Shown piece by piece: positions 1 to 40,690 of a stretch of DNA of 40,690 bases. Position 1 is the stretch's first letter. Every line of letters starts with the position of its first letter. Position numbers and translations under genes: made by a program. The notes beneath the pieces are model-generated. The model did not search any database and was not told the origin of the DNA. It worked only from the letters and a program-made list of their open reading frames with translations. This DNA comes from Thiotrichaceae bacterium (GTDB lineage: Bacteria > Pseudomonadota > Gammaproteobacteria > Beggiatoales > Beggiatoaceae), in the NCBI GenBank assembly GCA_016745055.1, contig JADGDF010000018.1, positions 1 to 40,690 of the forward strand. The letters run 5' to 3'.

Positions 1-163
1 GGTTTGATTCCAGCATCGGGTGGCCGAAACCGAGAGACCTTCTCTCATCTTTAATACAGCATGGAAAGCTACGCTTTCCTTCAGGACACACTAGGGTGGA
101 TTAAGTGGAGCTAAATCATTAAGTTTCGTGGAACTTCCCCAAATGGTAAAGAGCTATTGCTTA
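1..163. other. Left-edge non-coding stretch
   Basis: I see no convincing coding region here. The stretch holds a small perfect hairpin (listed separately) and a weak GAGAGA/TCTCTC inverted repeat near 33-47. It lies downstream of the minus-strand gene that ends at 164 and may contain its transcription end, but there is no clear T-tract. Confidence 0.5.
63..79. repeat. Small perfect inverted repeat
   Basis: GGAAAGC and GCTTTCC form a perfect 7-bp stem around a TAC loop. No U-tract follows, so a REP-like or mRNA-end hairpin is more likely than a classical terminator. Its role is unknown. Confidence 0.4.
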
Positions 164-1765
164 TCAACTTTGAGGATTATTCATTACCTTGACAGTAATT
201 TTCAAAGGTTTTGCCCCTTTACTGATCATGGAAGGATCTGCTCCCTTCTCAAGCATGGCTTGTGCTTTGAGTTTAGCTTCTTTCAATGGTCCAGCCCAAA
301 TGGAATGGCGAGAACCGGTGCTAACTTTGAGCAGTAGCCAAAAAACTTTCATTTTGTCATAACCATATATTTCCTGCATTATTTTTCTAACATAACCGAA
401 ACTATTGATAGGATCATCATGCAAAATTACCTGAGTATGAGCATCTTCAGGAAAGGCATCTAAATGTTGTAAAAATGTGTCATATGAGGTGGCATCTGAG
501 TCTGTAGTAAATTCTTCCCCATCTTCAGTCTCCAGTTTCTGCAAAATTAGATCGATACCGTAACCTGTGTTGATATGACTCAAAAGAGAATCTCCGGAGT
601 AATGCCAAGGGTACGTTAGAAAACGGCCATTTAGCTTGGCTACCGCATCTTTTGCCAATGCGTACCGTTTTGCAAGATAAAAACAAAAGGCAAAGATATT
701 CAACGCTTCTAGGTACTCATGGCTATCTGTATTGACTTGAATGAGTCGCTCATAAGTTTGCTCTAAGTCTTGACGGACGTCAGGCAAGGTAAAATATCCC
801 TCTGCTTCTTCATCTAAATCTTGCATTCCAAGATACAACCAATGTTCAAGGTGTGCCATTGCGACTAAACAGGCCAGTGGACTGCCTGCAGGTGCGCGAA
901 CAAACGCTTTACGTGCAACAATAAAGGATTCCCCCTGTTCTCCTCCCCATTTCTCGGCTAAAGCATCAATCATATGACTGTGTGCAGTAAAATGATTGGG
1001 CGAACGTGTTAATGCTTTGGCAAAATACTCCCATACTTGATCACGCTCAAAGCCCGTCCCCATAGCAATAATAATCTGGCCAATGTAAGGTTCGGCATAG
1101 TTATCGTCAAGTGAAATCGCTTGTTCAAATAAAGATTGCGCCATTAATAGGCGTTGATAAAACAACTCTATACCCTTTTGAGTCACCGTATTTGCAGTAC
1201 CGCTCCCTCGTGCTTCCCAAGCCCAATGGATGGCATGCAGACCAGACACAATATAAGGTAAAGAATGATTGGGTACTGCATCACGCCATAACGCAAATTC
1301 CTTAGGAAGACCTTTTTTATCTGCGATGACATCAAGTACCCGATAACGGTCATCTCCACTCAGCATATTTATCGCTTGCTCTATTGCATTCCAATCAGCA
1401 GCCTTTAAATACTGTTCGATTTGCATGATTAGAGGATCGTGTTCTAAGTTAACAAAGCTTGTCTTAGGCTTCATACCAAACCAGCCAACCAGTTTTTCGA
1501 TGGCTTTGAACAGTCCCCATATCGCATGAATGATGTTAGCCTCAGAAAAAGGCTCTTCCCAAAAGCGTCGGGAAATTTCAAAGGTTAGCCACAAGGAAAT
1601 ACCGGTGATAAGTGATGCTGGGGCTGTTGCTATACCCGTTTTTGCAATTAACCATTCCCCAGTAACATATGCCACAAGCCAGAAAAACCCAATGCTATCT
1701 TGTTTTTGGGTGTAAAAGTAGAGTACTGCCATGATAGCAAGATAAATGATAATATCTATATTCAT
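164..1765 (-). CDS. Membrane-anchored helical-repeat (TPR-like) protein of unknown function
   Basis: This is a 533-residue protein that I do not recognise as a named gene. The first ~65 residues hold short hydrophobic stretches (IIIYLAIMAVLYFYT, then VAYVTGEWLIAK and ASLITGISLWLTF), so the N-terminus is probably membrane-embedded and the rest cytoplasmic. The body is helical. Residues ~190-330 contain TPR-like segments such as LFEQAISLDDNYAEPYIGQI and VWEYFAKALTRSPNHFTAH. The part from ~125 to 380, with WNAIEQAINMLSGDDRYRVLD, resembles bacterial DUF4034-like proteins, but that link is from memory and unverified. The gene stands alone, with a decayed toxin region upstream. The ATG at 1765 directly precedes the first hydrophobic segment, which favours this start. 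Confidence 0.75.
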   Translation of the reverse strand: MNIDIIIYLAIMAVLYFYTQKQDSIGFFWLVAYVTGEWLIAKTGIATAPASLITGISLWLTFEISRRFWEEPFSEANIIHAIWGLFKAIEKLVGWFGMKPKTSFVNLEHDPLIMQIEQYLKAADWNAIEQAINMLSGDDRYRVLDVIADKKGLPKEFALWRDAVPNHSLPYIVSGLHAIHWAWEARGSGTANTVTQKGIELFYQRLLMAQSLFEQAISLDDNYAEPYIGQIIIAMGTGFERDQVWEYFAKALTRSPNHFTAHSHMIDALAEKWGGEQGESFIVARKAFVRAPAGSPLACLVAMAHLEHWLYLGMQDLDEEAEGYFTLPDVRQDLEQTYERLIQVNTDSHEYLEALNIFAFCFYLAKRYALAKDAVAKLNGRFLTYPWHYSGDSLLSHINTGYGIDLILQKLETEDGEEFTTDSDATSYDTFLQHLDAFPEDAHTQVILHDDPINSFGYVRKIMQEIYGYDKMKVFWLLLKVSTGSRHSIWAGPLKEAKLKAQAMLEKGADPSMISKGAKPLKITVKVMNNPQS

Positions 1766-2154
1766 AGTGGTTGAAAGCGTCTAATTTATTGTTTTAATAG
1801 AGTAAAATTAAATTTTTTAACTAGTATATTATAGACTATTGTATCTTTTTGACGAGCAGCTATGGTAAAACTATTTGATGCTCATGCGGTGAAGTAAGAA
1901 ATAATTGTTGTCTCAATATATATATTTTTATCTTAAAATAGGAAATTTTATGCTGCTAATGCTCAAGGTCAGCCAGGTAGCTCTGGTTAGCGGAACGTAA
2001 CCCGATAACTAAGGAATATTCAACCACACACGAGTGTAAGTTTGTACCCAAAGGAATCTGCACAAGCCAATGACTCGTTGTTAGTTTGGCTAATAGAGGC
2101 AAAGTAAGTATATTCTTTCACAATACGTTAAATAAAGTAAATGACAACAACCTA
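1766..2154. other. Intergenic region with no intact gene
   Basis: About 390 bp of AT-rich DNA upstream of the minus-strand gene that starts at 1765. It carries one hairpin-like repeat at 1985-2003. It leads into the RelE remnant and may include traces of a lost antitoxin, but I cannot read a convincing protein from it. Confidence 0.5.
1985..2003. repeat. Imperfect palindromic REP-like repeat
   Basis: GGTTA at 1985-1989 and TAACC at 1998-2002 form the arms of a short imperfect hairpin with a GC-rich core (GCGGAACG). Elements of the form GGTTAGCG...CGTAACCC are common dispersed repeats in filamentous bacteria. That is general knowledge and was not tested here. Confidence 0.35.
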
Positions 2155-2325
2155 ATAATTAAACAGGCAACATCGAGCATCAAAAAAATCCAAGACATGG
2201 AATAAACTTATAGAATTGGAGTGGGAAATTATCAAGTTATTTATACAGTAAAAGCGGTGGTGCTACTTATTGAAATTATTAGAGTCCGACATAGGAAAAA
2301 AATTTATAAAAAAATGATGATGTGA
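2155..2325 (+). pseudogene. Remnant of a RelE/ParE-family toxin gene
   Basis: Two out-of-phase fragments carry the conserved C-terminal half of a RelE-type ribonuclease toxin. At 2187-2210 the reading is NPRHGINL, matching the family pattern NPRP.G..KL. From 2209 the frame shifted by one reads YRIGVGNYQVIYTVK, then LLIEIIRVRHRKKIYKK up to a TGA at 2323-2325. The core family motif (RIG.YRVIY ... V..RV.HR...Y) is clear. The N-terminal half is lost or unreadable, a frameshift and an in-frame stop separate the pieces, and no antitoxin gene is recognisable upstream. The fragment is convergent with the histidine kinase gene that ends 1 bp further on. It is almost certainly non-functional. Confidence 0.7.
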
Positions 2326-2326
2326 G

Positions 2327-4102
2327 TTACTTCTGAGTCACACTATCTAAAGCATTATCCACAGTTTCAAGAAATTTCTTAATATCAATTGGTTTAATAA
2401 TATAACCATAAAAGCCTGCTTCTTTACCTTGAACTGTATCTCGAGATTTATCGTCAGCACTCAATGCTAATACCGGAATTTGACTGGTATCTTCTTCAGT
2501 TCGTAAATTTTTTAAGACTTCAAATCCGTTCATGCCAGGCAAATGAATGTCTAACAAAATCACATCAGGATGATGAATATGAGCTAGTTCCAATCCCATC
2601 TCACCCGTATGTGCAGAAACCAAAGCAATGTCAGGACGCGCTTTTAATACCTGGGAAACTAAACTCACATTGGTACGACTGTCTTCAATGTATAATAAAA
2701 TATGTTTTGCTTCCCCTTCTAACACATTTTGAGAAAGTGTTGTTTGTGCTGTTTTACCTGTGGGAAGTTCTATCCAAAATATGCTTCCTTTCTCAAACTC
2801 ACTTTCAACACCAATACGACCATCCATCATTTCTAATAATTGTTTGGTAATGGTTAGCCCAATACCCGTTCCTTCAATGAGATTAAGCCCACTCAAACGA
2901 GTAAAGGGATCAAAGATTTTAGTTTGTTGTTCCTCAGTTAATCCAATCCCTGTATCCTTCACTTCCAACCGCATCCACGCTTCTTCATTTTGGTTTAATT
3001 CAAGCGTAATATTGCCTTCATCTTGATTATATTTAACTGCATTCGTTAATAAGTTTAAAATGACTTGTTTTAACCGCTCTTGATCAGCAAGTGCATAATG
3101 AGGTGCTAAAGAAAGCGTTTTATTTTCAAAATGAATACGACGTTTTTCCACAGCAGGCTTAATTGAAAGTTCACATTCTTTAATTAGTTCGACCAAATTG
3201 ATTTTTTCGATGGATAAATCAAATTTACCTGATTCAATCTTAGTTAAATCAAGCACTTCGTTAATTAATTCTAATAAGTGCCAACCTGCTTGCAAAATAT
3301 TACCCACATATTGTTGCATATCTTCAATCGTATCACTGTCAGCCCCTTCTTCTGCGGTAATACTTAATTCTTCTTTTAATAACTCGCCATAACCCAAAAT
3401 GGCATTCATAGGGGTGCGCAACTCATGACTCATACTGGACAAAAATTGAGATTTAGTTTGGCTTGCTTTTTCAGCCATTTCTTTTGCCTCAATGAGGGCT
3501 TTTTCAACTTTTTTAGCTTCACTCATATCAGTAAACATTAAAATAAACCCAACCATTTGCCCTTGCTCGAAAAGCGGGTCAAACACACAAGCAACTGGTA
3601 GGGTTAGTTCCTTGCACTTTAAAATTGCATTATGGTCTTGAAAAGAACGTTTGGTAGCTAATTGCTCTAATAATTCAGGTGTAGACAAGGAAGATGTGCT
3701 ACCATTTGTACGGTGAAATTCAAATAGGTCTAGTAATTGATGCTTTTGGGTTTTAAATAGGCAGAAATATTGTCTGGCCATATGATTTGCAAACAAAAGT
3801 TGGCCTTTGCGATCAAAAACGCAAATACCACTACTAACCGCTTGAAGTACGTGAATTAGCTCAAAATGATTGAGCGTAATGTCTGTTGCTGCAAATTCTG
3901 CCAATCCATCTTTTGGGGAAATAAGGCCTTTTTCCCATAAATGCCTTTCTTTATCCGCATTTTCATAAAAAAGATCAATACGCGAGACGAATTCTTGCCA
4001 TTTGGATAAATCAGTTGGCAAATTATTTATATCAAATCCCGCTCTGCGTAATTGTCGTTCTAAGAGTGAATGCATGGGAGATATTTCGTTGCGATCAGAC
4101 AT
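2327..4102 (-). CDS. Hybrid sensor histidine kinase (PAS-HisKA-HATPase-REC)
   Basis: A 591-residue cytoplasmic hybrid sensor kinase. In order: an N-terminal helical part, a PAS-like sensor (about 78-195, with SSGICVFDRKGQLLFANHMA), a short coiled coil, a HisKA domain with phospho-acceptor His226 in SHELRTPMN, an ATPase domain (N box NLLTNAVKYN near 350, G1 DTGIGL near 383, G2 GTGIGL near 411) and a C-terminal receiver from ~467. The receiver has the phospho-acceptor Asp518 (LLDIHLPGMNGF) and Lys570. There are no membrane segments, so it probably senses an internal signal or a partner protein. No separate response-regulator gene is adjacent, and the output presumably passes to an Hpt protein elsewhere. 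The open frame extends upstream to a TTG at 4132, but the ATG at 4102 is the more natural start. Neither has a strong ribosome binding site. Confidence 0.9.
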   Translation of the reverse strand: MSDRNEISPMHSLLERQLRRAGFDINNLPTDLSKWQEFVSRIDLFYENADKERHLWEKGLISPKDGLAEFAATDITLNHFELIHVLQAVSSGICVFDRKGQLLFANHMARQYFCLFKTQKHQLLDLFEFHRTNGSTSSLSTPELLEQLATKRSFQDHNAILKCKELTLPVACVFDPLFEQGQMVGFILMFTDMSEAKKVEKALIEAKEMAEKASQTKSQFLSSMSHELRTPMNAILGYGELLKEELSITAEEGADSDTIEDMQQYVGNILQAGWHLLELINEVLDLTKIESGKFDLSIEKINLVELIKECELSIKPAVEKRRIHFENKTLSLAPHYALADQERLKQVILNLLTNAVKYNQDEGNITLELNQNEEAWMRLEVKDTGIGLTEEQQTKIFDPFTRLSGLNLIEGTGIGLTITKQLLEMMDGRIGVESEFEKGSIFWIELPTGKTAQTTLSQNVLEGEAKHILLYIEDSRTNVSLVSQVLKARPDIALVSAHTGEMGLELAHIHHPDVILLDIHLPGMNGFEVLKNLRTEEDTSQIPVLALSADDKSRDTVQGKEAGFYGYIIKPIDIKKFLETVDNALDSVTQK

Positions 4103-4402
4103 CAAACATGATCTAAAATTGATTGCACCCAATAAATCTATAATTATTTTAGATAATCTGATCTCTGAGATGGTTACAAATGTGCGTTAGCCCTAAAGCA
4201 ATTTTTTCTCCCATACATTATATCTTATTTAGCACAACATGACCTATATTCTATAAATATCCTCAAGGTCAATATATAAAAAATTATCATGAATACACGA
4301 AGCTTGGGATGTAAAAGCCCTAAATTTAAGATAAAGAAATAGAGCAGTTTGGGTAAGGATGTATAAACAGGCTCTAACATATGTTCATGAACTGATTTTA
4401 CA

Positions 4403-4981
4403 TTATTGCAAACCGTCTTTGTGAATGATACTTAAAATCTTTGTTAATCTTGCTTCTAAGCTAGTCATTTTCCGTTTTATAATGCTCACAGAGCAATCAA
4501 TCCGCTCATCATGGCTTAATCCTAAAACTAAACTATTTAGATGTTCGATATAGGATTGATTTAAAGCTGCTTTACCTTCCTCGTAAACTAAGGGAATACC
4601 TGGTTGTATGATGATAATATGGTTAAAAAATTGATTGGTCAGTGTGAAACAGTTGGTTAAATAGTTTTCTAGTTGCTTAAAATTAACACTTGTTTTACCT
4701 TGAATATCAGCCAGTGTATAGGCCATGAAATCCAAAGGTGTTCTGTCCGTAATAAAATTACCTTGAGTAACTTGCCAACTTTGTTGAGCTGCTTCTGCAA
4801 CATGTTGTTGAATAGTTAACCGTGTATTAAAATCCATGACTTGGGCGGGATCAAGCCCATGTTGTTTAAAAACGGCACTTGTCGTTGTTTGAACAAAAGG
4901 AATATTGAGTTGAGCTGCAATGGTTTTTGCTAGCGTTGTTTTACCTGTGCGATGAGCGCCAGCAATGCCGATAGTTTTCAT
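4403..4981 (-). CDS. Small P-loop NTPase (AAA_28/NadR-kinase-like)
   Basis: A 192-residue protein opening directly with a Walker A motif, GIAGAHRTGKTTLA (residues 5-18). FITDRTPLDFMAYT near 80-93 is a plausible Walker B/lid element of the kind seen in nucleotide and nucleoside kinases related to the kinase half of NadR. The substrate cannot be read from the sequence; a small-molecule kinase is likely. The ATG overlaps, in ATGA fashion, the last readable codon of the decayed DUF190 gene. The gene is therefore translationally linked to the crcB-DUF190 unit upstream, although it is not a usual partner of crcB. Confidence 0.7.
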   Translation of the reverse strand: MKTIGIAGAHRTGKTTLAKTIAAQLNIPFVQTTTSAVFKQHGLDPAQVMDFNTRLTIQQHVAEAAQQSWQVTQGNFITDRTPLDFMAYTLADIQGKTSVNFKQLENYLTNCFTLTNQFFNHIIIIQPGIPLVYEEGKAALNQSYIEHLNSLVLGLSHDERIDCSVSIIKRKMTSLEARLTKILSIIHKDGLQ

Positions 4982-5147
4982 TCGTTTGCAATGGATAAAT
5001 CAAATAAATTCATCGAATGTATTTTCCCTGCCCTCGAAAAATAGTTATTCCTTGTACCGAGTTTTCGTCATGCAAATAATGTAAGACTGGCGTCAAATTA
5101 CCTTTGGCTTCGGATAAATAAATATGCACCATTGTAATTTTTTTCAT
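4978..5147 (-). pseudogene. DUF190-family gene, frameshifted and truncated
   Basis: The ATG at 5147 overlaps the crcB stop codon (ATGA). It opens a 45-codon frame, MKKITMVHIYLSEAKGN to FRGQGKYIR, which is the typical start of a DUF190 protein, a small family often encoded beside crcB. After FRGQG the sequence continues in another frame as GKIHSMNLFDLSIANE, matching the family stretch GKIH..SLLDLS, then stops exactly at the start of the NTPase gene. Intact members have roughly 100-115 residues and continue with an acidic LPVVIEFFD-type region, which is missing. One frameshift plus loss of the C-terminal part makes this a probable pseudogene. Expression of the 45-residue fragment cannot be excluded. 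Confidence 0.7.
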
Positions 5148-5518
5148 TGGATTAACCTTGCGCCTAGCATGCCTAACCATGTGGCAAATAAGCAAAAAAT
5201 GACACTCATGCCTATGTTTAACAAAGCCTTAATTTGTTCACCTGCATACATAAGATTTAAAGTTTCTAAAGAAAAGGTGGAAAACGTGGTAAAAGCACCT
5301 AAAAATCCAATAATTAAAGCAGCTCTCCATTCTAAACTGGCAATGCGTTCAAATAAAAAAATGGATAAAAAACCAATTAACAAGCTGCCAATGAGATTAA
5401 CTGCCAACGTGCCATAAGGGAATTCGCGTCCAAATAGGTTATATATGCCTGAAGAGACCCAAAAACGCAGTAGTGCGCCTAATGCGCCGCCACCTGCAAT
5501 TGCAAGTAATTGCATCAT
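5144..5518 (-). CDS. crcB: Fluoride ion channel CrcB/FluC
   Basis: A 124-residue small membrane protein with four hydrophobic helices, the normal size of a single FluC subunit. Diagnostic family motifs are present: GGALGALLRFW at the N-terminus, FPYGTLAVNLIGSLLIGF in helix 2 and GFLGAFTTFSTFSLE in helix 3, which holds the Phe/Thr fluoride path. Such channels work as antiparallel dimers that export fluoride and relieve its toxicity. The gene overlaps the DUF190 remnant downstream by four bases. I looked for a fluoride riboswitch in the 116 bp upstream and did not find one. MMQLL offers two adjacent ATGs; the first is used here. Confidence 0.93.
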   Translation of the reverse strand: MMQLLAIAGGGALGALLRFWVSSGIYNLFGREFPYGTLAVNLIGSLLIGFLSIFLFERIASLEWRAALIIGFLGAFTTFSTFSLETLNLMYAGEQIKALLNIGMSVIFCLFATWLGMLGARLIQ

Positions 5519-5634
5519 ATTTTAATCTAACTTATTGATATTTTGTAAAATGTTTACTTTACTTAAGACTTGGTTGGTTTTAAAAATTTGCGAGGTTTGC
5601 TTAAAATAGTGTTGGTAGTTATTCAATTCGTTCT

Positions 5635-6114
5635 TTATTTCACTGCCGTTACAATACAAAATACTTGGACTGCTTCACCACGTCCAAAAGCAGTTAAACC
5701 TTCACCTGTTGTGGCTGTAATACCAATGTCTTCCAAAGTAAGGCCAAGAAGTTTAGCAATACTTGCTTTCATCAAATTTATTTTAGGCGTGATTTTAGGG
5801 CATTTGGCTTCAATACTAAAGGATACATGAGTAATTTGCCAAGATTGCAAGTATTTTAAAGCTTCTTCCACATAAACTCGGCTATCAGTAATACCTTGTT
5901 CATGACAAAGTTTATCGCTGATTTCACCTAGAATATTCACACCTGTAATACCTGAAATACCGTTGGCAAGTGAATGTAACACCACATCTGCATCACTGTT
6001 ACCCGCCAAAGGAAATTCCTTTTCAAAATAAACCCCTCCTAAAATAAGTTTTTTTGTGGTATTGTTAGTGTCGAAAAGATGGCTGTCTTGTCCAAGACCC
6101 GTTTTAAATTGCAT
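5635..6114 (-). CDS. ispF: 2-C-methyl-D-erythritol 2,4-cyclodiphosphate synthase IspF
   Basis: A 159-residue protein of normal IspF length. It converts CDP-ME 2-phosphate into 2-C-methyl-D-erythritol 2,4-cyclodiphosphate and CMP in the MEP isoprenoid pathway. The zinc-binding N-terminus GQDSH (Asp10, His12) is present, and HSLANGISG supplies the third ligand. GNSDADVVLHS, the C-terminal TTGEGLTAFGRGE and the Val-Gln-Val segment also fit. The enzyme is a cytoplasmic homotrimer. The start overlaps the end of ispD by 11 bp, the usual ispD-ispF coupling. Confidence 0.95.
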   Translation of the reverse strand: MQFKTGLGQDSHLFDTNNTTKKLILGGVYFEKEFPLAGNSDADVVLHSLANGISGITGVNILGEISDKLCHEQGITDSRVYVEEALKYLQSWQITHVSFSIEAKCPKITPKINLMKASIAKLLGLTLEDIGITATTGEGLTAFGRGEAVQVFCIVTAVK

Positions 6115-6814
6115 GAGATAATTGCTCTTGTAAATAAAGTTCAGCCAATTTTAAATCTTGAGGGTGGGTAATTTTAATATTATCAGCATGTCCTTCCACG
6201 AGTATAGGGCAATGTCCCATTTTTTCTATAGCTTGTGCGTCGTCTGTCACATATTGTTTTTGATCCAACATTATTTGTAAAGCCTCTAATAGAGTATTCA
6301 AACGAAACATTTGGGGGGTTAAGGCATGCCATAATCCTTCTCGACTGACAGTTGAGGTAATATAATTATGGCTATCTGAACGTTTCATTGTATCTCGCAC
6401 CGGCAAGGCTAGCAATCCGCCCACGGGATGATGGGCTAATGAAGCCATGAGCTTGTTAATATCTTCTAATCGAACGCAAGGACGAGCAGCATCATGTACA
6501 AGTACCCAATCATCAGGATTTGCGTGGGCTTCAAGTGCCTTCAAACCATTGAGTACTGAGTGGCAACGTTCTTGACCACCTTTGACCTTGAATAAAGGAA
6601 TGGATAACTCAATATTTAAGGTATTCCAATGCTCATCTTCTGAGGAAATGCATACAGCAACACCTTTTACATTAGAAGCACTTAAACGTTCCAAGGTATG
6701 CTGAATAACGGGTTTATTATGTAAGTTAAGATATTGTTTAGGCGTTGAATGTCCCATGCGAGAGCCACTACCTGCTGCGGGGACCACTGCCCAATACTGT
6801 AGGGAACTATTCAA
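6104..6814 (-). CDS. ispD: 2-C-methyl-D-erythritol 4-phosphate cytidylyltransferase IspD
   Basis: A 236-residue cytidylyltransferase that joins CTP and MEP to form CDP-ME in isoprenoid precursor synthesis. The nucleotide-binding loop VPAAGSGSRMGHSTPKQY (residues 11-28), VHDAARPCV (near 105), the STVSREGLWHALTPQMF region and VTDDAQAIE are all present. The length is typical. The gene overlaps ftsB upstream by 8 bp and ispF downstream by 11 bp, so the three genes form a tightly coupled operon in the classic gammaproteobacterial order. Confidence 0.95.
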   Translation of the reverse strand: MNSSLQYWAVVPAAGSGSRMGHSTPKQYLNLHNKPVIQHTLERLSASNVKGVAVCISSEDEHWNTLNIELSIPLFKVKGGQERCHSVLNGLKALEAHANPDDWVLVHDAARPCVRLEDINKLMASLAHHPVGGLLALPVRDTMKRSDSHNYITSTVSREGLWHALTPQMFRLNTLLEALQIMLDQKQYVTDDAQAIEKMGHCPILVEGHADNIKITHPQDLKLAELYLQEQLSHAI

Positions 6815-7076
6815 TAATTTGATAGAAAACTTCTCCTTTTTTTATCATACCAAATTCAGAACGAGCAAGGGATTCGATGGTTTCCAAACCTTGTTTTAAA
6901 TCTTCAACTTCTTCAGCCAACAATGTATTTCGTTTTTCAAGGTCTACATTTTGCGTTCGTTGTTGCATAACCAAGGTTTTTAGTTGGTATAATTCATTAT
7001 GAGCACTTTCATGCCACCAAAGTCGATATTGCAATATTATGATAAGTAAGATTGTAATGAATATAAAGATTTTCAT
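6807..7076 (-). CDS. ftsB: Cell division protein FtsB
   Basis: An 89-residue bitopic protein. A single membrane helix (IFIFITILLIIILQYRLWW, residues 3-21) is followed by a periplasmic coiled coil with Leu/Glu heptads (LKTLVMQQRTQNVDLEKRN, LLAEEVEDLKQGLETIESLA) and the conserved end ARSEFGMIKKGEVFYQI. FtsB forms the FtsQ-FtsL-FtsB complex that activates septal peptidoglycan synthesis. Identification rests on topology, the C-terminal motif and its position immediately before ispD. It is the first gene of the ftsB-ispD-ispF operon. Confidence 0.92.
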   Translation of the reverse strand: MKIFIFITILLIIILQYRLWWHESAHNELYQLKTLVMQQRTQNVDLEKRNTLLAEEVEDLKQGLETIESLARSEFGMIKKGEVFYQIIE

Positions 7077-7732
7077 ACAGATAGCTTAAGTATTTGCTAT
7101 GCTAAAGTTGATAAAGTGGTTTTAGGCGGGAAGATCGAAATTGGTCGCAAATCATGTATTATAAAGTATAATATTGAGGTTTAGGTACAAAGCCTAACAA
7201 AGTGAAAATAATGCTTAAAGTAAGTAAAATTTCTAAATGTTGGATAATTTAATATTAAGAAAAAAAGGAATAATTTTACTTAAAAGCAATCTTAATAACT
7301 AACTGATTTTCAAAGCTAAATTGAGTATTTCCTATACACTAAAAAATTACCAGCTAAAAAAAATTTTAGTAAGTGTAGCACTTTGTGCGCTGACGTAGTA
7401 AACTTTATATAAGTCACCAATTATAAAAAATGGCAGATTTAAGTGTATAATAGGTAACCATTTAATAAACTTAGTATTTTTGCTAATATAATATTTGGAA
7501 TCACAGTATAGGTAATAAAGCTGGAATATTTATTGAAGAGTACCTGTTTTTTTAGTATAGACTTCTATTTAAGTCATATAAATGAAAGAGCTAAATATAG
7601 CTAACATCAACAATGTCTTAACTCTAAGACTTTTTAGGTTAAAATGGTAAAGGAATTAATGGAAGGCGCTAAAAGTCAGCGTATTTTTAGTGGTCACTAA
7701 CCAGGCACAGGCAACGAGGAGCTATAATTTTC
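7077..7732. other. Long divergent intergenic region
   Basis: About 650 bp, strongly AT-rich, between the divergent ftsB operon and the histidine kinase gene at 7733. It should hold both promoters. I see no credible reading frame, strong hairpin or RNA gene. AGGAG near 7716 is the probable ribosome binding site of the kinase gene, a little far (about 14 nt) from the ATG. Confidence 0.5.
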
Positions 7733-9928
7733 ATGTCAAGCCAATCTGCACAAAATGGTTTTCTTTCAAAGCTTTCTGGTAAAGTTCCCTTACGGATTAT
7801 GATTGTTATCCCGTTTGTGGCGTTGGTTTCATTCGCAGGCGGACTAACAGGATATCTTTCATTACGTAATGGGCAAGAAGCCGTTAATAATGTGGCATCC
7901 CAGCTACGCGGTGAAGTTACAGCAAGAATTGAAGAACGTGTGCAAAGTTACTTGGAAACTGCGCACAAAGTTAATAAATTAAATGCAAATGATATTGAAC
8001 TTGGACAATTAAATTTAGAAGATACTTTAGCCTTAGAAAAGTATTTTTGGAAACGCATCCAATCTTTTGAAGAAGTCACTAATATTTTTATTGGTATTCA
8101 AAAAGAAGGTTCAATGTATGGGGCAAAAGGCATTGGCACTGATTTACCTCAGATAATTTTGGGGAATGATTCAACAGGTGGTAGTTTGAACTACTACGAT
8201 ACAGATACATTAGGAAATCGAGAAAAAGTCAGAGAAAGTGCGCCAGATTATGATCCTAGAGTGCGTTCTTGGTATAAAGACGCGGTCAAGGTAGGTGAAT
8301 CAATTTGGAGTCCAATTTATCCTGAATTTGCCACTAAAGCCCTTGCAATTACTGCTGCTCAACCTGTTTATGATGAGAACGATTCGCTGTTAGGCGTATT
8401 AGGTAGTACTGCAATTTTTACTGAAGTCAATGAATTCCTCAGTAGTTTGAAAATTGGAGAGCATGGTGAAACTTTTATCATGGAACGTTCAGGGCTCCTT
8501 GTCAGTACATCAACACCAGCCCCTGTTTTCATTACCAAAGAAGTTGATCGCGATGGTAAAAAAGAAAGATTGACTGAGCGTGTTAATGCAACTCAAAGTG
8601 AAAATGAAATCATCAGTGCAACTGCACAACATCTAAAAGAGCAATTTGAAGATTTAGCTGAAATACAAGAAGCCATGCAATTAGAATTTAGCTTCAAGGG
8701 CGAGAAAGAATTTGTTCAAGTGAGTCCACTGAGAGATAAACGTGGATTGGACTGGTTAGTCGTGGTTACCATTCCTGAAAAAGATTTTATGGCACAAATT
8801 CACGCAAATACCCAAATGACAATTTGGTTATCCGTCATCACAATTCTGTTGACAACGATTGTTGGTTTATTTACTGCTAAAGGGATTATTGGCCCTATTC
8901 TTAGGCTCAACACTGCTAGCAAAAAGTTTGCAGAAGGGCAATGGGATCAGTCTCTGCCCACAAATCGCACAGATGAACTGGGAGACTTGGCAAGATCATT
9001 CAGCTCTATGGGAGAGCAGGTTAAACAATCCTTTATTGCACTGGAAGAAGCTAATGCAAACCTAGAACATAAAGTTGAAGACCGCACTAAAGAGCTGAAA
9101 GAATCTCAAGCCCAGTTGGTTCAATCTGAAAAAATGGCATCGCTGGGTCAGATGGTGGCAGGGGTTGCACATGAAATTAATACTCCTCTGGGATATGTGC
9201 GCAGTAATGTTGAAATGGTACAAAGTTTATTCAGTGAAGCTGAAAACTTATATAGCGTTTATACACAACTGCTCAATACCTTAACTTCACCTGAGGCCAC
9301 GGAAGAAGATATTAACGGGCAACTTGTGGGTGCAGCAGAGTTAAGCCAATCGTTTTATGAAGATGATACTTTTGGAGATGCTCAAGCCCTTTGTGGTGAT
9401 ATGGTAAAAGGCTTAGATCAAATTGCAGAGTTGGTATTAAACTTGAAAGATTTTAGCCGTGTTGATAGCGTAAGAGTACAAAATGTAAGTGTCAATCAAT
9501 GCTTAGACAGTGTACTAGTCATTGGCCACCACGCGATTGGGCCTAAAATTGAAATTACGAAGGAATATGATGACAACGTGCCAGGGATTGAATGTTCGCC
9601 ATCCCATGTCAACCAAGTTTTACTTAATATTATTACCAATGCGGCACAAGCGATTGATGATGCAGGAAAAATCACCTTGAGAACTGGAGCAGATGCAGAC
9701 AAGGTCAAAATTGAAATAGAAGATAATGGTAAAGGTATTCCAGACGATGTCCGTGAAAAGATTTTTGATCCTTTTTTCACAACTAAACCAATTGGTGAAG
9801 GTACTGGATTGGGTCTTTCCATCTGCTATAAGATCATCGAACAACACGAAGGGCAGATTGAAGTTGAATCTGAAATGGGTAAAGGCACTAAGTTCATTAT
9901 TACGCTTCCCCGTCAAACTGAGGCATAA
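7733..9928 (+). CDS. Transmembrane dCache sensor histidine kinase
   Basis: A 731-residue membrane sensor kinase. TM1 lies at about 22-45 and TM2 at 362-384. Between them is a ~315-residue periplasmic domain of dCache_1 type, with [18 protein letters not shown] and the signature [24 protein letters not shown] domain (about 385-440) and coiled coil follow. The phospho-acceptor is His480 in [19 protein letters not shown], a histidine kinase subclass lacking the usual ELRTP box. The ATPase has [17 protein letters not shown] and GTGLGLSI. The dCache domain probably binds a small extracellular ligand that cannot be named. The response-regulator gene starts 64 bp downstream and is the likely partner. 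Confidence 0.92.
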
Positions 9929-9992
9929 AGGAAGGCATACTTGTGAAGCCGAGTAATCATTGTCTTAAACTGAACACTTATTTGGAGCTTGT

Positions 9993-10895
9993 ATGACCGA
10001 TAAAGCTACTATTTTATTTGTAGATGATGAAGAGGCTATCCTAAGATCACTCAAAATGCTGTTTAAATCACAGTACAACGTCAAAACTACCACTGATGGT
10101 AATGAAGCGATTGAGATTGTTAAAGGACAAACAGTCCACGTTGTTGTGAGTGATCAAAGAATGCCTATTATGCCTGGCGTAGAGGTATTACGGTTGGTGA
10201 AGGAAAACTCACCCAATACCATGCGCCTTCTACTAACAGGCTATTCAGACTGGACAGCGATGGTGGGTTCAGTCAATGAAGGGGAAGTTTTCCGTTTCAT
10301 TAATAAGCCCTGGGTTAACGAAGAAATTAAAGAAACTGTCTCTCAAGCCGTTGAAATTGCGATGAGTTTGACAGGTATTCAGGCTGATATTAAAGATTCA
10401 GGTGATAAGCTTGGTGTACTGGTCATTGACGATGATCCTTCTACTTATGATTCTGTTAAAGGATTAGTGGAAGATAAATTTTCGGTAAAAAGTACTGCAT
10501 CCATCGAAGAAGCCTTTGGTATATTAAGTGAAGACCCTAATATTGCAGTGGTTGTCACTGAGGTAAAAATTGGTGGAGAAGATGTTACTGAACCTTTAAA
10601 GAAACTTAAGGAAATTTATCCCAGTATTTTGACACTTATTCTGACATCTTTCCAAGATACGCAGTTACTCATTGACTTAATTAACCAAGGGCAAATTTTT
10701 AGGTTTATGCCTAAACCAATATTGCCTAAATTACTGGAAATGAGTATTAATGCAGCCGTCCGTCACTATAAAGTTTGTCAAGCAGCACCAATGTTACTCA
10801 AACGCCATGCTGTCGCAAAACCAAAAGACAGTTCGGAAATGAAAGTATCTGGTAAAATTATGGGATATTTGCAGAAAATTCGAGAAAGGTTATAA
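9993..10895 (+). CDS. Double-receiver response regulator (REC-pseudoREC)
   Basis: A 300-residue protein with two receiver domains and no recognisable output domain. REC1 (about 5-120) has the acidic pair Asp11/Asp12, phospho-acceptor Asp54 in VVSDQRMP and Lys105 in INKPW, and belongs to the DQRMP type seen in RpfG/HupR-like regulators. REC2 (about 140-258) keeps the acidic residues VIDDDPS, Thr218 and Lys241 in MPKPI, but has Glu190 (VVVTEVKIGG) where the phospho-acceptor Asp should be. A Lys-rich tail of about 40 residues follows. A TTGGAG ribosome binding site precedes the ATG. It very probably serves the upstream dCache kinase. With no DNA-binding domain, it should act through protein contacts. 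Confidence 0.88.
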   Translation: MTDKATILFVDDEEAILRSLKMLFKSQYNVKTTTDGNEAIEIVKGQTVHVVVSDQRMPIMPGVEVLRLVKENSPNTMRLLLTGYSDWTAMVGSVNEGEVFRFINKPWVNEEIKETVSQAVEIAMSLTGIQADIKDSGDKLGVLVIDDDPSTYDSVKGLVEDKFSVKSTASIEEAFGILSEDPNIAVVVTEVKIGGEDVTEPLKKLKEIYPSILTLILTSFQDTQLLIDLINQGQIFRFMPKPILPKLLEMSINAAVRHYKVCQAAPMLLKRHAVAKPKDSSEMKVSGKIMGYLQKIRERL

Positions 10896-10911
10896 CATTT
10901 AAGGTAAGATT

Positions 10912-10937
10912 TCAGGAGTCAGGTTTCTGGCTTCTGA
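10912..10937. repeat. Hairpin between convergent genes
   Basis: TCAGGAGTCAG (10912-10922) and CTGGCTTCTGA (10927-10937) pair over 11 positions, with two G-T wobbles, around a GTTT loop. It lies exactly between two convergent genes. With no T-tract it may be a REP-like element or a processing/termination hairpin serving both sides. Confidence 0.45.
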
Positions 10938-10938
10938 G

Positions 10939-11253
10939 CTAATCAAGTCGACTGATAATCAATAGCACCATTAAAACCAATATAAATAATACCCACCACC
11001 AAGAATATTCCTCATTTACATTAGTGGGTTCCGTGATTTTAGTCATGGTATGAGTTAATAAATTATTCATCATGAATATTTCGTTACCCACATGATAATT
11101 TCGTCCCCCCATTAAAATAGTATGTTTTCCTTCTATTTTTGAAATAAGCACAAAACACCCTAAATCATTGAATCTCGTAATGCGACCCCGTACATGGATG
11201 CGTTTATCAAAGTCTTCGAAGTAAAATTCAACATCATCCCCGACACTAAACAT
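10939..11253 (-). CDS. Small protein with beta-rich N-terminus and C-terminal membrane anchor
   Basis: A 104-residue protein of unknown function. Residues 1-65 look like a small beta-barrel (FSVGDDVEFYFEDFDKRIHVRGRITRFNDLGCFVLIS, with alternating hydrophobic residues), somewhat like PilZ or SH3-type folds but without the RxxxR/DxSxxG motifs of PilZ. A single C-terminal helix (WWWVLFILVLMVLLIIS, about 86-102) anchors it, giving a tail-anchored protein with the domain in the cytoplasm. It is transcribed towards the response regulator and has no operon partner. Confidence 0.6.
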   Translation of the reverse strand: MFSVGDDVEFYFEDFDKRIHVRGRITRFNDLGCFVLISKIEGKHTILMGGRNYHVGNEIFMMNNLLTHTMTKITEPTNVNEEYSWWWVLFILVLMVLLIISRLD

Positions 11254-11667
11254 ATCTTGTTCCTAGGTTCACACTTGCGTCTAAGCCTGCAAAAATAGTG
11301 CCGTATGCTCATATTTATTTTTTTTCACTTTATTTAATATTTATTATTTTTATTGACTTGCAACGATTATGATTAGTCAAAACAAAATACGACGTTGTTT
11401 TTAAATAATTGACACTAAAGTTTTTGCTTAAACGAACAATCAAACGCTCTGTGTAAGCATCTAAACTTTAAACCTAAACAATTATTTTATCATATATTGT
11501 TGAGTGTTTTTTAGTATAAATTTTATTTATTGAATATGTTTAAACTTTGTAATAATGATTAGGCAATTTAAGTCTTTAAATTCAAATGCTTTCAAGTAGC
11601 CTAATGCGTTAATGCCACACTTGATATAAAATACTTGTAAAATTGGATTACTTTAAAAGGAAATACC
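11254..11667. other. Divergent intergenic region
   Basis: About 410 bp of AT-rich DNA between the divergent small membrane protein gene and rfbB. I see no gene. AAAAGGAAA at 11654-11662 is the ribosome binding site for the TTG start of rfbB. Confidence 0.5.
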
Positions 11668-12732
11668 TTGAGACTCATTATTACAGGTGGTGCGGGATTT
11701 ATTGGTTCTGCGGTTATTCGCTATTTGATCTCGCAAACAGATGTGACCGTTCTAAATATCGATAAACTAACCTATGCTGGCAATTTAGATTCTTTAACAA
11801 CTGTTGAAAAAAGTTCACGCTATCATTTTGCGCAAGCAGATATTTGTGATGCGGCAAAGCTTGAAAAGCTATTTACAGAATTTCAGCCAACTGCTGTCAT
11901 GCATTTAGCCGCAGAATCTCATGTAGACCGTTCAATTGATGGACCTGCAGACTTTATTCAAACCAATATCATAGGCACATATACACTACTAGAAGCGACT
12001 CGCGCGTATTGGCAAAATTTAAGTGAGGTGGCAAAAAAAGAGTTTCGTTTTCATCATGTATCTACCGACGAAGTATATGGTAGCTTGGGAGAAACGGGGT
12101 TATTTACAGAAATCACGGCTTATCAACCCAATTCACCTTACTCTGCAAGCAAGGCATCTTCTGATCACCTTGTACGTGCCTGGCATCATACCTATAATTT
12201 TCCTGTCGTGACCACAAATTGCTCTAATAATTATGGTCCTTACCAATTTCCTGAAAAACTTATTCCTTTGATTATCTTAAATGCACTGGTGGGTAAAAGC
12301 TTGCCAGTCTACGGTCAAGGGGAAAATGTACGTGACTGGTTGTTTGTTGATGATCATGCTCGTGCATTATGCTTAGTTTTGCAACAAGGTCAATTAGGTG
12401 AAACTTATAATATTGGTGGACATAACGAAAAGAAAAATATTGATGTTATCCATACATTATGTGAAACTTTGGATGAATTATTACCAAATGCTCAATATAA
12501 GCCACACCATCAACTCATTGCTTTTGTGGCAGATAGACCTGGCCATGATTTGCGTTATGCAATTGATGCCAGCAAAATTCAAAAAACCTTGGGTTGGCAA
12601 CCTCAAGAAACCTTTGAAACAGGTTTACGTAAAACTGTACAGTGGTATTTAGAAAATGAAACTTGGTGGCAGCGAGTTCAAAATGGCGCTTATCGCGGAG
12701 AAAGGTTAGGATTAAATACTATGATTACATAG
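11668..12732 (+). CDS. rfbB: dTDP-glucose 4,6-dehydratase RfbB
   Basis: A 354-residue extended short-chain dehydrogenase/reductase that converts dTDP-glucose to dTDP-4-keto-6-deoxyglucose, the second step of dTDP-L-rhamnose synthesis. It has the NAD-binding [14 protein letters not shown] at the N-terminus, [15 protein letters not shown], the catalytic Thr-Asp-Glu ([12 protein letters not shown]), [15 protein letters not shown] with the Tyr-xxx-Lys pair, and [15 protein letters not shown]. Length is normal. The start is TTG at 11668 behind an AAAAGGAA site, and it lies immediately before the first beta strand as expected. The reductase rfbD is ~20 kb away (32224-33126); rfbA and rfbC are not in this window. 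Confidence 0.95.
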
Positions 12733-12874
12733 GGATAAATATTTGTTGTCTTGATAATATGTCAAGTTGCTTGAGTGGAGAGGTATCATTATCTTTGATA
12801 ATGAGTGAAAAATTATTGCTTTTTTATTTTTTTTATATTGTGTTTAAAAATCATGAGCAGATTTTAGGATTATT

Positions 12875-13363
12875 ATGCTAGAAGAAGCAGGTACTGTCAT
12901 TGCCATAGATAAACAATTTGCTTGGATTGAACTAAAACGCACTTCAAGTTGTGGACAATGTCATGTCAAAGGCTGTGGTAACGCTGTGTTAGCCCAAGCG
13001 CTTGGACAAAAAACAGTTAATATTCAAGTTGCTAATCATTTAGCTGCAAAACTGGGCGACAAGGTCATCATTGGACAAAAAGAGACTACTTTGTTGAAAA
13101 GTGCTTTCGTAATGTACCTATTGCCCTTATTTTTCTCCTTATTTTTTGGCGTGGGCTACACGTTGTTAGCAAAATTATGGCAATGGCCAACTGTTGAACT
13201 TTTTACAATGATTTCAACGGTTATTGGTTTTATTGTTGGTTTATTCTTTGTAAAACTAGCTGCCCATAAAATCAGCAAAACAACTGATTTTCAACCAGTG
13301 CTCATACGTGTTTTACCTTCCCAAGATATACCTATCATCTGTACCATGCCTGACGCACATTAA
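12875..13363 (+). CDS. rseC: RseC/MucC family membrane protein (SoxR-reducing type)
   Basis: A 162-residue protein with a cytoplasmic Cys-rich N-terminus (SSCGQCHVKGCGNAVLAQALG, residues ~25-45; cysteines in a CxxC...C pattern) and two membrane helices (~75-100 and ~107-128). This is the RseC/MucC architecture. Known members modulate the envelope-stress sigma-E system or belong to the Rsx/Rse SoxR-reducing complex. Here rseC is not beside rpoE, rseA or rseB. It lies 142 bp after rfbB and 11 bp before murE, so it is probably cotranscribed with murE. The cysteine pattern could bind a metal or an Fe-S centre, which is inference. Confidence 0.85.
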   Translation: MLEEAGTVIAIDKQFAWIELKRTSSCGQCHVKGCGNAVLAQALGQKTVNIQVANHLAAKLGDKVIIGQKETTLLKSAFVMYLLPLFFSLFFGVGYTLLAKLWQWPTVELFTMISTVIGFIVGLFFVKLAAHKISKTTDFQPVLIRVLPSQDIPIICTMPDAH

Positions 13364-13374
13364 TTAGCCTAATC

Positions 13375-14838
13375 ATGTCTATCAGCAAAAAACTTAACCA
13401 ATTGATTGAAGTAAAAACAGATTTTAATTGTACTGTCACAGGATTAACGCTTGACAGCCGCAAAGTCCAACCTGGAGAACTGTTTTTTGCTTTATCAGGT
13501 ACTCAAACACATGGTAGCCGCTACATTGATATGGCCTTGCAACAAGGTGCCATTGCCGTTTTAAAAGAAGCAGATACTAGTCACTGTGAATGGTTGCAAA
13601 ATCAAATACCTTGCATTTCTATTCCCAATTTATCTCAAAAAGTGGGTACAATTGCCGCACAATTTTATGATAACCCCACCCATAAAATGCAAGTAGTCGG
13701 TATTACGGGCACAAATGGCAAAACGACTGTTTCTCACATTATTGCTCAATTATTACAACACCACGCTATTAACTGTGGTTTGATTGGCACTTTGGGCTAT
13801 GGTTTACATGGTAAATTGCAAGCGGCCTTAAATACTACGCCTGATGCGGTTTATTTACAAAAACAGTTTGCACAATGGTCGTCCCAAAATATTCACCATA
13901 TTGCGATGGAAGTCTCTTCTCATGCGCTTGAACAAGGTAGAGTGAATGGTATTTCGTTTAAAACTGCGGTATTAACGAATTTGAGCCAGGATCACTTAGA
14001 TTATCACCAAACCATGCAAGCTTACGCCGCCGCTAAACAGAAATTATTTAGTATGTCAGGCATAAAGGTTGTAGTACTGAATCGAGATGATGCATTCGGA
14101 CAGCAAATACGTCGTCAATTAGATAATCATATAGTGACTTGTTTAACTTATGGTTTAACCGATCAAAGTGATGTGTATGCCAAAATTATTGAATATAACG
14201 AACAAGGTATGTTATTGAACATTCATACGCCTTGGGGTAATGAGCGATGCCATGCGCCACTTTTTGGGCAATTTAATATCAGCAATGTATTAGCAGCTAT
14301 CACTGTCTTGCTACAAATGGGATTTGATTTATCTTCCTTATTGAGTAAATTAAAAAACATTAAATCGGTTGACGGACGCATGGAATGTTTCAGTCATTCT
14401 GAACAACCAACAGTTATTGTTGACTATGCACACACGCCAGATGCATTGAAAAATGCTTTATTGGCCCTGAAATCTCACTGTCAGGGTGAACTATGGTGTG
14501 TTTTTGGTTGCGGTGGCACCCGTGATCAGACAAAGCGCCCCATCATGGGAAAAATTGCCACTGAACATGCAGACAAAATAATTTTAACCAATGATAACCC
14601 ACGTTATGAAGACGCTCAACAAATTATTAAAGACATACAACAAGGTTGCCCTAATCCCACCGCTATTATTGCTGATCGCGCTCAAGCCATTCATTATGCG
14701 ATTCAAACTGCGACGAAAGAGGATGTTATTCTTATTGCTGGCAAAGGCCATGAAGACTATCAACAAATTGGAAGTGAACGCTTTCCTTTTAGTGATAGAG
14801 CATTAGTTCAATCATTACTCAATGCTCATTCAAATTAG
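13375..14838 (+). CDS. murE: UDP-MurNAc-L-Ala-D-Glu:meso-diaminopimelate ligase MurE
   Basis: A 487-residue Mur ligase that adds the third amino acid to the peptidoglycan stem peptide using ATP. Domains: an N-terminal UDP-MurNAc binding region (LTLDSRKVQPGELFFAL), the central ATPase with P-loop GITGTNGKTTVSH (about 113-125), EVSSHALEQGRV and NLSQDHLDYH, and the C-terminal domain with DNPR near 407. The DNPR motif is characteristic of enzymes that select meso-diaminopimelate rather than lysine. The lysine that is carbamylated in this family falls in the AAKQKLF segment. murE is usually in the dcw cluster beside murF and mraY; here it follows rseC instead. Confidence 0.95.
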   Translation: MSISKKLNQLIEVKTDFNCTVTGLTLDSRKVQPGELFFALSGTQTHGSRYIDMALQQGAIAVLKEADTSHCEWLQNQIPCISIPNLSQKVGTIAAQFYDNPTHKMQVVGITGTNGKTTVSHIIAQLLQHHAINCGLIGTLGYGLHGKLQAALNTTPDAVYLQKQFAQWSSQNIHHIAMEVSSHALEQGRVNGISFKTAVLTNLSQDHLDYHQTMQAYAAAKQKLFSMSGIKVVVLNRDDAFGQQIRRQLDNHIVTCLTYGLTDQSDVYAKIIEYNEQGMLLNIHTPWGNERCHAPLFGQFNISNVLAAITVLLQMGFDLSSLLSKLKNIKSVDGRMECFSHSEQPTVIVDYAHTPDALKNALLALKSHCQGELWCVFGCGGTRDQTKRPIMGKIATEHADKIILTNDNPRYEDAQQIIKDIQQGCPNPTAIIADRAQAIHYAIQTATKEDVILIAGKGHEDYQQIGSERFPFSDRALVQSLLNAHSN

Positions 14839-14956
14839 TGATAAACATTACCAAAATTAGCATAGAACAAAACTTCCTGAATATAAAATATCATGTAAAA
14901 TATACACTTTTCCATGTTTAATGTTTATTTTCATTTTGGGAAATAATGATTTATCT

Positions 14957-17362
14957 ATGCTTGCAAATATACCCCCACAGCTTTGTATTCAATGTTTTAA
15001 ACATGAAACAAAGCATCACAGATGCCCACAGTGTGGTTTTGATGAAAAAAAATATCAATCTCATCCACTGTTTTTGGCACCTCGTACAGTGCTAAAAGAT
15101 CAATATATCATTGGGAAAACCATTGGGCAGGGAGGATTCGGCGTCACTTATTTGGGCATTGATACACGATTAGATAAAAAAGTTGCCATTAAAGAATATT
15201 TACCTGCTGCACTGGTGACACGCGATTTAAGTCAAGCAACCGTTATTCCCATTAAACGACAGGAAAATGCTTTTCAAACAGGTTTACAGTTTTTTATTGA
15301 AGAAGCAAGAAATCTGGCCAAATTTACTCATCCACATATTGTGCGAGTGATGAATTTTTTTGAAGCTAATCACACTGGCTACATGGTAATGGAGTACTTG
15401 CAAGGGCAAACTTTATCTGAAATTCTGAACCGGTCAAATCAAACATTTACGGTTGAACAAGCTCTAACCATTATGTTCCCATTGTTGGATGCGCTGCAAA
15501 CCGTCCACGACCAACATGTTTATCATCGCGATATTTCAGCCCACAATGTTTTTATTCTGGAAGATAGTACGCCCATATTGATCGACTTTGGTGCCGCCCG
15601 TCATATTATTGGCGAGTATAGCCAAAGTTTAGATTTAGTGCTTAAACATGGTTATTCACCTTTAGAGCAGTATTCAGGCAAAGGCAAAATTGGACCTTGG
15701 ACGGATATTTATGCCTGTGGTGCTTTGTTATATTTATTAATGACAGGCAAGTTACCCTCTGCAGCCACTGATCGTTATGCTGAAGATTTTTTAGTTCCAC
15801 CAAATTCAAAGTTACTGATTTCTGAATCATTAAATCAAGCGATTTTACAAGCATTAGCCGTCAAAATAGAAAAACGCTTTCAGTCTATTAAAGCATTTAA
15901 ATTAGCGTTGGAAGGAAAGTTAGTCCCTCCAAAGCCTATTAAACCAAAATCTAAACTGAAATCTATATTAGTTACATTTATTTTACTAATAGGTTTGGCA
16001 AGTTTGCTATATTATTTGCTTTTTATCCAACCAGTCCAAAAATTATTGGAACAAGCGAGACAGCAATGGTCACAATCAAAACTTATTGTGCCTGCAGAAG
16101 ATAATGTGTACGCCACCTATCAACAAATACTGGTGATTGAGCCGCAAAATGCGAAGGTAAAAATAGGGTTAAAACGATTGGTTCAACATTATATTCAATC
16201 AGCTTTGCACTACCAAACACAATCACAATTTGAAAAAAGTTTGTCCTTAGTCCAGCAAGGATTGACTGTTTTCCCAAATAATTCTGAATTACAACAGTTG
16301 CAAACACAGTTAAATCAAACTTTAGCGGCTCAACAACAGCTTGCTAATATTGAACAATTAATACAGAAGGCAAAAGTTTACTTAGCTAGCTCACAACAGC
16401 AATTAGCTTATCAACATTACCAAAGAGTATTAAATTTAAATCCACAACATATTGAAGCAAAAATTGGTTTACAACAAATAGCGACAAATTATGTACAAAT
16501 ATTAATAAATGAACCAGACAATGCATTACTTGAGCAAGCTTTAGCATTATTTCCAGAAAATACAGATTTAAAACGTTTACAAGCAGATATTGAAACACAA
16601 AAAGAAATTGTGTCATTGCAGCAAAAAGCAACAAGGCAATTAGCCAATATATACCTTACAGAACCAAGAGGAAATAATGCTTATGAAACCTATCAGAAAA
16701 TTCTTGTTCTTGATCCAAACAATGGATTGGCACAAACAGGTTTAAATAAAATTGCTGATGCTTATGAAAAGCTGGCTTATTCAGTACAGAAAAAAAATGA
16801 AAAAAGTTTAGCCTTTATTAATAAAGGGTTGCTGATTAATCCAACACACCCAGGGTTATTGAAATTAAAACAACAATTAATGCAACCTGAAAAAGCCAAG
16901 CCTGTACAACCTTTACCTCCACCTGTTGAAAAAACGCTGCCCACTCAGCCATCCATTCCAGTCACAGAACATCAAGACAATAAGTTACAAGCTTTGTTAA
17001 AGCTAGCACAACAACAGTTTGAGACTAAGCAATTGGAATCTGCTGTGCATACTTATCACAACGTATTAGCCTTAGAGCCAGGTAATTTACAAGTGAGGCA
17101 AGGATTAGATAATATTGTGCTGCGTTATGAACAATTAGCCCAAAAAGCTTACCAATCCGAGCAATTATCCAAAAGTTTAAATTATATTGAAAAGGCGTTA
17201 AACCTTCGTCCAAATCATCCTAATTTAAATGCGCTACAAAATAAAATAACTCAACAGCAAATAGCAACTACTGCATTAGAAAAAGCTGAAAAACTGTCGC
17301 CAACAGTTGAAAACGAAACAAATGAACAACCTACCTCTATGATTTTTACACCAACTTTTTAA
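14957..17362 (+). CDS. Zinc-ribbon, Ser/Thr protein kinase and TPR membrane protein
   Basis: An 801-residue protein. It begins with a Cys4 zinc ribbon (Cys10, 13, 23, 26: CIQCFKH...RCPQCGF). A eukaryote-like kinase domain (~48-320) follows, with glycine loop IGQGGFGVTYLG, ATP-binding Lys79 (VAIKEYLP), catalytic loop HRDISAHN (Asp192, Asn197) and DFGAAR (Asp210). One membrane helix lies near 335-357. The rest is several TPR-like repeats (YQRVLNLNPQHIEAKIGLQQ, YQKILVLDPNNGLAQTGLNK, YHNVLALEPGNLQVRQGLDN), Gln-rich and probably periplasmic. The catalytic loop has Ser194 where HRDxK kinases have lysine, a variation I recall from other bacterial kinases. The frame opens at an ATG at 14921; I prefer the ATG at 14957, just before the zinc ribbon. 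Targets are unknown. Confidence 0.85.
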   Translation: MLANIPPQLCIQCFKHETKHHRCPQCGFDEKKYQSHPLFLAPRTVLKDQYIIGKTIGQGGFGVTYLGIDTRLDKKVAIKEYLPAALVTRDLSQATVIPIKRQENAFQTGLQFFIEEARNLAKFTHPHIVRVMNFFEANHTGYMVMEYLQGQTLSEILNRSNQTFTVEQALTIMFPLLDALQTVHDQHVYHRDISAHNVFILEDSTPILIDFGAARHIIGEYSQSLDLVLKHGYSPLEQYSGKGKIGPWTDIYACGALLYLLMTGKLPSAATDRYAEDFLVPPNSKLLISESLNQAILQALAVKIEKRFQSIKAFKLALEGKLVPPKPIKPKSKLKSILVTFILLIGLASLLYYLLFIQPVQKLLEQARQQWSQSKLIVPAEDNVYATYQQILVIEPQNAKVKIGLKRLVQHYIQSALHYQTQSQFEKSLSLVQQGLTVFPNNSELQQLQTQLNQTLAAQQQLANIEQLIQKAKVYLASSQQQLAYQHYQRVLNLNPQHIEAKIGLQQIATNYVQILINEPDNALLEQALALFPENTDLKRLQADIETQKEIVSLQQKATRQLANIYLTEPRGNNAYETYQKILVLDPNNGLAQTGLNKIADAYEKLAYSVQKKNEKSLAFINKGLLINPTHPGLLKLKQQLMQPEKAKPVQPLPPPVEKTLPTQPSIPVTEHQDNKLQALLKLAQQQFETKQLESAVHTYHNVLALEPGNLQVRQGLDNIVLRYEQLAQKAYQSEQLSKSLNYIEKALNLRPNHPNLNALQNKITQQQIATTALEKAEKLSPTVENETNEQPTSMIFTPTF

Positions 17363-17797
17363 AGCCATACTAATCCTATCTGCAGTATTTTTTATACTTT
17401 CGTGTCGTTCGGCAAAATATTTAAGTTTATAAGCTATTGGTAAAATCATTGGTACGAATTTGCAACCTGCACCATCACGTTTTGGCAACTTTAAAGTGTG
17501 ATGGTCGAAGTTACAAACTTGAATTGATTTTGGTAAGAGCAATATTTTATTGAATATAGATTTTTACTAGATTATTAACTATATTAATATTAGTAAATAT
17601 AAAAGTCACTTTAAATTTCAACTATTGAAACTTAACGTATTTTTTTACACTCATAAACAATCCCTTGATATCCTTCCTAAATAAATCTTTACCTTATTAT
17701 TTCAAGATATTAAAAATAACAAAAAATAGTAATATATTGTCCTAAAAGGCGTTTAAATTATTCAAGAAGGGTGTTATTTTCTTTTAGGAAAGAACAT
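17363..17797. other. Intergenic region before the LRR gene
   Basis: About 430 bp without a gene. It contains a long imperfect inverted repeat at 17460-17516 (listed separately) and a very AT-rich stretch that should carry the promoter of the leucine-rich-repeat gene. AGGAAAGA at 17786-17793 is the ribosome binding site that decides the start of that gene. Confidence 0.5.
17460..17516. repeat. Long imperfect inverted repeat (possible MITE relic)
   Basis: TTGCAACCTGCACCATCAC (17460-17478) and GTGATGGTCGAAGTTACAA (17498-17516) are inverted copies matching at 15 of 19 positions, with a 19-bp centre. No T-run follows on the plus strand, so it does not look like a simple terminator. A miniature transposable element or dispersed repeat is possible. 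Confidence 0.45.
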
Positions 17798-20700
17798 ATG
17801 ATAAAAATCCTCAATTCACATCGAATTCCATCAACAATCTTGTTCTTAGGATTGTGGTTTGGATACCTAAATACCGCATGCGCCGCGACAGATTGTTCTA
17901 CTGTCACAGACATATCCCAAATGGAGTGCGAGTCGTTATTGCAATTTTACCATCAGACGGATGGCGCTAATTGGTACAACAACGAAGGTTGGAATGTTAG
18001 CAATGAACCTTGTCAATGGCGTGGGATTACTTGTGACAATAACAGTGTTGTAGAAATTTCTCTCCGCGTTAATCTGTTGAAAGGCCAGATGCCTGATTTG
18101 ACAGGCTTACCCAATTTACAAAAGCTTTTTTTGAATCATAACCAGCTGAGGGGAACCTTCTCCGATTTGGCAGGACTCGATGACTTACAAGAGATTCATC
18201 TTGACAACAACCAATTTACCGGAGAAATACCTGATTTGAGAGATTGGCCTGGTTTACCGATGTTGAGTATTAGGGGCAATCAGTTCACAGGGAGTATTTG
18301 CAACCTTGTCACAGAAATTTCTCCAATTGAGTGTGAGTCATTATTGCAACTTTATCACAGTACTGATGGTGCCAATTGGATAAAGAATGATAGTTGGAAT
18401 ATTACCAACATCCCCTGTAGTTGGCATGGGATTACGTGCGAAAATGATAGTGTTGTTGAGATTAAGCTAAGTGGAAAATATACAGCAGATAATAATCTTG
18501 TAGGAACCATTCCAGATTTTATTGGCTTACCTAACTTGAGAACTCTCTTTATGTCGGAAAATTTTAAGCTGACAGGTGAAATACCCAATTTCAGCGGCTT
18601 GCCTAGTTTACAGACACTAAATCTTGAACGGAATAAGCTAATTGGAGAGATTCCAGACTTCAGTCAGTTATCTAATTTGCAGACACTCAACCTTGAATGG
18701 AATAAATTATCAGGAACAATCCCAGATTTCAGTCAGTTACCTAATTTGCAAACGCTTTCTCTCTCTAATAACGAACTATCAGGGCTAATTCCTGATTTCA
18801 GTCAGTTGCCTAATTTGCAAATACTTTCTCTCTCTGGTAACCAATTAACGGGGCTAATTCCTGATTTCAGTCAGTTGCCTAATTTGCAAATACTTTCTCT
18901 CTCTGGTAACCAATTAACGGGGCTAATTCCTGATTTCAGCTATTTACCCAATTTGCAAACATTTTCTCTATTTAGTAAGCAACTAACGGGGCCAATTCCA
19001 GATTTCAGTCATTTGCCTAATTTGCAAGCGCTTTCTCTATCTAGTAACCAACGAATTAGTAAGCAACTAACGTGGTCAATTCCAGATTTCAGTCATTTGC
19101 CTAATTTGCAAGCGCTTATTATCTCTAGTTTTGGTGAGCAATTAACGGGACCAATTCCTGATTTCAGTCATTTGCCTAATTTGCAGACACTTTATCTTAG
19201 ATGGAATAAGCTAACGGGACCAATTCCAGATTTCAGTGGGTTACCTAATTTGCAAAAGCTTGATCTTAGAGCTAATAATCTAACTGGGTCCATACCTAAT
19301 TTTAGCAATTTGCCTGATTTACAATATCTTGACTTGCATTACAATCAATTGAAGGAACCTATTCCTAATTTCGACCTCTTACCCAATTTGCAGTTCTTTA
19401 ATGGTAAAAATAGACCTGTTTCCAAGATCGGCGGGCCTTTCACGGGATGTAATGCTGTGAAAGAAATATCTCAAGTGGAGTGTGAGTCACTGCTACAACT
19501 TTATCACAGCACTGATGGAGACAATTGGAGATATAATGAAGGGTGGAAAGTAACTGATAGACCTTGTCATTGGTATGGTATTACCTGTGAAAATAACGGT
19601 GTCGTCAAAATTACTTTATCAGGATATTATGATGATACTAATGAATTAGACCTTTATGTGAGTGATAACCTTGTTGGCACTATTCCTGATTTTCATGGCC
19701 TACCTCATTTACAAACGCTTTCTCTTAAGGGGAATAAACTGACGGGCACTATTCCTGACTTCAGTCATATACCTAATTTGCAAGAACTTGATTTGGGGAG
19801 AAATCAGCTAACTGGCACCATTCCTGACTTTAGTCATGTGCCTAATTTGCAAGAACTTGATTTTGGGGGAAATCAGCTAACTGGCACCATTCCTGACTTT
19901 AGTCATGTGCCTAATTTGCAAGAACTTGATTTTGGGGGAAATCAGCTAACTGGCACCATTCCTGATTTTAGCAATGTGCCTTATCTACAGAGTCTTAATC
20001 TGAGTGAAAATCAATTGACAGGATCAATTTCTGATTTTAGTCATTTACCTAATTTAAAAACGATCATTTTTGAGAACAATAAACTGACAGGACAAATACC
20101 TGACTTCAGTCATATACCTAATTTGCAAATACTTGCCCTTAATGATAACAAACTGACAGGGCGAATCCCTGATTTCAGCGCTTTACCTAATTTAGTAATG
20201 CTTTATCTGAAAGGTAATCAACTGACTGGGCTTATTCCTAACTTTGATGGCTCACCTCATTTGTTGATACTTTTTCTTGATGATAATCAACCAAGGCAAT
20301 CAACTAATTGCAGTATTGTTAAAGATATGTCTCAAATGGAATGTGATTCCTTATTGCAACTTTATCATAATACAGGTGACTGGGATTATAACCATGGCTG
20401 GAATGTAACTAATACACCTTGTCTTTGGGCAGGCATTACTTGCGAAAATAGCGAGGTAGTCAAGATTGATTTAGATTATGCTCAACTAACAGGTAAGATA
20501 CCTAATTTCATTGGCTTACCTAATTTGCGAGAGCTTAGTCTTGAATGGAATAATTTAACAGGTTCAATACCTAATTTTAGTGGTCTTGCCAATTTGCAAC
20601 ATCTTGACCTAAGTTTCAACCAATTGACTGGTACACTCCCTAATTTCAATGGAATGCCAAATTTGAGGACGCTTGGTTTTGACGGCAATCAATTGGAAGG

Positions 20701-22348
20701 GACAATTCCTAACTTTAGTAATTTCCCAAATTTACAAGAAATTTATCTCTATGAAAATCAACTGACTGGTACACTCCCTGATTTCGGCGGAATGCCCAAT
20801 TTGAGGGTACTTCATCTCAGTGACAATCAATTGGAGGGGGCAATCCCTGATTTTAATCACCTTCCCAATTTACAAACACTTTATTTCGATGAAAATCGAC
20901 TGACAGGAACCCTTCCTCATTTTAGTGCATCACCTAACTTAAAAGAGCTTCGTTTTCAGGACAATCAGCTGACTTCTGAAAACCATTCAGCAAACATATA
21001 TTTATTATTATCTGGCGAACAGTTCAAAGAATATTCCTCCTTTGTCAGAATTACCAATATCACGCGTAAACAAATCACCGTTAGCGCAACTTTACGTGAT
21101 GAAACAGGTCAAGTCTTGGGACAAGCGGATGCACCGATTTTAACCTTGGGCGTACGAGCCACTGGAGTGTTAAGCATGCTCAAACTTCAGGGCTTACTCA
21201 ATAGTCCTGATTGGAACGGTGTGGCCTGGTTAGAAGTCTCAGCACCTGTAGATAGTATTCGCGTGATGAATATGTTGCGAAGCCCGACTACGCTCACTGA
21301 TTTAAGTCTGGTTGAAAACAAGTTTGCCTATAACCTGCCAAGCTCAACCAACCAACAGGATGAAATGTACCTTATTCTTGCCAATCCAACCGATGACAGT
21401 ATGCTAAACATTACAGCCACAGTGTATAACAAAGAGGGCGTGGTTCAAGGCGGTGCTGATAGAGTATTGGCAGCAGAACTGGCGCCTAAATCCATGAAAA
21501 TCATTACGGCGAGCATGTTAGAACAACTGATGGGAAGTTCCCCTTGGACAGGCCGGGGATGGCTTGAAATTACCAGTAGCCACAAAGAATTAAAATTAAT
21601 GAATTTACTGATGAGCAAATCCTCAGCTACTATTACCAACATGAGTCGTGCGTCAGATAAAGCGATCAATAATTTACCAGGTACGACTAATGGCAACGGT
21701 GATACCGCCTTTATCAGAATGATTAATACCACCGGAGAAACGCGAGAAGTTCGTGGCACTTTGCACCATCAAGAGGGGCATATTTTAGGCAATAAAAACA
21801 GTGTTCTCGTGGCGGCGCTTGCTCCTTACTCAATTTACAGCATGGACATGGCGGACTTGGAAGCCAAAATAGGTACAGCACCTTGGACAAAACGGGCAAG
21901 ACTCATTCTAACTGCTCCCTCTTCAGGTGTTAAATTGGCTGCAACCATTCGCAGTCCTTCAGGAACGGTTACCAATACCAGTGTTGTTTCAACCACCAAT
22001 GTCTTGTACAACGTTCCTGGCTCCATCAATGGCAATAAAGATATTGGATTTGTCCGTATTACCAATACCAATGGTTACCCTGTTCCGATTATAGGAGTGT
22101 TATATCATATGAATGATATGAATGCTATTATATTAGGCCGTTCTGAGGTTACATTGATTGATTCTCTCCCCCCTGCCGGAACAAAAACACTGTCTATTAC
22201 CCAACTTGAAACTTTGTTTGGCACCACTCCGTGGACAGGCCGTGCCCGTTTGGTCATTACTTCTCCTACCAACAACATTGAACTGATGATGATGGTTAGA
22301 ACAAAGAATGGCACGCTGACTAATTTAAGCGGTGTTGTAGGAAATTAG
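17798..22348 (+). CDS. Very large secreted leucine-rich-repeat protein
   Basis: A 1516-residue exported protein. It has a signal peptide (STILFLGLWFGYLNTACA, cut near residue 30) and four Cys-containing N-cap modules resembling plant LRRNT_2 caps (ECESLLQLYHSTDGANW, then PC.W.GITC), starting near residues 31, 168, 550 and 838. Each cap heads a block of 23-residue repeats (LPNLQTLSLSGNQLTGLIPDFS), about 30 in all. Residues ~1062-1516 form four tandem ~110-residue modules with a recurring pattern of FIRITNT, a Leu-Ala-Pro segment, LE..(I/L)G..PWTGRARL and a Ser/Thr-rich end, probably beta-sandwich domains. No sortase, PEP-CTERM or autotransporter end is visible. The likely role is surface binding or adhesion. 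The open frame begins at GTG 17771, but the ATG at 17798 has AGGAAAGA upstream. Confidence 0.88.
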   Translation: MIKILNSHRIPSTILFLGLWFGYLNTACAATDCSTVTDISQMECESLLQFYHQTDGANWYNNEGWNVSNEPCQWRGITCDNNSVVEISLRVNLLKGQMPDLTGLPNLQKLFLNHNQLRGTFSDLAGLDDLQEIHLDNNQFTGEIPDLRDWPGLPMLSIRGNQFTGSICNLVTEISPIECESLLQLYHSTDGANWIKNDSWNITNIPCSWHGITCENDSVVEIKLSGKYTADNNLVGTIPDFIGLPNLRTLFMSENFKLTGEIPNFSGLPSLQTLNLERNKLIGEIPDFSQLSNLQTLNLEWNKLSGTIPDFSQLPNLQTLSLSNNELSGLIPDFSQLPNLQILSLSGNQLTGLIPDFSQLPNLQILSLSGNQLTGLIPDFSYLPNLQTFSLFSKQLTGPIPDFSHLPNLQALSLSSNQRISKQLTWSIPDFSHLPNLQALIISSFGEQLTGPIPDFSHLPNLQTLYLRWNKLTGPIPDFSGLPNLQKLDLRANNLTGSIPNFSNLPDLQYLDLHYNQLKEPIPNFDLLPNLQFFNGKNRPVSKIGGPFTGCNAVKEISQVECESLLQLYHSTDGDNWRYNEGWKVTDRPCHWYGITCENNGVVKITLSGYYDDTNELDLYVSDNLVGTIPDFHGLPHLQTLSLKGNKLTGTIPDFSHIPNLQELDLGRNQLTGTIPDFSHVPNLQELDFGGNQLTGTIPDFSHVPNLQELDFGGNQLTGTIPDFSNVPYLQSLNLSENQLTGSISDFSHLPNLKTIIFENNKLTGQIPDFSHIPNLQILALNDNKLTGRIPDFSALPNLVMLYLKGNQLTGLIPNFDGSPHLLILFLDDNQPRQSTNCSIVKDMSQMECDSLLQLYHNTGDWDYNHGWNVTNTPCLWAGITCENSEVVKIDLDYAQLTGKIPNFIGLPNLRELSLEWNNLTGSIPNFSGLANLQHLDLSFNQLTGTLPNFNGMPNLRTLGFDGNQLEGTIPNFSNFPNLQEIYLYENQLTGTLPDFGGMPNLRVLHLSDNQLEGAIPDFNHLPNLQTLYFDENRLTGTLPHFSASPNLKELRFQDNQLTSENHSANIYLLLSGEQFKEYSSFVRITNITRKQITVSATLRDETGQVLGQADAPILTLGVRATGVLSMLKLQGLLNSPDWNGVAWLEVSAPVDSIRVMNMLRSPTTLTDLSLVENKFAYNLPSSTNQQDEMYLILANPTDDSMLNITATVYNKEGVVQGGADRVLAAELAPKSMKIITASMLEQLMGSSPWTGRGWLEITSSHKELKLMNLLMSKSSATITNMSRASDKAINNLPGTTNGNGDTAFIRMINTTGETREVRGTLHHQEGHILGNKNSVLVAALAPYSIYSMDMADLEAKIGTAPWTKRARLILTAPSSGVKLAATIRSPSGTVTNTSVVSTTNVLYNVPGSINGNKDIGFVRITNTNGYPVPIIGVLYHMNDMNAIILGRSEVTLIDSLPPAGTKTLSITQLETLFGTTPWTGRARLVITSPTNNIELMMMVRTKNGTLTNLSGVVGN
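18782..18919 (+). repeat. Perfect 69-bp tandem duplication in the LRR gene
   Basis: 18782-18850 and 18851-18919 appear identical base for base. Each encodes one 23-residue repeat (GLIPDFSQLPNLQILSLSGN...). A third, diverged copy follows from 18920. Identity at synonymous sites points to a recent duplication by slippage or recombination. Confidence 0.85.
19763..19969 (+). repeat. Three near-identical 69-bp tandem repeats in the LRR gene
   Basis: Three units start at 19763, 19832 and 19901. The second and third differ at about one base; the first differs at a few. Each encodes the repeat SH(I/V)PNLQELD with NQLTGTIPDF. This is a second, independent array of recently copied leucine-rich repeats. 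Confidence 0.85.
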
Positions 22349-22380
22349 GAAAAGCCGGTAGTACTTGTAGTACATATCAG

Positions 22381-22412
22381 AAAACCCAATATTAAGAAAT
22401 TCATTGGGTTTT
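22381..22412. terminator. Probable terminator after the LRR gene
   Basis: AAAACCCAAT (22381-22390) and ATTGGGTTTT (22403-22412) form a perfect 10-bp stem with a 12-nt loop, about 30 bp after the stop. The stem ends in T4 on the plus strand, and its A-rich left arm would give T4 on the minus strand, so it could work in both directions. Confidence 0.7.
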
Positions 22413-22640
22413 CCGAAAAATAAATCTGTTTTGGAAATGACTGGGCAGTGGGTGATGGATCGGCAATGTTTTGGGGTAAATGCCTTAAGGAAATAATTGT
22501 TTTACTAAAGCTTGTATTGCGTAGGTTGTAATTTAGGCTGAATAACAGTGAAGTCCAACAAATAATAGCATTTTTCATGTTGAGTTTCCTAACGTCAGTT
22601 GCTGCTACTAGTTACGACGCTGTCACGGAAATGTCTTCAC

Positions 22641-24788
22641 CTACTCTTCTTTCAAACAACGGTTTAAATAAACCCGTGCAGCTTCATCTGTTGCATTAAT
22701 GGATAACACTTTTTCAAAACAATCTCGTGCTCTATCAATTTCTTGACCATGATAATAAACACATCCTTCTTCAAAATTGTCTAATGTTTTAGATTTTAGT
22801 TCAATAACTTCGGGTGTATCGCCATCAAAAACCTCATAAACAGTCACTGGCTCTGATTTGCCTTTAACGGTTACACGATCAATCACGCGAATTTTGTAGC
22901 GGTTAATGTCTTCTAATTTTTGATAAGTTTGATCGGTAATTAACAACGCTGCCCCATAAGTTTTAGTTAAGTTTTCAATTCGTGCTGCCAAATTCACAGC
23001 ATCTGCAATGACTGTACCATCCATACGATTAGGTCCTCCTACTGTCCCTAACATCAGAGGACCAGTATTGAGACCAATGCCAATTTGAATGGATTGATAA
23101 TTAGCTTCTTGTAATAATAAATTGTATTCGACCAAAGTTCTTAACATATCAATGGCACCGCTAATTGCATCATCTGCGCTGGTTGGAAATAAAGCCATGA
23201 TGGCATCTCCAATATATTTATCAATAAATCCACGGTGTTGCGCAATAATTGGTTCCATTTGGCCTAAGTAAATATTAATAAAGTCAAAGTTTTCTTGAGG
23301 ACTCATCCTTTCTGATAACGCAGTAAAACCACGAATATCAGAAAATAAAATGGTCATCTCTTTTTCAACATGATCACCTAGTTGTACATCTAATACACTT
23401 TCTTTATTGAGTAATTTCAAAAATTCATTAGGAATAAAACGCTCATAAGCTTTATTGAGCTGAAATAACTCATGGGTAAAGCGTTCTCTTTCCGCTTCTG
23501 ATAATTCAGGCGTTTGACAACGATCAATATAAGCTTTTGCTGCGCCATCTTCTGGATCTGCTTCTAATACTTTTTCAAAATATCCTTGGGCTTTCTCAAA
23601 CTCCTTGCCGTGATAAGCGACACAGCCTTCTTCAAAGTTTTTAAGGGTTTTTTCTTTATTTTCTCTTTCAGATTTAGCATCTGCATCAAAAACTTCATAA
23701 ACCATCACAGATTGAGATTTACCTTTCAATTTTATCCGATCAATGACCCGAATATCATACTTACTTGGATCAGCTAGTTGGCTATAGGTTTGCTCAGTAA
23801 TAAATAAAGGTGCTTCATATTTTTTAGTCAAATCTTCAATATTTGCAGCCAAGTTGACGCCATCGGCGATGACTGTGCTATCCATACGATTTTTTCCACC
23901 CACTGTGCCTAGCATTAATAAATCTGTATTTATGCCAATCCCAATGGAAATAGTTGGATAACCCGCTTCAATAAGTAATTCATTGTAATTAACTAATTCT
24001 TTTAACATGGCAATAGCACCCTGTACAGCATCGTCGGCACAGGTGGGAAATAATGCCATAATGCCATCGCCCATGTATTTATCAATGAATCCATTATGTC
24101 TGGCAATGACAGGTTCCATTTGGCCTAGATAAATATTGATAAAATCGAACTTTTCTTCTGGGGTCATTTTTTCTGATAACACGCTAAAACCACGAATATC
24201 TGAAAATAATACTGACATTTCTTTTTCAACTAAATCGCCCAGTTGCACATCAACAAGACTGTCTCGACCTAAAAATTTTAAAAATTGATGAGGTACAAAA
24301 CGCTTATAAGCTTCATCCAATGTAATGAATTTTTGCTCATAATGTTTAAATTGCTCTTCCTTTGCTTCTAATTCCTCTTGATGGAGATGTACCTGTTGTT
24401 GCAATTGATGAATGGTGATGTAAGTATGAACACGATTTAAAATTTCTGTTTTTTCAAATGGTTTGATAATGTAATCATTTCCTCCCAGTTCAAACATTTT
24501 AGCCCGATCAGTTTCTTGAGTCAGTTCAAACATGAAAATGATAGGAATATGTTTAATTTGAGGGTCGGCTTTAATATGTTTACAAATATCAAAGCTGTCT
24601 ACTTCTGATATAACAACATCTAGTAAAATTAAATGGGGATGAGCGGATTGAACAATTTTAAGGGCATTTTCCCCATTACGTGCAACTAACACCTCATAAT
24701 TGTAAGCAGTTAATAATTCAAATAAAGTGCTCACATTTTCCGGCATATCATCCACGATAAGGATTGTTGCTGCGGTTTGTGTGGTCAT
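22641..24788 (-). CDS. Response regulator with two tandem class III adenylate cyclase domains
   Basis: A 715-residue protein: receiver (1-125), coiled coil (~128-165), cyclase 1 (~185-350), TPR-like segment (~378-410), cyclase 2 (~472-635) and another TPR-like segment (~665-700). The cyclase-TPR unit is an internal duplication. In the receiver, Asp57 and Lys109 are present but the conserved Ser/Thr is Phe87. Both cyclases keep the two metal aspartates (Asp197/Asp241 and Asp484/Asp528), and the Lys237/Asp309 and Lys524/Asp596 pairs that select ATP over GTP. Cyclase 2 has transition-state residues Asn599 and Arg603 (VNLAARIE); cyclase 1 has Asn312 but Asn316 in place of arginine (VNLAANIE). The probable product is cAMP. 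No kinase gene adjoins it and there are no membrane segments. Confidence 0.9.
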   Translation of the reverse strand: MTTQTAATILIVDDMPENVSTLFELLTAYNYEVLVARNGENALKIVQSAHPHLILLDVVISEVDSFDICKHIKADPQIKHIPIIFMFELTQETDRAKMFELGGNDYIIKPFEKTEILNRVHTYITIHQLQQQVHLHQEELEAKEEQFKHYEQKFITLDEAYKRFVPHQFLKFLGRDSLVDVQLGDLVEKEMSVLFSDIRGFSVLSEKMTPEEKFDFINIYLGQMEPVIARHNGFIDKYMGDGIMALFPTCADDAVQGAIAMLKELVNYNELLIEAGYPTISIGIGINTDLLMLGTVGGKNRMDSTVIADGVNLAANIEDLTKKYEAPLFITEQTYSQLADPSKYDIRVIDRIKLKGKSQSVMVYEVFDADAKSERENKEKTLKNFEEGCVAYHGKEFEKAQGYFEKVLEADPEDGAAKAYIDRCQTPELSEAERERFTHELFQLNKAYERFIPNEFLKLLNKESVLDVQLGDHVEKEMTILFSDIRGFTALSERMSPQENFDFINIYLGQMEPIIAQHRGFIDKYIGDAIMALFPTSADDAISGAIDMLRTLVEYNLLLQEANYQSIQIGIGLNTGPLMLGTVGGPNRMDGTVIADAVNLAARIENLTKTYGAALLITDQTYQKLEDINRYKIRVIDRVTVKGKSEPVTVYEVFDGDTPEVIELKSKTLDNFEEGCVYYHGQEIDRARDCFEKVLSINATDEAARVYLNRCLKEE

Positions 24789-25167
24789 ACGTAATGGATG
24801 GAGGTTCTAGTAACCTTAAACTCAATTCACAGATAACTGTTTAGCATACACAAGTTAAAATCGTTTTGTAAACTTGTAATTTTATATTCATGCCCTAGCA
24901 TCTCAAACTTTACTTAAGGGTATTTAAAATGAATAGATAAATTGATTCATTTTCATGATGGTATCCAACTTCAATAGAACAAATGACAATCAGACTTGAA
25001 TAACCCTAACGCACTATATACCTGGGTTAATGGTCAATCGCAACCAGCTACAAGAAATAGGGCAACAATAGATCAAATATTTTAACTTTAAAGTACCGAT
25101 TAAAATTGAAAAAATATATATATACTTCATTAAAAATCATATTAAATAGACAGTTAAAGCCGCTTGG
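24789..25167. other. Intergenic region before the Pho box
   Basis: About 380 bp, AT-rich, holding the promoter of the minus-strand cyclase gene. I see no coding remnant and no strong hairpin. Confidence 0.45.
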
Positions 25168-25223
25168 TTGTCACAATTTTGTCATCAGAACTTCATTATT
25201 TTGTCATTTTTAAGGCTTATACT
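25168..25223 (+). promoter_or_regulatory. Four-unit Pho box with -10 element
   Basis: Four 7-bp units sit in exact 11-bp register: TTGTCAC (25168), TTGTCAT (25179), ACTTCAT (25190) and TTGTCAT (25201). The PhoB consensus is CTGTCAT direct repeats separated by 4 bp, so this is two complete tandem PhoB sites. TATACT at 25218-25223 lies 10 bp after the last unit, the usual place for the -10 box of a PhoB-activated promoter. It faces the remains of phoX. Confidence 0.8.
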
Positions 25224-25273
25224 CCAGCGCGTCCAGTGGTAAACCTTTAATATGCATTAAGTGGAGTAGAGTG

Positions 25274-26147
25274 AATGAAGTTAAAAAATTTCTAACCATG
25301 GTCATTTTTTCTTTGCCCAGTTAATTGACCATCAAGGTAACTCTATACTTGGTGAAGGTGGTACCACAAATCAGTAATGGTAATGATTTTTCATCTTTGC
25401 TACCTGTTGGCGATAAAGTTTTCATGGTTTCCCATTTTGAAATTCGCCCAGGTGCTATGTATATTACTGAGTTAAACCAAGATAAGCAAACTGGTTTGTT
25501 GACTGCTGTTAATACTAAACCTGCTGATTTTTCAGATGTAAAAAGGCGGTTGGGTGCATTGTGCTGGTAGTGTTACACCTTGGAATACGCATTTGGGCAG
25601 CGAAGAATATGAACCTGATGCTGAGAAACGTGATTCAGTATCAAACTACCTTATAACCGTTGTGGTGGGGTTTACGCATTAGATTTAGGGGCTGATGAAA
25701 CCATAGGTAGTAATTTTGTAGCTAAAAATATGTATGGTTTGGTGATGGGAAATATGACTCAAGCTTATGACAAAATAGTTCTTTACCTGCTTATGAAGGC
25801 CCATTTGCAAATAATAAATGTGACCTCGAAGGTTTGGCCAATCCAGATAATATTAGCTTTGTTCCTGGTTACCAAACACTGATTATCGGTGAAGACACAG
25901 GTTCTGGGCATCAAAATGATATGATTTGGTCTTATGATTTGAAACGCAAAGCATTGACTCGCATACAGACCACACCTTATGGAAGTGAAACTACTTCTCC
26001 TTATATTTATACCAATATTAATGGTCTTGGCTACTTAACCACCGGGCCCAACACCCTTATGGCGAAAGTGATGAAGATAAACTTGAAAATGCGGATGAAG
26101 CATTTGGTTATACAGGTTACATTGGACCTTTCCCAGCTTTAAAATAA
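25274..26147 (+). pseudogene. phoX: Disrupted PhoX-type alkaline phosphatase gene
   Basis: Pieces of a PhoX (DUF839) calcium-dependent secreted phosphatase can be read in changing frames. They are: a start with signal-like MKLKNF (25274), QLIDHQGNSILGEGG (25318), FSSLLPVGDKVFMVSHFE with TKPADFSDV (to ~25545), WVHCAGSVTPWNTHLGSEEY (~25550), CGGVYALDLGADETIGSNF (~25660), then ANPDNISFVPGYQTLIIGED and TTPYGSETTSPYIY (25837-26045), and finally HPYGESDEDKL to YTGYIGPFPALK ending at TAA 26145-26147. At least four frameshifts are needed. Most of the N-terminal half is missing between the signal peptide and the first conserved block, so there is also a deletion. The intact Pho box lies just upstream. 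No active enzyme is possible. Confidence 0.85.
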
Positions 26148-26171
26148 TTTTGTAGTTGTTTGTAAGCACTT

Positions 26172-26210
26172 GACCTTTGATGCAATAGCATTGAAGGTTT
26201 TTTATTTTTT
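26172..26210 (+). terminator. Rho-independent terminator of the former phoX gene
   Basis: ACCTTTGATGC (26173-26183) and GCATTGAAGGT (26188-26198) form an 11-bp stem, including two G-T pairs, around AATA. A T6-A-T6 tract follows. It lies 25 bp after the phoX stop. Confidence 0.85.
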
Positions 26211-26322
26211 AAGCCCATTTCCATACTACGAGAGAAGGAGGTTCCATAAATGTCACAAAAACGCTGCAAAGCATTGGTAATTTATTGTAACGTTTAAATT
26301 TTTAAACTTTATCTAAAAACTA

Positions 26323-27125
26323 TGCTCTGTTGACATTTCAGTGCAAGCATACTAAAATAGAGGTAAATCTGATGAAATTCATGTCATTTTTTGCCCGCTT
26401 TTCAAATCTGGAGAAAACTCGGCGAAACTATTTAATCTTGCCTATAAAGCATTCAATCAAATGACGTTCTTTATAAACGTGCTTGTCATATTCACAAGGC
26501 TCTTTGCAATTAGCTTTCGGTGGAATAACAGGAATAATCCCCTGTTTGCGTAATTGTTCAATCAATTTATCAGTATTATAAGCCTTATCCATCGACGCAT
26601 ACGCTGCTTTAGGCTTTCAATCAAAGTATAGGCTTGAGTAATCTGCGGCACCTGTAAGAATAAAGTCCAAAGGATTGCATAAAGCATCACCATGACATTG
26701 TGTAGTAAACCCACCTTTTGAACGACCTAATGCTTGCTCTTGAGCTTCATCCAGATGGCTTTGAGACGCACCGGCATGCGCACGTACAACTATACCGTCT
26801 ATCATAATGCTTTCCATATCAGGGTCATTGGCTAGCTTGTGCCCAAATATCTTTGTCACCCCCTCTAACCTCTGTAGACGCTGTTCCATTTACCTTTGTC
26901 TTTTAGTAACAAACGCCATTGAGCACCACTACAAAGTTCCCACAAGACAGCCTCTACTAAAACGCCGACTGGCTTTTTCTGTTTTCACTTAGATACCTTT
27001 TGACTCCTTCAGGAATGCAAATATCTTATCCCAGTTCTGTTCTGATAGATTCTCATTGCTCATTTAGATAACTCCTTGACAAAATTAGAGTTATCTAACT
27101 TAATCCTTCAAATGTCAACAGTGCC
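26323..27125 (-). mobile_element. Degenerate IS5-family insertion sequence (~803 bp)
   Basis: The ends carry imperfect inverted repeats: left TGCTCTGTTGACATTTCA from 26323, right (complement) GGCACTGTTGACATTTGA ending at 27125. TA on both sides (26321-26322 and 27126-27127) fits the 2-bp TA target duplication of the IS427-like group of IS5. The size is right for that group. The element encodes one decayed transposase on the minus strand and sits between phoX and the phytase gene. Confidence 0.8.
26338..27063 (-). pseudogene. IS5-family DDE transposase, frameshifted
   Basis: The gene opens well, with AAGGAG before ATG 27063 and MSNENLSEQNWDKIFAFLKE, then hits a stop after residue 24. It continues in other frames: [19 protein letters not shown], then NDPDMESIMIDGIVVRAHAG with the first catalytic Asp and RSKGGFTTQ (26620-26890). 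Next come SMDKAYNTDKLIEQLRKQGI with the second Asp, and YKERHLIECFIGKIK and FSRFEKRA around the catalytic Glu, ending at TGA 26338-26340. The total length is near that of intact members (~240 codons), but several frame breaks make it inactive. Confidence 0.85.
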
Positions 27126-27170
27126 TAGAGTTAGATGAAATAAAATCCAGCTTTGGATAAAATAAATAAG

Positions 27171-28649
27171 TTAAGGATTACGTGGATCATAGGTTGTATC
27201 TTTACTTAAACTAAATTTATCTGCAATATTTTCCCAAGATATTAATTTAAAATTTTGTTTCGCTTCAGTCGCATCATCGCTTAGATTTAGGCCATCTTGT
27301 ACTACCAACAGCCCAAAGGGATATTTTTTGCCTAACGGTACATTTATAATATCAACACCATCTGTGTCAAATGCGTGATCTATGCTGGTATCTGGATTAT
27401 TGGCAATGGTGAATTTGCCTAAATATTGGTTATCTCCAGCACGTTCATAAATGGAAAAAGTATGATTTCCTTGATTGGAAGCAACTAAATAACCGTTTTC
27501 TGCATCAGTATAATATAAACTCAATCCTTCTACATCTGGTGTCATATGCCCACCTTTTTCAATAACTTCATCGACCAAAATACCTGTATTTTCTCCTTCA
27601 GGTTCAGCAGAAAATTTCCAAATACCACGTGATTCCTCACCAATATATATCTTTCCAGATACATCATCTGCAACACAGCCTTCAGGTTGAGAATCTAGTT
27701 GGATATTACGGACCAAGGTTGCGCTGACTTGTTCTTCGTCCAATACGATGATTTCAAGCTGCTCAACCATACCTTCTGTGTCATTAATAAAAACATAAAA
27801 TTTGTTGGTTATAGGACTATGGTACATACATAAACCATAGCCTTCAATTGCCATAGCCAATTCAGTTTTGCCTATTTCTTTCAATAAACGGTTACTCTGT
27901 ACTTTATAAAACAGGACGCTGGCTTTACCACGATCACTCACAGCCACTAAATCAATTAACTTTCCGTTTAAAGGAAAGTTATAACGTAGATCAACATTAT
28001 TCATTTTGCCTTCTGGAATAAATTGTAATACCCTACCTTGTAAGGAATATACTGCGATACCGCCAATTTTATGGGTACCAATAATAGTACTTAATAGTGG
28101 TTTTTCTGGATGTAACCAAATTGCAGGATCATCTGTCCTATCATGATCCTCAAGAATTGTTTCTGTTTCATCTGACGCATAAATTTGTACAATTTCTTCG
28201 TCAGTATCATTGTTTTCAGGGGTTTTGATTACTATTTTGGGAGAAGTTTGGGATAATATTACTTCATTTGGAGCATTACCATTAATAATACTCATTTCAG
28301 TAATCTGATATAAATAGTCTGCTTGATCTGCCAGCAATGACAGCTTAACTTCATAAACTCGATCGCCCACTTGAATAGCTGGAATAGAAACAATACCTGT
28401 GTCAATTTCATAAAAGCAAGGGGATTTACTTGTGATTTCAACAGGTTGGTGGTCAACAAGTTTAAAAATAAACTCGCCTAAATCCACTTGCTTTAGCATA
28501 GCAGAATAACTTGTGCCAATTGGCATTAATTTAATTTCAGAAATATGTAACTCACCATTTTCAGCATCAAAGGTTGCTGCATAATCCGCATGAACATTTG
28601 TCCAAACAAAAAAATGGCATAACAAAATACAAGTTGTAAAATAACGCAT
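27171..28649 (-). CDS. Secreted beta-propeller phytase
   Basis: A 492-residue exported enzyme with a signal peptide cut near residue 21 (FFVWTNVHA). Residues ~22-140 form an extra N-terminal domain of unknown role. The rest is a beta-propeller phytase: DDPAIWLHPEKPLLSTIIGT, GKMNNVDLRYNFPL, SQPEGCVADD, IYIGEESRGIWKFSAEP, DVEGLSLYY and ASNQGNHTFSIYER are the calcium- and phosphate-binding landmarks of this family. It should release phosphate from inositol phosphates outside the cytoplasm. AAGGAGAG precedes the ATG. It lies next to the dead IS and phoX, so this was probably a phosphate-scavenging locus. I found no clear Pho box in its own upstream region. The reading frame is intact. Confidence 0.9.
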   Translation of the reverse strand: MRYFTTCILLCHFFVWTNVHADYAATFDAENGELHISEIKLMPIGTSYSAMLKQVDLGEFIFKLVDHQPVEITSKSPCFYEIDTGIVSIPAIQVGDRVYEVKLSLLADQADYLYQITEMSIINGNAPNEVILSQTSPKIVIKTPENNDTDEEIVQIYASDETETILEDHDRTDDPAIWLHPEKPLLSTIIGTHKIGGIAVYSLQGRVLQFIPEGKMNNVDLRYNFPLNGKLIDLVAVSDRGKASVLFYKVQSNRLLKEIGKTELAMAIEGYGLCMYHSPITNKFYVFINDTEGMVEQLEIIVLDEEQVSATLVRNIQLDSQPEGCVADDVSGKIYIGEESRGIWKFSAEPEGENTGILVDEVIEKGGHMTPDVEGLSLYYTDAENGYLVASNQGNHTFSIYERAGDNQYLGKFTIANNPDTSIDHAFDTDGVDIINVPLGKKYPFGLLVVQDGLNLSDDATEAKQNFKLISWENIADKFSLSKDTTYDPRNP

Positions 28650-29031
28650 TACTCTCTCCTTTTATATAATTCCATTCTTATGAATCAAAAATAATTGATG
28701 AGTATTACTTAACATAATAGCAATCCTCATCCATGATTTACAATTTTTCAATCCATTAATCTTAACCTAGCTTCAAGATTAGCTTTGAGCAAGTAATCTA
28801 GATTAGATTTCGTTTGTATTGATAAACTCTCTGATATTAAGTTAGTCGTTGCTTCAATCATCATTGACTTTCTTTACTAGAAAAGTTAGGGATGTCAGTA
28901 TTCTTTAACTTAATAGTAGTCTAAGAGGACAATACAATTTATTTGATAGATACACATCCTGACAGGATAAAGCATAAAATGTGCAAGAAATTCAGTATAA
29001 TAAGCAATAAATTTAAATAAAAGGATCTCAT
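28650..29031. other. Divergent promoter region between phytase and murJ
   Basis: About 380 bp without a gene. It must hold promoters for both divergent genes. I saw no Pho-box repeats in 11-bp register on either strand and no strong hairpin. AAAAGGATC before 29032 is the ribosome binding site of murJ. Confidence 0.5.
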
Positions 29032-30573
29032 TTGAGTACCAAATTGATGAAATCAACAGCTGTCGTAGGCAGTTTTACGTTGATGTCCCGCATTTTAGGA
29101 TTTATGAGAGATATGGTAATTGCCTATGTTTTTGGGGCCAGTGCGAGTGTACGGGCAGATGCTTTTTTAATTGCCTTTAAAATTCCCAACTTTATGCGTC
29201 GTTTATTTGCTGAAGGCGCATTTTCACAAGCTTTTATTCCAATCTTAAGCGAATATAAAACCCAATATAGTCAAGATGAAGTACAACAGCTAGCCAATCA
29301 TGTGGCTGGCAATTTAGGCAGTATTTTAATTTTAGTGACAATTACGGGCGTATTAGCTGCACCTCTGTTAGTGTTGATTTTTGCTCCTGGTTTTATGCAT
29401 CACCAGGAAAAATATGATCTCACGGTCAGCATGTTGCAAATCACTTTTCCATATTTACTCTTTATTGCATTGACTGCTTTTGCTGGCAGCATTTTAAATA
29501 CTTATGGCAAATTTGCAGTACCCGCTTTTACCCCCGTATTATTGAATATAGCTTTAATTATTGCAGCTTTATGGGGAGCCCCTTATTTTGACGAACCCGT
29601 GATGGCACTCGCTTGGGGTGTTTTAATCGCGGGCATTGTCCAGCTTGCTTTTCAACTCCCTTTTTTATACCGTTTAGGCATAGTCCCCCGTCCTAAAATC
29701 AATCGGCAAGATGCAGGTGTCAAACGAATTCACAAATTAATGTTACCTGCTTTATTTGGCGTTTCAGTCACACAAATTAACTTACTCATTGATACTTTAA
29801 TGGCCTCCTTTTTGGCAACGGGAAGTGTCGCTTGGCTTTATTATTCAGACCGATTGATGGAATTTCCTGTAGGCGTATTTGGGTTGGCTTTAGCAACTGT
29901 AATTTTACCCAACTTATCAAAAACGGTTGCTCAAAAAGATTTTGATACCTATTCTCGTACTTTAGATTGGGGACTCCGTTGGGTATTTTTAATCGCAATG
30001 CCTGCCACAATAGCTTTAATGATTTTAGCCGTGCCTATTATGGCCACCTTATTTCATCATGGAGAATTTAGTGAACGTGATGTATTGATGAGTGCTAGTA
30101 GTTTAGTGGTTTATGCGATTGGTTTGACAGGCTTTGTGTTTATTAAAGTACTTGCTTCTGGCTTTTATTCACGCCAGGATATGCGCACACCCGTTAAAAT
30201 TGCTGTGATCGCGATGGTCACTAATATGATTTTAAATTTGCTATTTATTGTACCTTTGCAACATGTTGGGTTAGCCTTAGCTACTTCACTTGCTGCCTTA
30301 TTAAATGCCATATTACTTTATCGTGGTTTACGTCGACAAGGGGTATTTCAATTACAACCAGGTTGGCAAGCCTTTTTAACGCGCATTGCTATTGCCACTT
30401 TATTTATGGCAGCATTATTATGGTGGGGAGTTGGAAATTCCGAACATTGGTTACACATGAAAGTTTTTGAAAGAGCTGTACATTTAGCTATGTGGATTAC
30501 AAGCGGGATAGCCGTTTATTTTAGTATTTTGTTTGGATTAGGTGTGAGGCTAAAAGATATCCTACTAAAATAA
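29032..30573 (+). CDS. murJ: Lipid II flippase MurJ (MviN)
   Basis: A 513-residue membrane protein of the MOP superfamily with about 14 hydrophobic helices. It flips lipid II across the inner membrane for peptidoglycan synthesis. Diagnostic motifs are SRILGFMRDMVIAYVFGA near 20, ADAFLIAFKIPNFMRRLFAE, GAFSQAFIPILSEY, and the helix-7/8 region LLIDTLMASFLATGSVAWLY with DRLMEFPVGVFGLALATVILP. The start is a TTG at 29032 after AAAAGG; this gives the usual short N-terminus (MSTKLMKSTAVVGSFTLMSR). The gene is transcribed alone, convergent with parA. Confidence 0.95.
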   Translation: MSTKLMKSTAVVGSFTLMSRILGFMRDMVIAYVFGASASVRADAFLIAFKIPNFMRRLFAEGAFSQAFIPILSEYKTQYSQDEVQQLANHVAGNLGSILILVTITGVLAAPLLVLIFAPGFMHHQEKYDLTVSMLQITFPYLLFIALTAFAGSILNTYGKFAVPAFTPVLLNIALIIAALWGAPYFDEPVMALAWGVLIAGIVQLAFQLPFLYRLGIVPRPKINRQDAGVKRIHKLMLPALFGVSVTQINLLIDTLMASFLATGSVAWLYYSDRLMEFPVGVFGLALATVILPNLSKTVAQKDFDTYSRTLDWGLRWVFLIAMPATIALMILAVPIMATLFHHGEFSERDVLMSASSLVVYAIGLTGFVFIKVLASGFYSRQDMRTPVKIAVIAMVTNMILNLLFIVPLQHVGLALATSLAALLNAILLYRGLRRQGVFQLQPGWQAFLTRIAIATLFMAALLWWGVGNSEHWLHMKVFERAVHLAMWITSGIAVYFSILFGLGVRLKDILLK

Positions 30574-30637
30574 TTAAAAACCTTATATTCAAAGTTCACT
30601 AACTCAACCTTTGCAGATTTTCAAAATCTATTTAGCA

Positions 30638-30663
30638 AAATTCTAAAGATTTTAGAGGAATTT
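30638..30663. terminator. Possible hairpin between convergent murJ and parA
   Basis: AAATTCTAAA (30638-30647) and TTTAGAGGAATTT (30651-30663) can pair with a small bulge around GAT. It lies between two convergent genes and is AT-rich, so it is a weak candidate for a shared terminator. Confidence 0.3.
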
Positions 30664-30680
30664 GTAGCTTTTTACATGAA

Positions 30681-31331
30681 TTAATTGTTTCTAGCTTTAG
30701 TTTTCTTTTTAGACAGGGGAAACAAAATATTGGCAAATTGTTCAAATTCTTGTGTTGCTTTGCTTTTAGGTTCCAACTCGCATACAGTTAAACCTTCACT
30801 AAAAGAACGACGAAAGGTTGTTCTCTGGCTTAAACGCTGTGTTAATACTTTGACGTCAGGTAAGGTCATCAATGCTTGCTCGGCTTCTTTAGTCTCTTTT
30901 ACATAAGCATGAGTATCTGCTCGATTGACAAAAGTAAAGACTTCTGGTGGTTTATCTTTCACCTCGCTGGCAATGATGTATAAAAAACGCTGTGTTGACC
31001 AAATATCAGCTTGACTTGGAGGAACAGGAATAACAACACGATCTGCGGTAGAAATTGCCTTTTTCATAGACTTCATGTCAGCAACACCTACATCAATTAG
31101 GACTTCATCGTCTGGTTTTAGATTTTTTGGCAGGATATAACGTGTGAATACATTAAGAAGAGGTTCATAACTTTCTTCTTTACGCACTTGTGCTGCATCA
31201 CTAAGGGTGCATTGGGGGTCTAAATCATATGTGAAAACAGTTTTACCAGCTCGCATTAGCCACAGTGCTAGATTAAATGTCACTGTACTTTTACCCGAGC
31301 CACCTTTCAAATTGGCTATTAATGTGATCAC
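30681..31331 (-). CDS. Orphan ParA-family partitioning ATPase
   Basis: A 216-residue ParA/MinD-type ATPase with the deviant Walker A KGGSGKST at residues 9-16, switch region YDLDPQCTLSDAAQ and a Walker B-like VLIDVGVAD. There is no N-terminal DNA-binding extension and no parB gene beside it, so this is a small orphan ParA. Such proteins position plasmids, chemoreceptor arrays, carboxysomes or other cargo. I prefer GTG at 31331 as start: GGGGGGA lies 6-7 bases upstream and MITLIANLKGGSGKST has the usual N-terminus. A TTG at 31346 is the alternative. The next gene upstream on the same strand encodes a sulfur-globule protein, 85 bp away. Confidence 0.85.
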   Translation of the reverse strand: MITLIANLKGGSGKSTVTFNLALWLMRAGKTVFTYDLDPQCTLSDAAQVRKEESYEPLLNVFTRYILPKNLKPDDEVLIDVGVADMKSMKKAISTADRVVIPVPPSQADIWSTQRFLYIIASEVKDKPPEVFTFVNRADTHAYVKETKEAEQALMTLPDVKVLTQRLSQRTTFRRSFSEGLTVCELEPKSKATQEFEQFANILFPLSKKKTKARNN

Positions 31332-31416
31332 AGTGTATCCCCCCAATTATGAAAATTGAATAATGCCTTCCTTGGCAGTGGAGCTCACTTACAGTATAAA
31401 GCGCAATTATACTGAA

Positions 31417-31839
31417 TTATTCGCCAGCAGATTCTGGTTTTTCTTTGCTAGGACGTTTTCTACGAGGAGGAGGAGCTTCATCCCATGGAGCACCATAGTA
31501 ATCATCATAGTAACGATCGCTATAAGAACGACGTGGATAACTGCGACCCCAAGGAGCATAACCGCCCCCATAAGGGTAATCATAATGACGGCCTCTATAG
31601 CGATTTCTACCAGAGCCAGAGCCATTACCACGACCACGACCTCTGGCTGAGAAACTCATGTCCATGTCGCCATCACTCCAACCGTCGAATGGACCCCAAT
31701 CCCAGTCATTATCGCCATAACGATCACCACCCCATCCATCATTATTGCTCCATGGACCTGACCAAGCTTGGACTGACATTGGTAAAGAAACAACACCGAC
31801 CACAGCAGCAGCAGCAATTGCTTTGGCTAGTTTTCTCAT
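31417..31839 (-). CDS. Sulfur globule protein (CV1/CV2-like)
   Basis: A 140-residue exported structural protein. The signal peptide LAKAIAAAAVVGVVSLPMSV ends in VQA|W near residue 25. The mature part is rich in Gly, Trp, Tyr, Arg and Asp (AWSGPWSNNDGWGG, GPFDGWSDGDMDMSFSARG, then RGRGNGSGSGRNR and GGGYAPWGRSYPRR) and ends in a Pro/Lys-rich tail. This is the pattern of sulfur-globule envelope proteins in purple sulfur bacteria and Beggiatoa-like organisms, which coat intracellular elemental sulfur deposits in periplasmic invaginations. Identification rests on the leader, composition and the DMDMSFSARGRG-type motif. AAGGAGATACT precedes the ATG. The sequence is low in complexity, so other Gly/Tyr-rich secreted proteins remain possible. 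Confidence 0.75.
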   Translation of the reverse strand: MRKLAKAIAAAAVVGVVSLPMSVQAWSGPWSNNDGWGGDRYGDNDWDWGPFDGWSDGDMDMSFSARGRGRGNGSGSGRNRYRGRHYDYPYGGGYAPWGRSYPRRSYSDRYYDDYYGAPWDEAPPPRRKRPSKEKPESAGE

Positions 31840-32223
31840 ATAGTATCTCCTTGAAAGAAGTAAAGTTTACAGCAACAGCTTTCTCATATTGAGAAAATTA
31901 AAAAACTTTTATACAAACTAAAACCTCTGCATAAAAGAAATAAAGTAATTCAGAATATTATAATTTAATTAATAACTAATATAGTTGTTATTACAACACA
32001 AATCAAGCATTTTTAACACAAAAAATATAAATACCTTGTTAACTTCTGTTTTATTCTCAAGTTTAGAGGTATAAAACAGCTAAAATATCAGTGATTTAAA
32101 TAATTTTAGGCTAAAATAAAATGAAAAAATAATAGTTAACAACAAAAGAATAAATTACCAAACGAATATTTTTTAAGATAACTCAATTTTATGACAAAAT
32201 GTTGAACCTTGATTGAGGTTCCT
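31840..32223. other. AT-rich upstream region of the sulfur-globule gene
   Basis: About 380 bp without a gene. It lies upstream of the sulfur-globule gene and downstream of rfbD, both on the minus strand. It should hold the promoter of the sulfur-globule gene; a long untranslated leader is possible. No strong hairpin stands out. Confidence 0.45.
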
Positions 32224-33126
32224 TTAATTATGAGTTTCAATCAGACACAAAGCTAATGCCTTTTCCCAACTGGGTAACTTGATACCAAAAGTGTGAGCTA
32301 ATTTTTCATTTGACAATACAGAATAAGCAGGACGTTTAGCTAGCGTTGGATAATCGGTAGTACCAATAGGTAATATCTGAGGAGAGTGAGGCATTTTAGC
32401 GATGATAGCTTTAGCAAATTCATACCAACTGGTTTGCCCTGAACAAGTCAAATGGTAAATGCCAGACAATTCCTCAACATTAGCTTGATATAAAGGAGAG
32501 TGCAATTGCGTCAAGACTTGTGCCGTGGCTTCTGCAATCATTCGGCTCCAAGTGGGTGTTCCAATTTGGTCAGAAACAATTTTTAACATATCTCTTTCTT
32601 TGGCCAAACGTTGCATGGTTAAGAGGAAATTTTTGCCGCGATTACCATAAATCCAAGCTGTGCGAAAAATAAAATATTTACCCCCGACTGCTTGAATTGC
32701 TTGTTCACCTTCCAATTTACTATGACCATAGATACCAATTGGGCTAATAGGATCACTTTCCAAATAAGGTTCAGTATTTTCACCATTAAATACATAGTCA
32801 GTGGAATAGTGGACTAAAATTGCATCTGTTTTTTTAGCTTCTTCTGCTAAAATGCCTGGCACAGTACCATTGATACTATACACCAGAGAATTTTCTTCTT
32901 CTGCTTTGTCAACTGCCGTATAAGCCGCTGCATTTAAAATGACAGCAGGTTTTATATCTCGAATGATTTTACGAATGGCATCAAGGTTTGATAAATCTAA
33001 GTGGGTATGGGCTTGGTCACATTGACTACGACTTACCGCAAAAACTTTTCCTAACGGCTGTGTGCAACGCAATAATTCCCAACCAACCTGTCCTGTTGGG
33101 CCAATGAGTAGTATCTTTCGGGACAT
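32224..33126 (-). CDS. rfbD: dTDP-4-dehydrorhamnose reductase RfbD
   Basis: A 300-residue extended SDR enzyme for the last step of dTDP-L-rhamnose synthesis, reducing dTDP-4-keto-L-rhamnose with NAD(P)H. Motifs are GPTGQVGWELLR at the N-terminus, NAAAYTAVDKAEEE, HYSTDYVFNGENTEPYLE, the catalytic YGHSKLEGEQ (Tyr-xxx-Lys), FRTAWIYGNRGKNF and VSDQIGTPT. Length is normal. It is the fourth to last member of a minus-strand run: YceI, YceI, nitroreductase, nudJ, rfbD. It starts 18 bp after nudJ. The matching rfbB is at 11668-12732. Confidence 0.94.
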   Translation of the reverse strand: MSRKILLIGPTGQVGWELLRCTQPLGKVFAVSRSQCDQAHTHLDLSNLDAIRKIIRDIKPAVILNAAAYTAVDKAEEENSLVYSINGTVPGILAEEAKKTDAILVHYSTDYVFNGENTEPYLESDPISPIGIYGHSKLEGEQAIQAVGGKYFIFRTAWIYGNRGKNFLLTMQRLAKERDMLKIVSDQIGTPTWSRMIAEATAQVLTQLHSPLYQANVEELSGIYHLTCSGQTSWYEFAKAIIAKMPHSPQILPIGTTDYPTLAKRPAYSVLSNEKLAHTFGIKLPSWEKALALCLIETHN

Positions 33127-33144
33127 AAAAAGTATCCTAAACGT

Positions 33145-33585
33145 TTAAACCTGAGTAATAAGTGAGAGCGGGTAACTGTGACCATTGAGGTAGTCATCAA
33201 TACATTTTAATACCATTGGGCTTCTAAGTCTCTTACTTTGTGCAACTTCATTCCTTGTCATCCAAATAGCTTGCAAGATGCCAGTATCTAAAGGTTGATT
33301 TGGTTCATGGCCATCTTGCTTACCAGAGAAACAAATACGTAGGTAAGTCGTTCGACTTTTAGTACCTGTATGGTAATAAATACCGATAATATTTTCAGGC
33401 TGAAAGTGGTAAGCCGTTTCTTCCAAAGTTTCTCGAATGGCTGCGTTTACTAGCGTTTCGCCTTCATCCCAATGGCCAGCAGGCTGATTAAAGACTGCAA
33501 TGCCATCAGATTCTTCTTCTACTAAAAGAAAGCGTTGATTTTCTTCAATAATGGCAGCAACAGTAACGTGTGGTGTCCAATCCAT
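33145..33585 (-). CDS. nudJ: Nudix hydrolase, NudJ type
   Basis: A 146-residue Nudix enzyme. The Nudix box is complete: GHWDEGETLVNAAIRETLEE (residues ~37-56, G-x5-E-x7-R-E-x2-E-E). The N-terminus (WTPHVTVAAIIEENQRFLLV), FNQPAGHWDEGE and the later YLRICFSG with W(M)TRNEV match the NudJ/YmfB phosphatase group. In Escherichia coli that group hydrolyses nucleoside tri- and diphosphates and hydroxymethylpyrimidine diphosphate. The exact substrate here is inference. Only 18 bp separate it from rfbD, so cotranscription is likely. Confidence 0.88.
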   Translation of the reverse strand: MDWTPHVTVAAIIEENQRFLLVEEESDGIAVFNQPAGHWDEGETLVNAAIRETLEETAYHFQPENIIGIYYHTGTKSRTTYLRICFSGKQDGHEPNQPLDTGILQAIWMTRNEVAQSKRLRSPMVLKCIDDYLNGHSYPLSLITQV

Positions 33586-33651
33586 AATTTATTTAACATT
33601 TGTAGAAGGCGAATATAGTAATGAGATTTTGCATAATGGCTAAATTGCATT

Positions 33652-34257
33652 TCAAGCTAATGGTGTACCCCAACTACCTGCAAAAAAATGTTCACCTAGT
33701 GCAGCACGTTTACGTTCAGCTTGTTCCATTTCTTTGAGATGTTCTTCTTCCAAACTATCAGCTTCTGCTTGGTAACCTACAGCAATTACAGCCATGCAAG
33801 TGACATCATCAGGTAAATTAAAGTCTTCTCGGGCGGTCTCAAAATTAACACCTGCCATCTGATGCGCAATTAATCCTAACTCCGTTGCTTGTAAACAAAT
33901 ATTTTCACTAGCCGCACCCGTATCATATTGCGCCCAAGTATTAAATTTTTGATTGTGAGTATATTCATTTTTAGTTGCGACTAAAATCAATAGTGCTGCA
34001 TTTTTAGCCCAAATACGATTCGCTTCAACTAGACAAGAAAATGCACTTTTCCAAGCTTCAAGGTTTGTTGCACGATCACAAAAAACATAACGCCAAGGCT
34101 GCTCACCATAACAAGAAGGCGCCCAACGTGCTGCTTCAGCAAGGGATAAAATTTGAGTTTGCGTTAAAGTTTTTTCAGGTACTAGTGCACGAGCACTCCA
34201 ACGTTTGGCGAGTAATTCATGAATAGAGGCTTCAGTGTGAGCGGATTTTGTTTGCAT
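33652..34257 (-). CDS. Nitroreductase-family FMN oxidoreductase
   Basis: A 201-residue protein of the nitroreductase fold. FMN-contacting segments are KRWSARAL near 18, APSCYGEQPWRYVF near 52 and the C-terminal AVIAVGYQAEAD. AQYDTGAASENICLQATELG is the typical central helix. Such enzymes use NAD(P)H to reduce quinones, nitro-compounds or flavins as FMN-bound dimers; the natural substrate cannot be read from sequence. It lies 8 bp after the upstream YceI gene and 66 bp before nudJ, within the same minus-strand run. Confidence 0.88.
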   Translation of the reverse strand: MQTKSAHTEASIHELLAKRWSARALVPEKTLTQTQILSLAEAARWAPSCYGEQPWRYVFCDRATNLEAWKSAFSCLVEANRIWAKNAALLILVATKNEYTHNQKFNTWAQYDTGAASENICLQATELGLIAHQMAGVNFETAREDFNLPDDVTCMAVIAVGYQAEADSLEEEHLKEMEQAERKRAALGEHFFAGSWGTPLA

Positions 34258-34265
34258 AAAGTTAC

Positions 34266-34913
34266 CTACTCATTGGTCAAAGAGGGATTCACATCAATTT
34301 TTGTTGTTTTGGGCAGTTGCCAAAACCCACCATTAATACTAAGTTTAATCGCTTCAAGAAATAAAGCAACCTCAATTTCATTTCCCACTTGATTTGTGTA
34401 AGGTGTATTGCCCTGAATCCCAAAATCACTACGTTTTAATATTAATTGTGCTTGAAGGCCTACTCGGTAATGTTGCCATGGATCAAGTGCAAATCCTAAT
34501 ATTTTAAAAGGAAAACTAATTTCTTTGGTCATACCATGTAAAGTTAGTTGACCTGTCATTATACCGCTCATCTTATCCTCATTTGCAACGACCTGTGTAC
34601 TTTCAAATATCATAAATTTGAATTGAGTTGCATCTAAAATTTTTTTACTAAGAATATGGGCATCTCTTTTTTGGTGATAACTATCTAAGCTAAATACATT
34701 GATTGTTGCACTGATTTGGCTTTTTTCCAATTGTTGGCGATTAATGTTAACTTTGCCTGTAATATTGGAAAATACGCCTGATACTTTACCAACCACATGG
34801 CGTACTTGCCACTTTGCAAAGCTGTGAGCATTGTCAATCTGAAAAGCTTCTACTTCTGCATATAATTGTAGAGGAAAAAATAAAATCATTGAAGTAATAA
34901 ACCATTTTAGCAT
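34266..34913 (-). CDS. YceI-family exported lipocalin-like protein (copy 2)
   Basis: A 215-residue exported protein with a signal peptide (ITSMILFFPLQLYA, cut near 19) and a YceI domain: IDNAHSFAKWQVRHVVGKVSG, GKVNINRQQLEKSQISATI, KRDAHILSKKILDATQF and the TLHGMTKEISFPFK signature. YceI proteins form a periplasmic lipocalin-like barrel that binds polyisoprenoids in characterised members. It is about 13 bp downstream of a second YceI gene and is clearly a diverged tandem copy of it. RSDFGIQGNTPYTNQVGNEI is the conserved C-terminal loop. Confidence 0.9.
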   Translation of the reverse strand: MLKWFITSMILFFPLQLYAEVEAFQIDNAHSFAKWQVRHVVGKVSGVFSNITGKVNINRQQLEKSQISATINVFSLDSYHQKRDAHILSKKILDATQFKFMIFESTQVVANEDKMSGIMTGQLTLHGMTKEISFPFKILGFALDPWQHYRVGLQAQLILKRSDFGIQGNTPYTNQVGNEIEVALFLEAIKLSINGGFWQLPKTTKIDVNPSLTNE

Positions 34914-34926
34914 AGCAGTAACCTAA

Positions 34927-35568
34927 TCAATATTTTTGTAAATGTTTGGGAACAGTTGAGAGTGGCTGGGTCTGATTAATGGCAATCGCACTAGGCTTAA
35001 CCGCTTCAATCAACAAATTAATATGTACTTCGTTACCAATCATTGCATTGACATCTTCCAAACCTAAAGTAATGCCATAATCTCCACGTTTAAGCTTTGT
35101 ATTCGCTTCAAAACCAACACGGTCATACCCTTTCTTATCTTGGGCAAACCCTAAAATATTAATAGGTAACTCAACCAAAGCTGTGATGCCGTGAATGGTT
35201 AATTCTCCTTCAACCGTTGCAGTATTTACCCCATTAGGCTTGACTTTTGTGCTAATAAAGTGGATGGTGTTATATTTCAATACATCTAAAAAATCACTGC
35301 TTAATAAATGAGCATCTCGTTCATGATGACCCGTACTTAAGCTATAAACACTGATTGTTGCTTCCACTCTGGAATTTGCTAGATTATCACGATCAATAGT
35401 GATTACCCCACGAATATCATGAAAAGCACCAGCCAATAATCCAGCAACATTTCGTACTTCCCAGTTAGCAATACTGTGGTCACTATCGATTTGATAGCTA
35501 TGCCGTTCAGCCCATGTTAAATTTGGTAGTAAGAGAAAAAATATAATTACTCGTTTTATTATCATCAT
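34927..35568 (-). CDS. YceI-family exported lipocalin-like protein (copy 1)
   Basis: A 213-residue exported protein, first gene of the minus-strand run. Its signal peptide is VIIFFLLLPNLTWA (cut near 20), followed by a YceI domain with IDSDHSIANWEVRNVAGLLAG, GVITIDRDNLANSRVEATI, ERDAHLLSSDFLDVLKY, TIHGITALVELPINI and the RGDYGI...MIGNEV end. It is paralogous to the next gene. A periplasmic polyisoprenoid or amphiphile carrier is the family-based expectation. The upstream region to the divergent mscS gene is ~145 bp and should hold promoters for both. Confidence 0.9.
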   Translation of the reverse strand: MMIIKRVIIFFLLLPNLTWAERHSYQIDSDHSIANWEVRNVAGLLAGAFHDIRGVITIDRDNLANSRVEATISVYSLSTGHHERDAHLLSSDFLDVLKYNTIHFISTKVKPNGVNTATVEGELTIHGITALVELPINILGFAQDKKGYDRVGFEANTKLKRGDYGITLGLEDVNAMIGNEVHINLLIEAVKPSAIAINQTQPLSTVPKHLQKY

Positions 35569-35714
35569 TTTTTGGTTAACTACTTATGTTTATCCACATT
35601 TTTACTAAATTCTCGCATAATATTTGATTCACCTTTAAGGAAAATATTGTAATTTCTTAATTTTCACTTAAATATTCTATAATATCTTACTCTCAAAACA
35701 AATTGGAGAACATC

Positions 35715-36827
35715 ATGTGGTCATCTTGGCAGGAAATAACATTATGGGGCATCTCAGTGTTTGAAATAGTCATGGTCGTTATTATCTTACTGGGTGTTTT
35801 ATTGATTAGTGGTTTTTTTGCTCACTTAGTTATTAAATTAATAGAAAAATTAGTTTTAACCACTCAAACTTCACTAGACAACGAAATTTTAGCAACCTTA
35901 CGCACACCACTAAAGTTTATTTTTGTTGCCACCGCTATTTATTTTACGATTGAATACCTTAATCCCAGTTTGCAAGCCAGTGAATGGTTATCACAAATTA
36001 CTAGGAGCTTTGTTATTTTTACGGTTTTTTGGATTATTTACCGGGTAATGACGCCATTAAGTTTATTTTTTGAAAAAATTGCTGGTTTGATGGGGGATGT
36101 TGATCAAGAACTCGTTCATGCGCTTCGTGATTTATTATTCCGAATAATCAAATTGTTGATTGTATTTACAGGATTAGCCACCCTGTTATACGAATGGGAC
36201 ATTAATATTACTGGATTATTTATCCATATGGGGATTGCTGGCTCAGTTGTTGCGTTTGCAGCCAAAGATACATTGGCTAATTTTTTTGGTTCTTTTGTCA
36301 TTATTTTAGATCGTGCTTTTAAAAAAGGGGATTGGATTATGACCCCTGATATTGAGGGCATCGTTGAGGAAATTGGATCACGAGTTACAAAGGTGAGAAC
36401 ATTTTCCAAAGCATTAGTGACAGTCCCTAATGCAAATTTGGCTAATGCGCCGATTACCAATTGGAGCAAAATGTCAAATCGCCGTATCAAAATGAATTTA
36501 GGATTAAAATATGGCACTTCTCGTGTGCAAGTTGAACATATCATTCAGCGTATAAAAGACTATTTGCACCAACACCCTAACATTGAAACTGATCCCGAAA
36601 AAGTCGTGACTTTAGTTCATTTGACAGAATTTGGGCAAAGCTCAATCAACATTTTATTGTATTATTTTACAAAAACAACTAAATGGCGGGGATGGATGTT
36701 AATTAAAGAAGAAAATATGTTGGAATTTATGAAAATTGTAGAAGAAGAAGGTGCTGCCTTTGCGTTTAACAGCCACAGTATTTATATTGAAAAATTACCA
36801 ACAGAAGAATTCAAGAAAATGCTTTAA
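35715..36827 (+). CDS. MscS-family mechanosensitive ion channel
   Basis: A 370-residue membrane protein. Hydrophobic helices lie near 13-35, 65-85, 92-115 and 138-165. The pore helix and following beta domain carry the MscS signature: LFIHMGIAGSVVAFAAKDTLANFFGSFVIILDRAFKKGD contains the Gly/Ala-rich TM3, followed by DWIM and the VEEIGSRVTKVRTF and VTVPNANLANAPITNW strands. Such channels open on membrane tension and release solutes on osmotic downshock. The ATG at 35715 with GGAG at 35705-35708 is the better start; a TTG at 35703 would overlap the ribosome binding site. tRNA genes follow on the other strand. Confidence 0.9.
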   Translation: MWSSWQEITLWGISVFEIVMVVIILLGVLLISGFFAHLVIKLIEKLVLTTQTSLDNEILATLRTPLKFIFVATAIYFTIEYLNPSLQASEWLSQITRSFVIFTVFWIIYRVMTPLSLFFEKIAGLMGDVDQELVHALRDLLFRIIKLLIVFTGLATLLYEWDINITGLFIHMGIAGSVVAFAAKDTLANFFGSFVIILDRAFKKGDWIMTPDIEGIVEEIGSRVTKVRTFSKALVTVPNANLANAPITNWSKMSNRRIKMNLGLKYGTSRVQVEHIIQRIKDYLHQHPNIETDPEKVVTLVHLTEFGQSSINILLYYFTKTTKWRGWMLIKEENMLEFMKIVEEEGAAFAFNSHSIYIEKLPTEEFKKML

Positions 36828-36831
36828 ATGA

Positions 36832-36909
36832 TGGCGCGCCCGGAGAGATTCGAACTCCCGACCTTCTGGTTCGTAGCCAGACACTCTATCCAAACTGAGC
36901 TACGGGCGC
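36832..36909 (-). tRNA. tRNA-Arg (anticodon ACG)
   Basis: Read on the minus strand, acceptor arms GCGCCCG (36909-36903) and CGGGCGC (36842-36836) pair fully. The anticodon stem-loop CTGG-CTACGAA-CCAG gives anticodon ACG (reads CGU/CGC/CGA after A-to-I editing). The T-arm contains GTTCGAATC. The 3' CCA is encoded (36834-36832). Confidence 0.95.
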
Positions 36910-36922
36910 ATTTTTTAAAATT

Positions 36923-37015
36923 TGGCGGAGAGGGAGGGATTCGAACCCTCGACAGGCGTTTTAGACCTGTGCCTCCTTAGCAGGGAGGTGATTTCAGCCG
37001 CTCATCCACCTCTCC
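36923..37015 (-). tRNA. tRNA-Ser (anticodon GCU)
   Basis: On the minus strand the acceptor is GGAGAGG (37015-37009) paired with CCTCTCC (36933-36927). The anticodon stem-loop CCTCC-CTGCTAA-GGAGG gives GCU, reading AGC/AGU. A long variable arm (ACAGG...CCTGT) is typical of serine tRNAs. The T-arm has GTTCGAATC and CCA is encoded (36925-36923). It is 13 bp upstream of tRNA-Arg on the same strand, so the two are probably cotranscribed. Confidence 0.95.
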
Positions 37016-37262
37016 CCGACAAAAATTAGCTAGTAATTGTATAAATTTGATCGCTAAAATACTAATCAAATTTATTAATGTTAGCAATTTTTATATCAAA
37101 TTGTGGTTAACCTCAAAAAAACCTTTCAAAAAATATTAAATTTAGCAAGCATAAAAAACCTTTAGCTTGTAAACTTGATACGTCACTCTTTATTTGGTAT
37201 GGCTATAAAGGTATACTTGTGTTACTCTTTATGCAACATGAGTTATTTTTGTGACGTTTGAA

Positions 37263-37277
37263 GTAGAAAATACGTAC
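37263..37277 (+). repeat. 15-bp direct repeat, copy 1 (possible operator)
   Basis: GTAGAAAATACGTAC, identical to 38550-38564, with a central TACGTA palindrome. It lies ~360 bp upstream of the regulator gene. The other copy is 52 bp upstream of the small exported peptide gene, so a shared regulatory site is possible. Confidence 0.5.
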
Positions 37278-37512
37278 CTCTTGATACCAACGACCCTTGC
37301 ATTTTCAGCGAAATAGAAAGTTGGTCATAATAATGCTTAGTAGTGTTAAGTTAAGAAGTTGTCATCACTTTTGATAACACTGAATTTTTAAAGTTGGTAC
37401 ACGTTTTAATACTTTAATATTTTGTGAAAATTAATCAATAGTTAAAATTAATTTTTATTTATAAGTATTTAAACATAAAAATTAGTATAGAAACGTTAAA
37501 AATTGATACAAG

Positions 37513-37532
37513 TGTCGTTAGAAATGACGACA
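37513..37532. promoter_or_regulatory. Inverted repeat upstream of the XRE regulator
   Basis: TGTCGT and ACGACA arms around an 8-bp centre (TAGAAATG), ~110 bp before the regulator start. The half-site ACGACA recurs near 37585 and CGACACGACA at 38501-38510, so it could be an autoregulatory operator. This is inference only. Confidence 0.35.
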
Positions 37533-37639
37533 TGATGATAATTCAAACACAATATTAAAAATATGTTTGTTTTCATAGTGATACAACGACATACACTACT
37601 TCCCTAAGTTAAGGAAATATTAATGTGGAGGAACTTTTA

Positions 37640-38473
37640 ATGGTTACACCATATCACCAACTACGTCAAATAAAACATGTGACAGGTTGGTCTCAAGAAC
37701 GCATTGCTCGCGAAACAAATTTAGGTTTAAGGACAATTGGCAGAGTTTATGGGGATCCTACCTACGATCCCACGGAAGTTACTAAACGATTGATTGCTCA
37801 ATTACATAAGAAAATCATCGTTTCTCCTTTTCCTGAATATGTTGATTGGCTATTTGAACGCTATGATTATTGGAAAGAATCCTTAAGTAAGCGTGATTTT
37901 GGCAAAGAGCAAGATACCCTTGAGCACTTACTCCTGAACCATAAAGCTATTGACTCTATGGAGTTAATTGCCTGCAGATTGTGCTGGTTATTAGGTCATA
38001 TTCATTACGATCGCGCTTTTTACCTAAAGAGAAATACTCTGCAATCCGCCATTGCAGCTCAGGAATGGTATCAAAAAGCCTTGGAAATCATTGACCATTT
38101 CAGTGATGAAAGCCTTATCGTACAAAGATATAAAATCCAGCAATGCGTTGTTTCCACGATGTTTAATAGCTGTGAATCAGGTCGTTGCGATAATGAAAAA
38201 ATTCGTCAATGGTTTGCAGACATGAGCTATCTAAATATAGTCCGCTCGGTACTTGATGTCGAGCCTTGGAATTGGGTTGTTGCTAAAAATGGATTGGTTG
38301 CAGCCTCTATTTTACGTCTGCGAGATGAATGTTTATTTTTCTGGAAAGCAATGCAGAAAGTAGATAAACGCTTTAAAGACCTAGATTTCGCGCCTTCTCA
38401 GAAAGATGATTACTGGTCTTCCATCAGTGATGATCCAGACTTGAGTTGGTTTGTTAATTTAGTGAGAAGTTGA
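37640..38473 (+). CDS. XRE-type HTH regulator with helical-repeat domain (RRNPP-like?)
   Basis: A 277-residue cytoplasmic protein. Residues ~4-57 look like an XRE/Cro helix-turn-helix: YHQLRQIKHVTGWSQERIAR then ETNLGLRTIGRVYGDP. The rest is mostly helical; TPR-like character is visible at ~113-170 (LGHIHYDRAFYLK, AIAAQEWYQKALEIIDHFSD). An N-terminal HTH followed by helical repeats is the plan of RRNPP peptide-responsive regulators, but I cannot assign it to a known family. The ATG at 37640 is preceded by GGAGGAAC, a strong site, which favours it over the GTG at 37625. A small exported peptide gene follows 142 bp downstream on the same strand. Repeated CGACA words on both sides suggest self-regulation. 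Confidence 0.7.
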   Translation: MVTPYHQLRQIKHVTGWSQERIARETNLGLRTIGRVYGDPTYDPTEVTKRLIAQLHKKIIVSPFPEYVDWLFERYDYWKESLSKRDFGKEQDTLEHLLLNHKAIDSMELIACRLCWLLGHIHYDRAFYLKRNTLQSAIAAQEWYQKALEIIDHFSDESLIVQRYKIQQCVVSTMFNSCESGRCDNEKIRQWFADMSYLNIVRSVLDVEPWNWVVAKNGLVAASILRLRDECLFFWKAMQKVDKRFKDLDFAPSQKDDYWSSISDDPDLSWFVNLVRS

Positions 38474-38549
38474 TTTTTCCTTTATAAAGTAATTAGTTAG
38501 CGACACGACAAAATACTTTGGCACACTAAGTGCACTTAAGAAATTAACC

Positions 38550-38564
38550 GTAGAAAATACGTAC
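38550..38564 (+). repeat. 15-bp direct repeat, copy 2 (possible operator)
   Basis: The second copy of GTAGAAAATACGTAC, 52 bp upstream of the peptide ATG. Here AATAC is followed by an inverted GTATT 7 bp later (38567-38571), giving a small palindrome that copy 1 lacks. Confidence 0.5.
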
Positions 38565-38615
38565 AGAGTATTCGTCGTTGACGCTAAATAGTTACTAAAA
38601 AAGGAATAATCAATC

Positions 38616-38738
38616 ATGAAAAAATTTGTCTTTGCTTTGAGCATCGTATTAGGTATTTTATTTTCCGCTGCCGCTTCCGCTGATATGGAACGTGTAAGTG
38701 AACCAGAAAAACAAGCAAAAGTACCAAACGACCGTTAG
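38616..38738 (+). CDS. Small exported peptide (40 residues)
   Basis: This is a 40-codon gene. The N-terminal 22 residues are a textbook Sec signal peptide: MKKF, the hydrophobic core VFALSIVLGILF, then SAAASA with an AxA cleavage site. Cleavage would release the 18-residue, highly charged peptide DMERVSEPEKQAKVPNDR. AAAAAGGAA lies 11-15 bases before the ATG and a strong terminator stem follows 30 bp after the stop, so it looks like a complete transcription unit. It resembles no protein I know. Its place beside the HTH/helical-repeat regulator suggests a secreted signal, but a small periplasmic stress peptide is an equally simple reading. Confidence 0.7.
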   Translation: MKKFVFALSIVLGILFSAAASADMERVSEPEKQAKVPNDR

Positions 38739-38768
38739 TCATTACGTTATTTTCAAAATATTTTGCAT

Positions 38769-38799
38769 AAAAAAAAGGGGAAATAATTCTCCTTTTTTT
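38769..38799. terminator. Rho-independent terminator after the peptide gene
   Basis: GGGGAA (38777-38782) and TTCTCC (38787-38792) pair (one G-T) around ATAA, extended by A6-8 on the left and T7 (38793-38799) on the right. It has the form of a strong, possibly two-way, terminator. Confidence 0.85.
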
Positions 38800-38879
38800 A
38801 TGAATAGTATTTAAGGCCACTCTTTTATTTCAAGGTGATTTTCAACACAGTAGTAATTGCAGAATAATTCAAGCAAACG

Positions 38880-38897
38880 TTCTAACGCCCGTTAGAA
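38880..38897. repeat. Perfect palindrome TTCTAACG-CC-CGTTAGAA
   Basis: Eight-base arms, TTCTAACG and CGTTAGAA, separated by CC. The size suits a dimeric regulator operator, but no promoter or start codon lies close by. A related word, TTCTAACGTTA, occurs at ~40632. Confidence 0.45.
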
Positions 38898-39059
38898 TAC
38901 CTAACTTTAAGTATCTAGCTAAACATTGTTTTGAGTAACCAATGTTACGCAAGATAATTCTAGTAAGATAATCACTCTGACTCAATTACCCCATTCTCCT
39001 CATTTACAACGAAACGTGGAAACTCTTTTGCTTTATTTAATGAAATAATCTGTTATGGA

Positions 39060-39090
39060 TATTGTTCCCAAACAAAGTTTGGGAACAATA
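39060..39090. repeat. Perfect 14-bp hairpin with AAA loop
   Basis: TATTGTTCCCAAAC (39060-39073) and GTTTGGGAACAATA (39077-39090) are perfectly complementary around a 3-base loop. A-rich sequence follows on the plus strand with no T-run, so this is not a typical plus-strand terminator. Hairpins built on GTTCCCAA...TTGGGAAC are common dispersed repeats in cyanobacteria and large sulfur bacteria, from general knowledge. It could also end transcripts of the downstream minus-strand gene. Confidence 0.6.
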
Positions 39091-39194
39091 AATAAAAAAT
39101 TTTCAGAATATATCAACTCTCACAGAGAGTAAATTGCCACATAACTTATGATTTATTGCTTGTCCTGCGTAAATCAGTTGTAAGATAAAAATAT

Positions 39195-40415
39195 TCATTT
39201 TGGCACATCCAAGACTGATGCAAATACTTTAGTACAGATGTCTTTTACAAGAATTTCACCTGCAATCTTATGGCCCTTTTCATTCCAATGCCCAAACCCC
39301 ATGACTGTATTTTTAAATCCATGAAAATATATACCCTCTTTTATCGCAATTTTTTGTAAACGTTCTGCCATAGTTATGACTGGAAATTTGTATTTTTTTC
39401 CGATTGAACGAATTCGGCGTTCAGGATAAAACAAATCTGTTACACCAAATTTTTCCATATATTTCTTTTGTATAGCAATATCAGGGTGAACCTGCTTTCC
39501 TGATGTCAGTGTTGTAAGCACAAAGATTGCATTATGTTCCATGACATTTTGATGGATCAAAGAAAATAACTTTTCAGTAATTAACCAGGCTTCTTTCCAA
39601 ATGGTCGTTTTTGGAAGGGAATAAACGTCTGGCGTTAATCCTGCTTCAGCTATTTTTTCTTTATCTTCTTTTGTCTCATTTTTTTTCTGTTGTTTACTTT
39701 TCCAGGCAACTCTTGCCCTATTTATAATTTCTAGTGTTTTCAAGTGATGAATGCCTTCAAAGAGTAAGTACCTCCTCCAAAGAGTGTGCCACCCAAAGTT
39801 TTGGAAGGAATTGTCGAGTTCTAACTCACCATCCTTCAGTACATAAAATGGACGTAAAGTACTTCGCCACACATGATTTCTCTGCTTGCTCATTAATTCT
39901 CTTGAATTATTTTCTATATCATTACCTGTAAAAACAGCAAGTAAAACCAAATCAGGATTAAATTGCCAAACATGATGCTGTAAAGTTAAAAGTTCTTGTG
40001 CTGTTCCATATCCACTAATTCCAAAATTAAGAACTTCTATTTTTTTGCCTTCAAATGCAGCACAAGTATTAAATTTTTTTTCCATATAACGCCAAAAGGT
40101 ATCTTCTATTGCAACTTGACGAGCTTCGGCAAAGGAGTCTCCTAATACTGCAATTCTAAAAACTTTTGATGGTTTTGCAATGGTGTGCTCGACATCTCGA
40201 TAACCAAAGCTATTAATTTTCAGATAAGCTTCGCCTTCATTGCGATACCAGCCTTCTTTATTGGGTCTTAGGCTTGTACCTCGAAGCTTATCATAAGTAT
40301 CAAAGACAGGATAAGAAATTCCAGCAAAACGTAAAATAATTTCACAAAAAATAAGGCCTACAATAATAGCCACTAATATGGTAAAGATATTTTTAATAAA
40401 ATTTGTTATTCTCAT
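39195..40415 (-). CDS. Membrane-anchored SGNH/GDSL hydrolase
   Basis: A 406-residue protein with one N-terminal membrane helix (IFTILVAIIVGLIFCEIILRFA, about 10-31) and an SGNH hydrolase domain outside the cytoplasm. The catalytic blocks are clear: block I LGDSFAEA with Ser94, block II FGISGYG near 131-137, block III GND at 164-166 and block V HWNEKGH with the catalytic His near 382-386. A charged insertion (SKQQKKNETKEDKEK) lies near 245. Such proteins are esterases or acetyl-transferring enzymes acting on polysaccharides or cell-wall material; the substrate is unknown. The ATG at 40415 lies directly before the membrane helix. Confidence 0.85.
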   Translation of the reverse strand: MRITNFIKNIFTILVAIIVGLIFCEIILRFAGISYPVFDTYDKLRGTSLRPNKEGWYRNEGEAYLKINSFGYRDVEHTIAKPSKVFRIAVLGDSFAEARQVAIEDTFWRYMEKKFNTCAAFEGKKIEVLNFGISGYGTAQELLTLQHHVWQFNPDLVLLAVFTGNDIENNSRELMSKQRNHVWRSTLRPFYVLKDGELELDNSFQNFGWHTLWRRYLLFEGIHHLKTLEIINRARVAWKSKQQKKNETKEDKEKIAEAGLTPDVYSLPKTTIWKEAWLITEKLFSLIHQNVMEHNAIFVLTTLTSGKQVHPDIAIQKKYMEKFGVTDLFYPERRIRSIGKKYKFPVITMAERLQKIAIKEGIYFHGFKNTVMGFGHWNEKGHKIAGEILVKDICTKVFASVLDVPK

Positions 40416-40613
40416 CAGTATTTAGCAAAATTAAATTTAATAACATTGTATAATAAATAACTATAAAATAATTAGTTATTTGCCTTTTCAATTTTAATAT
40501 AATTTTATATGTTGATATAATATTTTCTTTTTAAGGAAGTAAAAAACCATAAATATAAATGTGTATTTTGTTAAAATCTTCTTCATTACTTAATATAACG
40601 CGATACTCGACTT
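40416..40613. other. Very AT-rich intergenic stretch
   Basis: About 200 bp of very AT-rich DNA upstream of the SGNH hydrolase gene, presumably its promoter. No hairpin or coding pattern is visible. Confidence 0.4.
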
Positions 40614-40690
40614 TTAAGCTAAAACAGTTTTTTCTAACGTTAAAGGTTCAATCCCATGTTGAATATTGGCAAACACAGCGATACTATGAG
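40614..40690 (-). CDS. Possible C-terminal end of a gene cut by the window edge
   Basis: The minus-strand frame open from the window edge reads HSIAVFANIQHGIEPLTLEK, then TVLA and a TAA at 40616-40614. The amino-acid pattern looks protein-like, but 24 residues are too few to name a family. It may be a chance frame. Confidence 0.3.
   Translation of the reverse strand, partial: HSIAVFANIQHGIEPLTLEKTVLA

Follow-up and report, generated by a model that had tools for sequence, protein, structure and literature searches.

The locus examined here raises the question of whether a helix–turn–helix (HTH) regulator and a small secreted peptide encoded beside it form a peptide-signalling pair in a gammaproteobacterium. 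The initial annotation of the window, by which we mean the whole stretch of 40,690 nucleotides analysed, had proposed such a pair with the layout of the RRNPP systems. The features on which the following account is based are listed below.

37640..38473, + strand: regulator and putative receptor gene, 277 residues; N-terminal HTH followed by a TPR-like helical C-terminal domain
37640..37816, + strand: HTH domain, residues 1–59; helices 4–15, 19–26, 30–38 and 46–59 in the model, weak HTH_31/HTH_3 matches
37826..38470, + strand: predicted TPR-like helical domain, residues 63–277, the putative peptide-binding part (AlphaFold2 model, Foldseek, VIA-align)
38616..38738, + strand: peptide precursor gene, 40 residues; an open reading frame that recurs beside homologous regulators
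38616..38681, + strand: predicted Sec signal peptide MKKFVFALSIVLGILFSAAASA; its type is kept among homologues, its sequence is not
38682..38699, + strand: hexapeptide DMERVS at the predicted mature N-terminus, the putative signal core (motif conservation in the precursors)
38766..38802 (about), + strand: intrinsic-terminator-like hairpin 3′ of the peptide gene (−14.4 kcal/mol, z = −5.05)

Gene pair and surroundings

Both open reading frames are present as annotated. The ATG of the regulator is preceded by GGAGG, and its start aligns with those of its homologues. The small gene follows on the same strand after exactly 142 bp, with AAGGA ahead of its ATG and a U-run after the hairpin that ends it; the ribosome-binding site and terminator that had been claimed for it are thus both found. 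Its product consists of MKKFVFALSIVLGILFSAAASA followed, after the predicted cleavage site, by the 18 residues DMERVSEPEKQAKVPNDR. A match to TIGR04429 (Phr_nterm, E = 0.06) covers the signal sequence only and was not used. Upstream of the regulator lie two tRNA genes on the opposite strand (36832–37015) and downstream of the pair an unrelated GDSL-lipase-like gene, also on the opposite strand, so that the pair stands alone.

Predicted fold of the regulator

Pfam detects the HTH only weakly, with HTH_31 at E = 0.18 in the window regulator and HTH_3 at E values down to 0.0019 within the family, but the domain is clear in the predicted structure. The AlphaFold2 model, calculated with nine sequences, is all helical (mean pLDDT 91.8, pTM 0.87), with an HTH at residues 4–59 and eleven helices thereafter. 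A TPR-like fold for this remainder, which had been described as helical and partly TPR-like, was set beforehand as a test of the proposal, and a TPR-like solenoid is what was predicted. The best Foldseek and VIA-align matches of the second part of the regulator are generic TPR and TPR-like solenoids and 14-3-3. The match to KLC1-TPR has a Z score of 12.9 over 175 residues and is generic; according to the notes accompanying the tools, scores at this level are common for helical repeats. Further matches include sNASP, LGN and consensus TPRs, many of which bind peptides. ComR (PDB entry 5fd4) is found at rank 10 in Foldseek (E = 0.079), and no RRNPP receptor is present among the best 50 VIA-align matches listed, which is uninformative either way. 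Pfam scans of nine family members gave no TPR family at E ≤ 1, and a profile search of the PDB with the regulator returned nothing meaningful and no RRNPP chain. The modelled fold agrees with that of a peptide receptor and by itself leaves a relation to RRNPP unproven. The regulator–peptide fusion of genome G026, read through the regulator stop codon, was folded as a docking test; the peptide tail had a pLDDT of 47–59 and no confident placement, which neither supports nor refutes binding. One homologue gave a 14-bit match to PADLOC PDC-S32, which we set aside as not meaningful.

Conservation of the pair

Ten full-length homologues of the 277-residue regulator were found in nine genomes of one GTDB family, the Beggiatoaceae-type sulfur bacteria. 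Those in the eight further genomes share 47–53% sequence identity, with two in G016, and lengths in the family range from about 275 to 317 residues. The carriers include Candidatus Halobeggiatoa HSG11, Candidatus Venteria ishoeyi HSG18, two Thiomargarita MAGs, a Thioploca MAG and Thiotrichaceae/Thiotrichales MAGs. Scanning the genome contigs with a single protein sequence detected no relatives; with an alignment, eight were detected.

Behind seven of the ten regulators, those of the window and of six other loci, lies a same-strand small open reading frame with a signal peptide. In G002 and G034 the two genes overlap by ATGA; in G007, G016:C65, G028 and G026 they are 3–9 bp apart. The precursors at these six loci have 44–62 residues. 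The paralogue G016:C54 has no peptide gene of its own, and none adjoins the regulators of G014 and G031. Beyond the pair, no gene is common to all of the neighbourhoods; since the other neighbours differ among the genomes, it is the regulator with its peptide gene that makes up the conserved unit, and their recurrence together at six other homologous loci places the arrangement in the window beyond chance. The pair is therefore confirmed as real and conserved.

Some further observations were made at these loci. Directly 3′ of the peptide gene in G002, G034 and G028 (loci L002, L004 and L006) are open reading frames of about 60–80 residues which appear helical by eye and among which no mutual similarity was found. 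There is also a broken regulator copy beside a transposase-like open reading frame (G059:C216:11504–11786, locus L088), with no peptide motif near it.

The hexapeptide core

All precursors show n-, h- and c-regions and AxA-type sites in their sequences. Directly after the predicted cleavage site, each of the seven adjacent precursors carries the core [DE]M[EGD]RVS; around the site the residues read ADMERVS, AEMDRVS, ADMGRVS or SDMGRVS, and a broken second copy in G026 retains ADMGRLS. The expectation that the peptide would be conserved in close relatives is thus borne out for this core. When the precursors are aligned, the only residues common to them are Met1, Lys2 and M-x-R-V-S: the signal and tail sequences differ from one precursor to the next, and the tails vary in both length and sequence.

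A coding-pattern search found secreted precursors with the motif that are unlinked to the regulator in G014 and G031. One precursor in each of these genomes contains DMGRVS twice, sixteen residues apart (that of G031 is MRTLSALSLLLLLLLSPASWAASEDMGRVSKDEGSQTTTEDMGRVSLSAQAGAKQG), and G014 has an additional precursor with a single copy. Across 14 copies of the motif, arginine is encoded by four codons (with one lysine), valine by four and the Glu/Asp/Gly position by seven, and the four positions that follow the motif hold 6 to 13 different residues. Because the codons vary synonymously, it is the hexapeptide itself, at the protein level, on which selection acts. The 18-residue mature peptide of the initial annotation is the predicted product as described, but only its first six residues are conserved, and the product as a whole is therefore probably not the signal. 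We did not find the motif in the open literature searched.

Among 43 genomes of the family, a secreted motif-bearing open reading frame occurs in nine of nine with an intact regulator and in none of 34 without one (Fisher's exact test, 1.8e-9, uncorrected for common descent). With the DM-only pattern eight of the nine regulator genomes are positive (6e-8, likewise uncorrected for common descent); this pattern, DM[EDG]RVS, found no secreted open reading frame in the 34 genomes lacking an intact regulator and would miss variants of the EM type.

That the motif adjoins the cleavage site in all of the precursors could also be explained if DMERVS were only a processing site and the signal sequence, or a fragment of it, were the pheromone, as for the enterococcal lipoprotein-derived pheromones. 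We regard this as very improbable: the signal sequences are not conserved beyond their hydrophobic type, and the two-copy precursors repeat the motif internally, away from the signal peptide.

Distant homologues and other peptides

Profile searching identified full-length distant relatives of the regulator (26–27% identical) in nine of ten genomes of genus g95, which belongs to another gammaproteobacterial family. One g95 subclade, represented by three loci in three genomes (L092, on G241:C1; G418:C40; G417:C64), has an ATGA-overlapping gene for a lipoprotein of about 85 residues ending in ...QSDDMERLD, an ending reminiscent of the motif, on another type of carrier. The second g95 subclade of regulators has no recognizable peptide. 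No further full-length relatives occur in a phylum sample of 398 genomes, and there is no sign of a phage-borne module, as viral contigs and phages contained no relative of the regulator.

A tblastn search against plasmids gave two alphaproteobacterial relatives, from Xanthobacter dioxanivorans and Rhizobium sp. 32-5/1, and HHalign profile comparison with the two plasmid proteins gave a probability of 97.8% (E = 1e-12). On the Xanthobacter plasmid (NZ_CP063364.1, L142:5897–5989) a precursor of 30 residues is encoded 14 bp behind the regulator homologue with GGAG ahead of it; it comprises a signal peptide, MSMLKYTLFAAAILMGSAAPVLA, and after the predicted cleavage site the heptapeptide GIGGTSV. 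On the Rhizobium plasmid (NZ_CP120640.1, L143:5327–5357) a nine-codon open reading frame without a leader, MTKGIGTSV, overlaps the stop codon of the regulator homologue, whose N-terminal HTH part lies in another frame owing to an apparent frameshift. This locus may be a degraded copy or a leaderless variant. Both small open reading frames are absent from the gene tables distributed with the plasmid records. Distinct pherotypes would be expected to combine homologous receptors with differing cores, and GIGGTSV of Xanthobacter is a candidate for a second pherotype.

Candidate operators

A 15-nucleotide word is repeated upstream of the two genes of the window.

37263..37277, + strand: first copy of the candidate operator, GTAGAAAATACGTAC, 377 bp upstream of the regulator start
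38550..38564, + strand: second copy of the candidate operator, GTAGAAAATACGTAC, 66 bp upstream of the start codon of the peptide gene

When at most one mismatch is allowed, exactly two copies of this word exist in the 4.65-Mb genome, and both are at this locus. Of 20,000 trials with simulated sequence matched in composition, 40 produced a shared word of at least 15 nucleotides. We treat the word as a candidate operator. The recognition helix of the window regulator is unlike that of its relatives, and the relatives share another box, CTTTTGNATANNNCATTTGA, upstream of their regulators. In G007 the regulator-upstream box is also present at two other sites, at one of which (CTTTTTCATATAGCATTTGACG; L127:3167–3339, G007:C94) it lies approximately 150 bp ahead of a gene for an nSTAND1-WD40 protein of 1662 residues, a possible member of the regulon. 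As a separate observation, 37513–37532 holds an imperfect inverted repeat, TGTCGTTA-GAAA-TGACGACA, some 110 bp ahead of the regulator; CGACA words related to it are found repeatedly in front of both genes of the pair.

The adjacency of the two genes, and the candidate operator that precedes the peptide gene, would equally be seen if the regulator controlled the expression of the peptide without binding it, the peptide being an envelope microprotein or an antimicrobial. This explanation seems improbable to us, because apart from a varying signal peptide only six residues are kept and the tails are free in length and sequence; the tandem hexapeptides and the heptapeptide product of Xanthobacter are also better suited to a small ligand. 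A peptide that binds the regulator thus remains the preferred reading.

Proposed circuit

In our view the window pair is probably a two-gene peptide-signalling module in which a receptor and a pheromone work in the manner of RRNPP systems. The small gene would encode a precursor exported by Sec, from which signal peptidase would release a short peptide starting with DMERVS, possibly to be trimmed further to the hexapeptide. This peptide would accumulate in the periplasm, and also outside the cell if it crosses the outer membrane, and an oligopeptide permease of the Opp/Dpp type would return it to the cytoplasm. The window's own genome has four genes for oligopeptide-binding proteins (SBP_bac_5). 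There the peptide would bind the TPR-like domain on its concave side, to which the invariant residues N100, N176, N217, W210 and W212 may contribute, and would alter how the regulator binds operators close to its own gene, to the peptide gene and to other targets.

Since these bacteria are diderm, a peptide exported by Sec reaches the periplasm first and needs an outward route to act between cells. For this reason a cell-autonomous sensor of export and import is a serious rival to quorum sensing. Here the peptide would again be the ligand of the regulator, but would report on Sec export, periplasmic proteolysis or the state of peptide import, as an export–import timer, and not on population density. 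The diderm envelope speaks for such a role, as Sec delivers the peptide to the compartment in which Opp/Dpp binding proteins work, and the sequence evidence is the same as that for RRNPP-like signalling. The two-copy precursors, however, raise the dose of the peptide, which fits a secreted signal, and overall we consider the cell-autonomous role rather unlikely.

Comparison with known systems

The computational signature of RRNPP systems comprises a small propeptide of 10–100 residues, Sec secretion, a receptor of 250–500 residues, a TPR HMM match and direct gene neighbourhood; the survey that applied it covered Firmicutes and viruses only (PMC10075063). The propeptides found here have 40 residues in the window, 44–62 in the adjacent homologues and 30 in Xanthobacter, the window receptor has 277 residues, and the genes are neighbours for seven of ten homologues and unlinked in two genomes; no TPR profile was matched in nine members (Pfam, E ≤ 1). 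The RRNPP-type layout of the initial annotation thus stands as regards size, adjacency and receptor length, whereas membership is unsupported. Given the lack of a sequence match, and a predicted fold that matches TPRs generically, we describe the pair as working like RRNPP and do not file it as a member.

With the RRNPP(A) systems (PlcR–PapR, NprR–NprX, Rap–Phr, ComR–XIP and AimR–arbitrium) the pair shares a small precursor of predicted Sec type beside the putative receptor gene, a TPR-type helical domain (as modelled), a predicted DNA-binding HTH and a short linear peptide core. It differs from them in several respects: it is found in Gammaproteobacteria and on alphaproteobacterial plasmids; the sequence of the regulator resembles neither RRNPP receptors nor TPR HMMs; the core is at the mature N-terminus and not the precursor C-terminus, with the exception of the Xanthobacter peptide GIGGTSV; there are unlinked precursors and precursors with two copies; and an outer membrane stands in the way of the peptide. 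Whether these systems make up a proteobacterial class of peptide pheromones with intracellular receptors, independent of RRNPP in sequence, appears to us evenly balanced. Such a class would be characterized by a conserved hexapeptide core at the N-terminus, by precursors with one or two copies of it, some of them additional and unlinked, and by pherotypes that differ between bacterial classes (DM[EG]RVS versus GIGGTSV).

Among the short linear peptide signals, one from a gammaproteobacterium is the extracellular death factor NNWNN of Escherichia coli (PMC7616896). Unlike the present peptide, that factor acts with mazEF. It has no adjoining HTH–TPR receptor gene and is not known to have a dedicated Sec precursor gene beside it. 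The LuxI/LuxR-type and other proteobacterial small-molecule quorum-sensing systems resemble the pair in their possible biological role, but here the ligand would be gene-encoded and exported by Sec, with no synthase.

Peptide quorum sensing by export and reimport has been described as a trait of Firmicutes, and proteobacterial signals as small molecules (PMC10075063, PMC4873490). Within the open full-text literature, RRNPP was found together with Pseudomonadota only in PMC10075063. The novelty that had been claimed for a gammaproteobacterium therefore holds as far as this literature shows, and to the same extent such a peptide-signalling pair is unreported from Gram-negative bacteria. If the proposal is correct, this would be the first export–reimport pheromone circuit of diderm bacteria, and genera which form filaments and dense mats would have their first candidate means of communicating between cells. 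The proposal specifies a ligand of exactly six residues, which is open to synthesis and testing, and raises the question of how a pheromone of this kind could operate across the outer membrane.

Two other genes of the window were noted. One, at 22641–24788 on the − strand, encodes a protein of 715 residues that begins like a response regulator and has two cyclase-like halves similar to each other, apparently the result of an internal duplication. The other, at 17771–22348 on the + strand, encodes a secreted leucine-rich-repeat protein of 1525 residues with several repeated LRR blocks.
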